Source: Lyngbya sp. CCAP 1446/10
GTDB lineage: Bacteria; Cyanobacteriota; Cyanobacteriia; Cyanobacteriales; Microcoleaceae
DNA: 64,000 nt
Assembly (NCBI RefSeq): GCF_026130175.1
Contig: NZ_JAIGNI010000002.1
Coordinates: forward strand, 124,001 to 188,000
Reading direction: 5' to 3'
Under the pieces are notes generated by a model. The model had not been told where the DNA came from. It ran no database searches and saw only the letters and a list, made by a program, of their open reading frames with translations. Below are positions 1 to 64,000 of the stretch, piece after piece. The first letter of the stretch is position 1; each line of letters opens with the position of its first letter. A program made the position numbers and the translations under genes.

Positions 1-926
1 TCGATTCTCCTTACGAAAAAGCTTTGTACTTAGCTCAATATTTGAAGCAAAACCCGAACTACAAACTTGTAAAAGCTTTGCCTTATTTAGAGGAAAGTGA
101 AGATTTAGTCGAGGGTTTTCTGTTTGGCTATCAAAACACGCAAGACGGCAAAAAAGTTACAGGCGGATATCCCGACCATTTTTCGACGGTACTGACTATT
201 ATGCTCAGATCGATCGGGATTCCGGCGCGAATGGCTGGCGGTTTCGATACGGGGGAATTCAACCCGTTTACTGGTTTGTATGTTGTGAAAAATACTGACG
301 CTTTTTTGATGACGGAGGTATATTTTCCTAATTACGGCTGGTTCGCTTTTAATCCGATTCCCGGTTATCCGCTGATTCCGGCTTCGGTGGAAGACAACCA
401 GACTTTTAGCGCGATCGAATCGTTTTGGAAGTGGATCGCGGGTTGGCTACCGACGCCTCTCAGAAGCGGGCTCGATTCAGTTATCGGTTTTGTGATTGGC
501 TGGATCAGTTTGATTCTGGGCTGGTTTATGGGACAGTTTGCTAAGGGTTGGGTGGGGTTGTTTACTGGGTTGATTAGTGCGATCGGCTTTGGCTTTATTG
601 GCTGGTTAATTTGGGAAGGTTGGCGCAAATGGCGCTACCGGCGCTGGCTAGGGAAATTGCCGCCGGTGGAGGGAGTTTATCAGCAAATGCTGAAGGATTT
701 GGCAAGTCGGGGATTTGCCAAGCAGAAAGCTCAAACGCCTTTGGAGTATGCTGAGGCAATGCGCGGCAATCATCCAACTGATGAAGCTGAGGTAATTGAG
801 GAAGTTTCGCAGGCTTATGTGCGCTGGAAGTATGGCGGTGAAGCGGGAAATTTGGCTCAGTTGCGGAAATTGGTGGACAATTTGAGGCGATCGCACTTGC
901 AGAAACTCAAAAAGCGCTGGTTTTAA
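1..926 (+). CDS. Transglutaminase-like membrane protein, 3' part; catalytic triad lost
   Basis: The reading frame is open from the first bases of the window, so the 5' end lies outside. The first ~115 visible residues form a transglutaminase/protease-like core (around GGYPDHFSTVLTIMLRS and ARMAGGF) of the type found in DUF3488-transglutaminase (TgpA-like) proteins. A hydrophobic stretch at about 490-620 gives two membrane segments, and the cytoplasmic tail resembles a DUF4129 domain (LPPVEGVYQQML, TPLEYAEAM). In active families the core holds a Cys-His-Asp triad. Here the Cys position is Pro (codon 171-173), the His position is Phe (around 303) and the Asp in the GWxxFDP motif is Asn (GWFAFNP). 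The fold is well supported. Enzymatic activity is unlikely, and a structural or binding role is inferred. Confidence 0.8.
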   Translation, partial: DSPYEKALYLAQYLKQNPNYKLVKALPYLEESEDLVEGFLFGYQNTQDGKKVTGGYPDHFSTVLTIMLRSIGIPARMAGGFDTGEFNPFTGLYVVKNTDAFLMTEVYFPNYGWFAFNPIPGYPLIPASVEDNQTFSAIESFWKWIAGWLPTPLRSGLDSVIGFVIGWISLILGWFMGQFAKGWVGLFTGLISAIGFGFIGWLIWEGWRKWRYRRWLGKLPPVEGVYQQMLKDLASRGFAKQKAQTPLEYAEAMRGNHPTDEAEVIEEVSQAYVRWKYGGEAGNLAQLRKLVDNLRRSHLQKLKKRWF

Positions 927-992
927 GCGATAAGGGTAGGAAAAAAAGCGTCGATTGCCTACCCTGTTTACAAGTTCGACTAGCTCCTATTT

Positions 993-1704
993 AGGGCTTG
1001 CTGAATAGAACTAGAAGCTATGACTGCCAAGGGTTTCAAGATTTTTAAACACAAAAAAGTGCAAGGTTATGACGTTTTTTGGCTCAAAATCCTTGGATTT
1101 CGGTGGAAAATTGTGGAGTAAAGTTGGGAACCCATCTCCGAATCTCCCATTTTTCAAGCTGTTTGACCGAAAAGCGAGACGCAAGCCCCTGGCTTTAGAC
1201 ATGGGGAAAAGTCGGTAGCGGTTTCAACCGCCTTCAATACTTCTTTACATACATTAATAGAATACATGAATATTGATGTTATAATTTAGAACATTGAGTA
1301 GGAATAACCGTCTACGTGTTGAGACATTCTAGTATCGGAGAAATCCCGGCAACGGGCATATTCGGCTTTGATCCGAAACAGCTAAAGGGCAAATAATGGC
1401 AGAATGTTGAGCGTACCGTAACTGTTGGCTAGTGATGGCAGGACGAAAGCGAAAAACAAACGTATACGCAACACTTGAAGAAATTCAAGCTGAGTGAGTA
1501 GCGGCGACTTGATAGCCACGAGTGAAAATCCGATTGTGGACTCTTCAAGAATCCCCGTCCCTTTAGGGCTGGGGAGTATCAAACCTAGATTCGATTTGTG
1601 GACTTTTTCAGTAAGCCCTAGCTTAGCTGTTGATTTAGCATACTAACTATTGAAAAGCCAAAATCCATACCGTGTTTACTTCCACCACTGATTCAGCAAG
1701 CCCT
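993..1704. mobile_element. Decayed insertion element/MITE patchwork with 14-bp terminal inverted repeats
   Basis: AGGGCTTGCTGAAT at 993-1006 is matched perfectly by its inverted copy at 1691-1704, and a degenerate inner copy lies near 1607-1618. No transposase frame survives inside. The interior contains two hairpins typical of IS200/IS605 (TnpB) element ends: CCCC...GGGG at 1186-1206 around GGCTTTAGAC, and CCCCGTCCC/GGGCTGGGG at 1553-1574 with a TTTA loop. This suggests an internally deleted IS with remains of an IS605-type element nested in it. Short frames inside (for example 1011-1202 on the minus strand) are not credible genes. The IS family of the outer repeats was not identified. Confidence 0.5.
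1553..1574 (+). repeat. IS200/IS605-like right-end hairpin
   Basis: CCCCGTCCCTTTAGGGCTGGGG forms a stem of CCCC/GGGG and CCC/GGG with a small internal bulge and a TTTA loop, followed by AGTATCAA. This is the usual appearance of the right end downstream of tnpB in cyanobacterial IS605 elements, where it also ends the guide-type RNA. No tnpB is present, so it is an orphan end. Confidence 0.45.
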
Positions 1705-1791
1705 AGTTATATCTACGCTTCAGTGAATATACTGATTACCTTTAATAGCTATCTTGTTATACTTCTAAAATCATTACTTACTTAATGAAAA

Positions 1792-3159
1792 ATGGTTTCA
1801 ACTCAAGACCTATTTTCCCAAACAACTTGCTACATTAATGGTCACCCAAAAAACGGAGAAGTTTTAGCTGTAGCCACTTATGTACATTGTCGCCGAATAT
1901 GTTTTAAATTTGAAGGAGAAAACCTAGGAACATGGCTTCCAGAATCAGCATTCGTAGGAGAAGAAATAGCACCATCATCGTCGACAAATACAACATCATC
2001 GCCACAACCCAGCGAACAAATTCTTCAGATAAATACTGAAGTCAATGCTAATCCTCAACTACGACAACTGAAGCAAGAATCTAATTCAAATGCTTGGAAT
2101 AGTCTAGTTAATTGGATTGGTGAATCTATTTGTGAAATTAATTTTACTGCATCTGAATCGTCTGTTAAAAGGCTAAAGCACAGCTACCGAGACAAATCTC
2201 CCTATGAAATTGCTCATGTTCTTATTGTTCAAAAATCGTTACAAGCGGCGGGAGTGGATTTAGTTAGAGGAATTCCGAGAGCAGAAGCTGTTATCAGGGG
2301 AATAGCTAAGTACGATTTACCAGAAATCAGCAAACTATCGGCAGAAATGGTTTATCAGATTGCCGATATTTATGGATTTAATTTACAAGAACCAGAACGA
2401 AAAATTGAAGCTTTAACAGCCTTTGGTGCAGCTTTTTTGGGAGAAAGAGCTATTGAGGCAGGTATAGACTGGCTAAAGTATGGCATGATTCCCAGTAAAA
2501 TAATAAGTGCTTCTGCTAAAGCCCTCATGATTTATGCAGTAGGAAATGCAGCTTGTAAGTTCTATGAAGCCAAACTTAATCAACATATTAACCCATTAAC
2601 TTCGCCAACAATTATAAATAAAATTAGGGAACAAAGTCAACACTATTTAGATAACGCTACTTCCGAAGAAGGAATCGTTGCTCTGATTTCTAGCGAAATC
2701 AATACGGCTTTGACCATAGACTATACTAGACTCAGTAGTTTACTAAAAGTGGGAGAATGGAAAAAAGCAGACCAAGAAACCTGTGACATCGTAGTAAAGA
2801 TAGCTAACCGTGATTTTGAGCAAAATTTGAGAATCTTGCCCATTGAGGATTTACGCACTATCAATCAACTTTGGTCACAGAATAGTAATGGACATTTTGG
2901 TTTTAAGGCGCAAAAACAAATTTATTTGGATGTGTCAAAAAAAGTAGGCGATTTTGGAGAAAAGATGGGCTGGCGAGGAAAAGCAGGTTTATTTGGTGGC
3001 GTTTTTGGTTGGAAATCCTATGATGATTTAAACTTCAACTTAAAATATGCTCCTAAAGGGCATTTGCCAGCTTTTCCCTTAAATATATCTTGGTGGTACC
3101 ACTCAGGTGAAGCAACGAGAGATTTTGCCCAATCAATTTTAGAGAGAAATGATTGGTAA
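1792..3159 (+). CDS. Hypothetical protein, 455 aa
   Basis: A long ATG-started frame with AT-rich codon use. The N-terminal ~60 residues (CYINGHPKNGEVLAVATYVH...GTWLPESAF) could be a small beta domain, followed by a Ser/Thr/Gln-rich linker (residues ~65-85). The remainder is mainly helical, with a hydrophobic patch near residues 225-260 (AKALMIYAVGNAACKFYEA). No family was recognised and no catalytic motif is visible. It follows the mobile-element relic directly and is followed by a spacer and the tRNA, so it seems to be a single-gene unit. AT-rich composition and the neighbouring relic are compatible with an acquired gene, but that is inference. Confidence 0.7.
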   Translation: MVSTQDLFSQTTCYINGHPKNGEVLAVATYVHCRRICFKFEGENLGTWLPESAFVGEEIAPSSSTNTTSSPQPSEQILQINTEVNANPQLRQLKQESNSNAWNSLVNWIGESICEINFTASESSVKRLKHSYRDKSPYEIAHVLIVQKSLQAAGVDLVRGIPRAEAVIRGIAKYDLPEISKLSAEMVYQIADIYGFNLQEPERKIEALTAFGAAFLGERAIEAGIDWLKYGMIPSKIISASAKALMIYAVGNAACKFYEAKLNQHINPLTSPTIINKIREQSQHYLDNATSEEGIVALISSEINTALTIDYTRLSSLLKVGEWKKADQETCDIVVKIANRDFEQNLRILPIEDLRTINQLWSQNSNGHFGFKAQKQIYLDVSKKVGDFGEKMGWRGKAGLFGGVFGWKSYDDLNFNLKYAPKGHLPAFPLNISWWYHSGEATRDFAQSILERNDW

Positions 3160-3504
3160 AGAGTGATAAATAAAGCTGCATATTTCAGGGAATAAGCCTC
3201 TACCAATATCCAGCTTTATTGTCTGTGCTTCCTTCTCTACCCGTCATTATTTAAGCAATGCTTAACCTAGGATAATTTCCGTCAAGCTTCAAGATTTAGG
3301 GCAACAAAACGAAACCACGATCGATCGCCCTGACGGGGTGACAACAAGAGTCAAAAGTTCGATATAATCAAGGACATAGCCTTCCAACCCCTTTGAAAAA
3401 ATGGCAGCTTGTCGCAACCTTCAATTCAGGGATGCCGTTAACAAGGCAGCAAAAATTTTGCTCAACCAGGGGTTGGGTTTTTCGTTTGGGAATACCATCT
3501 GCGA
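3160..3504. other. Spacer without a recognised gene
   Basis: This holds the end of the 455-aa gene's transcription unit and the 3' flank of the minus-strand tRNA. A short AT-rich stretch and one CGATCGATCG run are visible. I see no conserved RNA, promoter or repeat that I can name. Confidence 0.4.
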
Positions 3505-3586
3505 TGCGGATAAGAGGACTTGAACCTCCACTCCTTTCGGAACCAGAACCTAAATCTGGCGCGTCTGCCAATTTCGCCATATCCGC
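3505..3586 (-). tRNA. tRNA-Leu (anticodon UAG)
   Basis: On the minus strand the sequence starts GCGGATATGGCGAAATTGGC and folds as a class II tRNA. The acceptor stem GCGGATA pairs with TATCCGC and the discriminator is A. The D-arm contains AATTGGCAGACGC. The anticodon stem CCAGA/TCTGG encloses TTTAGGT (anticodon TAG). A long variable arm TTCCGAAAGGAGT follows, then T-arm GGAGG-TTCAAGT-CCTCT. The 82-nt length and the extended variable arm fit leucine tRNAs. The 3' CCA is not encoded. Protein-like frames across it on both strands are shadows. Confidence 0.96.
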
Positions 3587-3641
3587 ATTTTGACATTCAA
3601 CTATCCTAACACACAACATAGCGATATGTCAACATCGAGAA

Positions 3642-3667
3642 ACCCGGTCATTTTTGGACACCGGGTT
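3642..3667. terminator. AACCCGGT/ACCGGGTT hairpin
   Basis: AACCCGGT, a 10-nt spacer rich in T, then ACCGGGTT lie between the tRNA and the minus-strand peptidoglycan-binding gene. It belongs to the AAACCCGGTTT palindrome family repeated through the window and could end transcription. No long T-run follows on either strand, so terminator function is tentative. Confidence 0.3.
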
Positions 3668-3716
3668 CAATGATGAGTTATTGCCACAGGAATTTTCCCA
3701 ATTTCTGACTCGTCAC

Positions 3717-4466
3717 TTAGTTTTGCCCGATCGCCTTCCAGGTGATTTCGTCCACCACGCCATCAGTCGTCAAACCCTTAGACTCCTGAAATTTCTTGAC
3801 AGCCGTAGCAGTGCGAGCGCCAAAAATGCCGTCAATCGGGCCCGGCTCGTAACCCTGTATTTCCAAACGCACCTGTAGCGTCTTCACCTTGGAACCAGCA
3901 GCACCTTTAGTCAGAGCAGTTGCAGGATTGCCACGAACAGGAGCGCTGTTCTGAGTTGGAGCATTGCTCTGAATTGAATCGCTGTTCTGAATTGGAGCAT
4001 CGCTCTGCAATTTTTCAGGAGCCCGCGCCGGATCTGCTGCTAAAGCTGTCCAAGTTTGTTTATCCACGATCCCGTCGGAGTTCAAGCTTTTAGACTTCTG
4101 AAAAGAACTGACAGCAGATGTGGTGCGAGAACCATAGGAACCGTCGATCGTCCCGATCGCAAAACCGTGAACTTGCAACCGCTGCTGTATGGCCGCAACT
4201 TCTGGGCCGTCTGCTCCTGCTGAGATAGTTTTTTCCTTTCTGACAGGCTTTTGCTCCCCTGCATAAAAAGGCTTGTTAAACATATCTCCTTGGGAATTCG
4301 CATCGGGCTGTACCGACGCACCTGGATCGGCGGGAGCTGTAAAGTCTCTGCGATACTGTTGTTCCTGCACAAAGGGTTTGGACTCGAAGGCTGCATTTGC
4401 CTTTTTAGTCAGCCCTGGAGCGAGCAGAGCGAGCAAGCTGAAAATCGTAACAGTAGTTACACGCAT
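3717..4466 (-). CDS. Exported protein with two peptidoglycan-binding (PG_binding_1) domains
   Basis: The start is taken at the ATG giving MRVTTVTIFSLLALL, because an AGGA motif sits about 9 bases upstream; a longer TTG-started form (to 4496) is less likely. An N-terminal signal peptide (hydrophobic residues ~4-17, ending near KKANA) exports it. After a Pro/Gln-rich linker come two PG_binding_1 repeats: residues ~85-145 (VAAIQQRLQVHGF...IDGSYGSRTTSAVSSFQ) and ~185-245 (VKTLQVRLEIQGY...IDGIFGARTATAVKKFQ). A linker between them repeats Q-N-S-A/D-P units. No catalytic domain follows, so it probably binds cell wall as an adaptor or matrix protein. Confidence 0.88.
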   Translation of the reverse strand: MRVTTVTIFSLLALLAPGLTKKANAAFESKPFVQEQQYRRDFTAPADPGASVQPDANSQGDMFNKPFYAGEQKPVRKEKTISAGADGPEVAAIQQRLQVHGFAIGTIDGSYGSRTTSAVSSFQKSKSLNSDGIVDKQTWTALAADPARAPEKLQSDAPIQNSDSIQSNAPTQNSAPVRGNPATALTKGAAGSKVKTLQVRLEIQGYEPGPIDGIFGARTATAVKKFQESKGLTTDGVVDEITWKAIGQN

Positions 4467-4855
4467 AAGTTTGATCCTGTTGCTAAAGTTTGACAAGGTT
4501 TCCCTGTTTTCATGTTTCTCAATCTCATTGTATTACCCGGATAGCTTTCTAAGAAATATCTTTCCAAGCCTTTAGAAGTTCGGCAATGGGACAGCAGCAG
4601 TCAGGAGTTGCTAGTTGGAAGTTACGAATTGGAAGTAGGGGCCGTTTCGGGCGATTCCTCAAAAACCGGGTTTTTGAGGAGATGTTTCGTTACCAAAGCC
4701 AATATTGTCGTAGAAACTGGATTTTTTAGCGTAAGTCCTATTGTACAAAACCTGCTCTCCTTCACAAATCTTTACTAGCGGGTCTTGTACAAAGTCGATC
4801 GCTCCGAGGCCAAGTTTTTTCTCTCAACCGGCCCCTACAAATCCAAAATCGTCAC
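4467..4855. other. Spacer with an 11-bp AAAACCGGGTTTT palindrome
   Basis: Between the sucrose synthase stop and the peptidoglycan-binding gene start. At 4657-4680 CCTCAAAAACC and GGTTTTTGAGG form a near-continuous palindrome with a one-base centre, one of the dispersed AACCGGTT-type repeats. Repeated TTGGAAGT units lie just before it. No gene is seen. Confidence 0.45.
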
Positions 4856-7276
4856 TTATCGGTTCGCGTGTTCTGCCAATAAAGCCTTCGCTCTCGGCTT
4901 GTAAATCAGATAAAACAGCGCTTCTATGTAGCGGAGCATATCTTCGCGGTTTTCCTGAGACGAGTAGTTCCAGAAACCGTAAGTCTTGGCCAGAGTCAGC
5001 AGCCTGCTAGTGTGAATTTTCCAGGTATAGGTGCTGTAAACTCGGTCAATTCCTCGCGTTGAAATTTCATACCAATAGTTGGGATTTTGTTCGCATTTAG
5101 AGAAGAAATCGAGAATCTTTTGGGCAGTTTCCTGGTGGTTAGTCGGGTTGATATAAAACCCATTTACCCCATCTTGAATGATTTCCAGCGGGCCGCCAAA
5201 CTGTGTCCCAAAAGTGGGAATGCCGGTAATCATTGCTTCGAGAATTGTCAAACCGAAAGCTTCAAATAAGGCTGGCTGAACAAATATACCTTGGCCATCG
5301 GCGATTACCCGGTAGATTTCGCCGGACAGGCTTTTGGAAAGCCGCACTCCCAGCCAGCGAATTTTACCGTGCAGGTTGTATTGCTCGATAATTGTGTAGA
5401 GCTTTTTAATTTCTTCTGCTTCTTCGTAATCTTCGGTTTCTTCGACTCTCAGCTTGCCGGCTACCAGAATTAAATTGCATTTTTCTTGCAATTCTTGGCT
5501 TTTACCAAACAATTCTGCTAAGCCTGTCATGTTTTTAATGCGATCGAGCCTGGCCATCGAAAATAAAGGGCGCTTTTGCGGGTCGTCGAGCGTTCCGAAG
5601 ACCTGTTCGGGGTCTTCTAGGGTAAACAGCAGTTCGTTGAGCCGATCGCGATCGCCCTGCACCCGGTCTTCTGTCCGCGTGTAAGGAAAATACACGCTTT
5701 CGTTGACTCCCGGCGGCACAACATTAAATTTAGGGCTGAACAATTCAATGCCGTTCACAACGTGGTACAAATCCGGCATAGTAAAACAATTGTACGATTC
5801 GTACTGCCCGACACTATCGGGTTTACCCACAATCTCTTGATAGGTGCTGCTGATAATAAAATTAGCCGCATTCATCGCAATTATATCAGCAGTAAATTGC
5901 ATCGCGAAATGATATTTTTCTTCAGATTCTTGCCAATAAAGATTGCTGAACAAATATTTAGATTTTTCCAGCGCGTGGGCTATATTACACTGAGTAACCT
6001 TCAGTTTTCTCGACAGCAAAAATGCTACCAAATTGCCGTCTGAATAATTGCCAATAATTAAATCCGGTTTCCCCTGAAACTCAGCCAGCAGTTCGGTTTC
6101 GGCATCGATCGCGTAAGTTTCCAGATAAGGCCAAATCTCGAAACGCGAAATCCAATTTTGAGTTAGTTTGGGATTGAACTCCCGGAAGGGAACCCGCAAA
6201 ATCCAAGCATTTTCGGTGCCGTGAACTTTTTCTAAACGTTCGTTGCAGCGCGTGCCGTCGCTGTTAGCAATTAGCCTGGTGAGAATAATTACTTTAGGTT
6301 TTGCGCCTAAACTATCGAGACCGGCAAGATGAATGTCTTCTTGCAGTTGTTTCTCTAAATTTTTGGCTTGATCTAGGACATAAACTACTTGTCCTCCCGT
6401 ATCCGGCCGCCCCAAAACTCCTTCTTGGCCGAACCAGCCGTGAGGAGAAACTAGGACGATTTTGAAAATCATCGGGATGCGAGAAATAAATGCTTCTAGG
6501 GTTTGCGGATCGGGGGAATCGATTAATTCGTCGAGAATTCCTAGGGTTTCTCCGACGCGGGCTGCGGTATTTCCCCAACCTGCGTCCAAACCCATCATTT
6601 GCAGGACAAATCGAAATCTTTCGTAGGGTTCGTCTTCAGAAAGTTCGCTGACAAAGGTGAGGGCTTTTTTGACTTGTTCTGAAAGTTGTTCTTGGGTTTT
6701 TATGCGATCGTTAATTAGTAACTGTACGCCGTTGTAGCGGTGAATGCGCAAGAAATCAAATAGAGTTTCCTGCCACTGTTTGGAGTCTTGAAACAGTTTG
6801 CTGGACAGGTATCGGTTGAGGAATTGTACTCCTTTGCCGATATTTTTGGGGTCGCGAATGGAGGGGGAATAGTCGTAAAACGGGCCGAAATCTAGTTCGA
6901 GGATGTCGCCTTCTTGGGGGTGAAAGTGGTTGACGAAGCGATCGCGCACATCGAGCAATTCTTGCACTGTCATCGCTTCCAGTGTCAAGTCATCTCCCAC
7001 TCGCACTATTTCCATTGTCGCAATTTTTGGCCGCAGCAGGACGCAAAGGCTGGCCTCTTCGAGAATAATTTCCTGAACGTAATAAATCAGTTTGCTCAAA
7101 TGAGAAGATTGATGGAACTGTTCGGGCTTTTCGTATTTGGTACAGTAGGCGGCAAAAGCGCTAACTATGTCGTTTCGCAGTAAATATTTATTCCCCAAAG
7201 CCCGCAAATCGCTGGCAAACTGCCGCAAGTCGGTTTTTTCGTCGCTGGCAATAACAGCCTGAAAGAGTTCAGACAT
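4856..7276 (-). CDS. susA: Sucrose synthase
   Basis: The 806-aa product matches the full length of bacterial and plant sucrose synthases. The enzyme reversibly converts sucrose and (U/A)DP to nucleotide-glucose and fructose in the cytoplasm. The N-terminal ~270 residues are the sucrose-synthase regulatory region. The GT-B catalytic half begins with GWFGQEGVLGRPDTGGQ (~residues 281-297), which binds the sugar nucleotide. Also visible are HALEKSKY and the GT4 E-x7-E signature FEAFGLTILE (~674-683), followed by GTQFGGPLEII. The C-terminus is complete. In cyanobacteria the enzyme links the osmolyte/carbon store sucrose to glucan metabolism. It stands alone, with no sucrose-phosphate synthase or phosphatase beside it. 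Confidence 0.97.
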   Translation of the reverse strand: MSELFQAVIASDEKTDLRQFASDLRALGNKYLLRNDIVSAFAAYCTKYEKPEQFHQSSHLSKLIYYVQEIILEEASLCVLLRPKIATMEIVRVGDDLTLEAMTVQELLDVRDRFVNHFHPQEGDILELDFGPFYDYSPSIRDPKNIGKGVQFLNRYLSSKLFQDSKQWQETLFDFLRIHRYNGVQLLINDRIKTQEQLSEQVKKALTFVSELSEDEPYERFRFVLQMMGLDAGWGNTAARVGETLGILDELIDSPDPQTLEAFISRIPMIFKIVLVSPHGWFGQEGVLGRPDTGGQVVYVLDQAKNLEKQLQEDIHLAGLDSLGAKPKVIILTRLIANSDGTRCNERLEKVHGTENAWILRVPFREFNPKLTQNWISRFEIWPYLETYAIDAETELLAEFQGKPDLIIGNYSDGNLVAFLLSRKLKVTQCNIAHALEKSKYLFSNLYWQESEEKYHFAMQFTADIIAMNAANFIISSTYQEIVGKPDSVGQYESYNCFTMPDLYHVVNGIELFSPKFNVVPPGVNESVYFPYTRTEDRVQGDRDRLNELLFTLEDPEQVFGTLDDPQKRPLFSMARLDRIKNMTGLAELFGKSQELQEKCNLILVAGKLRVEETEDYEEAEEIKKLYTIIEQYNLHGKIRWLGVRLSKSLSGEIYRVIADGQGIFVQPALFEAFGLTILEAMITGIPTFGTQFGGPLEIIQDGVNGFYINPTNHQETAQKILDFFSKCEQNPNYWYEISTRGIDRVYSTYTWKIHTSRLLTLAKTYGFWNYSSQENREDMLRYIEALFYLIYKPRAKALLAEHANR

Positions 7277-7409
7277 ACATACTCCCTTATTTGAAATTTT
7301 TTATTTGACCTGAAAAATAGAGCGATACTATCTGAATATCGCCCTATCTTTTCGAGCGCCTACTTTTTTTAATCTCATTTTAAAGTCTGCAATCTGAAAT
7401 TGCTATCCG

Positions 7410-8933
7410 TCAAATGACATAAAATTCTCCGTATTTGTGGCGAATGTAGCGGACAAAGGGATCGATACTTAAAGGTGAACCGGTAACGCGATCGATCAAT
7501 TCGACAGGAGTGTATTTGCGGCCGTGCTGGTAGATGTTTTGTTTGAGCCAGTCGTGGAGTACGCTGAAATTGCCCTGTTCTATTTGTGCGGGAATTTCGG
7601 GATTGTTTTTGACTGCGGTTTCGTAGAATTGAGCGCTCATCAAGTTGCCGAGGGTGTAACCTTGGAACATTCCGCCGATCGTCCCGACGTACCAGTGAAC
7701 GTCCTGCATCGCACCATCGCTGTCGGTGGCGGGGACAACGCCGAGGTCAGTTTTATAGCGTTCGTTCCAGGCTTCGGGTAGATCACGGACGGCTAGTTTG
7801 CCCTCTACCATTGCCAATTCTAGGTCAAAGCGGATGGCGACGTGGAGGTTGTAGGTTACTTCGTCAGCGTCGGTGCGGACGAGCGATCGCGCGACTTTGT
7901 TAATTGCCCGGTAAAATGCGTCTGGGGATACGTCGCCCAACTGCTGCGAAAATAGGCTTTGTAGTTGCGGGTAAAAACACTGCCAAAAACCGCGACTCCG
8001 CCCGACTAAATTTTCCCAAAGTCGCGACTGGCTTTCGTGCACACCGGAGGAAATGCCACCGGCGAGAAGTGTGCCTTCAAATTCCGATGAATTGCCGAGT
8101 TCGTAGAGGGCGTGTCCGGCTTCGTGGATGCTGCTGAAGAGGGCTTGATCTAGGTGATCTTCGTAGACACGGGTGGTGATGCGCACATCGTCTATGGAGA
8201 AGTTGGTCATAAATGGGTGCAGGGTGGTGTCCTGCCGTCCCCGTTGGAAGTCGTACCCCATGCGTTGTACTACTGTGCGGGTGAATCCTAGTTGCTGGGC
8301 TTCTGGGAAGTTTTGGTGCAAGCAGGAGTCGTCGGCGGGAGGTTGGGAGGTGATGGCTTCGACTATCGGCACTAATTCTTGACGCAGTTGGGCGAAAAGT
8401 GGGCGCAGTAGGGATACTTTCATGCCGTAGTCGCTGCGATCGATCAAAGGATCGGCGATATGTTCGTATCCGGGGAAAAAGTCGGCGTACTGTCTGCTTA
8501 ATTCTAGGGTTTTTTCGAGATAGGGTTCGACGGTTGCGAAGTTGTTTTCTGCTTTGGCTGTGGCCCAAACTTCGTAGCAGTCGGCTTGGTGGCGGCAAAG
8601 TGCGGACATGAAGGCTGCGGGGACTCTGGCGGCGCGATCGTAGTCTCTGCGGGCGATGCGGATCAGGCTGGCTGCGGTGGAGTCGTAGGGAAGGGTTTGT
8701 TCGTAGAAGCGCAAGTCTTCTAGGAGTTCGCCTATTTTGGGGTCAGTAAATTTTTCGTGGGATATTTGTTTGAGAGTTGCCAATTGACGGCCTCTGGCAG
8801 TTGCACCTTTGGCGGGCATATAAGTCGCCTGATCCCAATGCAGCAGCGACGAGGCTGATTCGATGTCAGTAACTTCTCTGAGGTGGGCTGCAAGTTGAGC
8901 AAATTTTGCTTGAGTTTTGTCTAGGGTTTGCAT
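7410..8933 (-). CDS. M32 family carboxypeptidase (carboxypeptidase Taq type)
   Basis: A thermostable-carboxypeptidase-1-like metallopeptidase that trims C-terminal residues. The zinc-binding HExxH is visible as SIHEAGHALYE (~residues 265-275). Other family features are LHWDQATYMP near the N-terminus and GVHESQSRLWENLVGRS, which contains the third zinc ligand Glu. The C-terminal region (DVHWYVGTIGGMFQGYTLGN) is also typical. The ATG giving MQTLDKTQAKFAQ is preferred because homologues begin with this helix; a 22-residue longer form would start at 8999. Length ~507 aa is normal. It is co-directional with the TPR gene upstream, separated by a short gap. Confidence 0.93.
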   Translation of the reverse strand: MQTLDKTQAKFAQLAAHLREVTDIESASSLLHWDQATYMPAKGATARGRQLATLKQISHEKFTDPKIGELLEDLRFYEQTLPYDSTAASLIRIARRDYDRAARVPAAFMSALCRHQADCYEVWATAKAENNFATVEPYLEKTLELSRQYADFFPGYEHIADPLIDRSDYGMKVSLLRPLFAQLRQELVPIVEAITSQPPADDSCLHQNFPEAQQLGFTRTVVQRMGYDFQRGRQDTTLHPFMTNFSIDDVRITTRVYEDHLDQALFSSIHEAGHALYELGNSSEFEGTLLAGGISSGVHESQSRLWENLVGRSRGFWQCFYPQLQSLFSQQLGDVSPDAFYRAINKVARSLVRTDADEVTYNLHVAIRFDLELAMVEGKLAVRDLPEAWNERYKTDLGVVPATDSDGAMQDVHWYVGTIGGMFQGYTLGNLMSAQFYETAVKNNPEIPAQIEQGNFSVLHDWLKQNIYQHGRKYTPVELIDRVTGSPLSIDPFVRYIRHKYGEFYVI

Positions 8934-9012
8934 GATTGGGGTTGGAGGTACTGTTTTGCCTAAAAAGGTTACAGTGCGGCATTGGTATCCATCAATCATT
9001 GCTACCCTGAAA

Positions 9013-10215
9013 TCAAGCTAAAAACCGCACTTCTTCCCGTATTGTACGCAATTTTGAGTCATTTTGGCATAGTTTCCGGTATTTGTCCGGATTTAGTTCG
9101 ATCGCCCTTGATAAGTTTTCGATAGCTTTCTGGATGCTGGTTGCTACAGCTTCGGGGCTGTTTGTGCGATCGCCCACGGCTTTTTCTAGGGCCCAGACGC
9201 AGGCTTTTTGATAGTAAAGATTTGGATCGTCTGGTGTGATGGCTATGATGCGATCGTAGGAAGCGATTGCTTCGGTAAATCGTTGGATTTTTTTGAGGGC
9301 GACAGCGCGGTTGTATAAGGCTTCGATGTTGTCTGGCTGCAACTCTAAGGTTTTGTCCCAAGAGGCGATGGCTTCTTCAAACTGTTGTAAGTTGGCCAAG
9401 GCCAGGCCGCGGTTGTACCAGGTTTCGCTGTCGTCTGGCTTGAGTTCGATCGCTTTGTCCCAGGATACGATCGCTGCTTCAAATTTTCCCATTTGGGCGA
9501 TCGCCGTGCCGCGTTTGTTCCAGACTTCGGGGGAATTCGGGCGTAGTTGCAGGGTTTTGTCGTAGGAGGCGACGGCTTCGGGGTAGAGTTTTTCATCGGC
9601 TAGGACTAACCCGCGGTTGTACCAGGCTTGATACAAGTCTGGTTTTAGTTCGATCGCTTTGTCGTAGGATGCGATCGCCGCTGTATTTTGGCCGGAGTGT
9701 TTCAGGGCGAATGCTTTGTTGTACCAAGCTTCGGAGTAGTCTGCTTGGATGGCGATCGCTTTGTCGTAGGAGTCGATCGCTTCTGATAATTTTCCCAAGT
9801 TTACGAGGGTGTTGCCGCGGTTCGTCCAAGCTTCGTGATAGTTTGGCTTGAGTTCGATCGCCTGTTCGTAGGAGGCGATGGCGTCTGAGAGTCTGTTGAG
9901 CTTCCGCAAAACGTTGGCGCGATTATACCACGCTTCTGCATTTTTTGGTTTAATTTTTAAAGATTTGTTGTAAGCGGAGATCGCTTCGGGTAGCTGTCCC
10001 AATTTTCTGAGGGCTACGCCTTTGTTGTACCAAGCTTCGTGAAATTTCGGTTCAAGTTCGATCGCCTTTGACCAGGATGCGATCGCCGCTGATAGCCGTC
10101 CCATTTCTTCTAGGGCGTTACCGCGATCGTACAGCGTTTGAGCTTTTTGGGCGTTGACGGAGCTGATTTTTTCCACGGAATCGAGGGGCTTTTCTTTGCT
10201 AACTACATTTTGCAA
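9013..10215 (-). CDS. TPR-repeat protein (about 10 repeats)
   Basis: Residues ~25-345 are ten 34-residue tetratricopeptide repeats with the pattern AWYNRGxxLxxLxxxxEAIxSYDKAIELKPD. The C-terminal tail (NLSRAIELNPDKYRKLCQND...) is a capping element also seen in the TPR gene at 11962-13065. TPRs make superhelical scaffolds for protein-protein contacts. No signal peptide or membrane segment is visible, so it is probably cytoplasmic. It reads toward the carboxypeptidase gene and stops just before it, but a functional link is not shown. Confidence 0.9.
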   Translation of the reverse strand: MQNVVSKEKPLDSVEKISSVNAQKAQTLYDRGNALEEMGRLSAAIASWSKAIELEPKFHEAWYNKGVALRKLGQLPEAISAYNKSLKIKPKNAEAWYNRANVLRKLNRLSDAIASYEQAIELKPNYHEAWTNRGNTLVNLGKLSEAIDSYDKAIAIQADYSEAWYNKAFALKHSGQNTAAIASYDKAIELKPDLYQAWYNRGLVLADEKLYPEAVASYDKTLQLRPNSPEVWNKRGTAIAQMGKFEAAIVSWDKAIELKPDDSETWYNRGLALANLQQFEEAIASWDKTLELQPDNIEALYNRAVALKKIQRFTEAIASYDRIIAITPDDPNLYYQKACVWALEKAVGDRTNSPEAVATSIQKAIENLSRAIELNPDKYRKLCQNDSKLRTIREEVRFLA

Positions 10216-10550
10216 GGGTTTTCACCTCATTAATTTTATTTAAAATTGTCGCTTTTGCTTTTATATTAAGGTTTCGCTGGAGTTTGAAGGCGAGCGATCG
10301 CCGATAATTGATTATTTATGGCAATTCTACAAGAACTCTGCCATCTTTTCAACTTTGCCTGTTATACACGCAAGTATTGAGTTTCAACGTATAGATTAAT
10401 ACTTATTTTTTCCGCTAATTGCGTAGAAGAGCAGAAAGGGCGATCGGCATGAGGTATGACAAACCTCACCCCAAACAGCTAAATTTTCACCTTCACAACG
10501 AGGGGGAAGGGCCTAAATGGTTTACCGTCAGCTACGGTATAAATGTATTT
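10216..10550. other. Spacer without a recognised gene
   Basis: AT-rich spacer between the TPR gene start and the orphan antitoxin stop. A small palindrome TACCGTCAGCTACGGTA lies near 10524-10540, close to the antitoxin 3' end. Nothing else is recognised. Confidence 0.4.
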
Positions 10551-10901
10551 TTATGAGTCAAGAATCGAACCAAAATCAGGATCGATCGCTACTGTTTTAA
10601 TCCATTCTGAGTCGTGGAATGGCTTGCCATCAGCTAAAGTGTAGATATCTTCGGCTGAGTCTCTAAGGGAATCAAAGGCTGGATTTGCGATCGCAACTTT
10701 TAGCCATTCATATTCTTCTAATTTTGCTTGCTTAATGAGGGCAGCTTCTAGTGCTTCCAGTCGCTTCAGGTCAGTATAACTAATGATAGCAGCGATCGCC
10801 TTTCCTTCTTGTTCTATAACGATTCGTTCTCCTGTATCCTCAATACTGGCGATGAGTTCTGGAAATCTGTCATCAATTACAGTTACATTTAGTTGAGTCA
10901 T
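10551..10901 (-). CDS. Phd/YefM-type antitoxin, no adjacent toxin
   Basis: 116 aa. The N-terminal ~55 residues (MTQLNVTVIDDRFPELIASIEDTGERIVIEQEGKAIAAIIS split over two strands) match the Phd/YefM fold: a short beta-strand, a helix, then the VIEQxGKAIAAIISYTDLKRLE core. The C-terminal half is acidic and would be the toxin-binding part. No toxin-sized frame lies downstream, and upstream is only a TPR-gene remnant, so it is an orphan or its partner is distant. It may act as a repressor or as an anti-addiction module. Confidence 0.75.
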   Translation of the reverse strand: MTQLNVTVIDDRFPELIASIEDTGERIVIEQEGKAIAAIISYTDLKRLEALEAALIKQAKLEEYEWLKVAIANPAFDSLRDSAEDIYTLADGKPFHDSEWIKTVAIDPDFGSILDS

Positions 10902-10955
10902 CTTTCTTTTGCCTCATTATTAATTATTCTATCAGATCGCGTCTGCTAGCTATCA

Positions 10956-11133
10956 CTATTCAAGAATCAAGGCTTGAAACTGAGGGTGCGATCGCACGTT
11001 GTCAAAATCCGAGTCTGTTTTTGCCATTGCTCGGTATTTGTCAGGATTTAAGGCGATCGCCCGCTGCAAGTTGTGAATCCATAAATCGAGTCGAGCGTGG
11101 AGTGCATACTTATTATAAAATGCTTTTATGTCA
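10956..11133 (-). pseudogene. Remnant of the C-terminus of a TPR protein gene
   Basis: Translating the minus strand from about 11133 gives a frame ending NLQRAIALNPDKYRAMAK, then TDSDFDNVRSHPQFQALILE and a TAG at 10956-10958. This closely parallels the end of the intact TPR gene at 11962-13065 (NLQRAIYLNPDKYREMAKTD...KFKALIKE), with a three-codon deletion (the ACC of YNKACCYALHG). An in-frame stop lies directly upstream and no TPR array is present. It is therefore the tail of a lost paralogue, now separated from the intact copy by the ParDE-like pair. Confidence 0.8.
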
Positions 11134-11283
11134 TGAGGAAATTATACCGTATTCGGTAGCAGCGGTTGTGTTGCTCAGCAGGTCAGAAACCTGATGGTGA
11201 CAATTTATGCAATAAATTTTAGACTGATATCCATACCTATAGCCAGTTGCTACAATGATAGATATCCTAAATCTGTGGTGACG

Positions 11284-11535
11284 ATGAACGTTATTCTTGC
11301 CATACCAGAAGATCTGCAAACCTATATTGAAGCTCAAATTCAGGCAGGGGCTTACACCAGTGCGGTAGAGTATTTCCTAGATTTGGTGCAGCAAGATCGC
11401 CAGCGAAAACAGGCACAAGCCAAGTTAGAAAATTTGTTGCAAGAGGGTTTAGACTCAGAGGGAGAACCTGTGAATGCTGCATACTGGCAGAAGTTGCGCG
11501 CATCGGTTTTCGGTGGCGATTCGCAACAGACATGA
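11284..11535 (+). CDS. ParD-like ribbon-helix-helix antitoxin
   Basis: The ATG giving MNVILAIPEDLQTYIEAQIQ is preferred over the longer frame from 11194, because it begins with the beta-strand that starts ribbon-helix-helix proteins. Residues 1-45 (IPEDLQTYIEAQIQAGAYTS then AVEYFLDLVQ) resemble ParD/CopG antitoxins. The C-terminal half is a long charged helix that would wrap the toxin. Its stop overlaps the start of the next gene by four bases (ATGA), the usual coupling of type II toxin-antitoxin pairs. It is likely autoregulatory with its toxin. Confidence 0.85.
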   Translation: MNVILAIPEDLQTYIEAQIQAGAYTSAVEYFLDLVQQDRQRKQAQAKLENLLQEGLDSEGEPVNAAYWQKLRASVFGGDSQQT

Positions 11536-11864
11536 GTTATCAGTTAATTGTCAAAAATCGTGCTACTCAAGATATCAGGCAACAAGCAAATTATATTCTG
11601 GTAAATGGAAATGCTCGTACTGCCGAGCGATTTCTACAGTTAGCTGAAGCTACTTTTGCCCAATTAGCGACGATACCGGGAATGGGGAAGATCGTGCGAT
11701 TAGTATATTCTCGCATGGGGGAAATTCGTCAGTGGCGAATTAAAGATTTTCAGGATTATCTAATCTTTTACCAAATTCAGGACGATCGGGTGGAAATTCT
11801 TCGGGTTTTGCATGGTGCTCGGGATTTGGAAGACATTTTATCTAACATCGATGAAGAAGTTTAA
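11532..11864 (+). CDS. ParE/RelE-superfamily toxin
   Basis: 110 aa, starting inside the antitoxin stop (ATGA overlap). The sequence MSYQLIVKNRATQDIRQQAN, the central QLATIPGMGKIVR, and the end GEIRQWRIKDFQDYLIFYQI followed by VEILRVLHGARDLEDIL match the ParE fold (plasmid stabilisation system). Family members inhibit DNA gyrase, while the related RelE toxins cleave mRNA on the ribosome; the ParE-like C-terminus (RVLHGARDLEDIL) favours the former. Together with the ParD-like gene it is inserted between a TPR pseudogene tail and an intact TPR gene. Confidence 0.88.
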   Translation: MSYQLIVKNRATQDIRQQANYILVNGNARTAERFLQLAEATFAQLATIPGMGKIVRLVYSRMGEIRQWRIKDFQDYLIFYQIQDDRVEILRVLHGARDLEDILSNIDEEV

Positions 11865-11961
11865 CCTAGTGCAGCCTGATTGCTGATCGATCCAGTAACA
11901 GAAGTTCGATCGCCCCAATTCCGCGTTAGGTGCGATCCTCTTCGAGGGCTTAGCTAACGAA

Positions 11962-13065
11962 CTATTCTTTAATTAACGCTTTAAATTTTGGGTGCCATCG
12001 CACTTTGTCAAAATCCGAGTCTGTTTTTGCCATTTCTCGGTATTTGTCAGGATTTAGATAGATCGCCCGCTGCAAGTTTTGAATAGATAAGTCAACCTCA
12101 CCATGTAACGCATAGCAGCAAGCTTTATTATAAAATATGTCGGGGTCATCTGGTTTGATTTCTAAGGCTTTGTCGTAGGAGGCTATCGCCTCTTCCCATC
12201 TGCCTAATTTAGCCAGTGCATTGCCCCGATAGTTCCAGGATTCGTGATAATCTGGTTTGATTTCTAAGGCTTTGTTGTAGGAGGCTATCGCCTCTTCAAA
12301 CAAGCCTAATTGAGCCAGTGCATTGCCCCGATAGTACCAGGCTTCGTGTTTATCTGGTTTGATTTCTAAAGATTTGTCGCAGGAGACGATCGCCTCTTCA
12401 AACAAGCCTAATTGAGCCAGTTTAGAACCCCGATTGTACCAGGCTGCGTGGTGGTCTGGTTTGATTTCTAAAGATTTGTCATAGGAAGCTATCGCCTCTT
12501 CAACCCTTCCTAATTTAGCCAGTGCATTACCCCGATTGTTCCAGGCTTCGTCTTTATCTGGTTTGATTTCTAAAGCTTTGTCGTAATTGGCTATTGCCTC
12601 TTCCCACAAGCCTAATTGAGCCAGTGCATTGCCCCGATTGTACCAGGCTGCGTGGTCATCTGGTTTGATTTCTAAGGCTTTGTCGTAGGATGCGATCGCC
12701 TCTTCAAATCTTCCTAAATTATACAGTGTATTGCCCCGACAATACCAGGCTTCGTGATAATCGGGTTTGATTTCTAAGGCTTTGTCGAAGAAGGTGATCG
12801 CCTCTTCAAATCTTCCTAAATTATACAGTGTATTGCCCCGATAATACCAGGCTTCGTGATAATCGGGTTTGATTTCTAAGGCTTTGTCGAAGAAGGTGAT
12901 CGCCTCTGCATATTGTTGAGAATAGCCATAAAGTAAAGCTTGTTCAAAAAACAATTTAGCTTTTTGTTCTGGTGTTTGCCCATCTTCATCAATTAAAGCT
13001 TGAATTCTCAGCAATTCCCGTTTTTGTTGGGCATTTAAAGTTTGTTCATCTTCTATATTCATCAT
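11962..13065 (-). CDS. TPR-repeat protein with near-identical repeats
   Basis: 367 aa with about nine TPRs (residues ~45-345) of consensus HEAWYYRGNALAQLGLFEEA-IASYDKALEIKPD. Repeats are nearly identical even at DNA level; for example the two units around 12760-12910 share long identical stretches, which points to recent unit duplication or gene conversion. The C-terminal cap (NLQRAIYLNPDKYREMAK...) is the same as in the adjacent pseudogene tail. No signal peptide is seen. It is probably a cytoplasmic scaffold, with unknown partner. Confidence 0.9.
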   Translation of the reverse strand: MMNIEDEQTLNAQQKRELLRIQALIDEDGQTPEQKAKLFFEQALLYGYSQQYAEAITFFDKALEIKPDYHEAWYYRGNTLYNLGRFEEAITFFDKALEIKPDYHEAWYCRGNTLYNLGRFEEAIASYDKALEIKPDDHAAWYNRGNALAQLGLWEEAIANYDKALEIKPDKDEAWNNRGNALAKLGRVEEAIASYDKSLEIKPDHHAAWYNRGSKLAQLGLFEEAIVSCDKSLEIKPDKHEAWYYRGNALAQLGLFEEAIASYNKALEIKPDYHESWNYRGNALAKLGRWEEAIASYDKALEIKPDDPDIFYNKACCYALHGEVDLSIQNLQRAIYLNPDKYREMAKTDSDFDKVRWHPKFKALIKE

Positions 13066-13187
13066 TTATTCCTCTTCATCAAACTCTCAATTTTCCAAGT
13101 ATAACCGTAGGGTGCATCAGGGGAAAATCCTTGAGTAAGTGGTTAAAATCTTCGGCCATGACGCACCTAAGAATCACTATTTTGTCC

Positions 13188-13249
13188 GGTGCGTCGCTAT
13201 GAGATTGTCGAAATTTAGTTAAGAATTTTTCATGGCGACACACCCTACC
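13188..13249. repeat. GGTGCGTCGC palindromic dispersed repeat, copy 1
   Basis: GGTGCGTCGCTATGAGATTGTC opens the element and TGGCGACACACCCTACC closes it as an imperfect inverted repeat with an AT-rich loop. A second copy sits at 13887-13947 on the other side of the Uma2 gene, and a related GGTGCGTCAGC hairpin is at 63659-63715. It is intergenic, with no coding capacity. Confidence 0.7.
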
Positions 13250-13250
13250 A

Positions 13251-13853
13251 CTAAGCTAATAATACCAAATTCGCCGTCAAAACCAATTCTGGAAAAGTCG
13301 GCGAAACAATTTGTTCGTCACCTTGAAACAGAGTGCGCCGATATTTCCCTTCAGCATTTAGCGAAAAAACAAATACCGTCGGAACTTTCGGGTTTCCCAA
13401 ATACTCTCTTTTCCCAATTGCCAAATAATCAATAATCCAGTATTCAGCAATACCCAAACGTTCGTATTCATCTAGCTTGTCAACATAATCATCTTCCCAA
13501 TTAGTTGATACTACCTCCACAGCTAACTGAATCGGCGATTCGAGTGCGGTATAGGATTTGCGTTGGGCACGCCACAAAGTGCGATCGATAACACTGACAT
13601 CAGGAACTCGTCCTTGCTCTGTACCTTCTTTTGTGGTAGTTTGGATCGTGATGCCTCGTTTTACGACATAGTTGAGTTTTTGCCGATCGCACTCTTGATA
13701 AAACTGTCTGTCTGCAAATTCAGCAACGTCATCGTGATTTCTGGTAGTTGCCATTTTGACAATCTCTCCGTTCACCAATTCATAGACACCATCTTCCGGG
13801 CAAATTTCAATAAATTCGTTAAAACTTACTTTTTGTTTGGTGGTTGCAATCAT
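13251..13853 (-). CDS. Uma2 family (DUF820) putative endonuclease
   Basis: 200 aa with the PD-(D/E)XK-like layout of Uma2 proteins, which are greatly expanded in cyanobacteria. Visible are FNEFIEICPEDGVYELVNGE at the N-terminus, the VPDVSVI strand with its Asp, PIQLAVEVVSTNWEDDYVDK (the ExVS core) and a GIAEYWIIDYLA segment. A GAGGAA ribosome site precedes the ATG. The cellular target of these predicted nucleases is unknown. Flanking copies of one palindromic repeat (13188-13249 and 13887-13947) suggest it could have moved as a unit. Another full copy is at 33720-34295. Confidence 0.9.
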   Translation of the reverse strand: MIATTKQKVSFNEFIEICPEDGVYELVNGEIVKMATTRNHDDVAEFADRQFYQECDRQKLNYVVKRGITIQTTTKEGTEQGRVPDVSVIDRTLWRAQRKSYTALESPIQLAVEVVSTNWEDDYVDKLDEYERLGIAEYWIIDYLAIGKREYLGNPKVPTVFVFSLNAEGKYRRTLFQGDEQIVSPTFPELVLTANLVLLA

Positions 13854-13886
13854 TTTTTTATTATTCCTCGACTCGACAGTGAGTCT

Positions 13887-13947
13887 GGTGCGTCGCTATG
13901 AGATTGTCTGTCAATATTTATGGCTTGTCAATGGCGACGCACCCTAC
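13887..13947. repeat. GGTGCGTCGC palindromic dispersed repeat, copy 2
   Basis: GGTGCGTCGCTATGAGATTG repeats the left side of copy 1 exactly. The right arm GGCGACGCACCCTAC closes a hairpin with the GGTGCGTCGC arm. Followed at 13968-13994 by a single arm (ATTCCTCACTACGAACCT) of the other hairpin family seen intact at 33608-33676. Confidence 0.7.
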
Positions 13948-13997
13948 AACTTTAATTAGGTAGAGAGGAATAAATTCCTCACTACGAACCTTTGTTT

Positions 13998-14516
13998 TTA
14001 GGCTTGGTATTTTTTCAGGGTTGCGACTTTTTCGGGGAAGATGTCGATCGCCATTTTCTCATCATACCTAGTCGCGAGCGAGCGGCGCACCTCGCCCAAA
14101 AACAGCGGCTGCGACAAGCCAGGTTCGGGATGTACGATCGTCCGAACTCGGATTGTCATGTAGTCTCTGCCACTTCCAGAGCGCCCTGGAGAGTACAAAT
14201 CAGCAGCTACTTGCCGCATCGTTGCTTCTAACTCTGATTCAGTGATCGAAGGTGGCACGGTAACTACTGTTTGAGCGCCGCCAGTATCGTAAACTAAAGA
14301 ATAGCGAACTGCGCCGGGAATTTCTGTGCGGGTAAACAATCCCAAACCGAGACCGAATATACTCGCAGCAATTACCGCCATAAAGCTGCTCACTCCTACC
14401 AATCGGAAGCGAAAACCCCATTTGAATATAAATGCTATGATTGTTAAAACAAACAAAGCCGCTGTCAGAATTCCCGCCCATTGAGCGTACATTAAAAGAT
14501 TAGAATTTACGTTCAT
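13998..14516 (-). CDS. ycf51: Ycf51 family protein (DUF2518)
   Basis: 172 aa. Two membrane helices occupy residues ~10-30 (WAGILTAALFVLTIIAFIF) and ~38-60. They are followed by the conserved FTRTEIPGAVRYSLVYDTGG and a soluble part with VTVPPSITESELEATMRQVA and the SPGRSGSGRDYMTIR loop. This order and length match the chloroplast-encoded ycf51 family of cyanobacteria and red-lineage plastids. The function is unknown, and a thylakoid or plasma membrane location is inferred. It sits alone between the Uma2 gene and the cyclase operon. Confidence 0.85.
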   Translation of the reverse strand: MNVNSNLLMYAQWAGILTAALFVLTIIAFIFKWGFRFRLVGVSSFMAVIAASIFGLGLGLFTRTEIPGAVRYSLVYDTGGAQTVVTVPPSITESELEATMRQVAADLYSPGRSGSGRDYMTIRVRTIVHPEPGLSQPLFLGEVRRSLATRYDEKMAIDIFPEKVATLKKYQA

Positions 14517-14526
14517 TTTTTGACTT

Positions 14527-14618
14527 TTAACTGTTGACTGTTGACTGTTGACTAATGACTAATGACCAATGACTAATGACTAATGACCAATGACCAATGA
14601 CTGATGACCAATGACTAA
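14527..14618. repeat. Heptanucleotide short tandem repeat (TGACCAA/TGACTAA)
   Basis: About a dozen tandem 7-mers alternating TGACTGT, TGACTAA and TGACCAA fill the gap between the ycf51 gene and the receiver-cyclase gene. The same unit in other phases or orientations occurs at 23597-23645, 44743-44790 and 51751-51826. This is the STRR type known from filamentous cyanobacteria. Confidence 0.85.
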
Positions 14619-15677
14619 TTAGCCTTTTCTGGCGACAAGCAGATAAGTCATCATATCGCCTTTTCCCTTCACCGAAATCACGCCGCGCTCTTCAAAAATG
14701 TACTTGTCCTGCAGGCGCTCGTAGGTAGCAACTGTCACCTGAATGCCGCCCGGTACGCCTTGAGATTCCATCCGGGAAGCTGTATTTACTGTGTCGCCCC
14801 ACAAATCATAAGTAAATTTTTTAGTACCGATGACACCGGCTTCTACCGGGCCTGTGTGAATGCCGATGCGGATGCTCAGCGGCTGTCCTCCCTTGGTGCG
14901 CATCTTAGCGATTGCTGCTAGAATGTCGATCGCCATTTCTGCAATCTTTTCGGCGTGGTCGTTAGTCTCTTTAGGCAAACCGCCAACCACCATATAAGCA
15001 TCGCCGATCGTCTTAATTTTCTCAAGTCCGTAGCGATCGGCCAACTCGTCAAAAGCTGAAAAAATCTCGTTGAGCAATTCCACCAACTCGGCCGGCGACA
15101 AATGAGCCGAAAGCTTCGTAAAACCGACCAAATCGGCAAACATTACTGTGACTTCAGCGAAACTGTCGGCGATCGTAATTTCCCCTTGTTTGAGGCGTTG
15201 TGCGATCGGGCCTGGTAAAATATTCAGCAGCAAACGCTCTGACTTTTCCTTTTCCAGCGCCAACTCCCGCAAATACGTCTGTTCCTGATCCCGCAGCCGC
15301 TTCTTTTCCAGACAAGCGCTAATCCGAGCCTTCAGCAATACCGGATTGAAAGGTTTAGAAAGATAATCCTCCGCCCCCAACTCAATACAGCGGACAATAC
15401 TATCGATATCGTCCACCGCCGAAATCATAATCACCGGGATGTGGCGCAAATTCTCGTCTGCTTTCAGATTTTCCAGCACCTGATAGCCGTTCATTAACGG
15501 CATCATAATATCCAGAAGCACCAAATCAAACGGCTCGCTGCGCATCAGTGCCAGAGCTTGCACACCATCTTCAGCAACAGTCACCGTGTGGCCTTGACGC
15601 TGAAGTCGGCGAGCCAGCAAATCGCGGTTCACCTCATTATCGTCAACAACCAGGACGCTGCCTTCGCCAGTTTTCAT
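14619..15677 (-). CDS. Response regulator with adenylate/guanylate cyclase output
   Basis: 352 aa. Residues 7-125 are a receiver domain (VLVVDDN; phospho-acceptor Asp56 in LLDIMMP; K in YLSKPFNP). A coiled linker leads into a class III nucleotide cyclase domain (~168-350) with both metal-binding Asp motifs, VMFADLVGF and KTIGDAYMVVGG, and the RIGIHTGPVEAGVIG strand. It should make cAMP or cGMP on phosphorylation. Its start overlaps the stop of the upstream single-domain receiver (ATGA), so it is translated with it and the hybrid kinase as one unit, giving a plausible phosphorelay from sensor kinase to cyclase. Confidence 0.94.
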   Translation of the reverse strand: MKTGEGSVLVVDDNEVNRDLLARRLQRQGHTVTVAEDGVQALALMRSEPFDLVLLDIMMPLMNGYQVLENLKADENLRHIPVIMISAVDDIDSIVRCIELGAEDYLSKPFNPVLLKARISACLEKKRLRDQEQTYLRELALEKEKSERLLLNILPGPIAQRLKQGEITIADSFAEVTVMFADLVGFTKLSAHLSPAELVELLNEIFSAFDELADRYGLEKIKTIGDAYMVVGGLPKETNDHAEKIAEMAIDILAAIAKMRTKGGQPLSIRIGIHTGPVEAGVIGTKKFTYDLWGDTVNTASRMESQGVPGGIQVTVATYERLQDKYIFEERGVISVKGKGDMMTYLLVARKG

Positions 15678-16048
15678 TGCATGGCCTCTTTCAGAAGCGT
15701 TTCGATCTTACTCAAAAGTCGGGGAAATTCCACCGGTTTGGTGTCATAATCGTCGCACCCGGCCGCTAAACACTTTTCACGATCGCCCGCCATTGCGTGA
15801 GCTGTCAGCGCAATCACCGGAATCGTTTTAGTTGAAGGATCTGCCTTAATTTTCTGCGTGGCTTGCCACCCGTCAAGCACTGGCAGACTCATATCCATCA
15901 GAATTAAATCCGGTACTTTGTCGAGGGCCATCGAAACCCCCTCAGCACCGTCAACTGCAATAAAAACCTCATGTCCCTTGCGGGCCAGACGCCTAGAAAG
16001 CATATCTCTATTCATTTCGTTGTCTTCGACCAACAGGATTTTAGCCAT
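15674..16048 (-). CDS. Single-domain response regulator (CheY/DivK-like)
   Basis: The ATG giving MAKILLVEDNEMNRDML is chosen because AAGGAG lies about 8 bases upstream. The longer frame to 16096 would add residues unlike a receiver. 124 aa is a complete receiver: acidic pocket ED8-9, phospho-Asp52 in LMDMSLP, T in IALTAHAM and K in YDTKPVEF. No output domain is present, so it probably relays phosphate. It overlaps the hybrid kinase 3' end and the cyclase start. Confidence 0.93.
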   Translation of the reverse strand: MAKILLVEDNEMNRDMLSRRLARKGHEVFIAVDGAEGVSMALDKVPDLILMDMSLPVLDGWQATQKIKADPSTKTIPVIALTAHAMAGDREKCLAAGCDDYDTKPVEFPRLLSKIETLLKEAMQ

Positions 16049-19000
16049 TGGTGTTCTCCTTGCCTTTCGAGTCATACCTGCGATCGAGCCTGTCATTCAC
16101 TATAGAACGAACATCACGTAGTAAAGTATCGCAACTGTAGACTCCCTTGTGTAAAACCCGATCGACATAACCGTTGAGTTGCTGACTTTCTGCGGTAGTC
16201 AGGTCTTTAGCGGTAATTACGACGATCGGTATAGGATCTTCAGAATGCGACTTGCGAAGTTCAGCAATCAACTCAAAACCATCCATTTCTGGCAGCATCA
16301 AATCCAGCAAGATCAGGTGGGGGCGAGCAACCGCTAGCTGTTCAAGAGCAGTGCGTCCGCAGTCAGCTTCCGTCACAGCCCAGCCTTGTTTTTCTAGTAT
16401 GCGCCGCAGTATTTTGCGGGTGGCATCATCATCTTCCACAACTAATATCTGACAGGACAAACTGTGAGCCACAACGCCGTCCTTGTCGCGTCGGTACTTA
16501 TTCAACAAAGCAACCAGTCGTTTGCCGTCCACTGGTTTGGTGAGGTAGTCCGAAGCGCCCAATGCAAAGCCGAGGCTTTTGTTGCCCACAAAGGATAGCA
16601 GGATTACGGGAATTTCGGCAAGATCAGGATCTGCCTTCAGGGCGGAAAGCACCGCCCAGCCGTCCATTCCGGGCATGATCACGTCCAGGGTAATCGCGTC
16701 TGGCCGCAGTTGCTTAGCGAGCATGAGGGCTTCCTCGCCGCTACCGGCGACTTCTATGTGCAGTCCTTGGCGAGCCAGGGCACGCTTGATCAAATCCTGT
16801 GAAATAGGGTCGTCGTCAACTACCAGTACCGTGCCGACAGCAGGTGCATCTGCTACCCTAGTGCTGTCGCGGACTTGGTTGGCGATTTCCGGCTGTTTGA
16901 TGGCGCTGGGCAAGAGTACAGTGAAAGTGGTGCCTTCGCCCAAGGTGCTGCTTGCCTCAATGTTACCACCCATCATCTGACAGAAGCGCTGGCTGATAGC
17001 TAGTCCCAAACCGGTGCCACCATATTGCTTAGTAGTTGAGGCATCAGCTTGGGTGAAAGGTTGAAAAACTCGCTGCAATTGCTCTTGTGTCATGCCGATG
17101 CCGCTGTCGGTGACGCGGAAACTTAAAAATTCGGAGTTAGAAATTAAAATTTGGGCAGATTCCTCTTGATTTTTCATTCTTAATTGTTCATTGGTAATTC
17201 TTTCAACTCCGATCGCAATTTTCCCGTTTTTGGTAAACTTGGCAGCGTTGCTGAGCAGGTTCAGTAGCACTTGCCGGACTTTGGTCATATCGGCGTGCAT
17301 GGTGTCGAGGTTTTCTGGACAGTAAACTTCTACCGTGTTGCCGTTTTTTTCGACTAGCGACTTGGCCGTGGCGACAGCGCTTTCAATTAAGTTATAAATG
17401 TCGAAGTTTTCTAAGTAAAGATCCATTCGACCTGCTTCAATTTTAGATATATCTAGGATGTCATCGATCATCGACAGCAGGTGTTTGCCGGCGGTGCGGA
17501 TTTTTTCGAGGTCTGAGACGAAGGTTGGATCGCCAGAGTCTTCGGCTTCTTCTTGAAGCATTTCGCTATAGCCGATAATGGCATTGAGGGGCGTGCGCAA
17601 TTCGTGACTCATGTTGGCGAGAAATGTGCTTTTTGCCCGGTTGGCTGATTCTGCTACTTCTAGGGCCGATTGCATGGCGGATTCTGCAAGTTTGCGATGG
17701 GTGATGTCAATGACTGTGCCTTCATAGTACAAAACCCTGCCACTTTCGTCACAGATGCTGCGGGCGTTTTCGGAAATCCAGATCGTGCTGCCGTCTCGGC
17801 GGTATATTTGGGATTCAAATTTTGAAATTTGGTGGTGCGCGGCTAATTGGGCTACAAACTCCGCCCGTCGGTTGGGGTCAACGTAAAGTTGGCGGTTGAG
17901 GTTTGCGAGTTCGGCGAGCAGTTGAGCGACTGTTTCGTAGCCGTAAATTCCGGCTAGTGCAGGGTTGGCGCTGAGGTAACATCCGTCTGGGGCGGTCTGG
18001 AATATGCCTTCGACTGCGTTTTCAAAGATGCTGCGGTATTTGGTTTCGGCTTGTCTTAAAACTGTTGCTGCGCGGTGGCGTTCTAGGACATTGGCGAGCA
18101 TTTCTCCTACCATTTTTAGAGGAGTGGATATTTCGGTCGATCGATCGACTGCGGGTTTGCAACTGTCTAATCCGAGAAATCCTACTAAATTTTTACCGCA
18201 CATTAGCGGAATAATGATTAGCGATCGCGGATTTTCTTGCGGTTTTTTTAATTTAGTTTTTCGGGAATGTGCGATCGCTGTTTGGGATGAGGAATCAGTC
18301 AGGAATTCTGCTGAATTTTTGCCTGTCAACCGGGCAATTTCGGCTTGGACTCCGGGCGGAAGTTCGCTGATTTCTCTGATGTGCAGGCATTCGGCGCGAT
18401 CGAGCTTTTCTGCAATCCAAGGAATTTGTGCGATGTCTATTTCTTTGTCGGTGCTATCTGTTATTAACGCAATGCCGTCGCAGCAACACTCGTAGGTTTT
18501 GTGGGCGCGAGTTTTGTCGAAAGATAACAGGTAGATGTAACTGCGATCAAAGCCGCTGAACTGGGTGATTGCTTCGAGAGTGCGATCGATGCCTTTGTCT
18601 ATTTCCGATCCGAGCTGGCCGATCAAATCGGTTGACAAACTGACAATCAACCCATCGAATTCTACTCGATTCTGCAAAGATTGTGTTACTTTTTGGCGAT
18701 CGGTAACGTCTCGAAAGCTCCAGACTCTGCCGACTATGTTCGCTCCGACTTTTGATGGCAATGAATTAAATTCGATAAATCTTCCGTCTTTGAATTCTAA
18801 TATTTCGCTGATTTTAGTATCTGGATCTGCCGACACTTCGATCGCCTTTTGGATAAATGCTTGGGGGTCTTTTAATGGTTCTCTGGCGAAGGAGAATCCT
18901 GTGGCGATGTTGTTTTTGATTGAGCTTGTGGGCGATCGGCTCAACTTTCCTGCTGCTTCAGACCAACCCCACATTTCGACAAATCTCTGATTATAATGGC

Positions 19001-19691
19001 ATACATTACCGTTGTTGTCAACCGCGAGAATTCCAGCATCGGTAGATTCTAGAACTGCTGGCAGCATCGAGAGTGATCCTTGGTGTTCTTTCATCTCAAA
19101 AAACACCAAAACTGATATTTCGCTCCCATCAATTGCGGGATTGAAAAAATAGGAAACTGGTAAGATTTTGCCATCGCGACAGAGAAACTCGTCGTCCCAA
19201 TTGCTGCAAGGTTGACGGTGGGCGATCGCCTGTTGTAAAGATAGTGTAGGTGCGATCGCCCCATCTGCACTTTTGCTTCGTTTCTGTTTCCGATCCGTCA
19301 AAACTGGGGATTTCTTGCCTTGCTGTTGCTGACTGGCGATGCGCTCTAGCAGCGCCACGCCTGTAAGTTCCGACTCTCGCCACCCCAGCAAGCGCTCAGC
19401 CTCTGGATTCACCGAGATCACCAACCCGTTGCCGTCTAGGATACACAATCCCGCCCCTAAAGTGTTGACAGTGGATCGCAGGCGATCGAATTCTGAAGCT
19501 GTTGGAGAATCTTGAGGGGATTGGGGCGAGGATGTCAAATCCTGTAGCGCCAGCGGTTGCTGCTGACTTGGAGCGCCATCGTAGCTACAACTTACCTGCT
19601 CTAAGAATAGCTGCCACTGCTCGGCAGTGGGAGGGGGGGACTCGCCGGCTAAACCGAGCTGTTCGAGTTGGCGCTGGAGGTGGGGATGCAT
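16041..19691 (-). CDS. Hybrid histidine kinase: PAS-PAS-GAF-PAS-HisKA-HATPase-REC-REC
   Basis: 1216 aa, cytosolic (no membrane segment). PAS domains lie at about residues 65-190 and 213-330, a GAF domain at ~345-545, and PAS/PAC at ~552-680. HisKA contains the phospho-His in [16 protein letters not shown] (~residue 696). HATPase follows at ~800-920 with N-box [11 protein letters not shown] and G-boxes DSGIGM and GGTGLGLAI. Two receiver domains come next (TLDVIMPGMDG and LLDLMLPEMDG). Three sensory modules suggest integration of several signals, perhaps bilin or redox through GAF, though no chromophore Cys was assigned. Its 3' end overlaps the next gene, making a three-gene operon that ends in a nucleotide cyclase. 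Confidence 0.95.
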   Translation of the reverse strand: MHPHLQRQLEQLGLAGESPPPTAEQWQLFLEQVSCSYDGAPSQQQPLALQDLTSSPQSPQDSPTASEFDRLRSTVNTLGAGLCILDGNGLVISVNPEAERLLGWRESELTGVALLERIASQQQQGKKSPVLTDRKQKRSKSADGAIAPTLSLQQAIAHRQPCSNWDDEFLCRDGKILPVSYFFNPAIDGSEISVLVFFEMKEHQGSLSMLPAVLESTDAGILAVDNNGNVCHYNQRFVEMWGWSEAAGKLSRSPTSSIKNNIATGFSFAREPLKDPQAFIQKAIEVSADPDTKISEILEFKDGRFIEFNSLPSKVGANIVGRVWSFRDVTDRQKVTQSLQNRVEFDGLIVSLSTDLIGQLGSEIDKGIDRTLEAITQFSGFDRSYIYLLSFDKTRAHKTYECCCDGIALITDSTDKEIDIAQIPWIAEKLDRAECLHIREISELPPGVQAEIARLTGKNSAEFLTDSSSQTAIAHSRKTKLKKPQENPRSLIIIPLMCGKNLVGFLGLDSCKPAVDRSTEISTPLKMVGEMLANVLERHRAATVLRQAETKYRSIFENAVEGIFQTAPDGCYLSANPALAGIYGYETVAQLLAELANLNRQLYVDPNRRAEFVAQLAAHHQISKFESQIYRRDGSTIWISENARSICDESGRVLYYEGTVIDITHRKLAESAMQSALEVAESANRAKSTFLANMSHELRTPLNAIIGYSEMLQEEAEDSGDPTFVSDLEKIRTAGKHLLSMIDDILDISKIEAGRMDLYLENFDIYNLIESAVATAKSLVEKNGNTVEVYCPENLDTMHADMTKVRQVLLNLLSNAAKFTKNGKIAIGVERITNEQLRMKNQEESAQILISNSEFLSFRVTDSGIGMTQEQLQRVFQPFTQADASTTKQYGGTGLGLAISQRFCQMMGGNIEASSTLGEGTTFTVLLPSAIKQPEIANQVRDSTRVADAPAVGTVLVVDDDPISQDLIKRALARQGLHIEVAGSGEEALMLAKQLRPDAITLDVIMPGMDGWAVLSALKADPDLAEIPVILLSFVGNKSLGFALGASDYLTKPVDGKRLVALLNKYRRDKDGVVAHSLSCQILVVEDDDATRKILRRILEKQGWAVTEADCGRTALEQLAVARPHLILLDLMLPEMDGFELIAELRKSHSEDPIPIVVITAKDLTTAESQQLNGYVDRVLHKGVYSCDTLLRDVRSIVNDRLDRRYDSKGKENTNG

Positions 19692-20227
19692 AATTTCTGG
19701 CGCTGGGAAGGCAACTTTTTACAGTATATCTTTTAAATTAATAGTATATATACGCAGGTAGATATTTAGTGAACAGGTAGGCGATCGAACTCTATCACAA
19801 ATTTTATGGATCAGGCGATCTGGAGCATTTCTATCCAAAATATTTAAAAATGTGCTACTTCTATTTATAACAAAATCCCGGAACAAGAATCAATAAAAAT
19901 GACAATCTTAGCAATTCATAACATCCTAGCCCTCTTGACGGTTGCTGTATTATCAAATAAATTTAGATTGTTAACAAGCCAATCATCGGAATATCGAATT
20001 CACTCAAAAAATGTATCATCAGAGCAAGTTAAATGACGCTAAAAAAAATCATTCTGCACCACAACTCGCTTTTGGGGATAGCTAGATTTAAGTGAAAAAA
20101 CTGGGTTGATGGATCGAGAGTATTTCGGGTATGATAAAATGATTGGAGTTTTTTAGCTGGTAGCGAAAGAATTAGCAAATTGCGGAAGCTAATAAAATTG
20201 GCAGACACCGACTACTCACAAAAATTA
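19692..20227. other. AT-rich spacer without a recognised gene
   Basis: 536 bp between two minus-strand kinase genes. It would hold the promoter of the hybrid-kinase operon and the 3' end region of the MASE1 kinase. No open frame of note, RNA gene or clear repeat is seen. Confidence 0.4.
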
Positions 20228-22741
20228 TTATTGATCAGATTTTTCTAGGAAGAACGAAGTTTCGACCAGCATAGCTGGCAGTCGAATTGTAAAAATAGAA
20301 CCTTTCTCCAACTCGCTGAATGCGGTAATGTCTCCGCCCATCATTTCGCAGAATTTCTTAGTAATTGTCAGCCCTAAACCAGTGCCACCATACTTCTTAG
20401 TAGTTGAGGAATCGGCTTGGGTGAAAGGATCGAAGATTTTGGCTAACTGTTCGGAACTCATGCCAATGCCGTTATCTTTGACTGTAAAAACAATCCGATC
20501 TTGAGAGGAAGATAAGGAAGAGGAGCTATTTTCAGATGGGCTAATTCCTCTATAGGCTCCAATTTTTTTGCGTCTCTGGGCAGTCTCGGCGGGGGTTTCG
20601 GCACAGCGGGTAATGCTGAAAGTAATCGCGCCCGATGAGGTAAACTTCAAGGCATTGCTGAGGAGGTTGAGCAGGGACTGGCGGAGTTTAGTTAAGTCGT
20701 TCTGCATCGAGCCAATATCCTCAGGGCATTGTATTTCTAAGATATTGCTATTTTTGTCTGCCATCGGCGCGATCATGGCGACTACTTCTTCAACCAGATT
20801 TAAAATGGTGAAGGTTTCGATGTGCAAGTCGATGCGGCCTGCTTCAATTTTAGAGAAGTCGAGAATATCTTGAATTAGCGCTAGTAAGTGCTGGCCCGCC
20901 GTGCTAATTCTTTGGAGGTCGTCGATGAACTCTTCGGCACCAATATCTCGCGCGTCTTCTTGCAGGAGCTCGCTGTAGCCGATGATGGCGTTGAGGGGAG
21001 TTCTGAGTTCGTGACTCATATTGGCGAGAAAAATGCTTTTCGATCGATTTGCAGCTTCGGCGGCTTCTTTTCCCCGCCGGAATTCTTCGGAACGCAAGCG
21101 TTCGGTGATGTCGCTAGTCATGATTAAAACGCACTGACTGCTGCCGAGGTCGATGAGTTCTAGAGAGAGCAGCCAGTCGCGCAATTCGCCGGCTTTGGTG
21201 CGAATTTTGATTTCTTGGTTGCCGATCGAATTTTGTTCCTGCAACATCTGGGCAAGCCGCCGCCCGTCTTCTGAATTGACCCACATTCCTAATTCGTTGG
21301 CGGTGCGACCGATAAATTCGTGCTGCCGCCAGCCTAATGAGCGCAAAAAGCTTTCGTTGGCATCGAGGAAGCGTCCGTCTGTGAGGGTGCAGATGCTGAT
21401 GCCGACTGGGGAGGCGTGAAAAGCCTTGGAAAATCTTTCTTCTGAAGAACGCAGGGCGACTTCGGCCCGCTTTCTGTCTGTGATGTCTTGGACGGTGCTG
21501 GTGATGTAGAGGGAGTTGACTGCTGCTTGTTCGCAGACTGTGCGGTTGCTGCCGTCGGGGAGTAGGAGCCTGTAATCGATGGTGTAAGGCTGTTGCTGAA
21601 ATAAAGCGGCTTCGATCGAGCTTTTGACCAATTCTCTGTCTTCGGGGTGCACGTATTTCAAGAAGGCTTCGAGGCTGGGTTCAAAAGTTCCCGGTTGCTG
21701 TCCCAGGATGCGATAAATTTCCTCTGACCACCGCAAATGCTGGCTGTTGCGGTCTAAGTCCCAGTTTCCTAGCTGGGCGATGCGCTGGGCGTTGGCGAGG
21801 CTGGCTTCGCTGGCGCGCAGCGAGGCTTCTGCTTGGTTGCGTTCGGCGACGGTGGCGGCCAAGACTAAGCCTGTGACGGCGATGACGGCGATGAAGGCTT
21901 GCAGGGATAACAGTGCTTGGGGGATGCTGCTGGCGTGTTTGAAAAAGGGGCCGCTGCTTCTGGCTATGCCCCAGATGGCGAAGCCGCAGAGGATGAAGTT
22001 GGAGAGGGCCGTGTAGCGCTGGCCGAATCGAAAGGCAGCCCAAACTACTAGGGGAAATGGTAAGTATTCCAGGGGGTAGCGGGCGTAGGCGGCGCGGGTG
22101 CGGGAGCAGAAGACGAGCCAGCCGATTGCTAGCAACAGCAACAGCCAAATCGCTCGTTCAGCTATCTGTTTGGGATTAGTTGGGACTTTGGGCAATTTGC
22201 GCCAGGTCAGCAGCAGCGGGGCGACGAGCAAAATTCCCATCGCGTCTCCTACCCACCAAGTCCCCCAAATTGTGCCAAAATTGCTCCACTTAGATAAACC
22301 AGTCAGGCACACGATGATGCTGCCGATGGTGGAGTTGATCAGGGTAGATGCGAAGGCTGCTAGTCCGACTATTCCTAAAACGTCTTTGAGCCGATCGAGT
22401 CCGGCGCTAAAGTTAATTCGCTGTAGCAGATAAGTTCCCGTCCACGCTTGCAAGGTTCTGGCGCCCGCTGAGATCAATGCCGTGGCGATGTTGGTCGACG
22501 GTGCGCTCATGCTGAACAGGAAGCCTCCGATCGCAATTCCCGGCCACAGTTGCCGCCCGAACAGCAGCAGGGCGACTTGGGCAATTCCTGCTGCTGGCCA
22601 CATGGGGTAGATTTCCGAACTCAGGGTGAGGGTGGAAATTGCGAATTGTGATGCCAAATAGTAGATTAGGGCGATCGCCCCTACTGCGAGGAAGTACCGC
22701 CAGGAATGTCCTTTGATGGCGTTAAGGAACTTTTTCTGCAT
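20228..22741 (-). CDS. MASE1-PAS-PAS histidine kinase
   Basis: 837 aa. The N-terminal ~300 residues form a MASE1-type integral membrane sensor with about eight hydrophobic helices, including the [15 protein letters not shown] and [18 protein letters not shown] signatures. Two PAS domains follow (~312-425, ~435-555). HisKA has [20 protein letters not shown] (~residues 575-595) and HATPase has [11 protein letters not shown] and GGTGLGLTI. No receiver domain is attached, so a separate response regulator is expected. A Ser-rich insert ([13 protein letters not shown]) lies in the HATPase domain before the first G-box. It is monocistronic. Confidence 0.94.
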
Positions 22742-22910
22742 TGTCGTTTGGGGAAAAGGTTAACGGTTGTTGGGGTCTCAGTAGGTGGCACGGGACGGGC
22801 ACAGGGTAGGGAAAATCCTTCTATTAGGTGATCGTAGGTCATGGGTGGTAGGTAGGGGGAGAATCTGTTGAGATCTAGCCTTTCGAGCTCTCATATTAGG
22901 TACGCGAACG

Positions 22911-22940
22911 GCATAGGGCATAGGGCATAGGGCATAGGGC
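22911..22940. repeat. GCATAGG heptamer tandem repeat
   Basis: The 7-mer GCATAGG is repeated about four times without interruption, between the MASE1 kinase start and a HIP1-containing stretch. Confidence 0.85.
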
Positions 22941-23201
22941 TATCCTCACTTTTTTTGAGAACCGATATAACTTTTTGTGGAGCGGTTGAGGGTTCGGTTT
23001 TTTTGCTGTGCGATCGCATCTGGGTATAAATTTCGGGAGCATCCCTTTTTTGCTAATATATCGGTGATGGCTCAGCATTCGGTGGGTTAATTTTTGGTTT
23101 TTGTTAAAGATTTATGACCGAGCCACTGCGGGTGTCTTTTCGTGTCGGGCGATCGCAACTCAATTCATCCTAACATTTTGCACCATTCTCAATAATATAG
23201 C

Positions 23202-23284
23202 AGAAGGAAGAAGGAAGAAGGAAGAAGGAAGAAGGAAGAAGAAAGAAGAAAGAAGGAAGAAGGAAGAAGGAAGAAGGAAGAAGT
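23202..23284. repeat. GAAGAAG/GAAGGAA purine heptamer tandem repeat
   Basis: About 80 bases of all-purine period-7 repeat (AAGGAAG with AAGAAAG variants). The strand asymmetry (A/G on the plus strand) could allow triplex or slipped structures. It yields a low-complexity Arg/Lys/Glu frame that is not a gene. Confidence 0.85.
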
Positions 23285-23596
23285 AATATAATAACTCATG
23301 TTTCCGAAATTAAGAACGTCTTCACTGTCTGGGCGGTTGCTATACCAAATAAACCGATAACAGCGAAGCTAAATCTCAGATTTTAGGTAAGTTAGTGGCA
23401 AGAAACCCGGTTTCTGACTAGAAGTGCAGGCGGGAATGATTTTCATGAGATTTTCAACCAATTAATCGAGTTTTCAAGTCTTTCCTCGAATACAGTGAAA
23501 GCGGAGAATTTACATCAAAAAAACATTCTCTATTTCCCTTTGATTGTTGCAATAGAGTGATTCTCGAATTTCGTGAATAATCGCCATTTCTCTTGC

Positions 23597-23645
23597 CAAT
23601 GAACAATGACCAATGACCAATGACCAATGACCACTGACCACTGAC
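23597..23645. repeat. TGACCAA heptamer tandem repeat
   Basis: About six copies of TGACCAA with terminal TGACCAC variants, immediately downstream of the ABC binding-protein stop. Same family as 14527-14618. Confidence 0.85.
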
Positions 23646-23656
23646 AAATCTGTACC

Positions 23657-24973
23657 TCACTTTGCAATATCTAAAGTTAGTGTCAAACGCTCTTGAGCTT
23701 CTTTAAGAGCGTCTTGGGGATTGCGGCCGAGAAGAGTTGCTTCTATGGCGCGGCCAAGGTTTTCTGACACGCGAGAGTAACCTGAGATGATTGGGCGCGA
23801 TCGGGCTGATTTCATTTGTGCTAAAAATACTCCCAAAACAGGGTTTTTTTCGACAAAACTTAGATAAGCTTTGCTCTCTCTTGATTTTAAGTTAATTGGC
23901 AAGTAACCGGTTCCCAACGCCCAGGCTGTTTGGAATTCTTCGCCAAGAACGTATTCTAAGAATTCAAGGGCTGCTTTCTCGTGTTCTGGCGAGGTTTTCA
24001 TTAAAAATAAGTTTTCACCACCAACAACGGTTGCGGGGCGTTTGAGGGCGGGTATAGGCATCACTGCGTAGTCGATCGCGCTTTGCTGCAATTGTGTTAG
24101 AGTCCACGGCCCGGTGATTTGCATTGCAACTTTGCCGGCGATGAAGTTGTCGAGTTCGTAACCGCGTTCGGGTGCTGACAGTATTCCTGAACCTTCTGTT
24201 AATAAGTCCTTCCACAATTCCAAGGCCGCGAGAGAACCGGGATTGTCAATTTGGGGTACAGGAGTTTGAGGTGTTTGGCCCAAGAGTTCGCCGCCGGCGC
24301 TGAACATGAATGGCAGCCAAGTAAAAACTGTCCATTCTCCTTGGCCTAGGGGGAGCACTATACCGTGTTGATCTGTGCGTCCGTCTCCGTTGGTGTCCTT
24401 GGTGAGCGATCGGGCTGCTTGCTTTAATTGCGCCCAATTGTGCGGCACTTCTTTGATTCCTGCTGCGGCAAATAAGCTGGGACGGTAAAATATTCCTGTA
24501 TTGTTGGTGGCTAGGGGAATTGACCAAGTGTGTCCGCCGAGTTCCATTGACTCGAACAGTGACGGATCGATTTCGGCTTTGATGGGGGATTTGTCGAGCC
24601 AGGTTTCTAGGGGTTTAAGTGCTTGCAGTTCTGCTAGTTTACCGGCCATTGTGGGAGTATTCCACAGCAAATCTGGCGGTGCATTTCCGACAATTGATGT
24701 GAGGATTTTTGGCAGTTGTTGGTCGGGTTGACCGATGTAAATTTGTTCTACTTGGATGTGGGGATGTGTTTGGTTGAATTTGTCCGTGAGAGTTTTAAAT
24801 ACGTCCCGATTTTGCGGGGGATTGATGCCGTGCCATAGTGTGAGTTTAATTCGATCGCTGTTTTTTGAAGTGTTTTGGCAGCCACTTAATATGAGTAAAT
24901 TTAAGGCCAGAAAAAGGCAGCAAATTAGTTTAAATTGCATTTTAATTGTTTGGGATATTTTGGATATAATCAT
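23657..24973 (-). CDS. ABC transporter extracellular solute-binding lipoprotein (sugar type)
   Basis: 438 aa of the bacterial extracellular solute-binding family 1. The N-terminus is a lipoprotein signal with lipobox LLILSGC (Cys32). The mature protein starts with LTLWHGINPPQNRDVFKTLT, typical of sugar (maltose/glycerol-phosphate type) binding proteins. DLLWNTPTMAGKLAEL, NNTGIFYRPSLFAAAGI, VFTWLPFMFSAGGELL and MQITGPWTL are further family landmarks. An alternative start at Met12 would leave the signal peptide intact. No permease or ATPase gene lies beside it, so it must work with components encoded elsewhere. The ligand cannot be told from the sequence. Confidence 0.92.
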   Translation of the reverse strand: MIISKISQTIKMQFKLICCLFLALNLLILSGCQNTSKNSDRIKLTLWHGINPPQNRDVFKTLTDKFNQTHPHIQVEQIYIGQPDQQLPKILTSIVGNAPPDLLWNTPTMAGKLAELQALKPLETWLDKSPIKAEIDPSLFESMELGGHTWSIPLATNNTGIFYRPSLFAAAGIKEVPHNWAQLKQAARSLTKDTNGDGRTDQHGIVLPLGQGEWTVFTWLPFMFSAGGELLGQTPQTPVPQIDNPGSLAALELWKDLLTEGSGILSAPERGYELDNFIAGKVAMQITGPWTLTQLQQSAIDYAVMPIPALKRPATVVGGENLFLMKTSPEHEKAALEFLEYVLGEEFQTAWALGTGYLPINLKSRESKAYLSFVEKNPVLGVFLAQMKSARSRPIISGYSRVSENLGRAIEATLLGRNPQDALKEAQERLTLTLDIAK

Positions 24974-25359
24974 TTTTTAGTTGCCTTCAGGGAGGAAGAT
25001 TTTTTTAACCGCAGATGAACGCGGATGGACGCGGATGGTTAGAGGTTGTTCAACTATTGACAGTTATACCATTTTTCTAAAGATTTGCTATAGATGAATT
25101 GCGAATCCCCCCCTTAATAAGGGGGGGTTGGGGGGGTAAAATCTAGCGCTACTTTATGAAATTGGTATTAACAGATGAGGGCGACTTCTAACTGGAAAGC
25201 AGAGGATGATCGTAATCAATAGTTTTCTTTTAATTTCTCCCTAACAGGAAGAGGCTTTAAACTAATTCTTTCTGGTGCAATCAAAGTTTGCGTCATTCCT
25301 GGATAATTATTTATTTTCCAACTACAATCGGTACATAGTTATTATTTTGGTGACTCGCC
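24974..25359. other. Spacer with dispersed repeats
   Basis: Contains an ACCGCAGATGAACGCGGATGGACGCGGAT repeat-like string (25007-25036, in two GCGGATG units) and the palindromic element at 25064-25170. The rest is AT-rich and should hold the divergent promoters for the flanking genes. No gene is seen. Confidence 0.5.
25064..25170. repeat. MITE-like palindromic element with CCCCCCCTTAATAAGGGGGGG core
   Basis: Outer arms TTATACCATTT and AAATTGGTATTA are inverted. The core has seven C, TTAATAA, then seven G (25107-25127), followed by TTGGGGGGGT. The same architecture recurs at 36524-36670, and the G/C core recurs at 55605-55690 and 63516-63634. Confidence 0.65.
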
Positions 25360-25992
25360 ATGAATAATGCCCTGCCAGATCCCGGACACAATAACCCGCA
25401 ATCTCAACTCAATGATTTTCTGCAATCTTTAGACACCGAAAAGCCGCAGACGGTGCAACATTCAGACCTAAACTTAACACCAAATCATTTACCGGACTAT
25501 TCTAAGCAGCCTAATTTTATCCAGACTAACCAACCAGACATTGTACCAGATTTCTTTCAAGCTGCACAAGCAGACAGTAACCAAAACCATGACTCGCATC
25601 AAACATCAAGCCTAGATTCCCATCATCAACAAGTTTGGACAGTCAACTCTTCGTATATAACTGTTCCTGGGGGCGATCGTACCATGAACGGCCCCCACAT
25701 TGACATCCGGGATAACGGTCACATTTATCTGCATCAGCTAAACGGTCACACCGTTGATGTCGGTGATGTTCGAGGCCATGCCATGTATAATTCATCTGGG
25801 TGGGAAGTGGGTTACTTCAAAGACAATGGAGAAGTCTATAAATATAATTATCACTCAGGGGATAATTTTATATGTAAAATAGAGAACGGTCACATTTATA
25901 ATGTAGACCATCAAGAAATAGGACGCGCTGATACTAATTTGGAAGGTGCAGCCCACCTGTTATTTGTAGTAGGAGGAGGCGCCAAAACTTAA
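25360..25992 (+). CDS. Hypothetical protein, 210 aa
   Basis: The first ~90 residues are low-complexity and rich in Asn, Gln, Asp, His and Pro, without a signal peptide. The second half (from ~92) has short beta-like repeats: NGHIYLHQLNGHTVDVGDVR, NSSGWEVGYFKDNGEVYKYN, NGHIYNVDHQEIGRAD. These look like a four-to-five-strand small beta domain built from NGxIYxxxxxxxG units. I recognise no family. The ATG follows GTGACTCGCC without a strong ribosome site. A low-complexity head followed by a compact beta tail suggests a secreted or surface-binding protein, but this is guesswork. Confidence 0.6.
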   Translation: MNNALPDPGHNNPQSQLNDFLQSLDTEKPQTVQHSDLNLTPNHLPDYSKQPNFIQTNQPDIVPDFFQAAQADSNQNHDSHQTSSLDSHHQQVWTVNSSYITVPGGDRTMNGPHIDIRDNGHIYLHQLNGHTVDVGDVRGHAMYNSSGWEVGYFKDNGEVYKYNYHSGDNFICKIENGHIYNVDHQEIGRADTNLEGAAHLLFVVGGGAKT

Positions 25993-26019
25993 TTGATGAA
26001 TTCTGGGTACGCGGGGGCT

Positions 26020-26175
26020 GAGAAACCGGGTTTTTTCCCAAATATCTGGTTATCACCCCAGGATTTACCAAAAACCCGGTTTCTGTCGGGTAGACGAGAG
26101 GGTGAGAAACCGGGTTTTTTCCCAAATACTTAATTCTCAACCAAAAACTCCCGAAAAACCCGGTTTCTTGGAGAC
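26020..26175. repeat. Cluster of AAACCGGGTTT palindromic repeats
   Basis: Four copies of GAAACCGGGTTTTTTCCCAAAT or its reverse (AAAAACCCGGTTTCT) lie in alternating orientation. They can form nested hairpins between the 210-aa gene and the PemI-like gene. The same motif occurs singly at 3642, 4657, 23400, 31448, 31500 and 53690. Confidence 0.7.
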
Positions 26176-26238
26176 AAAGAGGAAATCAAAAGGATCGATA
26201 TATAATGGTAACATACCTTTGTCGAGGCATAGTTAACT

Positions 26239-26424
26239 ATGAGCGTTAGTTTAAGTATTGCAGAAATCAAAGAAATTATTGGACAGCTACCAGTTTCAGT
26301 ATTACAAGACTTACTACAGCAAATCCAAGAACAAATAGAAACTGAGAAATTCATGCAGCTAGCCGAAAGTGGTTTCTCTGAGTGGTACGATCCAGAGGAG
26401 GATATTTATGAGTCAAAAACCTAA
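26239..26424 (+). CDS. Small PemI/MazE-type antitoxin candidate
   Basis: 61 aa, mostly helical: MSVSLSIAEIKEIIGQLPVS, then LQDLLQQIQEQIETEKF and an acidic tail SEWYDPEEDIYESKT. It sits directly before a PemK-like toxin whose ATG overlaps its last codons (26408-26424). Small acidic-tailed proteins in this position are usual antitoxin partners of PemK/MazF toxins in cyanobacteria. No DNA-binding domain of the AbrB type is evident, so assignment rests largely on position and size. Confidence 0.7.
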   Translation: MSVSLSIAEIKEIIGQLPVSVLQDLLQQIQEQIETEKFMQLAESGFSEWYDPEEDIYESKT

Positions 26425-26767
26425 TCCCGGAGAAGTCTGGTTAGTTTCTTTTCCTTTCAGTGATTTAAGTATCAGTAAACTTAGGCCAGCTTTAGTTGTA
26501 GCTAGACACCGCCAAGAATTAATTATTTTAGGAATTTTCTCGAAAATCCCCCCTGGTAATTTACTTCCAACTTGGGTATTGATTGCAGATACAGATTCAA
26601 ATTTTCCGCAGACTGGTTTGTTGAAAACATCTCTAGTTAGGGCAGATAAAATTACTACTGTTAATGAGTCAGTTTTTGACAAAAAGTTGGGCGAGTTACC
26701 ATCGGATTTGAGCAGATTAGTCAGTTTAGCCTTGAAAGTTTCTCTTAATATTGTTAACGAACTTTAA
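26408..26767 (+). CDS. PemK/MazF-family toxin (endoribonuclease)
   Basis: The start is the ATG giving MSQKPNPGEVWLVSFPFSDL, preceded by GAGGAGG at 26396-26402; a longer frame from 26369 lacks such a site. Family motifs are GEVWLVSFPFSD, LRPALVVARHR, GLLKTSLVRADKITTVNESV and KLGELPSDLSRLVSLALKVS. These toxins cut mRNA at specific short sequences and are neutralised by the partner antitoxin. The pair overlaps by 17 bases, and the next gene begins 24 bases after its stop, so three genes may be co-transcribed. Confidence 0.9.
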   Translation: MSQKPNPGEVWLVSFPFSDLSISKLRPALVVARHRQELIILGIFSKIPPGNLLPTWVLIADTDSNFPQTGLLKTSLVRADKITTVNESVFDKKLGELPSDLSRLVSLALKVSLNIVNEL

Positions 26768-26791
26768 CCATTAACCACTGGAGGAAATTTT

Positions 26792-29700
26792 ATGACGAAA
26801 GCATTACCAGGCAAAAAAAGTGTTTTGGTTCAGATTAGAGATGATGCTAATGCGAAACTTTTTCCGACAAAAGATCAAGCAGATATCCAAGCTGAAACCG
26901 CTCTCTCTATTGCTAACATCAATGCAGATACTGCGATTTCTATTGCCAAGATTAATTCAGAAAACGCTAATAAACAAATAAAACTACAAGAAAATATTTC
27001 TATTCTCCAAGCCTTGCAACATCAAGCCACCCTTGATGTCACAAGGGAACAAGGTGAATCAAACCGAGATTTACAGCAATACCTCGCAGAAATGAATATT
27101 GCTTTTCAAGCTAATGAAGGCACACTTAACCGCGAGTTACAAGATAAATTAGCGCAATTAAATTGGGATTTTCAAGCCAATGAAGGCCAACTCAACCGCG
27201 AACACAGCGCCCAACTAGAAGTATTGCGCGCCGAATTGCAAAAATTCTGCATCGCCGAACAGCGTCAACTCCAACTAGACTTAAAACAGTTAGATTCACT
27301 CCTAGCACGAGAAATTGCTCAGGCAAATCGCGAAACAGCAATTGCCGCCATTGTCAAGCAACAAAACCTACAAAATTCCCCAATTCTCGTCACCGCTGAA
27401 AACATTATTGCCAACATCAACCCTGAAGATACACCCATTTTACGAGTTTTCTTATCACCACCAGTCTTGACTCACGATGCTGCTAAACCAAATCAAAACT
27501 TTCCGGTATCTGAGGAATTTTTAAGCAATTATCTGCGAAACTTCCTAGACAAGTATATCACCGAGGGCCGGCCAGTGCAATTTATGGGCGGTTATTGGCG
27601 GAGTAATGTTTTTCGGGAAGAAGCGGCGGCGGAAAACTTATTTGCAGGTTTGCGGGTAATTCCCACACTCATTTTAGACTCATCCGCCACGCCCGATGAC
27701 TTTTATTTGCGCTTTGGCTTTTGGCATATTAATTTCAAAAAATATCGTTACCAAACCCCAATTCATCAATTACCTTGGGTTGAGGTATTGTATGATTTTG
27801 CTAAAGAACGGGCTGTGAATTGGCAAGGGAAACGACAAGCGTATATTGACTCTGGTAAGCCTGTGGCTGATTTCGATAGCCGTTATGGTGAGGAAACAGT
27901 TCAAGGCTATCAGCAAAATTTACGAATTTCGGAAATTGAACGCGGTGCGCTAGAGGAAGGAGAAGATTTAAGCGAAATTCATCGCCCTTATCATTTGCAC
28001 AAAAATGATTACAATGATTTGGCAGAATTTATCGGAATACTCCATGCTGTATTCGCGGGGTTAATTGTTGATGAATATTGTCTGATGTTTCTGCCTCCCG
28101 ATGAGCGAAAAACACCTTTATTACCGCAGTTTCTCCCAGAAATGTTGGAAAAAATGCCCGCTGAGGAACAGCAGATTATTATAGAAATTGCCGTGGGTTA
28201 TTATCAGGGATTGTATGATAATTTGGCTGAAGAAGAGTCGGCATTAATTCCTGATTTGCGTTTAGATTTAGCTGTATCTCTGTTGAGTTTGGCTGACAAA
28301 CAGTGGGCAGCAGCACAGTTATATTTGTCTGTCCAAGATTGGTTAAAATTGCATGGTTTGCCTATTCCAGAACAAAGTCAGTTATTAAGTGTTTTGGCGG
28401 CAGCTTTAACCATTGATGATTTTCCCTATGTAACCCAGCTAAATCAATGCTTGCAAGGTTTGGGAGCGGATTTACAACTAAGCGTCATTGAGTCTTATTG
28501 GCAACGGGGTTTACAACGGGCAAAAAATGGGGAATATTCCTTGGCAATTGCTGATTTTAATCAAGTTTTACAGTTAGACGATTCTCGCTTTGAGGCGAAT
28601 TTTCAGCGCGGTTTGGCTTACGATCAAATTGGTGAGTATCAGCGAGCGATCGCAGATTTTGACCAGGTATTGCGACTTAATCCCAATGACGCTGATGTTT
28701 ACCACCATCGCGGCTTAGTTTATCAGAAGTTAGGACAGTTAGAACAGGCAGTTAAAGATTTTAATCTGGCCTTGCAACTCAATCCGAGTTTACCGGATGT
28801 ACTGCACATTCGCGATGTGGCTTTGGGTGTATTAGAGAATAGAAAACAGGAAGCAGAAGTAAAAATTCAACGCCGGGAAGCAGAAGAAAGGGAACGTCAA
28901 CAGCGGGAAGCCGAAGCCGAACGTTTGCGCCGGGAGGAAAAAGCGAGTAAAGGTAAAGAATTTACTTTTGAAATCATCACGGTGGATAAGCAGGGGAAAC
29001 CAAGTAGTAAGAAGTCGGGGAAGGCTTATCAAAAAGAGGAAGATTTAGGCAATGGGGTGAAACTGGAAATGGTGCAGATCCCAGCGGGTAGCTTTATGAT
29101 GGGTTCACCGTTGGAAGAAGGTAATGATAATGAACGCCCGCAACATCAGGTCACTTTGGCCCAACCATTTTATATCGGGAAATATGCCATTACCCAAGAA
29201 CAATGGCAAGCGGTGATGGGAAATAACCCTTCTGATTTTAAGGGTGCGAAGCGGCCTGTAGAAAAGGTATCGTGGAATGATGCGGTAAGTTTTTGTCAGA
29301 AGCTATCGGAGAAAACCGGGAAAAACTATCGTTTGCCGAGTGAGGCGGAATGGGAATATGCTTGTCGGGCAGGTACGACTACAGCTTTTCACTTTGGCCC
29401 AACAATTACCCCAGATTTAGTTAATTATGATGGCAATAATCCCTACGGTTCTGCACCCAAAGGACTTTATCGCCAAGAAACAACGCCAGTGGGGAGTTTT
29501 CCGCCGAATGCCTTTGGCTTATACGATATGCACGGGAATGTTTGGGAATGGTGTGCTGATCCTTGGCATGGCAATTATAACGGTGCACCATCTGACGGTA
29601 GTTCGTGGACAACTGGAGGAAGTTATAACCGAGTGCAGCGTGGAGGTTCGTGGGCCTACAATGCGGTCTTTTGCCGTGCTGCCAACCGCAACTACTACTC

Positions 29701-29980
29701 TGCGGGCTACTCGGACGGGCTCAGCGGTTTTCGTGTAGTGGAGGCTTTGGCTCTCCAGCCGGAAGCCGAAGCCGAACGTTTGCGCCGGGAAGCAGAAGAA
29801 AGGGAACGTCAACAGCGGGAAGCGGAAGCCGAACGTTTGCGCCGGGAAGCAGTAGCAATAGTACCTCAACGTAAAGCAGCCGTAGCGGAACCTTTGGACT
29901 GGAAGGAAGAAGATAGCGCAGGGCTGTCTTGCCTGTGTGTAATCTTCTTTGCTTTTTTGCTCTATTTCATTTTCCGGTAG
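26792..29980 (+). CDS. TPR + FGE/C-type-lectin-fold protein, probable DGR variable protein
   Basis: 1062 aa, ribosome site GGAGG at 26780-26784. Residues ~25-210 form a long Gln/Asn/Glu-rich coiled coil with repeated FQANEGxLNRE units. Residues ~210-560 are an unrecognised globular region. Three TPRs occupy ~567-670 and a charged coiled coil (AEAERLRREE, ~683-720) follows. A formylglycine-generating-enzyme-like (FGE-sulfatase, C-type lectin fold) domain spans ~753-985: MVQIPAGSFMMGSPLEEG, YRLPSEAEWEYACRAGTT, YDMHGNVWEWCADPW and the end RGGSWAYNAVFCRAANRN...GFRVV. The catalytic Cys pair of true FGEs is not seen. After it come a repeat of the AEAERLRRE coiled coil and one membrane helix (~1043-1060). 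The GGSW...GFRVV segment is the place where diversity-generating retroelements diversify such proteins, and its codons fit that pattern. It is likely a membrane-anchored ligand-binding protein. Confidence 0.9.
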   Translation: MTKALPGKKSVLVQIRDDANAKLFPTKDQADIQAETALSIANINADTAISIAKINSENANKQIKLQENISILQALQHQATLDVTREQGESNRDLQQYLAEMNIAFQANEGTLNRELQDKLAQLNWDFQANEGQLNREHSAQLEVLRAELQKFCIAEQRQLQLDLKQLDSLLAREIAQANRETAIAAIVKQQNLQNSPILVTAENIIANINPEDTPILRVFLSPPVLTHDAAKPNQNFPVSEEFLSNYLRNFLDKYITEGRPVQFMGGYWRSNVFREEAAAENLFAGLRVIPTLILDSSATPDDFYLRFGFWHINFKKYRYQTPIHQLPWVEVLYDFAKERAVNWQGKRQAYIDSGKPVADFDSRYGEETVQGYQQNLRISEIERGALEEGEDLSEIHRPYHLHKNDYNDLAEFIGILHAVFAGLIVDEYCLMFLPPDERKTPLLPQFLPEMLEKMPAEEQQIIIEIAVGYYQGLYDNLAEEESALIPDLRLDLAVSLLSLADKQWAAAQLYLSVQDWLKLHGLPIPEQSQLLSVLAAALTIDDFPYVTQLNQCLQGLGADLQLSVIESYWQRGLQRAKNGEYSLAIADFNQVLQLDDSRFEANFQRGLAYDQIGEYQRAIADFDQVLRLNPNDADVYHHRGLVYQKLGQLEQAVKDFNLALQLNPSLPDVLHIRDVALGVLENRKQEAEVKIQRREAEERERQQREAEAERLRREEKASKGKEFTFEIITVDKQGKPSSKKSGKAYQKEEDLGNGVKLEMVQIPAGSFMMGSPLEEGNDNERPQHQVTLAQPFYIGKYAITQEQWQAVMGNNPSDFKGAKRPVEKVSWNDAVSFCQKLSEKTGKNYRLPSEAEWEYACRAGTTTAFHFGPTITPDLVNYDGNNPYGSAPKGLYRQETTPVGSFPPNAFGLYDMHGNVWEWCADPWHGNYNGAPSDGSSWTTGGSYNRVQRGGSWAYNAVFCRAANRNYYSAGYSDGLSGFRVVEALALQPEAEAERLRREAEERERQQREAEAERLRREAVAIVPQRKAAVAEPLDWKEEDSAGLSCLCVIFFAFLLYFIFR
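29641..29745 (+). other. Candidate DGR variable region (VR)
   Basis: This segment encodes GGSWAYNAVFCRAANRN followed by YYSAGYSDGLSGFRVV. Positions that in related DGR targets derive from AAC/AAT template codons are here GCC TAC AAT, GTC TTT, AAC TAC TAC TCT, GGC TAC TCG GAC and CTC AGC. Nearly all end in C or T, as expected from adenine-specific substitution of AAY codons. Invariant-type codons (TCG TGG, TGC CGT, AAC CGC, GGT TTT CGT) separate them. No template repeat or reverse transcriptase is in the window, so this is a proposed remote VR. Confidence 0.55.
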
Positions 29981-30425
29981 TGCGTTAGCGCTTTAAAAAA
30001 AATTCAGAAATGATAGCAAATCCGATTAAATAGACATAATTTCGGTAGGGGCGGGTTCACCGAAATTATGTCTATCCATCGACAAACAATAAAAACCCGC
30101 CCCCACCCTACCGAGATGTTAAATAATTGATGGAATATAAGAGTTGTCTGAAGTTATTGGTTGGGTGGGGGCGGGTTTATAGATATTTGGGATGTCAATT
30201 AGAGATTGTTGGTGAACCCGCCCCTACAGGTTTTATTGAAGATTTTACCAATAATTTGACCATCTATGTATGGGGCGAATTAACCGAAATATTTGCCACC
30301 CATCGACAAACGATCAAAACCCGCCCCCACCTCACTATAAACTGCCGGCTTGTATAGATTTTTGCTAAACACGCCCCTATAATATGTTATGTTTTTTTAT
30401 GGCAGTTATACTTAACTAAGAATCT
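29981..30425. repeat. Intergenic inverted-repeat array with GGGGCGGGTT units
   Basis: A perfect 15-bp stem (TAGACATAATTTCGG at 30031-30045, its complement at 30060-30074) carries GTAGGGGCGGGTTCA in its loop. Further copies or inverses of GGGGCGGGTT/AACCCGCCCC lie at about 30092, 30165, 30214 and 30318, two of them preceded by CATCGACAAAC. The 445-bp gap before fmt holds no supported gene; the frame 30127-30357 reads through the repeats. Confidence 0.6.
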
Positions 30426-31436
30426 ATGAAAATTGTTTTTTTTGGCACTCCCGATTTTGCTGTTCCTACTTTGTCCAGTTTGCTGAGTCATCCAGAATTT
30501 GAGGTGGTGGGTGTGGTGACTCAGCCGGACAAGCGCCGGGGAAGGGGCAATAAATTGATGCCTTCACCTATTAAAGATGTGGCTTTAAATCACAGTCTCC
30601 CAGTTTGCCAGCCGCGCCGAATCAAGAAGGATGCGGAAACTATTGCTATGTTGCGGGAAGCGGAGGCTGATGTTTTTGTGGTGGTGGCTTACGGCCAAAT
30701 TCTTTCTCAAGAAATTCTGGATATTCCTAGTTTGGCTTGCGTTAATGTTCACGGTTCAATTTTGCCCAAGTATCGCGGGGCGGCACCGATTCAGCGCTGT
30801 CTTTTTGAGGGGGAAAAGGAGACTGGGATTACTACTATGCTGATGGATGCTGGGATGGATACTGGGGCGATGTTGTTGAAGACTTTTGCTGGTATTTCGC
30901 TGTTGGATAATGCTGATTCTTTGGGGGATAGGTTGGCGGATGTTGGGGCGGATTTGTTGGTGGAAACTTTGATTGGATTGAGGGATGGGAAAATTAAATC
31001 TGTACCTCAAGATGATGCTGAGGCGACTTATGCGCCGATGATTAAAACGGCGGATTTTGTGCTAGATTGGTCGCAAAGTGCGATCGCCCTTCATAATCAA
31101 GTTAGGGGCTTTTTCCCGGATTGTACTACGACTTTTCGCGGTAATTCCCTGAAAGTGATTGCTACTGTACCTGTGGGGCCGGAATATTGGCTGCAAATGC
31201 CGCCGGAGTTGAGGGTTTTGGAACGCGATTGGCCTGTTTTGGCGCAGTTATCGGGCGCAAATGGTGAAGTTGTCAGGGTTGTGAAGGGCTTAGGGGCGAT
31301 CGTCCAAACAGGCAATGGGTTATTATTATTGCGAGAGGTACAGTTGGCGGGGAAAAAAGTGCAGTCTGGGGTGGATTTTGCCAATGGGACTCGGTTGGCG
31401 CTGGGCGAAGTTTTTGGGATGGTTGAAGTTAAGTAA
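30426..31436 (+). CDS. fmt: Methionyl-tRNA formyltransferase
   Basis: 336 aa, full family length. It formylates initiator Met-tRNA using 10-formyl-tetrahydrofolate. The N-terminal Rossmann part starts [18 protein letters not shown]. The catalytic Asn-His-Asp set is visible in [19 protein letters not shown] (~residues 105-123) and [14 protein letters not shown] (~140-153). The basic [14 protein letters not shown] loop that contacts tRNA is present, and the C-terminal OB domain follows (~205-330). It faces the SbcD-like gene convergently, with palindromic repeats between them. Confidence 0.97.
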
Positions 31437-31447
31437 ATGAGTGGTAT

Positions 31448-31516
31448 GGAGAAACCGGGTTTCTGCGAATAATTTGGGTTTAGTACGAAAAATATAGGAA
31501 GAAACCCGGTTTCTGA
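31448..31516. terminator. Two AGAAACC-GGTTTCT hairpins between convergent genes
   Basis: GAGAAACCGGGTTTCT at 31449-31464 and AGAAACCCGGTTTCT at 31501-31515 are short palindromes in the gap between fmt and the SbcD-like gene. Their location would suit bidirectional termination, but no T-run follows and they belong to the dispersed AACCCGGTT repeat family. Confidence 0.35.
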
Positions 31517-31554
31517 AATTGTGTGTTAGGGATAATTTACCTACCGGATATTAC

Positions 31555-32808
31555 CTAAAATCCGACCACAACTTCCTCCAAAACTTCCTCTTTACCACCC
31601 AACAAACCCTGCGCCGCTTCTAACATACTCTCAGAAAAATCTTTCAAATCTTCCCGACTTGCTAAATAAGTTTTCAAAGCGTCTAAAGGTTCTATACTAT
31701 TATTAGCATTCAATTCTGGCAACCTCGGCCGCGCTAGCTGACTGACTAATTCCGGCTGGATTGTGTAGCTGTGGGCTTCGCCTAGAAGTGCGTGCAATTC
31801 TGCGTTATCTATTAAGTCTAATTGTTCCGATCGCAATTGGTAGATTAATCTCACCACAGCATCTTGGATTTGCTTCTTCCCAATCGCTTTAACTAAGTCA
31901 GCTTGCGGGTTTTCCGATTCAGACACGTTTACCTTGATCGTCAGAAACACTCGCACCGGTAACGCGCAAAATTCCCACTCAGCTTTCCCGCGTTCTAAAT
32001 TAATTAACACAAAACCTTTGTCTTCTTTCTCTTCGCTAAAATCAACTCGTTCGATGCTTCCCGGATAAATTACGGGCGGATTGTTGGATAAATTCAGATT
32101 TTGGTGTTTGTGAACGTGACCGAGTGCTACGTAGTCGAAACAAGGGCGTGTTAGCATGGAAACCGGTATGTTAAAACCTTTACCAACTGCTAAAAAACGT
32201 TCCGCGCCGAGACTTGCTTTATCTGCCATTAAATGCGCTAATAGTACGGTGGGGATTTCGGGGTTGAGGCGGCGGATTTCGCCTTCCATTGCGATCGTCA
32301 GTTTTTCGGTTAATAATTGGTTAACATCGCCCACAGAAAGGCTTTCAGTCTCTGAACGTGTCATTAAGGTCGATCGCGTCAACCAAGGCAGTGTAACCAC
32401 CTGTACGGGGCCATTACGGGTCTGTATGAGGTGAGTTTCCAGGCGATCGCCTACAATAAACTTAGGTATTCCCAAAGTCCGGTAAATCCCCAAACTCGCG
32501 CCGCCCTGTCCCTGAGAATGTTGGTCGTGATTTCCTACTAGCAAAACCGTCGGAATTTGCGCGTCTACTAAGCGACAGAATTGTCGCGCAAAAGCCTCTT
32601 TTACAAACGGTGGCGGCGTTGAATCCGGGAAAGCATCGCCACCGAATATAACTAAATCTACGGGTTCAGAAATTGCTCTGTCCATACATTTACTTAGCGT
32701 CGCTGCGAAGTCTTCCAGCCGCGTATTTAAGCCTGTTTCTGGATTGACTCGGCCGTGGGAAAAGCCGCTTCCCATGTGAATGTCTGAAAGGTGTAAGATT
32801 TTAATCAT
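31555..32808 (-). CDS. sbcD: SbcD-like DNA repair metallophosphoesterase
   Basis: 417 aa, the size of the SbcD nuclease subunit. Metal-binding motifs are all present: LSDIHMG (D-x-H), FGGDAFPDS (GD), LVGNHDQH (GNHD), LLAHLMAD (H) and ALGHVHKHQ (GHxH). The C-terminal ~130 residues are a capping/ATPase-contact region ending in an acidic tail. SbcD works with the SMC-like ATPase SbcC to open hairpins and process double-strand ends. No sbcC is adjacent. Given the many hairpin-forming repeats in this genome, a hairpin nuclease is apt, though this is only context. Confidence 0.88.
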   Translation of the reverse strand: MIKILHLSDIHMGSGFSHGRVNPETGLNTRLEDFAATLSKCMDRAISEPVDLVIFGGDAFPDSTPPPFVKEAFARQFCRLVDAQIPTVLLVGNHDQHSQGQGGASLGIYRTLGIPKFIVGDRLETHLIQTRNGPVQVVTLPWLTRSTLMTRSETESLSVGDVNQLLTEKLTIAMEGEIRRLNPEIPTVLLAHLMADKASLGAERFLAVGKGFNIPVSMLTRPCFDYVALGHVHKHQNLNLSNNPPVIYPGSIERVDFSEEKEDKGFVLINLERGKAEWEFCALPVRVFLTIKVNVSESENPQADLVKAIGKKQIQDAVVRLIYQLRSEQLDLIDNAELHALLGEAHSYTIQPELVSQLARPRLPELNANNSIEPLDALKTYLASREDLKDFSESMLEAAQGLLGGKEEVLEEVVVGF

Positions 32809-32874
32809 TGTTTTCTTTGTGAGTTGTAATTGAGGTTTTTCGTAAGGACTTTAGCCCTCAGTTTACCAAGTATT

Positions 32875-33519
32875 TTATGGGTTTTTAGGTTCTAATTCGA
32901 CGCTGTGTCGATTGGGATTGATGCGTTTATCGATCGCAAAAATTGCCTTTTCTTCCTCCAACCCGATTTCGTGAAACTCTTTAAACAAACATTCTAACTC
33001 AATTTTTGCAATAACAGTTTCCAGCCACTTATCAAAGGAATCGCATTCAATGCTTCTCAAAGGTTCGTTTTTGCAATCAAAACTGATAATTTGTCCGGGA
33101 GTACCGTCAAAACAACCTTTTGTATCCACAACCCGCAGCCACAAATCATCTACTTTCATAAACGGAATCCATGCTTTGTTCCAATATTCTCCGGGCTGCC
33201 ATTCTTGAAAATTAACTTGACTTTGGGTGTCCCAAAATTTTTTCTCCTTCACAATAGATGCCAAAGATAAAATACTTCTGCCGTGTTCAAAAGGCAACAG
33301 CCACTTATTTTCTGAACTCTCATAAGCCGAACCGTTATACCAGCGATAAAAATCATAAAATGTTTCGGGAAGCGATTGTTTGTAACGATTTTTAAATAAG
33401 TCAATTTCCGTTTCTATTGCACCGGAATTTAGCAAATTTTGCGCGTCGGGACAGTAGCGTTTTAAGCTTTGGGCGAAGGTACGAACCAGAGGATTTCGTG
33501 GCTGAAAAAGTTGTTTCAT
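32875..33519 (-). CDS. SMI1/KNR4 family protein
   Basis: 214 aa. The pattern LPETFYDFYRWYNGS, then LLPFEHGRSILSLASIV, EYWNKAWIPFMKVDDLWLRV and GQIISFDCKNEPLRSI fits the SMI1/KNR4 (SUKH) fold: helix, WxxxNG turn, then strands around an IPF motif. Bacterial members commonly serve as immunity proteins against contact-dependent or polymorphic toxins. No toxin gene is adjacent, so the role is unresolved. Confidence 0.82.
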   Translation of the reverse strand: MKQLFQPRNPLVRTFAQSLKRYCPDAQNLLNSGAIETEIDLFKNRYKQSLPETFYDFYRWYNGSAYESSENKWLLPFEHGRSILSLASIVKEKKFWDTQSQVNFQEWQPGEYWNKAWIPFMKVDDLWLRVVDTKGCFDGTPGQIISFDCKNEPLRSIECDSFDKWLETVIAKIELECLFKEFHEIGLEEEKAIFAIDKRINPNRHSVELEPKNP

Positions 33520-33522
33520 ACA

Positions 33523-33589
33523 TCATAATATCATACCGGGGACTTTTTGGTAAATTTGGGCGATCGGGCAGCGAAAATCTATGCTTTTT
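33523..33589 (-). pseudogene. Remnant 3' end of a Uma2 gene
   Basis: Reading the minus strand gives KSIDFRCPIAQIYQKVPGMI, then L and a TGA at 33523-33525. It is almost identical to the C-terminus of the intact Uma2 gene just downstream (SIDFRCPIAQIYQKVPGMIS). The two DNA segments (33531-33588 and 33725-33785) differ at only a few bases. Nothing upstream continues the frame, so this is the tail of a deleted or partly duplicated copy. Confidence 0.85.
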
Positions 33590-33607
33590 AAAGTGAGGAC
33601 TTAATTT

Positions 33608-33676
33608 AGGTTCGTAGTGAGGACTTCAGTCCTTCTTGGGATTCTGAAGAAGGACTAAAGTCCTCACTACGAACCT
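33608..33676. repeat. 30-bp hairpin repeat (TTCGTAGTGAGGACTT family)
   Basis: Arms 33608-33637 and 33647-33676 are inverted copies with one or two mismatches around a 9-nt loop. A single arm of the family lies near 13968-13994. It separates the Uma2 remnant from the intact Uma2 gene. Confidence 0.8.
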
Positions 33677-33719
33677 GGTTTTAAATTTTTGTCAAGTACA
33701 GATGATGTGCTTTCATACT

Positions 33720-34295
33720 TTACGAGATCATGCCGGGGACTTTTTGATAAATTTGGGCGATCGGGCAGCGAAAATCTATACTTTTCAACTCTAACTCATC
33801 TCCTTGTCTGTAAATTTGAGAAGCCCAATTTCCCTCAGCATTGAGTCGAAAACATTCAATTTGGATTTCCGATTGATTGATGAGCACGTATTCCTGCAAA
33901 CTCGATGCAGTTTGATAATCGGCAAATTTATCACCTCTATCAAAACTTGCCGTTGACGGCGACAAGACTTCAATAATCAAAGACGGATGACAAATAAAAT
34001 CGTCGGTTGAATTTATCTCTCTTTCGTCGCAAGTTACCGCTATATCTGGGTAGTAATAGCAATTTGCCTCTTCCAATCGGACTTTTATGTCTAATGCTAA
34101 AACGATGCAGTCAGTACCATCAAGATGATTTCCTAGCCGCCTTACTAAGTTACTAGAAATAACGATATGGGGCTTTTTGGCACCAGTCATTGCATAAACG
34201 TGTCCGCGTCTGTATTCGTGTTTGATCGGACTTACTCGTTCCCCTTCTAGGTACTCTTCTGGTGAAATGTAGAAATTGTTTTTGCTGATAACCAT
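33720..34295 (-). CDS. Uma2 family (DUF820) putative endonuclease
   Basis: The ATG giving MVISKNNFYISPEEYLEGER is chosen because GAGGA lies about 9 bases upstream and homologues begin so; a longer frame runs to 34361. The ~191-aa product has the Uma2 core: SPIKHEYRRGHVYAMTGAKK, KVRLEEANCYYYPDIAVTCD (catalytic Asp) and HPSLIIEVLSPSTASFDRGDK (ExLS). The end is LQEYVLINQSEIQIECFRL. This is the PD-(D/E)XK layout of a family common in cyanobacteria with no established target. Confidence 0.9.
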   Translation of the reverse strand: MVISKNNFYISPEEYLEGERVSPIKHEYRRGHVYAMTGAKKPHIVISSNLVRRLGNHLDGTDCIVLALDIKVRLEEANCYYYPDIAVTCDEREINSTDDFICHPSLIIEVLSPSTASFDRGDKFADYQTASSLQEYVLINQSEIQIECFRLNAEGNWASQIYRQGDELELKSIDFRCPIAQIYQKVPGMIS

Positions 34296-34381
34296 TGATT
34301 TGTCCTCGGCTAATTTTGTGTGATAATATTTGTTTAAATTCGTAGATTTTGGTAGGGACACGGCAATGTGTCCCTACCAAA

Positions 34382-35656
34382 TTAACATAATTCTAGAAAT
34401 CGCGCGAGCCACAGTTTGCCGCTTTCCGTCAATCCCTGCGATCGCACTTTGATTTTGACTCCGCGAGGGTTAGCCTCGTAGAGTCGGGCAATTTCCTGCA
34501 TTTCCGCGCCACTAAAGCCCGTTCCCACTGTTCCGATCGGCACTAATTTGCCCGCAATTTCTTGCGCGACTTCGATCGCACTAAACGGCCGCCCCGCAAC
34601 TTTAGTCGGTGTCAACCCGACAATAAATAAGTCGTATTCCTGACAGTATTTGGTTCTTACTATCGGAAACTTCTTAACATCTTTTCCCCCGACATAACAG
34701 CAGTTGTGCAAAATCCAAACTTCGCCTTCTCTATTTTCAGATTCCTGCTGCTGGGTTAGCAAAAGTTTTTCCGCAGTGGTGCGAGATGTCGGTACAATTT
34801 CAAATTCTGAACATAAACTTACCAGCACTTCGCCAACTGTAACTCCGGCGGCAATTCGTTCGGATTCCGCCAACCCAGTCAAGTCTTTGCCGTGGGAAAA
34901 CAAACATTTGAAAATGGCATAAACGGCGGTTGGCTGGGTAGTAGGAAAACCACTTTCAATATTAACAGTAGCAGCTTGCGCGCCCGTGCGGTGTTCGCTG
35001 CCGGTACAGCTTTTGTAATACAGTTCGCCGTCTAAAACAAAGGTGCCAATTTGAGCGGCTGTGTCTGTTAATGCGCGATCGATCGCAATTGATGCTTGTT
35101 GTCGCAGGTTAGTCGATCGCGATTGATAGTATACTTTATCTGGCGTAGCAACAACCACAACTCGGTTGCCGTCCCGCTTTGGCTGTCCCCAATAATCGGG
35201 ATTTTCGATGTAATAAGAACGTTCCACCGGCGCGTCAACCGGCTGCATCGTCACAATCCTTCCCGGCTGCAAGTTCGCAGGCAATTCGGGAACAATCGGA
35301 TTGTTTGCAGTCTCTATTTTGGCAGCAGCCTTTGATTTTGCCGCAGGAGCAGCATTGGTGGTAGACTTGCTTTGAGTGTTGTTAGTCGGCTTTTCTCCAG
35401 TTTCCAACTCAAACGCTTTTTTCCAAAATCCCACGGCCATTTCCGGGTATCCTTCCGACTCCGCGCACAGTGCAAAACCAATAACTTTTGCCGTACCGAT
35501 GCTGCGCCCGTAATCAGCCAAATACTGCACCGCCCCCGCTTCACCCATCAAGTGCAATTCCCGCGTGACGATGCGATTGTTCCAACGTTCTCGAATATCG
35601 GCGCTAATTTTTTTAGCTGCTTTGCGTTTTGCTTCGGCGTATTCGGTGCAGTCCAT
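34382..35656 (-). CDS. ATP-dependent DNA-ligase-like nucleotidyltransferase
   Basis: 424 aa with AAGGAGG before the ATG. Residues 1-90 are an unrecognised helical domain, and 90-118 an Ala/Thr/Lys linker. Ligase motifs follow in order: I at KRDGNR (Lys160 nucleophile), III FVLDGELYY (209-211 DGE), IIIa AVYAIFKCLF, IV EGEVW (~310) and V VRTKY with YDLFIVG (~333-347). A C-terminal OB-like domain ends LTESGKLWLARFLELC. Bacteria rely on NAD-dependent LigA, and ATP-type ligases usually serve repair or come from phages. Motif IV differs from the common EGLVxK. No Ku or polymerase gene is adjacent. The assignment is by motifs only. Confidence 0.75.
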   Translation of the reverse strand: MDCTEYAEAKRKAAKKISADIRERWNNRIVTRELHLMGEAGAVQYLADYGRSIGTAKVIGFALCAESEGYPEMAVGFWKKAFELETGEKPTNNTQSKSTTNAAPAAKSKAAAKIETANNPIVPELPANLQPGRIVTMQPVDAPVERSYYIENPDYWGQPKRDGNRVVVVATPDKVYYQSRSTNLRQQASIAIDRALTDTAAQIGTFVLDGELYYKSCTGSEHRTGAQAATVNIESGFPTTQPTAVYAIFKCLFSHGKDLTGLAESERIAAGVTVGEVLVSLCSEFEIVPTSRTTAEKLLLTQQQESENREGEVWILHNCCYVGGKDVKKFPIVRTKYCQEYDLFIVGLTPTKVAGRPFSAIEVAQEIAGKLVPIGTVGTGFSGAEMQEIARLYEANPRGVKIKVRSQGLTESGKLWLARFLELC

Positions 35657-35982
35657 AATGCCTCCTTTTGGTCGGGCTATTTGTACACTATACTTTAAGT
35701 TGATTCATTAGTCAATCAGGTTGCGATTTAATTAATAATTGCACCTAAATTAAATAAATTTGTTGGCAATTTATGAAATTTTGTTAATCTAATATTTGGG
35801 AAAGATTCTCGCGGCGCGATTTGTCTTGGGAACATCTCATTAATTAGTTCGCTGTAAATGCTAACATAATCGAGATCGCGCAGGGCAGCCAATAAAGCCG
35901 TGAGTTGTGTCTGACTCGCGTTGGATGCGCCAACTCGCGCTCGCACGTTCGATAATTTAAGATCGAGTTTAATCTTACTCTA
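35657..35982. other. Spacer between divergent genes
   Basis: 326 bp between the ligase-like gene (minus) and the glutaredoxin-like gene (plus). It is AT-rich and should contain both promoters. Small frames in it, for example at 35728-35946, have no family resemblance or good start. Confidence 0.4.
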
Positions 35983-36291
35983 ATGATGCGATTGATTTTG
36001 TACAGCAAACCCGGATGCCATTTGTGCGAAGGATTGCAAGAAAAACTCGAACAGATTGAAAACCTCAAATTTCAACTCGAAGTCCGAGATATTACCCAAC
36101 GCGATGACTGGTTTCAAGCTTATCAGTACGAAGTTCCAGTTTTGTTTAAAGTGCAGCCCCAGCCAATAAATTCTGCTGTTGAACCTGCATTCTCCCATGA
36201 AGAAATGTTACCCCGTCCTTCTCCCCGTTGCAGTGTCGCCCAATTGGAGCAAATGTTACAGAAATATTTGCAAATCGATCGATCAAAATAA
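35983..36291 (+). CDS. Glutaredoxin-family protein
   Basis: 102 aa of thioredoxin fold. The N-terminal strand LILYSKPGCHLCEGLQEKLE has the CxxC redox pair (Cys12, Cys15). Residues 30-45 form the LEVRDITQRDDWFQAY strand-helix, and the cis-proline lies in YEVPVLFKV (~52). The C-terminus is extended by ~30 residues with PRPSPRCSVAQLEQML. This is the DUF836/glutaredoxin-like group found in cyanobacteria, probably a thiol-disulphide reductase. A second ATG one codon downstream is equally possible as start. Confidence 0.88.
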   Translation: MMRLILYSKPGCHLCEGLQEKLEQIENLKFQLEVRDITQRDDWFQAYQYEVPVLFKVQPQPINSAVEPAFSHEEMLPRPSPRCSVAQLEQMLQKYLQIDRSK

Positions 36292-36404
36292 TAGGATTTA
36301 GGCAAAAACTCAGGTTTTAATCCTGGCATCGGGGTACGCGCCGCGCACCGCCAAGCAGTGCAAAGCCGCATCCAAACTGGGCTAAGGGAGCATCTGTATT
36401 TTGC

Positions 36405-36470
36405 ATTATAGTGCGAGCGTCCCCGCTCGTGTATTGTACAAATCGCGAGCGGGGACGCTCGCACTATAAT
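36405..36470. repeat. Perfect 25-bp inverted repeat (GTGCGAGCGTCCCCGCTCG)
   Basis: Arms 36405-36429 and 36446-36470 are exact reverse complements around a 16-nt AT-rich loop, and seven A follow. A sister hairpin with GTGCGAGCTTCTTACTCGCGA arms is at 45017-45070. It could form a very stable RNA hairpin downstream of the glutaredoxin-like gene, or be a REP-type element. Confidence 0.85.
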
Positions 36471-36523
36471 AAAAAAATGCTTTTTACAAAAATGAGATGC
36501 TCCCCTGGCTAAAATAATTGCGT

Positions 36524-36670
36524 AATACCAATTTAATGTGAAGTTGCACATATCTCGATCCCCCTAAATCCCCCTTAAGAAGGGGGACTTTGATCGGAAT
36601 CTTGTCCCCCCCTTATTAAGGGGGCTAGGGGGGATCGGATTATATGCAGCCTCATAAAAAATTGGTATAA
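36524..36670. repeat. MITE-like element, AATACCAATTT arms and GGGGGA core
   Basis: AATACCAATTT at 36524-36534 is inverted as AAAATTGGTATAA at 36658-36670. Between lie CCCCCTAAATCCCCCTTAAG with AAGGGGGACTTTGA, and CCCCCCCTTATTAAGGGGGC. It matches the element at 25064-25170 in structure. Confidence 0.7.
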
Positions 36671-36706
36671 GTCATATTCAAGACATCCAAGTGAGGAGTT
36701 TTTCAG

Positions 36707-38212
36707 ATGAAATTGAGAGAATTATTAGCAGCACTTCCCGGCATTTCCTTTGACACCCAACATCGCGCCCTCGATGCGGAAGTCAAGGGTTTATCGACTA
36801 ATTCCCACGCTTGTGGGGCGGGAGATTTGTTTTTGGGAATGCCGGGAACTCGCGTAGATGGGGGAGATTTTTGGCAAAGTGCGATCGCCAGTGGTGCAAT
36901 TGCCGCCATAATTTCCACCCAAGCAGCCGAGAAAACACCACCCAAAGACGGGAGTACCTGCGTCATTGCAGCAGCCGATATGTCTCAAGTTTGCGGTCAA
37001 ATAGCAACCGCATTTTATGGCAATCCAGCTAGCAAATTAAAACTTGTCGGCGTTACCGGAACTAACGGCAAAACTACCACAACTCATTTAATCGAATTTT
37101 TGCTCAATCAAATGCAGTTGTCAACCGCGATTTTTGGCACGCTTTACACTCGCTGGCCCGGTTTCCAACAAACTGCACTTTACACCACACCTTTTGCGGT
37201 TGACCTGCAAAAACAACTAGCAGAAGCTGTAGCCGCCGGATGCAAACATGGCGTGATGGAAGTCAGTTCCCACGCTTTAGCACAGCAGCGGGTTTTAGGC
37301 TGTACTTTTGAAGTTGCTGTGTTTACAAACTTGACTCAAGACCATCTCGATTATCACCGGGATATGGAGGATTATTTTGAGGCGAAATCTCTGTTATTCG
37401 GTTCCGATTATCTCAAGAATCGCGCGGTGATTAATATTGATGATGCCTACGGACGGCGGATTGTTGAAAGCTTAAAATCGGAAAAAATTTGGAGTTACAG
37501 CACTACCGATAAAACTGCTGATTTGTATGCTTCAAATTTACAATATCAGCCAGACGGAGTTAAGGGAATGCTGCACACTCCCAAGGGCGAAATTGCTTTT
37601 GTTTTGCCTTTAGTCGGTCAATTCAATTTATCAAATATGTTGGCTGCTGTCGGTGCTGTTTTGGAATTGGGTTTAGATTTGTCGGCAATTGTGGAGAATT
37701 TATCTCAGTTTTCGGGAGTACCGGGACGGATGGAACGGGTGCAAATTAGCCCGGAACAAGATATTAGCGTTATTGTCGATTACGCGCATACTCCTGACAG
37801 TTTGGAGAACTTGTTGAAGGCTTCGCGGCCGTTTATTCCGGGTCAAATGATTTGCGTGTTTGGTTGCGGTGGCGATCGCGATCGCACGAAACGCCCGATC
37901 ATGGGTAAAATCGTGGCAGAATTGGCAGACTTAACTGTTGTTACTTCCGACAATCCGCGTACCGAAAATCCCGATCGCATTTTGGAAGATGTTCTCGCAG
38001 GTATCCCCGCCACCGTAAAGCCGGTCGTCATGGGCGATCGCGCCTCAGCCATTCGCACTGCGATTATGGACGCTAAACCCGGAGATGGCGTGCTAATTGC
38101 CGGAAAAGGACACGAAGATTATCAGATTTTGGGCACCGAAAAAGTCCATTTTGACGATCGAGAACAAGCCCGAAATGCCCTGAAAGAAAGAATTAACAAG
38201 CTTAGCAGTTAG
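36707..38212 (+). CDS. murE: UDP-N-acetylmuramoyl-tripeptide synthetase (meso-diaminopimelate-adding)
   Basis: 501 aa, preceded by GAGGAG. The enzyme adds meso-diaminopimelate to UDP-MurNAc-L-Ala-D-Glu in peptidoglycan precursor synthesis. The N-terminal UDP-binding domain (to ~105) is followed by the Mur ligase ATP loop GVTGTNGKTTTTHL (~114-127). Other landmarks are TNLTQDHLDYHRDMEDYFEA, VDYAHTPDSLENLL and FGCGGDRDRTKRPIMG. The DNPRTENP motif (~421-428) selects diaminopimelate over lysine. The C-terminal GKGHEDYQ is present. No other mur gene is adjacent. Confidence 0.98.
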   Translation: MKLRELLAALPGISFDTQHRALDAEVKGLSTNSHACGAGDLFLGMPGTRVDGGDFWQSAIASGAIAAIISTQAAEKTPPKDGSTCVIAAADMSQVCGQIATAFYGNPASKLKLVGVTGTNGKTTTTHLIEFLLNQMQLSTAIFGTLYTRWPGFQQTALYTTPFAVDLQKQLAEAVAAGCKHGVMEVSSHALAQQRVLGCTFEVAVFTNLTQDHLDYHRDMEDYFEAKSLLFGSDYLKNRAVINIDDAYGRRIVESLKSEKIWSYSTTDKTADLYASNLQYQPDGVKGMLHTPKGEIAFVLPLVGQFNLSNMLAAVGAVLELGLDLSAIVENLSQFSGVPGRMERVQISPEQDISVIVDYAHTPDSLENLLKASRPFIPGQMICVFGCGGDRDRTKRPIMGKIVAELADLTVVTSDNPRTENPDRILEDVLAGIPATVKPVVMGDRASAIRTAIMDAKPGDGVLIAGKGHEDYQILGTEKVHFDDREQARNALKERINKLSS

Positions 38213-38260
38213 TTATTAGTTATTGGTTATTGGTTCCCAGGAGCGACCTGGGAACCAGTT
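38213..38260. terminator. Heptamer run plus GGTTCCCAGG hairpin after murE
   Basis: Immediately after murE comes TTATTGG-type heptamer repeat, then TGGTTCCCAGG-AGCGA-CCTGGGAACCA, an 11-bp stem with a five-base loop (38230-38256). Position suits a transcription end, but no uridine tract follows. Confidence 0.45.
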
Positions 38261-38503
38261 AAACAACAAATAATAAATAAATAAAAAATCCGTAGTTTTA
38301 CGAGTAGACAAACTGGTTTCTCTAGGGTTATAATAATGAATATAAAATCTTTCCTAAAAAAGCGATCGCTCTAATCGAAATCACAAAACATCAAATTTTA
38401 GCTCGCATTGACCCAGAGAGGTGCATCATTATCGATCGAAAAATTCGTATACATAACGAATAATCGATGATCGTCAAACCATTGCGGAGTAAAGACTAAA
38501 TCC

Positions 38504-39511
38504 ATGACTACTTATCCCTATTTCGTGCAACCAACATCATTCGATCCATTGTCACCTTCGGTAGACTTATCTGTTTCCTTCGCCCAAAAGTATTTGCAAC
38601 AGATGAAAAGCAGTGACTCTGCACCTGTTGTTAACGATAACTTTGTCGAACGACGGCGTGCCCAAATCGCAGCAAAAAAAATGTTGGAATCGCTGCGTTC
38701 TGTAAGTGCAAAATCCTGGACTAAAACCGAAGATTTGCTGTCGCAAGTATTAGTTCAACACGGAATTGATACCGATTTAATCGATCCGTGGCAGATTTCT
38801 GGTGGGATTCATCAAGTCTACAAGTTGGCGATCGAAGCCTATGCTCAGCAACTACCGCCCCATAGTATTGTCACCAAAATCAGCCCAGTGCTCGGACAAG
38901 TCCGAAAACAAGTCACAGCAATTGACCCCCGCGTGATTGGCTTTGTAGCCATGCAATATCACTATACAGGAGTGCAGTTGATGGAGTTGCTTCCCGACGG
39001 TGAACAGGAAAAGTTTGCTAACTACGTCAAGATTCTCGACGATCATCTGTATATGCCACTGCAACGCGCCTACAGTGCGGCGGGGAAGCATCCAGCGGAT
39101 TCGGTGGCGCTGCAATCTGTACGGTTGCTGATGCCGGTGATGACCAAGATTTCTGAACGGATAGTCGATCGCGTAAATCAATTATACCCAAGCTATCGCT
39201 GTCATTCTGGGCTGCTCAACACTCCAAATATCCGCACATCTAGCATCCGCGATGTCGAGATGTTTCAAGTTTATATGTGGGTTTGTCTGCTCGAAGGGAA
39301 TCTGCACGCCCTAGAGACAGAATTGTTTCCCCTGTGCGTGATGATTTACCCTAAACTAAATGTGAATTGGGGACTTCTCAGCAAAATGACTCACTTACTG
39401 CGTAAGGAGATTGGGGCCTATCTGTCACCTGAGCAAGCTAAGTATTGTGAACCATTCTACGAGATTTTGCGTCGTATGTTTTCCGCAGAAGTTTTTCCTA
39501 ATACTGATTAA
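38504..39511 (+). CDS. Hypothetical protein, 335 aa
   Basis: A complete frame with an ATG but no strong ribosome site. It is predicted mainly helical and soluble, without signal peptide. Recognisable only as a likely conserved cyanobacterial protein: FDPLSPSVDLSVSFAQKYLQ near the start, then VERRRAQIAAKKMLESLRS, PDGEQEKFANYVKILDDHLY and YMWVCLLEGNLHALETELFP near the end. No catalytic motif was found. It lies upstream of the kinase pseudogene and the two-kinase cluster, which might point to a signalling link, but nothing in the sequence itself shows this. Confidence 0.65.
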   Translation: MTTYPYFVQPTSFDPLSPSVDLSVSFAQKYLQQMKSSDSAPVVNDNFVERRRAQIAAKKMLESLRSVSAKSWTKTEDLLSQVLVQHGIDTDLIDPWQISGGIHQVYKLAIEAYAQQLPPHSIVTKISPVLGQVRKQVTAIDPRVIGFVAMQYHYTGVQLMELLPDGEQEKFANYVKILDDHLYMPLQRAYSAAGKHPADSVALQSVRLLMPVMTKISERIVDRVNQLYPSYRCHSGLLNTPNIRTSSIRDVEMFQVYMWVCLLEGNLHALETELFPLCVMIYPKLNVNWGLLSKMTHLLRKEIGAYLSPEQAKYCEPFYEILRRMFSAEVFPNTD

Positions 39512-39732
39512 TATCGCTTCTGTGAATGTCTCATCAACGGCTGAAATTCCATCTCATAAGTATCTCTGGCAATCTGGCTGCAAAGCTCTGTCCAGAAATA
39601 TCTTTCGGGTTTATGACTTATTAACAGTCTAGGGCCGACAAAAACGATCTATCCCCTAGATTAATCAAATCAAGGGGTAAATTCTATTGAAAATTAGGGT
39701 ACAAAATACTTTAACAAAAAAGAGCGATCGCT

Positions 39733-40502
39733 ATGATAGAACTAACTGGTTATCAAATTCTCGCTCAAATCTACTCAGGCACTCGCACCCTAGTTTATCG
39801 CGGAACTCGCCTCTGCGATCAAACACCCGTCATCATCAAAGTCTTGCGGAACGAGTATCCCAGCTTCAGCGAACTCTTGCATTTTCGCAATCAATATACC
39901 ATTTCCAAAAACCTGAATTTCCCCGGAATCATCCAAACCTACAGCTTGGAAACCTACCGCAACGGCTATGCGCTGATTGTTGAAGACTTCGGGGGAATTT
40001 CTCTGAAGGAATGGACGGAGAAAGGGGAAACAGTGAAATCTCTGGTGGAGTTTTTCCAAATTGCGATCGACTTAAGCAATACATTAGATATACTTGACCG
40101 CCACCGCATCATTCACAAAGACATTAAACCCGCCAACATTTGTTTATGAATATTATCGCCAATGCGATCGATGCTTTGGATACAGCCGTTGGGCGAACCT
40201 ATGCGGAACTGCAAGCCAATCCTGCGCGAATTATGATTTGTACTGAAATGTCGATCGACCTTTAAACCGTACGAATTAGTATCAAAGATAACGATAAAGG
40301 GATGCCAAGCTCAGTAAAATCGCGGATATTCGATCACCTGTTTACTACAAAAGAGGTTGGGAAGGGGACGGGATTGGGATTGGCGATCGCCCGTCAGATT
40401 GTAGTCGAAACCCACGCAGGAACTTTAGATGTAGAATCAACCCTAGGGCAGGGTACAGAATTCATCATTCGTATTCCTACTTTAGATAGGACGTACGGTT
40501 GA
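39733..40502 (+). pseudogene. Chimeric relic: Ser/Thr kinase N-terminus joined to histidine-kinase HATPase
   Basis: 39733-40149 encodes the first ~138 residues of a eukaryotic-type protein kinase (YQILAQIYSGTRTLVYRG, VIIKVLRNEYPSFSEL, catalytic loop RIIHKDIKPANI), then stops. From ATG 40146, in another frame, runs the end of a HATPase domain (NIIANAIDALD...DNDKGMP...[18 protein letters not shown]). This part is closely similar to 44398-44660. It carries a TCA-to-TAA nonsense change at 40263-40265. The parent was probably a large kinase with PknB-like head and histidine-kinase tail, as in HstK-type proteins, that lost its middle. The join lies in GTTTATGAAT, a string also present in the intact kinase. 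Confidence 0.8.
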
Positions 40503-40697
40503 AACCGCGTCTACACAAGCGTAGGCGTTAGCCCCGCCCTGGGTAGTCCTCTCCTAGCGAGGGTGTAAAGAATCTGGAAATAGACGATCGCACTAATTGA
40601 GTTGTGACCTAAATTACAGCAGAGTTATCACAAACCGTATAAAAATATACTAGATAGACTATCTTATATGACTTAACTTTTTCAAAGGACTGCCGCT

Positions 40698-43445
40698 ATG
40701 TCTTCCACCGAAAAAACAACCAGCGATCGCCATTTCATCCGTCGTTTACCACTACGAGCAGTGCTGGTTGTACCATTCGTCCTGCAAATCTTTGGCGCAG
40801 TGGGACTGACTGGCTATCTGTCGCTGCGAAATGGACAACGGGCGGTTAATGACGTAGCAACGCAGTTACGTAACGAAATTACGTTACGTGTTAATCAAAA
40901 TTTACAAACTTATCTAAAAGCTCCACAGCAGGCAAACCAAATTAACCAAGATGCCATTAATGCTGGATGGCTCAAAACAACTTCCTTAAAAGACTGGCAG
41001 CGACACCTCTTCGCTCAAACTCAGGTATTTGATTCAATTGATTCCATTGGAATTCTCAACGAGGAACGAGAATTTATTACGGTATCTCAACACGAAGGCG
41101 ATCGCCCCACTTTATTTATTTACGATCGATCGACTGATTTTGCATTTTCGACCTATAGCTTGGACGAGCAAGGCGATCGCATCACTTTGTTGAAGCGCAC
41201 CGAAAATGTTGACTTCCGCCCTGAGCCTTGGTATCGGCAAGCTAAAAGCACAGATAAACCTTACTGGACGAATGTGATTAAACATAAAGATCAGCCAAAG
41301 CTGATCTTTCTGAATGTGCATCCTATATATAATCAAACTAAACAATTTCAAGGAATTCTGATCGCTAGACTAACCCTATCGACTGTCGGAGATTTTCTGC
41401 AAAAGCTCGATGTTGGTCAACAGGGGAGAATCTTCATCATTGAACGAACTGGTAAATTGCTTGCGACCTCAACTAATGAATCGCTGTTTCGCGATCGGCA
41501 AGGTAAACTAGAACGAGTTGCCGCAGCCGATAGCAATGACTTGCTTACAAAAGCTGCCACCCAGTATTTAATTCGTAAATTTGGTAATCTGAGTCAAATC
41601 AACTCCTCTCAAATCTTGGACTTCGATCTCAAAGGTGCTAGGCAGTTTGTGCAAGTTTCTCCATTTCAAGAAAAACCAGGGCTTGACTGGCTGACTGTGG
41701 TGGCAATCCCTGAATCAGAATTCATGGCACAAATCAATGCCAATACTCGTACTACCATCTTGCTGTGTATTGCCGCCTTACTATTAGCTATAGCTTTAGG
41801 AATTTACACTTCTCGCTGGATTTCGCTGCCCATTTTCCGTTTTAGTCAAGCATCAAAAGCAATTGCAGAAGGCAACTTAGAACAAACAGTTCAACTCTCG
41901 AATGTAAGAGAGTTAAGAATATTAGCTAAGTCATTTAATCGTATGTCTCAACAGTTGCGTGATTCATTTACAGCCCTTGAAAATACCAATCAAGAACTCG
42001 AATATCGAGTAGAAAAGCGCACAACTGAGTTACAAATGGCTAAGGAAGTTGCCGATAACGCCAACCAAGCCAAAAGCGAATTTCTCGCCAACATGAGCCA
42101 CGAACTCCGCACGCCCCTCAACGGCATCCTCGGCTATGCTCAGATCCTGCAACGCAGCGAATCCCTCACCTCCAAAGAGAGTAACGGCGTTGACATCATC
42201 TACCAGTGCGGCTCCCACCTTCTCACCCTGATTAACGATATCCTTGACCTCTCTAAAATCGAAGCCCGCAAACTAGAACTCTATCCCGCCTCATTCTACT
42301 TCCCTTCCTTTCTTCAAAGCGTTGTAGAAATCAACTCTATTCGGGCAGAACAAAAAGGAATTAGCTTCGACTTCCTTCCAGATGCCAACTTACCTATCGG
42401 AGTCATTGCCGATGAAAAGCGTTTGCGTCAGGTATTGGTTAACTTGTTGGGCAACGCCATTAAATTCACCGAACAGGGTAAAGTGACCTTCAAAGTAGAA
42501 AAAATCGATCTAATAGATGAGGAGAAGAAGACACGTATTCGCTTTACTATCGCAGATACCGGCGTAGGCATGACCCCCAAACAAGTCGAAAAAATATTCC
42601 AGCCATTTGAACAGGTAGGTGATACCAAAAAGCAATCCGAAGGTACTGGATTAGGACTAGCAATTAGCCATAAAATTGTCTCCTTGATGGATAGTGAAAT
42701 TCAAGTGCAGAGCATTTCAGGCGAAGGTAGCACCTTTTCCTTTGAGGTGAAATTGCCAGAAGTTAAGGATTGGGCGGAATCTTTGCTGGTGGTGAAACAA
42801 GGGGCGATTGTCGGCTATGCAGGGGAACGGCGCAAAATTTTATTGATCGATGACCGCTGGGAAAATCGTTCGGTGTTGCTCAATCTTTTAGAACCGATTG
42901 GTTTTAAAATTATTGAAGCTAGTAACGGACTCGAAGGACTGGAACAAGTTTTACAGACAGCGCCGGATTTGATTATTACCGATTTGGCAATGCCCGTAAT
43001 GGATGGGTTTGAGTTTTTGCAGAAGTTGCGATCGCAACCAGAACTACAACATCACATCGTGCTGGTTTCTTCCGCCAGTGTCTTTGAGCTCGATCGCCAC
43101 AATAGTATTAAGGCTGGTGGCAATGATTTTTTACCCAAACCCATCGAAGCTGAAACGTTGCTAGAACAAGTGCAAAAATATTTAAAGTTGGATTGGCTAT
43201 ACAAGGATCAGAAAGGCGATCGACTAAATGAGCCTGGTGTCGCTCAAGAAATTAAGCCACCATCTCACGCCATCTTGACCCAACTTTCGGAACTGGCAAA
43301 AGTCGGCGATCTAGATGGGGTAATAGAAGTCGCGCAGCAAATCCCAGATGGGGATAATGTCGCTTTTGTCCGAGAACTCATCCAGATGGTTGAGCTGTGC
43401 GAGCTCAAACAATTACGGGCATTTATTCAGCAATATCTCGCTTAA
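40698..43445 (+). CDS. Membrane hybrid histidine kinase: dCache-HAMP-HisKA-HATPase-REC
   Basis: 915 aa. TM1 (~20-42) and TM2 (~350-372) bracket a ~300-residue extracytoplasmic double-Cache sensor ([46 protein letters not shown]). HAMP follows (~373-425), then a coiled coil. HisKA has [18 protein letters not shown] with phospho-His468. HATPase shows [21 protein letters not shown] and GTGLGLAI. The receiver has [13 protein letters not shown] with phospho-Asp762 in [12 protein letters not shown] ~70-residue tail after the receiver is helical. The next gene starts 18 bases later, so the two are probably one operon. Confidence 0.95.
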
Positions 43446-43463
43446 TGACAAGGAATATAAACT

Positions 43464-44738
43464 ATGGTTGACTCAACCGATCCCTTTATTTTGATTGTGG
43501 ATGACAATGCAACTAACTTGTCTGTCCTCTCCAAAACCTTAAAATCCGCCAACTACAAAATTCGCATGGCAGTGGATGGCGAAGAAGCCCTAGCTATGGT
43601 GGCCTATGCTCATCCAGAACTAATTTTACTCGATGTGCAAATGCCCAAAATGGATGGTTTTGAAGCCTGCCGCCACCTCCAAGCAAACCCCGCCACTAAA
43701 GGTATCCCAGTAATTTTCATGACGGCTTTAACAGATACGGAGAATAAAGTCGAAGGCTTGTCCTTGGGGGCGGTAGACTACATCACCAAACCTTTTGAAG
43801 CCCAGGAAGTATTAGCAAGAGTGAAAGTTCACTGGCGCTTAAAGCAACTCGCCGACACCTTAGAACAACGAGTGGCAGAACGTACTCATGACTTGCAGAA
43901 GGCTCAATTGCAATTGGTGCAACAAGAAAAACTCTCCACTCTGGGACAATTAGTGGCGGGGGTTGCTCACGAAATAAACAATCCCATTGGGTGTGTGGTG
44001 GGTAATGTCCATTTTGTGCAAGATAGCATCAATGATTTATTTGGTTTAATTGATTTGTATCGCCGTCAATTTCCCCAACCAGGTGCAGAAATCACTGCGG
44101 AACTAGAGAAGATAGAGCTAGAATATTTGAGGGAAGATTTACCGAAGTTAATCAGAGCCATGAAGGATGGGGGCGATCGCATTGTATCTATTAGTAAAAG
44201 CCTCCGCACTTTCTCTCGCGCCGACAGCGACCAAAAGCAAAAATTTAACCTCCATGAAGGGATTGATAGCACTATTCTAATTCTGCGCCATCGCCTCAAG
44301 GCCAATAATCTGCGTCCAGCCATTGAAGTGATTACTAACTACGGTGATGTGCCAGCGATTAATTGTTTTTCCGGTCAATTAAATCAAGTGTTTATGAATA
44401 TTATCGCTAACGCGATCGATGCTTTGGATGCAGGGTGCGTTGGACAAACCTTTGCGGAATTAGAAACCGAACCTAGGCGAATTATGATTTTTACTGAAAG
44501 GTCGATCGACCTTTCAACCGTAGTAATTCGGATCGAAGATAATGGCCAGGGTATGTCGGACTCAGTAAAATTGCGGATATTCGACTACCTGTTTACTACA
44601 AAAGAGGCTGGGAAAGGAACGGGATTGGGATTGGCGATCGCCCGTCAGATTGTGGAAGAAAAACATGGGGGTAAACTGAGTTGTATTTCGGCACTGGGAG
44701 AAGGAACTAAGTTTGTGATTGAGCTTTTCATTGAGTGA
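43464..44738 (+). CDS. Receiver-histidine kinase (REC-HisKA-HATPase)
   Basis: 424 aa, soluble. A receiver comes first (ILIVDDNATNLSVL; phospho-Asp57 in LLDVQMPKMDG; YITKPFEAQE), then a coiled coil (LEQRVAERTHDLQKAQ). HisKA follows with the [11 protein letters not shown] box (His169). HATPase has MNIIANAIDALDAG, EDNGQGMSDSV and [14 protein letters not shown]. Receiver-first kinases commonly take phosphate from an upstream hybrid kinase, and the gene lies 18 bp after one. Its 3' third is the closest match to the pseudogene at 40146-40502. Confidence 0.95.
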   Translation: MVDSTDPFILIVDDNATNLSVLSKTLKSANYKIRMAVDGEEALAMVAYAHPELILLDVQMPKMDGFEACRHLQANPATKGIPVIFMTALTDTENKVEGLSLGAVDYITKPFEAQEVLARVKVHWRLKQLADTLEQRVAERTHDLQKAQLQLVQQEKLSTLGQLVAGVAHEINNPIGCVVGNVHFVQDSINDLFGLIDLYRRQFPQPGAEITAELEKIELEYLREDLPKLIRAMKDGGDRIVSISKSLRTFSRADSDQKQKFNLHEGIDSTILILRHRLKANNLRPAIEVITNYGDVPAINCFSGQLNQVFMNIIANAIDALDAGCVGQTFAELETEPRRIMIFTERSIDLSTVVIRIEDNGQGMSDSVKLRIFDYLFTTKEAGKGTGLGLAIARQIVEEKHGGKLSCISALGEGTKFVIELFIE

Positions 44739-44742
44739 ATAT

Positions 44743-44790
44743 TATTGGTTATTGGTTATTGGTTATTGGTTATTTGTTATTTGTTAACCA
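44743..44790. repeat. TTATTGG heptamer tandem repeat
   Basis: Four to five TTATTGG units followed by TTATTTG variants, directly after the stop of the receiver-kinase gene. Confidence 0.85.
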
Positions 44791-45016
44791 ATCACAACTA
44801 ACAACTAACAACTAACCAATGATATCAAATCCGGTAGCATCGGAATTAATATAACCCACATTCAGGACACGGTGGCGCGTCCTACCTATCATTTCGGTGC
44901 AACTGGAATTGAGGAATGAAAAATAAATAAGGTGACTAATAGAGCAATAGTTTACCTTGGATTAAGGCTTCTGGGGTTTAATTGTGCAAGTTATTTATTT
45001 TTCATTCCTGATATCA

Positions 45017-45070
45017 TTAGTGCGAGCTTCTTACTCGCGACATGGATCGCGAGTGAGAAGCTCGCACTAA
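45017..45070. repeat. Hairpin repeat GTGCGAGCTTCTTACTCGCGA
   Basis: Arms 45017-45040 and 45047-45070 are inverted with one mismatch and a six-base loop. It shares the GTGCGAGC ends of the perfect hairpin at 36405-36470. Confidence 0.8.
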
Positions 45071-45120
45071 CCATCCAAATATATAATTCCGATGCCAACC
45101 GGAAATGATCTGACTAATGA

Positions 45121-45812
45121 CTATTGCAGCGGCAAAAATATGGTCATTACGTCGCCTTTTTGCGGCCGCTGGCGTATTACTAATTTCCCGCCTGCTGCTC
45201 GAAATAAATTCTTAGTCACGCTCAAATTTAAACTCAAACTTCCAGTCTCCGGCTGCACCATCAACAAAGGCCCGATCGATCGATCGATCGATCGCAAAGG
45301 AGCATTCGCTGAAGCTGCAAAAGTCGAGGTGCCATTACCTTCAGGTAGGTGCTCCGATTCTAACTGCAACTTTAACTGATCGCCCGCCAAAGTCACTTCT
45401 ACCTGAATGCGACTCCCCGATGGCAAAGTTCGAGTAAAATTCTCAATCAAATTAGTTAAAACCTGATCCAACATTGTCGGATCGCTGACTACCGCCGGCA
45501 ATTTTTGGGGCACAATAATTTCTAAAGTGTGGTTGCGCTGAATTGCTTGTTTTTGCCAGCGGGGAATGCTATTTTGCAGCACTTCACCGAGGGACATTGC
45601 TGTTAGCTGCATCCCAGAATTTTTAACTTGCGACATTTCCAATTCCACGGCGCGGAAAATTAAACCGAAGCGATCGATCTGAGCGGTACACTCAGCATCA
45701 ATCATTTCCAAACGCTTCACCACCACCGGTTCGAGTTTGGGACGTTTCAGCAGCAGCCGAGTCAGGGTGCGAATGGTGGCCAAAGGAGTGCGGACTTCGT
45801 GGGCGATCGCCT
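45121..45812 (-). pseudogene. Histidine kinase lacking its N-terminal half
   Basis: The frame at 45121-45783 starts with an internal Met, but homologous coding continues to about 45812: AIAHEVRTPLATIRTLTRLL gives the complete H-box. It then breaks off inside a GCGATCGC site (45803-45810). What remains is HisKA plus a degenerate HATPase (LTNLIENFTRTLP N-box; no clear DxGxG). Sensory domains and the natural start are missing, and the sequence beyond the break belongs to the DUF262 fragment region. It is probably not functional. Confidence 0.75.
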
Positions 45813-45834
45813 ACACGGGTATAAGCTAACTATG

Positions 45835-46113
45835 TTATTCTACCACAGATATAGTCTGTGTACTTACGCCGCACTGTACTAGTATTGTGCCATTGCGTGT
45901 TCCATCATTGATGACTACCAGAGATCCTATAAAATGTTCTGGTTCTAGTTCTGGATTATATTCCTCATAAATTGCGATTGCATCGTCTAATAACACTTGC
46001 CATTCAGTTTTCCCCCAACTATATTGGCGTTGAAAGTGGGGCATAACATAATGAATCCCGCCACCTAAACCGAAAACTTTGTAAATGTTGCAACTATCTA
46101 CTTTCAGTACCAT
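45835..46113 (-). pseudogene. DUF262 (GmrSD-type) N-terminal fragment
   Basis: 92 aa. YVMPHFQRQYSWGKTEWQVL and EHFIGSLVVINDGTRNGT are the opening of DUF262 proteins, the nucleotide-hydrolysing half of GmrSD-type type IV restriction enzymes or related systems. The family-defining DGQQR motif should come next, but the frame turns to unrelated residues (QCGVSTQTISVVE) and stops. The full protein is normally several hundred residues long. It is therefore the head of a lost defence-type gene, facing the truncated kinase across a ~25-base scar. Confidence 0.72.
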
Positions 46114-46235
46114 TCAATTCAAATATATCTAAGATTTGTTTTTTTACTTACCTAGCAGCAGGTATCGCCACTAAGTGGAATATTCCAATTATAGTATAGT
46201 CGAGAGGCAGGCCCGAAAGCCTGCCCCACACTATT

Positions 46236-49200
46236 CTACTCTACCCCTTCAATCCGATCTTCCACCTCCTGATACAACTCCCGCAATCTGTCCAAATTAC
46301 TCTCCGAAGTCTCCCAATAACCCCGGCCATTCACCTCAAGCAAAGTGCTGACAATCTTGCGGAACGAATGAGGATTCAGATTCAGCAAACGCTTCTGCAT
46401 CTCCTCATCTTGGATAAACGTACCGTTCACATCCTCATACACCCAATTATCCACAGCGCCAGCAGTCGCACTCCATCCAGTCGTGTTCACCAGACGCTTA
46501 GAAATCTCCCGCACACCCTCATAACCGTGCGATAACATCCCTTCGTACCACTTCGGATTCAGCAGCTTAGTCCGCGAATCTAAGCGCACAGTTTCTGATA
46601 GCGTCCGTACCTGCGCGTTCGCTGTCGTTGTATCAGCAACGAAGGATGTTGGTTTCTTCCCGTCGGCGCGCAAACTGCCGATTAATTTAGTCGGATCTGA
46701 GTCGAAATAGTGCGACACATCGGTTAGCGAAATCTCCGCAGAATCTAAGTTCTGGAAGGTGACATCAGCAGTTTTTAACGATGATTCAAAAATCTGCCTG
46801 TCTTGTTCCATAGTTCCCGGATTGTCGGAGGAAAAGGCGAAGGATTTGCGGGTTAAGTACATTTCCTGCAACTCGGCTTCGCTTTCCCAGGTGCTGTTTT
46901 CTACCGCCAAGTTGACGTTAGATGAATAGGAACCGGAAGCATTGGAAAATACGCGGGTTGCTGCTTGTCGCAGGTTGATTCCCATTTCTTCGGCTTGCTT
47001 CAAGGCGTGTTTGCGGACGAAGTTCATTTCTAACGGTTCGTCGGCTTCTGCTGCCATTTTCACTGCCCTGTCTAACAAGTTCATTTGATTGATGAACAAG
47101 TCGCGGAATACGCCGGAACAGTTAATTACTACGTCAATCCGAGGACGGCCCAACTCTTCTAAAGATAGCAATTCGAGTTTGTTGACTCGGCCCAATGCGT
47201 CGGGAACTGGCTTGACTCCAACCATCCACATTACTTGGGCAAGGGATTCGCCGTAAGTCTTGATGTTGTCGGTTCCCCAGAGCACAACGGCGATGGTTTC
47301 GGGATAGTTGCCGCCGTTATCGGTGCGCTGTCTTTCTAATAGCCGATCGACAACAACCTTAGCAGACTTGATTGCCCCTGTTGTGGGGATTGACTGCGGG
47401 TCCAAAGCGTGCATATTCTTGCCAGTCGGCAAAACATCCGGGTTGCGAATCGGATCGCCACCGGGGCCCGGTAGAACGTATTCGCCTTCTAGGGCGCGCA
47501 ACAAAGCGCCTAATTCGTTATCAGCGCAAACTTGTTTCAAGCAGAATTCCAGATACTCAAACAGCGGTTTAATCGGTTCTGGATCGACATTTTTGTAACC
47601 CGCGGCGTGCAGCGATTCAATCCAAGGTGTTTTCTTGCCCATGTTGAAGAAATTCAACTTGGAAACCAGGGAAACTCGGCCCTCAGCATCGGTTTGTTCC
47701 TTAACCAAAGCGCTAACTGCATCCCGACAGGCTAAGGTGATGCTTTGCAGCAATTCGACATCGACTAAAATGCCTTTGTCGCTGTTGGTGTAAACGTCTT
47801 CGATATCGCGTCCCAGACTGTTGGCGATAATTCGCGGTAAGCTTAGCAGGTTGTCTTCTTCGCGGTCTAAATTGGCGATATTTACCAAAGTTGCGATCGC
47901 CTCTTCAGCAGTTGGCGGCTTCCCGATAATATGCAAACCACAAGGTAACAACCGCGACTCAATCTCCATCAACTTGCGGTAAACCAAGCCAACTAAATTG
48001 TCCCGTTCCTCCGCAGTCATGCCCGCAGCAACGCCTCTTTCCTGTTCGGGAGGTAGGGCGATATCCTTGTCCAAATTGACCAAACGGCATTTTTCAACGA
48101 TCGCATCCACAATCGGCACACCCCGGCCCGTATCCTTCAAAGTTTGATAAGAAGCAATTAACTCGCTAAGTTCCTGCAAACCTTTGTACAAACCAGCATT
48201 TTCAGCCGGAGGAGTCAGATAGCTAATGGTTTCAGCATAACTACGACGCTTAGCAATTGTTGCCTCGCTGGGATTGTTCGCAGCGTAATAATAGAGGTTA
48301 GGAATTTTGCCGATCAAACTGTCGGGATAACAATCGATAGACATTCCCATTTGCTTACCAGGCATGAATTCTAGGGAACCATGAGTGCCGAAGTGCAGCA
48401 CCGCATCCGCACCCCAAATGCGCTCCAAATATGTGTAGTAAGCAGCAAAACCGTGGTGGGGACTTGCAGAACGAGAGAATAACAACCGCATCGGATCGCC
48501 TTCGTATCCAAAAGTAGGTTGCACTCCGATAAACACGTTACCGAAATGTTTGCCGAAAATCAGCAAATTTTGTCCGTCGCTGTTCAAATGTCCAGGAGGC
48601 GGGCCCCAGTTTTCTTGCAAACGTTCCGAGTAAGGAGTGAATTCTTCGTATTCAGCTACGGACATCCGGTAAGCAACATTCAATTCTGGACTTTGGTATT
48701 GGGCTGTTGCGTCATGGATGACTTCTTGCATCAGTTTTTCTGCGGATTCAGGCAGTTCTGGCAAGTCGTAACCGTTGCCTTTTAAGGCTTTCAATACTTC
48801 GTAAATTGAGCCGAAAACGTCGAGGTAAGCGGCTGTTCCAACGTTGCCTTTGTCGGGGGGGAAACTGAAAACTGTGATCGCAACTTTCTTGTCTAATTTT
48901 GGTTTGCGACGCAGCATTGCCCACTTCATGGCGCGCTGGGAAATCGTCTCAACTCGGTCTTGTAGGGCGATCGCCTTACCAGTTGCGCCATCTCTTCCCG
49001 ACAAAATAATCGGTTCGATCGCACCATCCAACTCAGGAATAGCAACCTGCAAAGCAACTTGAATCGGGTGCAAGCCCAAATCGCTATTTTCCCACTCTTC
49101 CGTCGTTTGGAAAACCAGCGGCAAAGCCACCATATAAGGGCAGTTGAGCTTTTTCAAAGTCTCGATCGCCTTCGGGTGATCTTGTTTCGCCGGCCCGCCC

Positions 49201-50231
49201 ACCAACGCAAAACCAGTCAGAGAAACTACCGCATCTACGATCGGCAGCGGTGCCAAACCCTTGGGCCCAACTTCCAAGAAAAACGTTTCAACGGGTTTCG
49301 AGAAGTCCAAACCGCCGGCAAAAATCGGTATCACCCGCGCGCCCATTGCCTCGAATTCCTGCACAATTGCGACGTAGTGCGCGTCATCTCCGGTGACTAA
49401 GTGAGTGCGCTGCAACACTAAACCGATGCAAAGTGCCAGGGGATCTTTGAGGTCTGAGGAAATATCTGTGCGGGCATTATACCAATTCAGATATCCTTTG
49501 ACATCATCAAACATGGACGGTGCCAAAGGATGCCAAATCCCCATGTCCTGGTAGACAACGGGCTCTTGAAAAGTTAGCTGTTCCTGGCCTTTGAAGACAT
49601 ATTTTTGTGACAGCATCAGCAGGAAGTTTTCCAAGTTTTCTTGGGAACCGCCCAGCCAATACTGGAAACTTAGCATGAAGTTGCGGGCATCTTGCGCTTT
49701 GTCGATCGGCAAATATTTCAGCACTTTCGGCAAAGTTTGCAGCAGTTTCAGCATTCCGTCTTGGAAGGAACTACCGGACTTTTCCTTCCGTTTTTTCATG
49801 AATTCGCCGATCGCGCTTTTGCTTTGTCCCAACTGCGCCATCGAGAAAGTGCCCATTTTATTGAGTCGCATCACCCCAGGCATCGACGGGAAGACGACGG
49901 CGACATCCAAGCTGTCGCGCAGCGGTTCTACAGCCGCTACCACTTTTTCGGCCAAATCTTCGATAAAAATTAGAGAAGCAATAAATACGTTGGCATCCGC
50001 GACATCCCGCTTGAAGGCCTCGTAATTTTCCGGGCTGCGGAGTTCTTCGATCAGGTAGCCGCTGATTTCTATTGCCAGATTCGGATTTTTGTTATTTATC
50101 GCTCGAACCGCTGCGGACAGGGCGCTTTGATACTGCGGTTCTAGTACGACATAGACCACCTTCATGAGCGATCGCCCCTGCAAGTTTTCCGGCACGATGT
50201 GGCGAATGGTGGGCTTGACGTGAGTGAACAT
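46236..50231 (-). CDS. chlH: Magnesium chelatase subunit H
   Basis: 1331 aa from the ATG giving [27 protein letters not shown] lies about 9 bases upstream and homologues start here; the frame extends to 50387, but that part lacks homology. ChlH binds protoporphyrin IX and, with ChlI and ChlD, inserts magnesium in the first committed step of chlorophyll synthesis. Recognisable stretches are [40 protein letters not shown], the porphyrin-site region [20 protein letters not shown], and [20 protein letters not shown]. Its size and motifs are complete. It is a single gene with no other pigment gene beside it. Confidence 0.98.
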
Positions 50232-50764
50232 CCGGTTAGGCTCCTTTAAGATGCTGTTTTCGGCAATCGGGAATTTTTTTATCCCATAAGCATTTTTACC
50301 AGAAAACGCTGGCCATTGGGCGATTTGAGCTTGTACATGACACAATTCGACAAATTTATTACGATTTTTCGTTACATTATTTGACAAATTCGTTGAGCAA
50401 CCACTCCAAATTTTCTTTACAAAAATTTACTTGACATAAATTATATAGTATGAATTAGATTAAATTATCAAAATAAATAAACTATCAACCAATCTTTAAC
50501 AAAAAGGCTCCTGAGAAAAGTTTTTAAGTTTGTAGAACTCATTAAACAGGCGAGCGAGCAATTAATTAACCACCAAAATGCCTAATTTCCGAATATTAAA
50601 TTGTCCATTCGGATGAGTGCGCTATTAGAAAAACCGGATATTTTGCCGGGAACTTAAAATTGTTTTACAAAGTCTCTAATCTAGAAGTTCCCAATGGGCG
50701 ATCGAGCTCAGGTGAAGTTAATTGCTGTTGATTGTCAAGCTCATCAAAACCCTAGGGGGAAAAC
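50232..50764. other. Spacer between divergent chlH and the repeat-protein gene
   Basis: About 530 bp, AT-rich up to ~50640. It should contain the chlH promoter and that of the 328-aa gene, which has AGGGGG about 7 bases before its ATG. No RNA gene or repeat was recognised, and I could not identify a regulator site. Confidence 0.4.
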
Positions 50765-51751
50765 ATGGCTAACTACGCAATTTTCGACGAAAAATACTAC
50801 CTCTCACAATATCCTTGGATTCAGCCGGCCATTGATGCAGGAGTCATCAAATCCGGTAGAGAACACTTTGAAAAATTCGGTAGAGCAGGCGGCTTAACTA
50901 AAGTCTCGCGTTATTTTGACGAAGCTACTTACCTTGCAGGCAATCCAGATCTCGCACCCTTCGTCCGCACAGTCAATCCCAACGCACCTTTTGCAACAGG
51001 TCTCGATCACTTTATTCAGTTCGGCTACGATGAAGGACAGCGCCGGGCCCAAGTATCCCCCGAATACAACGAAAGCTTTTATTTAGCAAACAATTCAGAA
51101 CTACAACCATTTGTTCAGAACGGAACTTTCAAATCAGGCTATCAACATTTCGTTCAATTCGGGGCAAAAGAAGGTCGTTTTGGAACTTCGTTTTTTGAAG
51201 CGGAATACTTAAAACAAAACCCGGACATCGTACCGTTTGTCAACTCTGGAACCTTGAAAACTGGTCGGGAACACTACTTCAACTTTGGGAAAAACGAACC
51301 CAATCGTTCTGCGACTTTTGTAGGCAGCCGCACCAACGATGTTCTCACTGGTGTTGGCGTGGGGAATACCGAACTTGTGGGAGTAGAAGTCGGTATCGCT
51401 CCCAACGGCAATCGGCAGTATGAAAGCTTCGGCACCAATGAGTTCGATGTCCTAATTGGCAGTCCGGGAATTGATACATTCGTCCTCGGAGTTCCTGCTA
51501 CAGCCGGGAATGTCATCCCGACACCGTTGTATTTGGGTAACGGTCAAGCTACGATTCGGAACTTCGACATAGAAAACGATTTTATCCAACTGCAAGGAAA
51601 TTCTTTAAGCGACGGCTACAGCCTGACTCCTGTTGGTGGTAATTTGTCAATCCAGCGTTTTGGAGATGTGCTGGGCGTGATTGAAGGAGGAGGAAGCTTG
51701 AATTTGACTTTCCAACAATCTAATGGTGACGGTACTTTTGCGATCGGTTAG
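50765..51751 (+). CDS. Repeat protein with RTX-like C-terminal part (paralogue 1)
   Basis: 328 aa. Residues 1-185 hold four to five ~40-residue repeats of the form FDExYYLxxxPDIxxFVxxG-xxKxGxxHFxxFGxxEGR. The second part has NRSATFVGSRTNDVLTGVGV and DVLIGSPGIDTFVLGV, which look like degenerate RTX/hemolysin-type calcium-binding segments. The end is ATIRNFDIENDFIQLQGNSL and VGGNLSIQRFGDVLGVIEGG. There is no N-terminal signal, so type I secretion through a C-terminal signal is plausible. It is paralogous to the next gene, with near-identical first 30 residues. Extracellular sheath or surface function is inferred. Confidence 0.75.
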   Translation: MANYAIFDEKYYLSQYPWIQPAIDAGVIKSGREHFEKFGRAGGLTKVSRYFDEATYLAGNPDLAPFVRTVNPNAPFATGLDHFIQFGYDEGQRRAQVSPEYNESFYLANNSELQPFVQNGTFKSGYQHFVQFGAKEGRFGTSFFEAEYLKQNPDIVPFVNSGTLKTGREHYFNFGKNEPNRSATFVGSRTNDVLTGVGVGNTELVGVEVGIAPNGNRQYESFGTNEFDVLIGSPGIDTFVLGVPATAGNVIPTPLYLGNGQATIRNFDIENDFIQLQGNSLSDGYSLTPVGGNLSIQRFGDVLGVIEGGGSLNLTFQQSNGDGTFAIG

Positions 51752-51826
51752 TCATTGGTTATTAGTCATTGGTCATTGGTCATTAGTCATTAGTCATTAG
51801 TCATTAGTCATTAGTCATTAGTCATT
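51751..51826. repeat. TTAGTCA/TTGGTCA heptamer tandem repeat
   Basis: About ten period-7 units directly after the 328-aa gene's stop, the reverse-strand form of the TGACTAA/TGACCAA family. Confidence 0.85.
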
Positions 51827-51879
51827 CGCTAATACTGATGATTGATGACTTTTGAGTTTTGGTGGGCGATCGTCTTATT

Positions 51880-51902
51880 CAAAAAGGGCGATCGGCCTTT
51901 TT
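51880..51902 (+). terminator. Probable rho-independent terminator
   Basis: AAAAAGG-GCGATCGG-CCTTTTTT: a stem of AAAAAGG/CCTTTTT with a loop that itself contains CGATCG, ending in six T. It lies after the first repeat-protein gene and its heptamer array. Confidence 0.6.
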
Positions 51903-52075
51903 TATGCTGCAATCAAAATCCTTGAAAGCGATGTAACACAATATACTTGACGGCGCGCATAAGTATGATATTATAATTCGTTGGTTAAAAATCGATGTAA
52001 CAAAAAGTTACTTGACTGCACACAGGAGGAATATTTTATAATAAAATCGCTTAAATTTCATAAGTTGGGCAAACA

Positions 52076-53671
52076 ATGGCAAACTATGACATCTTTGACG
52101 AACAATACTACCTGTCCCAATATCCTTGGGTGAAACCTGCCATTGATGCAGGAATCATCAAATCTGGGAAAGAACACTTTGAAAAGTTCGGTCAAGCCGG
52201 CGGCTTAACGAAAGTATCGCGGTATTTTGACGAACCAACCTATCTAGCTCAAAATCCAGATATTGCTTCCCTTGTCCGCACCGCCAACAATCCAAACGCG
52301 CCTTTTACCTCTGGTTTAGACCACTTTATCCAGTTTGGTTACGAAGAAGGTCGCACCCAAGTATCCCCTGACTACGACGAAGCGATTTATTTAAAACGAT
52401 ACCCCGTACTTGTGCCATTTTTACAGAACGGCACTTTCAAATCAGGATTAGATCATTTTGTCAAATTCGGAGCCAAACAAGACCTTTACGCCAACACATT
52501 TTTTGAACCAGAATACTTACTAAAAAACCCCGATATAGCAGCAGCAGTTAAGGAGGGAGTTTTCAAAACTGGCGGAGAACACTACCGAAAATTTGGACAA
52601 TTTGAGCCAACGCGAGCGGCGACATTTGTCGGCACTAAAGGCACTGACATTGTGACTGGATTTGGTGTAGGAAAAGTTGAAATCATTGGCATTCAAGTAT
52701 CTTTGAATGCAGCCGGCGATCGAGTTTATGAAAAACCTTCCGGTTTTCCTTTTTCCCCTGTAAATGACACCCTAATTGGCGGTCAAGGTACTGATACTTT
52801 CTTGCTCGGTGTTGGGGATTTTGCCGATGTGAATGGGGGGAATTTTTACGGAGGGGTTAGCAACAGCAACTACGCTACGATTAAAAACTTTAACCCGCAA
52901 GCCGATAAGATCAACCTAGCGGGAACGAGAGGCAACTATCTGTTTAACAATACTCCTAATGGAGATTTTAGGATTAGCGTGGTGCCGATTAGGGCTTTTG
53001 CACCGGTAGGTATAGTCGAGGGCGGTGCGAATATGCCGTTTCTGGTAAATCAGGGGATCGAGCGCCTAATTTCTTTTGATAAAGTTTCTGTAGTGAATAA
53101 CTTTTTGGAAGCTGGATATTTAGCAAGCAATCCCGATGTTGCTGCGGCGGTTCAAGCAGGAAATTTTGATTCAGGTATCGACCAGTATACAAAAGTTGGG
53201 CAATTTGAAACCAATCGATCGGCAACTTTTGTCGGGAGTTCGGGGAATGATATTGTTACTGCTTTTGGTAAGGGAAAAACAACAATTATTGGAGTTGCTT
53301 TTGATGGCAGTTATTCGAGCGACGGTAGCAACGAATTTGATACGTTGATTGGTAGCGAAGGTGCTGATACTGTTATTTTGGCTTATGACAATAATTCGGG
53401 TTCTCCTGGTAGCAGCTTCCGCAACACCACTCAAGAATTGTATTTAGGCCCGGGGGAGGCTCGCATTCGCGACTTTAATGCCAGTCAGGGAGATGTACTT
53501 CAGCTATCAGGCACACTCAGTGACTATCAAATATCTCCAGTGGGTGCAGATTTAGTGATCTCAAAAGCAGGAGATAGAATTGCAATTCTTGAGGGAGGTG
53601 CTGGATTAAATTTGAAACAACAGACATTTCCTAGCACCGACTTTGGGCCTAGTCCTTTCTTCCTAGGCTAG
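52076..53671 (+). CDS. Repeat protein with RTX-like segments (paralogue 2)
   Basis: 531 aa. The N-terminus (MANYDIFDEQYYLSQYPWVK) repeats that of the preceding gene. Four to five FDExYYL...GLDHFIxFGYEEGR units span ~1-185, then an RTX-like block (DTLIGGQGTDTFLLGVGDFA). A further YL-type unit follows (NNFLEAGYLASNPDVAAAVQ, ~345-385), then a second RTX-like block (DTLIGSEGADTVILAYDNN) and a copy of the C-terminal ARIRDFNASQGDVLQLSG module. The protein therefore looks like a tandem 1.5-fold expansion of paralogue 1. It has no N-terminal signal, and export by a type I system is inferred. Confidence 0.78.
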   Translation: MANYDIFDEQYYLSQYPWVKPAIDAGIIKSGKEHFEKFGQAGGLTKVSRYFDEPTYLAQNPDIASLVRTANNPNAPFTSGLDHFIQFGYEEGRTQVSPDYDEAIYLKRYPVLVPFLQNGTFKSGLDHFVKFGAKQDLYANTFFEPEYLLKNPDIAAAVKEGVFKTGGEHYRKFGQFEPTRAATFVGTKGTDIVTGFGVGKVEIIGIQVSLNAAGDRVYEKPSGFPFSPVNDTLIGGQGTDTFLLGVGDFADVNGGNFYGGVSNSNYATIKNFNPQADKINLAGTRGNYLFNNTPNGDFRISVVPIRAFAPVGIVEGGANMPFLVNQGIERLISFDKVSVVNNFLEAGYLASNPDVAAAVQAGNFDSGIDQYTKVGQFETNRSATFVGSSGNDIVTAFGKGKTTIIGVAFDGSYSSDGSNEFDTLIGSEGADTVILAYDNNSGSPGSSFRNTTQELYLGPGEARIRDFNASQGDVLQLSGTLSDYQISPVGADLVISKAGDRIAILEGGAGLNLKQQTFPSTDFGPSPFFLG

Positions 53672-53689
53672 AAAGCAATTAATACTAAC

Positions 53690-53724
53690 GAGAAACCCGA
53701 TCGCTCAAAGCAACCGGGTTTCTC
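53690..53724. terminator. GAGAAACCCG/CGGGTTTCTC hairpin between convergent genes
   Basis: A 10-bp stem with a 15-nt loop lies between the plus-strand repeat protein and the minus-strand ankyrin gene, a position suited to bidirectional termination. It is also a member of the dispersed AACCCGG repeat family. Confidence 0.5.
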
Positions 53725-53729
53725 AATAA

Positions 53730-54206
53730 TTAAGCCCGATCGCGCGCCAGCTTCAAAACCTCAACAACATCTTGATGATTTTCCGAAGATGCCCAAATTA
53801 AAGCAGTCCAAGTATTATTATCCTTAGCTTTGACATCAGCACCCTTTTCGATCAAAAATTCCACAACTTGAGTACGCCCGCTACCCGCCGCACTCATCAA
53901 AGCCGTCAAACCAAAATTAGTTTTAGCATTCACATCCGCCCCAGCTTCCAGCAAAAGCTGTACAATCTCGCTATGTCCCGCTGCTGCGGCACTCATTAAC
54001 GGCGTCCACCCGTCTTTATCCTGACTGTTAGCATCCGCGCTTGCTGCGAGGATTTTTTTGACAATTTCAGCATTGCCAGCCTCAGCCGCAGCCGTCAAAG
54101 CCGTTGCGCCTTCGTCATCTTTGGCGTTGATATCTGCGCGTTGTTCGATCGCACTTTCCACAGCCGCCACATCACCCATCTTGACGGCATCCATTAAATC
54201 TGTCAT
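53730..54206 (-). CDS. Ankyrin-repeat protein
   Basis: The ATG giving MTDLMDAVKMGDVAAVESAI is chosen because CGGAGAT lies about 7 bases upstream; a longer frame reaches 54230. The ~158 residues are four complete ankyrin repeats plus a cap, with consensus DGWTPLMSAAAAGHSEIVQL and LLEAGADVNAKTNFGLTALM. It has no signal peptide. Ankyrin repeats mediate protein binding. It diverges from the LpxB-related gene, 36 bases apart from start to start. Confidence 0.92.
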   Translation of the reverse strand: MTDLMDAVKMGDVAAVESAIEQRADINAKDDEGATALTAAAEAGNAEIVKKILAASADANSQDKDGWTPLMSAAAAGHSEIVQLLLEAGADVNAKTNFGLTALMSAAGSGRTQVVEFLIEKGADVKAKDNNTWTALIWASSENHQDVVEVLKLARDRA

Positions 54207-54242
54207 AAAATCTCCGTTGCATCCTTTCAAATATTAAGTCCT

Positions 54243-55508
54243 ATGACAGTCGATATTTTAATCCTCTCCAACGGGCCCGGAGAATTAGCAACTTGGGTGC
54301 GTCCCGCCGTGCAAGCATTGCGCCAGCAATTGGCAAACAGGGGCACAGAAGCCCGAATTTCGGTGGTGCTGTCCCCCTGTCCGCACGCCACGGGGAAAGA
54401 AGCAGAAATCGCATCTTCCTACCCAGAAGTGGACAGAGTGCAAGCACCGGAGCATTTTATGCGATTCTTATTATCTGGCAAAACTGCGGAAAATTGGGAT
54501 TGGTATAAAACCGGAGTTGTTTTATTTTTAGGCGGCGACCAATTTTTTACGGTTGTGATTGGCAAAAGGCTAAAATATCGGACTGTTACTTATGCGGAAT
54601 GGGACGCCCGGTGGTATCGCTGGATTGATAAGTTTGCGGCGATGAAACCGGAAGTTTTTGCTAAAGTTCCGCAAAAATATGCTGATAAATTTGCAGTTGT
54701 GGGAGATTTGATTGCAGAAGTAGGCGATCGCAAATCGGACGCAAAAGACGGCGCACCGCCCCCACTAGAAATAGAGTTAATTGGATTGTTACCCGGTTCT
54801 AAAGCGGCAAAATTAGCTTTAGGTGTACCGTTATGTTTGGCGATCGCGCAATCGATCCATCGCATCCGCCCTCAAACGCGCTTTGTAATTCCCGTTGCTC
54901 CCACCTTAGACCTGCAAACTATAGCAGGTTTTGCCGATCCAAAACAAAATCCCTGCCTGCACTTATTTAAAAACGCCAGCGCCGAACTGCATTTAACAGA
55001 AACGCCGTTTTTGCAGACAGCAAATGGCTTACAAATAGAACTTTGGACTGAGACACCAGCCTATAATTTGCTATCAAAATGCAGCCTGTGTTTGACTACT
55101 GTGGGGGCGAATACTGCGGAATTGGGTTCGTTAGCTGTACCGATGATTGTGTTGATTCCGACGCAGCAGTTGGATGCGATGAAGGCTTGGGATGGTTTGC
55201 CGGGATTGTTGGCAAATTTGCCGTTAGTTGGTTCTGTTTTTGCAACTGGAATTAATTGGCTAATCTTGCAGTTGGGGAAGGGAAAGCTTTATGCTTGGCC
55301 GAATATCTGGGCTGGGGAGGAGATTGTGCCAGAGTTAATCGGGAAGCTGGAAGCGGAGGTTGTGGCTGATTTGGCGATCGACTATTTGAGCCATCCTGAT
55401 AAATTAGCACAAATGGGCGATCGGCTCCGCAGCGTGCGCGGCGAATCTGGGGCGGCGCAGAAAATCGCTGAATTGGTTTGCGAAGAAATCGATTTTATCA
55501 GTAATTAG
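54243..55508 (+). CDS. Lipid-A-disaccharide synthase-related protein
   Basis: 421 aa of the LpxB-related cyanobacterial family. The start MTVDILILSNGPGELATWVR, then YRTVTYAEWDARWYRWIDKF, FAVVGDLIAEVGD, GLLPGSKAAKLALGVPL and LTTVGANTAELGSLAVPMIV are characteristic. The protein is GT-B-like, and PGS at the UDP-binding helix resembles LpxB. True LpxB condenses UDP-diacylglucosamine with lipid X. This subfamily is separate from LpxB and its substrate is not established, so no gene symbol is given. Confidence 0.88.
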   Translation: MTVDILILSNGPGELATWVRPAVQALRQQLANRGTEARISVVLSPCPHATGKEAEIASSYPEVDRVQAPEHFMRFLLSGKTAENWDWYKTGVVLFLGGDQFFTVVIGKRLKYRTVTYAEWDARWYRWIDKFAAMKPEVFAKVPQKYADKFAVVGDLIAEVGDRKSDAKDGAPPPLEIELIGLLPGSKAAKLALGVPLCLAIAQSIHRIRPQTRFVIPVAPTLDLQTIAGFADPKQNPCLHLFKNASAELHLTETPFLQTANGLQIELWTETPAYNLLSKCSLCLTTVGANTAELGSLAVPMIVLIPTQQLDAMKAWDGLPGLLANLPLVGSVFATGINWLILQLGKGKLYAWPNIWAGEEIVPELIGKLEAEVVADLAIDYLSHPDKLAQMGDRLRSVRGESGAAQKIAELVCEEIDFISN

Positions 55509-55604
55509 TAATCCTTCCTTGCTACAAACTGCGACAAGGAATTTAGTTCAATTAGTATCAAAAATCGGTTAAAAACCTTTGTATCTATCGTTCACATCCG
55601 AGTC

Positions 55605-55690
55605 TAGATCCCCCTAAATCCCCCTTAAGAAGGGGGACTTTGAGAATACTCCTGTCCCCCCCTTTTTAAGGAGTGTGCCAGGGAGATCTA
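55605..55690. repeat. CCCCCTAAATCCCCCTTAAG dispersed palindromic element
   Basis: GATCCCCCTAAATCCCCCTT, AAGAAGGGGGACTTTGAGAA and CCCCCCCTTTTTAAGGAG form the same pattern as at 36557-36640. Its end reaches the stop codon of the Pmp3-like gene (55688-55690). Confidence 0.6.
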
Positions 55691-55859
55691 GCCCCGATCG
55701 TGCTTAGAAATTACCCAAATGGCGTGGACAATGCCGGGAATAAAGCCAAAAAACGTGAGCACCACGTTGATCCAAAAATCTGTGCCGATGCCGACAGTCA
55801 AAAATACGCCCAGAGGGGGAAGAAAAATGGCAGCGATTATGCGAACTAAATTGTTCATC
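55688..55859 (-). pseudogene. Pmp3/YqaE family small membrane protein, frameshifted
   Basis: The frame from ATG 55857-55859 gives MNNLVRIIAAIFLPPLGVF. After a six-A run (55800-55805 on the plus strand, T6 in sense) the homologous reading continues in another frame: TVGIGTDFWINVVLTFFGFI, PGIVHAIWVISKHDRG, then TAG. Together these would make a normal 56-aa YqaE/Pmp3 protein with two membrane helices, so one extra base in the homopolymer breaks it. Family members help membrane-potential and cold/salt tolerance. A genuine frameshift, phase-variable tract or sequencing error are all possible. Confidence 0.8.
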
Positions 55860-55897
55860 TCAGTTACTCCAAACGACTTTTCTCTTGCAATTTAACT

Positions 55898-56842
55898 TCA
55901 CTGACCGATAGACCCTTTCCCGAAAAACTTAGGCGGTGCTGCCATAGTATAAACTTCGGTTTCCTCAGCGATTACCCGCCGCAAGTGACCGGGAACTTGC
56001 ATCAACCCCAACAGGGTAATCCCATCTAACATCCGCAACCCGCCAGTTGTTTTTTCTGCCAGTATTTTGTCGGTAACTTCGGGTTCTGGCCGCGTGTTTA
56101 TTTCCTGGCTGGAAGCTATGGCAAAACCCCAAGGAGCTCCGTAGGTAGAAATAAAGCTGGTGCAGGATTGAACGTTGGGGAATACCGCTTTCAGGGTGTT
56201 GACAATGCGGGCGTGCATTTTCATTTCTGCTGGAGAAACTGGGCCCGCTTGCACTACAAAATATCCATTAGGCGATAGTATCTTGCGGACTTTTTCAAAA
56301 TACTCTTTGGTAAATAACTGGAAAGATGGGCCTTCTTCAATGGGATCTGACAAGTCAGAAATCACAATATCCCAATCGTTGTCAGTGTTGTCTAAATAGT
56401 CCAAAGCATCGCCGATTACTACTTCGCATCGGGGGTCGTCAAAGGCATTTTGGTGCATTTCTGGCAGGTATTCACGGCAAGCTTCTACTACTTCGCCGTC
56501 AATATCGATCATCACTACTTTTTCAACTGTTTTCCAGCGCAGCACTTCTCTAATTGTAGCTCCTTCGCCGCCGCCGAGAACCAGCACTTTTTTGGGCGAA
56601 CCGTGAGCAATCATTGCTGGGTGCACTAGGGGTTCGTGGTACAGAAACTCGTCGCCTGTACAAGATTGCCATTTGCCGTCTAAAACTAAGCCTTTACCGT
56701 AGGTGCCGGTTTGAACGACGTACATTTCTTGGTAGGCAGTTTTTTTGTAAGCGAGCACGCCGATGATGCCGTGAACGTAAATATCCCAAGGGGTAATGTA
56801 CTCGCTCATCCAAAAGTCTGCACGAACTTCGCTACCTGACAT
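55898..56842 (-). CDS. speE: Aminopropyltransferase (spermidine/thermospermine synthase family)
   Basis: 314 aa, ribosome site GGAG about 10 bases upstream. It transfers aminopropyl from decarboxylated S-adenosylmethionine to a polyamine. Residues ~20-60 form the N-terminal beta domain, and the Rossmann loop is KKVLVLGGGEGATIREVL. VMIDIDGEVVEACREYLPEM binds the adenosine, and the catalytic Asp lies in IVISDLSDPIEEGPSFQLFT. That motif, and VVQAGPVSPAEMKMHARIVN, are closer to plant thermospermine synthase ACL5 (GDLADPVEGGPCYxLYT) than to classical SpeE (DSSDPxGPA). The ~60-residue C-terminal extension is unusual. The symbol is the conventional one; product specificity is open. Confidence 0.88.
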   Translation of the reverse strand: MSGSEVRADFWMSEYITPWDIYVHGIIGVLAYKKTAYQEMYVVQTGTYGKGLVLDGKWQSCTGDEFLYHEPLVHPAMIAHGSPKKVLVLGGGEGATIREVLRWKTVEKVVMIDIDGEVVEACREYLPEMHQNAFDDPRCEVVIGDALDYLDNTDNDWDIVISDLSDPIEEGPSFQLFTKEYFEKVRKILSPNGYFVVQAGPVSPAEMKMHARIVNTLKAVFPNVQSCTSFISTYGAPWGFAIASSQEINTRPEPEVTDKILAEKTTGGLRMLDGITLLGLMQVPGHLRRVIAEETEVYTMAAPPKFFGKGSIGQ

Positions 56843-57277
56843 CTAATACTCTCCAAATGTAAACTGCTGTGTCGATGTTGTCACAAGTATTAAGTCTTAG
56901 CACAAAATGGTGCGGGTGTGTAAGTGCGATCGACACATTGGAGTTAAATTGATCGGGAACGGTATAATTTCCTTGCTGTTTGGAAGATTGCGAACCGTCT
57001 CCACCTTCCCATCGCACCTTCCGAGCACGCCTTCTGATCGCACCTTCACTTCGCAGTAAAAATCAATACTTTTGTGTCCGCGCGGGTTGTGTATAAAGTT
57101 GTTTGTCACAGGCAATTTGTTACAGGCAAATTATTCACCCTCAAGCGGCTGCTACAATTTGCCGATCGACCTTTATATTGACTAGATTGGTAAATATGGG
57201 CGATCGCACCACCTGAAAATAACTGTCCGCCTACCAGTATAATTTACGAATGAATCACCCTAGGCATACTTAAATAT
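56843..57277. other. Spacer between divergent genes
   Basis: 435 bp between the aminopropyltransferase and the binding-protein gene; it should hold both promoters. A direct repeat TTGTCACAGGCAA / TTGTTACAGGCAA lies at about 57102-57128, and a GCACCTT unit is repeated near 57015-57050. No supported gene. Confidence 0.45.
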
Positions 57278-58300
57278 ATGTTGAGAAATCCTCTGATGTT
57301 TGACCTCAAGTTTTGGAGAGAATTGAGTCTGAAACTCACAAAAAGGTTTACCCTTGGCATTGCTGCTGTAACACTGTGTACAGCCATATTAGCTAGTTGC
57401 ACCACAGCAGAACCCCCTTTGCGAGTCGGTGCCAATGTGTGGCCAGGGTTTGAAACTCTGTACTTGGCTCGCAGTTTAGGCTACTACGATCATACCCCCA
57501 TTCGATTAGTAGATTACCCTTCTGCTACAGAAGAGGTACGAGCCTATCGAAATGGAGAAATTGAAGCAGCAGGGCTATCTATCGATGAAGCTTTGGTCTT
57601 GGCAGCCACTAATCCCGATGTAAAAATTGTAGTTGTGATGGATTTCTCTAACGGTGGGGATGTGATTCTCGGAAAACCAGAGATTCAAAATGTGCAAGGC
57701 TTAAAAAACCGACCAGTAGGCCTCGAATCTACTGCACTAGGAGCTTTCATGATTACCCGTGCTTTAGAACAAAAAGGTATGTCACCTAAAGATATAAAAA
57801 TTGTCTCTTTAGGAGTATCAGAACATGAGCGAGCCTTTAAAAAGGGAACTATAGATGCAGTTGTTACCTTTGGCTCGGCTCGGACAAATCTGCTAGCATC
57901 CGGTGCAAAACTACTGTTTGACAGTTCGCAAATTCCGGGTGAAGTTATCGATGTCCTTGTAGTGCGCGAGGATGTAATTAACAACCAATCAAAGGCTTTA
58001 CAAGCTTTAGTTGACGGTCGGTTCCGTGCCCTAGATTACTTGACAAAAAACCCCCAGGATGCTGCTAGTAGGATTGCTCCCCGTACAGGAGTTACTCCAG
58101 AGCAATTCTTAGAATCTTTAAAAGGGCTGAGCAGTCAAGATCTGCAAGAAAACCAAAAATTACTAGGAAAAACAGACCCCTCATTGCTGAAGGGCGTCAA
58201 GCGATTGTCTCAAGTTATGTTAGACAATAAATTACTGCCTAAAGCGCTAGATCCCACTCCTTTGTTGGACGATAGGCTGGTCAAAAATGTGAAGTTGTGA
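57278..58300 (+). CDS. ABC-type substrate-binding lipoprotein (NMT1/SsuA-like)
   Basis: 340 aa. Lipobox AILASC (Cys41) follows a hydrophobic segment from ~24, and an alternative start at Met7 would not change the mature protein. Mature sequence LRVGANVWPGFETLYLARSL is typical of periplasmic binding proteins for nitrate, taurine/sulfonate or thiamine precursors. Other stretches are AAGLSIDEALVLAATNPDVK, GLKNRPVGLESTALGAFMIT and AVVTFGSARTNLLASGAKLL. No permease or ATPase follows. The next gene is a membrane histidine kinase, so it could act as its ligand sensor rather than in transport. Confidence 0.88.
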   Translation: MLRNPLMFDLKFWRELSLKLTKRFTLGIAAVTLCTAILASCTTAEPPLRVGANVWPGFETLYLARSLGYYDHTPIRLVDYPSATEEVRAYRNGEIEAAGLSIDEALVLAATNPDVKIVVVMDFSNGGDVILGKPEIQNVQGLKNRPVGLESTALGAFMITRALEQKGMSPKDIKIVSLGVSEHERAFKKGTIDAVVTFGSARTNLLASGAKLLFDSSQIPGEVIDVLVVREDVINNQSKALQALVDGRFRALDYLTKNPQDAASRIAPRTGVTPEQFLESLKGLSSQDLQENQKLLGKTDPSLLKGVKRLSQVMLDNKLLPKALDPTPLLDDRLVKNVKL

Positions 58301-58529
58301 ACTGAAATAAATTTTGGTTCTTGATAATAAATTTGTGTTTAACTTGAATTTTTAGGAGTTTATTTGTGGTTAGTGGCAAAAACAATTAAAAGTGATAATT
58401 GTTAACCTAATTTATGTGAAAAATTATCTGTTTATCCACCAAATCTAGCCGGGACAAATCGGGGTTTCTGGCACGCGGTGCGTAAGTCATGAATAATCTA
58501 TAATCTCAACTATTATCTAATTTCTAACT

Positions 58530-60635
58530 ATGAAACGATTTCCTTTTCCTCTACGTTTCTCAATTCCGGTCATTCTGCTGATTTGCGGTAGTTTGCTGGG
58601 TTTATTTTCTTTTCAACGGGAGGTAGATCAGTCCTACCGCCGGCAAGAAGAACAGGGAATGAGCAATTTGAAGTTTTCCACCAATCAAATCTCAGGAATG
58701 CTGGAATATTTGTACCGCAGAGGAGATGTTGAGGAAGTGGAAATCGCCATTAGCAAGTTGGGGAGCGATCGCAATATCCGCTTAGCCTTACTTTGTGATG
58801 AACATAACACAATAATTGTGGCAACTCGTTACGAATTGCGGAATCGCCCTGTCAGCGAAATCTCATTACCTAGCTATTTACCAGCAGAATTTTCCAAAGT
58901 TCGGGAAATCATGTCAGGAGAAGTCAAGCTTTCTCAAAATAGAGAGAGTATCAGGGCAATTTATCCGGTTTTGTTGGGGGCTAAGCCGGGAGAAGTTCGC
59001 CCTTCGAGAGTCGGGATTCTTTTGCTAGAGTATGATCTTTTGTTGGTGAAGCAGCAAGCTTATGCAGATGCTTTACAGCGATCGACTGAAACGAGTATTG
59101 GATTAGCTTTATTTTGCGTGATTGTCTGGTTGTTTTTTGAGAAAACCTTGACTGGGCGCGCTGCGAGGTTGGTAGCAGCGAGCAACAGCTTCAGCAAAGG
59201 AAAATTGGGCGATCGCGCCCAACTGGGAGGTTCTGACGAACTTGCTCAGATTGCAGCCGCTTTTAACCAAATGGCCGGACGCATTCAGTCCCATACGGAG
59301 GTGCTACAGGAGAGCGAGAAACGTTTCAGAACATTGGTTTCTAATCTCCCTGGTGCCGTTTATCGATCGGTATTCGATGCCGACTGGACGATCGAGTTTA
59401 TCAGTGATGCGATCGCAGAAATTTCTGGCTATCCCGCCACGGATTTTATTAACAATCGAGTTGTAGTTTTTAACAGCATCATCCATCCTGAAGATGCAGA
59501 AATGGTAGAAGAAATTCTCGATCAAATAATTCTCGATCAACCAGAGTATATGATCGAGTACCGCATCATGAGACAGGATGAAAGTGTGAGATGGGTGTCA
59601 GAAAAAGGTCAAGGCATATTCAATGAAAACGGCGAGGTTATGTGGCTTGACGGAGTAATTTTTGACATCACCAATCGCAAGGGCGCTGAAGCAGAACTTC
59701 ATCAAACCTTGCAACTTAAGGATGAACTTGCGGCCACTGCGACTGCTCAAGCTCAACAACTAGAACAAACTCTACAAAATTTACAGCAAACCCAGGCTCA
59801 ACTCATTCAAACAGAGAAAATGTCTTCCTTGGGTCAAATGATTGCTGGTGTGGCTCACGAGATTAATAACCCAGTCAATTTCATTCACGGCAATATCGCC
59901 TACGTTACTCAATACACTCAAGAGTTACTAATTTTTCTTGATTTGTACCAGCAGGAATATCCTAATCCCAGCCATAAAATTGCAGCGTTTATCGAGGATA
60001 GTGACCTTGATTTTATCAAGAAGGATTTGCCGAAAATCTTGGATTCCATGAAAGTCGGTACTGGCCGCATTCGTGAAATTGTACTAAGTTTGCGAAATTT
60101 CTCTCGCTTGGATGAATCTGACGTAAAAGAAGTTAATATTCATGAAGGACTTGACAGTACCCTGTTGATTTTACAGAGTGCTGTCAAGGCTCAAGCCAAT
60201 TTTGATGAAATTGAAATTGTCAAAAATTATGGAGATTTGCCGCCCGTTGAATGTTATGCTGGACAGCTAAATCAAGTATTTATGAATATTTTGAGTAATG
60301 CCATATATGCCTTGCACAATTCTGAAGACCAGGATTCAAACAAACAGAAAATTAACTTTCCTAGTCAGATTATAATTACTACATCTATTCAAGAACCAGA
60401 TTGGGTAAAAATCAGTATTAAGGATAATGGGCCGGGAATAGATGACGCAGTGAAGGCAAAAATTTTTGATCCTTTTTTTACGACGAAACCAGTAGGTAGA
60501 GGTACAGGTTTGGGACTGTCAATTAGTTATCAAATTGTTGTGGATAAACACGGCGGGAGGTTGGAGTGCATATCCAAAGTGGGAGAAGGGACTGAATTTG
60601 CGATCGAGATTCCGATCGCGAAATCCCTCAGTTAA
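58530..60635 (+). CDS. Membrane histidine kinase: sensor-HAMP-PAS-HisKA-HATPase
   Basis: 701 aa. TM1 (~8-26) and TM2 (~184-204) flank a ~155-residue periplasmic sensor containing [25 protein letters not shown] domain follows (~205-260; [18 protein letters not shown]). The PAS/PAC domain (~265-385; [20 protein letters not shown]) leads into a Gln-rich coiled coil. HisKA has [12 protein letters not shown] with His443, and HATPase has [24 protein letters not shown] and [10 protein letters not shown]. No receiver is attached. It lies 229 bp after the binding-protein gene and may be co-regulated with it. Confidence 0.95.
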
Positions 60636-60913
60636 GTTAATATAAGCTGTTTTTAGTTGACTGATGGACAAATATCGGCTAAAGACTCCTTCGTCTTGAA
60701 CACTCCCTCGTCTTGAACACTCGCACTTGGTATAATTCGGTAATTACCGGATTTGAGATGAAAACCCCTAGCGGGTTTTAGCCGATTATTGAGACGGTGA
60801 AAGGCATTGCACTGTCTTACTCTGTATTTCCTGCGATCGAAAACTGCGATATCGATCGATCGAGCTAAACTGAGGGATAATGAAAACTCCCTTTGACCGC
60901 GGCTCCTCCTAGT

Positions 60914-63490
60914 ATGATGTGCAACCCTATGTCTACTGTCACTTTTGGTTTGTCAACCCCTATAGCGGCAGAGGCCGGGGCATCCTACGGCAGCAGCGAA
61001 CCGCCCCAGCGCCCCACCGTGCGCGCAGAGTGGATCGAGGTGTTGGTGGACTCTCCTTTCAGGGGCGCGGGGGACTCGCCTGGGGAGGAAAACAAGTTAT
61101 TTACCTATCGTTTACCTGCGGAATTGAATGTGCAGCCGGGGGATATTTTGAGTGTACCCTTTGGCAGTCAACAGGTAGGGGCGATCGCGATTCGGTTCAT
61201 TTCTCAACTGCCAACCGACTTAGATCCGGCGCGGGTGAAAGATGTCGAAGATATTGTCAGCACTGGATTTTTCCCGCCTACTTATTGGGAATTGATCGAA
61301 CGTGTATCCACCTATTATTGCACATCATTAATTCAAGTAATTAGAGCCTCGCTGCCGCCCGGTTTGTTAAGCCGTTCCGTGCGCCGAATTAGGTTAATTA
61401 AAAGCGCCATTTCTCCAAATGCCGAAACATTTTTGAATCCCGCCGCCAGTCAAATCTTGCAATTGCTGCAAGCTCAAAAAAACGGCGATTACACTTGGAA
61501 ATATCTCCAGGGGCAAGTCAAGGGAAGTTATCGGGGATTGAAAGATTTATTGCAACGCGGTTGGGTAGAAAGTTATTTAGAACCGCCCCATCCTCCCAAA
61601 CCACAACTAAAACCGGCGGTGACATTAATTCCCAGTGCCTTTGTCACGGATTTAACCAAGCGGCAACAAGAAGTATTGGAAGTTTTGCGGCGGGGTGGCG
61701 GTGAAATGTGGATGAATGATTTGCTGAGAATTTGCAGCGCAAGTTCTTCGGTTGTCAAAAATTTGGAGCAAAAAGGTAGTGTTGTAATTGACCAAAGGGA
61801 AGTGCTCAGGGCCGATCGCGGAATTGCTCAATTACCCGATGCGCCAAAAAAATTAACTCATTTTCAAGCTGAAGCTTTAGCGTTTATTAACAGTTTTTTG
61901 GGATTCCGTCAAGTGCTATTGCACGGCGTTACGGGTTCTGGTAAGACTGAAGTGTATTTGCAGGCGATCGCCCCAATCTTAGCCAGCGGCAAATCCGCCC
62001 TCGTGCTCGTCCCCGAAATCGGGTTGACACCGCAACTTACAGACAGATTCCGCGCCCGTTTTGGCGAGCAAATTTGCGTGTACCACAGCGCCCTATCCGA
62101 CGGCGAACGTTACGATACATGGCGGCAGATGCTCGCTGGAGCCCCGCAAATTGTCATCGGCACGCGATCGGCCATTTTCGCACCATTACCTCACCTCGGC
62201 TTAATTATCCTCGACGAAGAACACGACAGCAGCTTCAAACAAGACCAACCAGCGCCCTGCTACCACGCCCGCACTGTTGCGAAATGGCGCGCCGAATTAG
62301 AAAATTGTCCCTTAATTTTAGGTTCCGCAACGCCCGCCTTAGAGACATTGGTGGGGACGCGCCGAGATTATGACTCGTTACCAACTATCCATTATTTATC
62401 ATTACCAACTCGCATTTATTCCCGCCCGATGCCGCCTGTGGAAGTGGTAGATATGCGGCAAGAATTGCGGCAAGGGAACCGCTCAATTTTCAGCGTTTCC
62501 CTGCAAAATGCCCTGGAACAATTGCAAGCAAGACAACAGCAAGGTATTCTATTTATTCACAGAAGAGGACACAGCACGTTTGTCTCTTGTCGGAGTTGCG
62601 GCTACGTGATGGAATGCCCGAATTGCGATGTTTCTCTTTCTTATCACCACATCGGGGAAGGAAGCGCGGAAATTTTGCGTTGTCACTACTGCAACCACAC
62701 GGAACGACACCCTCAAAACTGTCCTGAATGCAGTTCTCCTTACTTCAAAAACTTCGGTAGCGGCACCCAACGAGTGGAACAGGAATTAACGAGATTGTTT
62801 CCTGAATTGCGGGCGATTCGGTTTGATAGCGACACTACTAGAAATAAGGGCGATCACCGCCGATTGTTAACTCAATTTGCTAATGGGGAAGCTGATATTT
62901 TGTTGGGTACGCAAATGCTGACGAAGGGCTTAGATTTAGCTGGAGTAACATTGGTGGGAGTTGTGTCTGCTGATGGGTTGCTAAATTTATCGGATTATCG
63001 GGCTAGCGAACGGGCTTTTCAAACATTAACTCAAGTGGCGGGCCGTGCGGGGAGAGGTGACGATCCGGGGCGGGTAATTATCCAAACTTACACTCCCGAA
63101 CATCGGGTTATTCAAGCGGTGAGGCGGCACGAATATGCGGGTTTTGTGGAGACGGAATTAGCAGAAAGGGCCGCGTTGAATTATCCACCTTCGGGGCGGT
63201 TGATTTTGTTGCGGTTGAGTAGTGTTGATGCGGCGGAAGTTGCGGTGACTGCGGTACAATTGGCGTCTGTTTGTCGCGAATATATCGATCGACTTTCGGT
63301 GACTGGCTGCGAGATGTTGGGGCCTGCACCGGCGGCGATTATGCGGGTTGCAAATCGCTATCGGTGGCAGATTTTGCTGAAGTTACCTGTGGATGAGTCT
63401 GTGGATTTGTCGGATTTGATCGGGCTGCGCGATCGTACGCCGCGTTCTGTTAGTCTAACTATTGATGTCGATCCATTGAATTTTGGTTGA
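60914..63490 (+). CDS. priA: Primosomal replication restart helicase PriA
   Basis: About 858 aa from the ATG-ATG pair (MMCNPMSTVTFG). A TTG start at 60893 or ATG at 60929 are alternatives, since no clear ribosome site distinguishes them. The N-terminal DNA-binding domain (~40-150) is followed by a winged helix. The helicase has Walker A LLHGVTGSGKTEVYL and DEEH box LIILDEEHDSSFKQ, then GSATPALETL. The zinc-binding cysteines lie in SCRSCGYVMECPNCDVSLSY and RCHYCNHTERHPQNCPECSS. Helicase motifs QMLTKGLDLAGVTLVGVV and QVAGRAGRGDDPG are intact. It restarts stalled replication forks. Confidence 0.97.
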   Translation: MMCNPMSTVTFGLSTPIAAEAGASYGSSEPPQRPTVRAEWIEVLVDSPFRGAGDSPGEENKLFTYRLPAELNVQPGDILSVPFGSQQVGAIAIRFISQLPTDLDPARVKDVEDIVSTGFFPPTYWELIERVSTYYCTSLIQVIRASLPPGLLSRSVRRIRLIKSAISPNAETFLNPAASQILQLLQAQKNGDYTWKYLQGQVKGSYRGLKDLLQRGWVESYLEPPHPPKPQLKPAVTLIPSAFVTDLTKRQQEVLEVLRRGGGEMWMNDLLRICSASSSVVKNLEQKGSVVIDQREVLRADRGIAQLPDAPKKLTHFQAEALAFINSFLGFRQVLLHGVTGSGKTEVYLQAIAPILASGKSALVLVPEIGLTPQLTDRFRARFGEQICVYHSALSDGERYDTWRQMLAGAPQIVIGTRSAIFAPLPHLGLIILDEEHDSSFKQDQPAPCYHARTVAKWRAELENCPLILGSATPALETLVGTRRDYDSLPTIHYLSLPTRIYSRPMPPVEVVDMRQELRQGNRSIFSVSLQNALEQLQARQQQGILFIHRRGHSTFVSCRSCGYVMECPNCDVSLSYHHIGEGSAEILRCHYCNHTERHPQNCPECSSPYFKNFGSGTQRVEQELTRLFPELRAIRFDSDTTRNKGDHRRLLTQFANGEADILLGTQMLTKGLDLAGVTLVGVVSADGLLNLSDYRASERAFQTLTQVAGRAGRGDDPGRVIIQTYTPEHRVIQAVRRHEYAGFVETELAERAALNYPPSGRLILLRLSSVDAAEVAVTAVQLASVCREYIDRLSVTGCEMLGPAPAAIMRVANRYRWQILLKLPVDESVDLSDLIGLRDRTPRSVSLTIDVDPLNFG

Positions 63491-63515
63491 TTGGGGATGG
63501 ATAAGTGCGATCGGG

Positions 63516-63720
63516 CTAGATCCCCCCTAACCCCCCTTAATAAGGGGGGGACAAGAGCATTCTCACATTAAGAATGGGGCACAGGTGCACTCTCAAAGTT
63601 CCCCTTCTTAAGGGGGATGCGAGGGGGATCTGGCATCGGATAAAAGCGAGGAATCGTAGGGTGCGTCAGCTTCGACGATTGTATCAATAATCGACAATCT
63701 CCAAGCTGACGCACCTTAAA
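63516..63720. repeat. Two dispersed palindromic elements after priA
   Basis: 63516-63634 is a GATCCCCCCTAACCCCCCTT / AATAAGGGGGGG element ending CCCCTTCTTAAGGGGGATG. 63657-63718 is a GTAGGGTGCGTCAGC...GCTGACGCACCTTA hairpin related to the repeats beside the first Uma2 gene. The spacer between priA and the HigB-like gene holds only these. Confidence 0.65.
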
Positions 63721-63761
63721 GGCTGTAATACTTATCAAGCAAGGAATAAAATAATTATCTA

Positions 63762-64000
63762 ATGCGTGTCATCAGCCGAAAACCATTGAGAGAATTTTGG
63801 GAAAAACACCCCAATGCTGAACCAAGTCTATTAATATGGTATCAGCGTACTTCTGAGGCTGAGTGGAAAAACTTTGTTGAGGTACGCCAAGTCTTTCCCT
63901 CCGCTGACTTAGTAGGTAATTTTACAGTCTTTAATATTGGTGGCAATAATTATCGACTAATCTCTTTTATTGATTATGAATACCAAAAAGTATTCGTCCG
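63762..64000 (+). CDS. higB: HigB-type toxin, 5' part (runs off the window)
   Basis: The ATG at 63762 opens MRVISRKPLREFWEKHPNAE, followed by WYQRTSEAEWKNFVEVRQVF and DLVGNFTVFNIGGNNYRLIS. This is the HigB mRNA-interferase family, whose conserved FPSAD...VFNIGGNxYRL core is complete to the window edge. About 79 residues are visible of roughly 95-100 expected. The antitoxin higA normally follows the toxin in this system and would lie beyond 64000. The frame is open to the last complete codon. Confidence 0.85.
   Translation, partial: MRVISRKPLREFWEKHPNAEPSLLIWYQRTSEAEWKNFVEVRQVFPSADLVGNFTVFNIGGNNYRLISFIDYEYQKVFV

Follow-up and report, generated by a model that had tools for sequence, protein, structure and literature searches.

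A very probably frozen, orphan target of a diversity-generating retroelement in Lyngbya sp. CCAP 1446/10

The closest described counterparts of the gene considered here are the cyanobacterial proteins targeted by diversity-generating retroelements (DGRs) and their remote paralogues, which, according to PMC7517822, pair a C-type-lectin/FGE domain and an adenine-restricted variable region (VR) with N-terminal signalling or interaction domains, as in our gene. The remote matches between VR and template repeat (TR) given there lie near gene 3′ ends, whereas in our window (the whole 64,000-nucleotide stretch of DNA that was analysed) linker copies and then a hydrophobic tail come after the VR. In the same source, all3226 of Nostoc PCC 7120 keeps remnant TR-VR homology with no reverse transcriptase (RT) nearby, as here, but its genome has DGRs, whereas the assembly containing the window yielded no DGR RT. 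The degenerate DGR loci of Thiohalocapsa PB-PSB1 likewise include targets whose machinery is missing or pseudogenised, although complete cassettes elsewhere in that genome may act in trans (PMC10907252), and none was found in our assembly. Treponema denticola variable protein 1 (PDB 2y3c) has the same fold, with a match confined to the FGE-like domain, and FGE/PvdO has the same fold and gives the best sequence match but differs by the Tyr that our protein carries at an aligned cysteine. Among the papers listed by searches of the DGR literature, we found no report of the locus, which is weak evidence.

The target gene (26792–29980, + strand, as are all features placed within it below) is an open reading frame of 1062 aa. 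From N to C terminus, it encodes a long helix (26876–27358, residues 29–189), an uncharacterised region, TPR repeats (28592–28795, about residues 601–668), a charged linker (28871–28943), an FGE-sulfatase/C-type-lectin-fold domain (29066–29740), linker copies, and a hydrophobic tail. The helix is a probable coiled coil in a structure model of moderate confidence (mean pLDDT 73.3). The N-terminal 585 residues have no Pfam match at E ≤ 1, and the N-terminal region of the model has no match in the PDB at E ≤ 0.001. A gap of 445 bp (29981–30425) separates the gene from the next open reading frame, a formyltransferase gene (PF00551, fmt-like) that begins at 30426.

Profile, sequence and structure matches identify the C-terminal domain as a predicted FGE/C-type-lectin fold, with PF03781 at residues 759–983 (E 1.8e-60), PvdO 5hha as best sequence match (E 2e-46), and the Treponema protein as the third Foldseek match (31% identity) and second phmmer match. 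For a comparison of the catalytic site, we considered the copper-binding cysteine pair of FGE. Aligned to human FGE, one of these positions is Cys and the other, the cysteine of the C336S entry, is Tyr, so that FGE catalysis by the target protein appears unlikely; this Tyr falls on a DGR-variable codon. There are 4 other PF03781 matches in the same genome, and two of them (C53 and C56) are comparable. Considered as a possible product of the same templates, the C53 paralogue shows at best mismatches at 13/25 A and 14/73 non-A positions, and C56 at best 16/28 A and 21/70 non-A; judged by these counts, neither is derived from the templates compared.

The DGR origin of the target itself becomes readable through a sister species. 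G001, of the same genus, keeps a TR beside the orthologue of the target gene, and, set against it, the window VR (29629–29736) has 11 mismatches among 26 template adenines and 1 among 82 other positions (p = 2.3e-7), the lone non-A difference being AGG to AGC at position 97. The bias runs one way, as none of the 15 adenines of the window VR is mismatched against that TR. About 2.66 kb aligned upstream between the window gene and G001, used as a control, has mismatches at 71/770 A and 271/1890 non-A positions and no A bias. Within the 98-bp core of the VR, non-A mismatches (1/74) fall under the upstream non-A rate (binomial P 1.4e-4), as expected for a copied segment. The comparisons of this core and of the paralogues drew on 17 TR-like sequences, of which 15 matched the window segment in length, with only equal-length segments compared and with VRs listed at ≤8 non-A mismatches, for loci before L127. 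Since sister species hold template and cassette at the orthologous gene, 29629–29736 is, by this alignment, a variable region that a DGR made by replacing adenines of the template.

A sequence-only reading of the window had anticipated much of this. The peptide and codons it quoted (GGSWAYNAVFCRAANRN...GFRVV, about 29642–29740) are present in the target frame, its central claim that template adenines were replaced in an FGE-fold DGR region is borne out by the G001 counts, and the oddity it pointed to is real, in that the VR gives way to a coiled-coil-like stretch with a hydrophobic terminus in place of the protein end. Its interval of 29400–29760 does contain the VR, but 29400–29628 is conserved, ordinary FGE sequence outside the informative region. 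It was right that adenine codons had varied, and the variable codons span 29654–29725 by comparison with the sister templates; its codon lists need revision, however, as both sister templates have constant codons at GTC 29666, TCT 29699, GGC 29705 and TCG 29711, and the AAC codons it took as invariant (29684 and 29690) come from the template and have stayed unmutated in the window VR.

The genus-level survey places this locus among relatives that retain more of the system. G015 has a whole cassette at the orthologous locus, with target and, downstream of it, TR, bAvd (PF22296, E 2.8e-17) and DGR RT; in G001, the template remains and an RT was not found. Among the 29 genus genomes, the template query matches 22, a close DGR RT match occurs in 5 (G015, G025, G026, G028 and, in part, G009), and bAvd was found in 4. 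G027 gives a 31% match to the DGR RT query, as the window's own genome does. For the alignments, 54 of 80 FGE loci were examined, 49 were in frame and stop-free, and 47 entered set A1, after L127 had been trimmed and L152 and L193 omitted; set A2 comprised 4 of the 6 loci with an N-terminal match. The VR has a dN/dS of 2.34 against G001 and 5.71 against G010 (estimates from 29 codons), and the rest of the gene lies at 0.11–0.41 against both; that range also holds against G015, and the figures exclude a segment of two codons that gave no usable rate. Against G047, the VR dN/dS is 0.42 and not high.

The window's own genome presents a different picture. In its draft assembly (171 contigs, estimated completeness 100%), no DGR-type RT was found. 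Its 4 RT genes are of group II intron type, broken group II-like, Cas1-adjacent (also scored group II-like by NCBIfam), and UG34/DRT-like; the Cas1-adjacent RT is the sole match to the DGR RT query, at 31%. The UG34-type RT at C129 was considered as a mutator and rejected as DRT-like (PADLOC RT_UG34, E 1.9e-202). A search of the draft for bAvd returned nothing credible (best match E 0.74), and a TR was not found either, as the template query matches through two VR-bearing genes only and leaves the TR flanks unmatched. The near-repeat with adenine-biased mismatches that the sequence-only reading proposed to look for thus exists in a sister species, whereas template, RT and avd were not found in the window's own assembly. 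That reading had held that the lack of a template and RT would refute it; neither was found, which argues against present activity only and leaves the DGR origin standing. Its picture of a target currently served from afar is not supported, given these absences and a homing site that is displaced and altered.

The homing site (IMH) is absent from the 3′ end of the VR, where an in-frame insert of 167 bp (29757–29923), consisting largely of linker copies from the same gene that have diverged (29783–29847 is 98.5% identical to 28871–28935, a source-like copy), has displaced it. What remains of the VR 3′ end and homing site, displaced and altered, lies at 29924–29992 with a pyrimidine-rich flank and has 80% identity over 50 bp to the VR 3′ end of G001. 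The homing-site match, in pyrimidine-rich DNA, is strong to G001 (E 2e-10) and weaker to G010 (3e-5), BLAST found none to G015, and an independent genome-level search matches 29924–29966 to G018 at 86% (E 4e-7). The GGACT of relatives is found neither within 90 bases of the VR nor at the homologous place, one GGACT (29896) lying in the insert in another context. The TGA stop of G001 and G010 is TGT in the window, so that what used to be 3′ flank has become coding sequence for a hydrophobic C-terminal tail (29918–29977, AGLSCLCVIFFAFLLYFIFR); at this position, G015 has CGA, which is not a stop. The tail holds the protein's hydropathy maximum (Kyte-Doolittle 2.55 over 19 residues) at the extreme C-terminus and may be a membrane anchor. 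The linker-copy insert and the lost stop would explain the odd C-terminus in part.

Could the C-terminal loop of an ordinary FGE-like domain have varied by normal divergence, with its likeness to a template reflecting shared domain ancestry? The domain is widespread, and the loops of C53 and C56 are diverse without a close template match, but near-zero non-A differences, a one-directional A bias and low synonymous VR divergence are unexpected from drift, and non-A sites compared with the G001 and G015 templates do not differ at the upstream rate; we consider this explanation scarcely credible. If a distant cassette missed by the draft assembly were still rewriting the VR, then the near-identity of its non-A positions to a sister template would be readily understood, and cyanobacteria do have remote targets served from a distant cassette, as PMC7517822 describes. 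The failure to find RT, bAvd or TR in an assembly estimated to be complete makes such activity very unlikely, and immediately 3′ of the VR there is a linker copy instead of a homing site. Still, a 171-contig draft leaves a small residual chance that a cassette lies on an unassembled piece. In BPP-1, some homing persists without the downstream hairpin, according to PMC12875486, so that the displaced site alone, given an RT, might not be enough to abolish homing.

Two further explanations are compatible with a frozen target. The VR-bearing domain may have been acquired in finished form from a DGR-bearing relative, by recombination or transfer, the cassette perhaps never having been at this locus in the lineage. 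The protein is a mosaic, with synonymous divergence of 0.13–0.14 in its N-terminal parts and 0.42–0.54 in its FGE parts, and identity to G010 falls from about 94% up to about 28886 to about 84% past it. Yet a TR or cassette follows soon after the orthologous gene in G001 and G015, where domain and cassette are neighbours, and we regard a ready-made arrival as rather unlikely. A somewhat better case, if still short of even, can be made that insert and hydrophobic tail mark a decaying gene and not a gained membrane anchor. If the drafts are right, the orthologues are frame-broken in G001 and G010, and that of G015 has a stop just 5′ of the variable codons; moreover, among the 29 genus genomes, 29740–30000 as a whole is matched by its own genome alone, with pieces matched elsewhere (linker in G001, G015, G010 and G014, homing-site piece in G018). 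Against decay, the frame is open over 1062 aa, the insert is in frame, and dN/dS outside the VR stays low against G001, G010 and G015.

We therefore favour, with high confidence, an orphan, frozen DGR target whose cassette was lost from the lineage, and we infer the freezing from the missing parts. An ancestral cassette (TR, bAvd and DGR RT) would have copied a template almost identical to one still in G001 into the FGE/C-type-lectin domain and, in doing so, randomised the adenines of the template. Later, the window's lineage would have lost the cassette, an in-frame insert made mostly of the gene's own linker would have pushed the 3′ homing site, altered as it now is, away from the VR, and stop loss would have extended the protein into its hydrophobic tail. 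If this order of events is correct and the protein is produced, then it may now present a single unchanging surface for ligand binding, perhaps as a sensor anchored in the membrane.

Most work on DGRs concerns active systems, and the sister loci offer snapshots of a hypermutated binder that was perhaps fixed after loss of its mutator, from a complete system in G015, to a template with no RT found in G001, to a VR alone in the window. An orphan VR can be proved from a relative's template even when its own genome is without one. Tentatively, the fixing of DGR variants could be genus-wide, with repeated cassette loss, VRs that persist (one nearly identical in three species) and, here, a homing-site region recycled into a membrane tail, so that a rewritable sensor would become a permanent one. 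With these loci, it becomes testable whether DGR-made variants turn into permanent receptors.

The gene under study is an ORF of 1062 aa on the forward strand (26792-29980), and it lies on contig C94 of a draft genome of 6.75 Mb in 171 contigs with an estimated completeness of 100%. From the N-terminus, its product runs through a predicted long helix, an uncharacterised region and TPR repeats; a linker then leads to an FGE-sulfatase domain (PF03781; residues 759-983; E 1.8e-60), behind which come further linker-like sequence and a hydrophobic end. The N-terminal half returned no Pfam match and no significant PDB match. A formyltransferase gene follows after 445 bp, and a PemK/MazF-like ORF lies immediately upstream (26369-26767, forward strand, PF02452, E 2e-11). 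Another small upstream gene (25360-25992, forward strand) has counterparts in the relatives G015 and G001, and all three products match a 5-fold beta-flower domain weakly, under the Pfam cut-off.

The sequence-only reading had proposed this gene as a remote target of a diversity-generating retroelement (DGR), and the peptide and codons that it quoted proved correct when the sequence was re-read. The best template-like sequence for the variable region (VR, 29629-29736) is that of G001 (17 compared, 15 of equal length). Over these 108 bases, mismatches fall at 11 of the 26 template adenines and at 1 of the 82 remaining bases (p=2.3e-7, Fisher), and the window's own 15 adenines all agree with the template; for the G015 template, the counts are 12/27 and 3/81 (p=1.8e-6). 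Upstream of the VR in this gene, the comparison with G001 shows no A bias: 71/770 of the A positions differ, and 271/1890 of the others. Same-genome pairs of VR and template carry no non-A mismatch in loci L080, L082, L091 (twice) and L092, one in L077 and G015, and two in L093 and G001; paralogues elsewhere in the window's own genome show 14/73 (contig C53) and 21/70 (C56) against their best template-like sequences. The dN/dS of the VR is 2.34 versus G001 and 5.71 versus the relative G010, where the rest of the gene gives 0.11-0.41, and it is not raised versus G047 (0.42). These comparisons make it very probable that the source copied into the window VR was a template all but identical to G001's.

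A PF00078 search of the own genome found five reverse transcriptase (RT) matches in four genes, none of DGR type: a group II intron maturase (L004), a broken group II-like gene (L006/L008), a gene followed by Cas1 (L005; Cas1 PF01867, E 6.9e-87) whose RT NCBIfam also scored as group II-like, and a UG34/DRT-like, defence-like gene of 578 aa (L007, on C129). A 116-base VR query recovered itself, the FGE paralogue on C53 (73% identical) and six short matches (E 0.2-8). No template was found, the query of template plus flanks matching this genome solely through two VR-bearing genes, nor was the accessory protein bAvd (best match E 0.74). On the assembled sequence, the DGR cassette appears to be gone from this genome. 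The sequence-only reading had held that a genome with neither template nor DGR RT would refute a DGR target; that absence stands, but the refutation does not, since the relatives reverse the outcome.

Searches with the target protein gave some match in all 79 genomes, the own one included, and 20 stretches were read closely, 19 from relatives plus the C53 paralogue. In G015, which belongs to the same genus, three elements come after the orthologue: a template-like repeat with AAY at nearly all variable codons, a 116-aa bAvd (PF22296, E 2.8e-17) and a 348-aa RT. An AAY-type template-like repeat also follows the orthologue in G001, in whose genome neither DGR RT nor bAvd was found. Across the 29 genus genomes, own included, the G015 RT has a close match in five (G015, G025, G026, G028 and, partially, G009); the own genome and G027 give a 31% match only, in the own genome to the RT beside Cas1. 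bAvd was found in four, the own genome not among them. Template plus flanks matched 22 of the 29 at E<=1e-5, clearly entering the template's own flanks only in G015, G001, G025 and G028; with looser search settings, the G009 spacer was reached as well. In G028 (locus L061 on C93, ~9500-10650), the target VR by eye runs straight into template-type spacer, followed by bAvd and RT; VR and template look collapsed into one repeat, which is possibly one way in which a cassette could die.

The G001 and G010 proteins end 14 residues past GFR, and the 3' end of their VR reads GGACT where the G001 and G015 templates have GCACT. In the window, this end is interrupted by a 167-bp insert (29757-29923, forward strand) most of which duplicates the linker found earlier in the gene: a 65-bp piece is 98.5% identical to 28871-28935, other pieces are 90% and 73% identical, and 29875-29912 also matches the corresponding G014 linker (87% over 38 bp). 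Beyond it lie a recognisable remnant of the VR 3' end (29924-29973, forward strand, 80% over 50 bp to G001) and one of the downstream flank; 29924-29966 also matches G018 (86%) in a genome-level search. GGACT is not kept at the remnant, its sole copy (29896) being inside the insert. At the stop position, G001 and G010 have TGA, G015 has CGA (with a stop seven codons on) and the window has TGT, so translation continues into the pyrimidine-rich flank, yielding AGLSCLCVIFFAFLLYFIFR, the protein's most hydrophobic segment, which may anchor it in a membrane. Of the genomes in the genus (29), the own is alone in matching 29740-30000 over its full length. Homing in BPP-1 is described as needing the homing site (IMH) and a hairpin directly downstream of the VR (PMC3240598), and later work in E. 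coli describes residual activity without the hairpin (PMC12875486).

All 20 template-like sequences in the cyanobacterial loci examined carry GAGTCC ~68-108 bases past the template GFR codons (for example L052:11118, L053, L130:11446, L140:7007 and L091:2622), followed by AG in 19. Inspected visually, this motif has two potential pairing partners: the template 3' end, where some sequences (L140, L130) show what look like compensating changes, and the VR's GGACT, a site at which the template is mismatched. The helix so formed may prime cDNA synthesis. GGACT occurs within 90 bases in 40 of 112 VR-like segments versus 2.6% in shuffles.

Frame breaks in G001 and G010, and a stop ahead of the variable codons in G015, damage the orthologues in these drafts, and the gene is open in the window and in G047. 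An open window gene beside damaged orthologues fits retention of a useful variant, and chance or assembly errors could produce the same pattern. The gene is moreover a mosaic, its N-terminal part, unlike the FGE part, being closest to G010, so a ready-made VR may possibly have been imported by recombination. Elsewhere in the genus, one VR (96 bp) recurs in G005, G014 and G027, all of which lack a close DGR RT match; it looks fixed from its sequence, because it differs by 0-2 bases and the 480 bp upstream by 18-25. A second set, the paralogous targets L058, L059, L057 and L060 (in G025, G026, G006 and G018; a DGR RT match is present in two of these four species and missing in the other two), has the VR LNVAVLCHSALRSRVSAGLRSSFFDFRV or one residue off; it lends no support to freezing, since the VR (2-4 bases) differs more per base than the 480 bp upstream (3-12) and its DGR origin is putative.

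The AlphaFold model of residues 735-1062 (pLDDT 87.6) has the FGE/C-type-lectin fold, and its structure matches are headed by PvdO, with 2y3c, a T. denticola variable protein, in third place and FGEs after it. A binding role is likely favoured over a catalytic one, because a variable codon turns one of the two FGE cysteines into Tyr. An orphan or remnant target, all3226 of Nostoc PCC 7120 (PMC7517822), and degenerate DGR loci in Thiohalocapsa (PMC10907252) are among those reported; as far as literature searches show, it is new that an orphan VR is proven through a sister species' template, that no machinery is found in the whole assembly, and that a homing-site region has turned into a protein tail. 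In the most likely history, an ancestral sensor-like protein would have been diversified by a DGR, whose machinery would then have been lost, with one variant retained.
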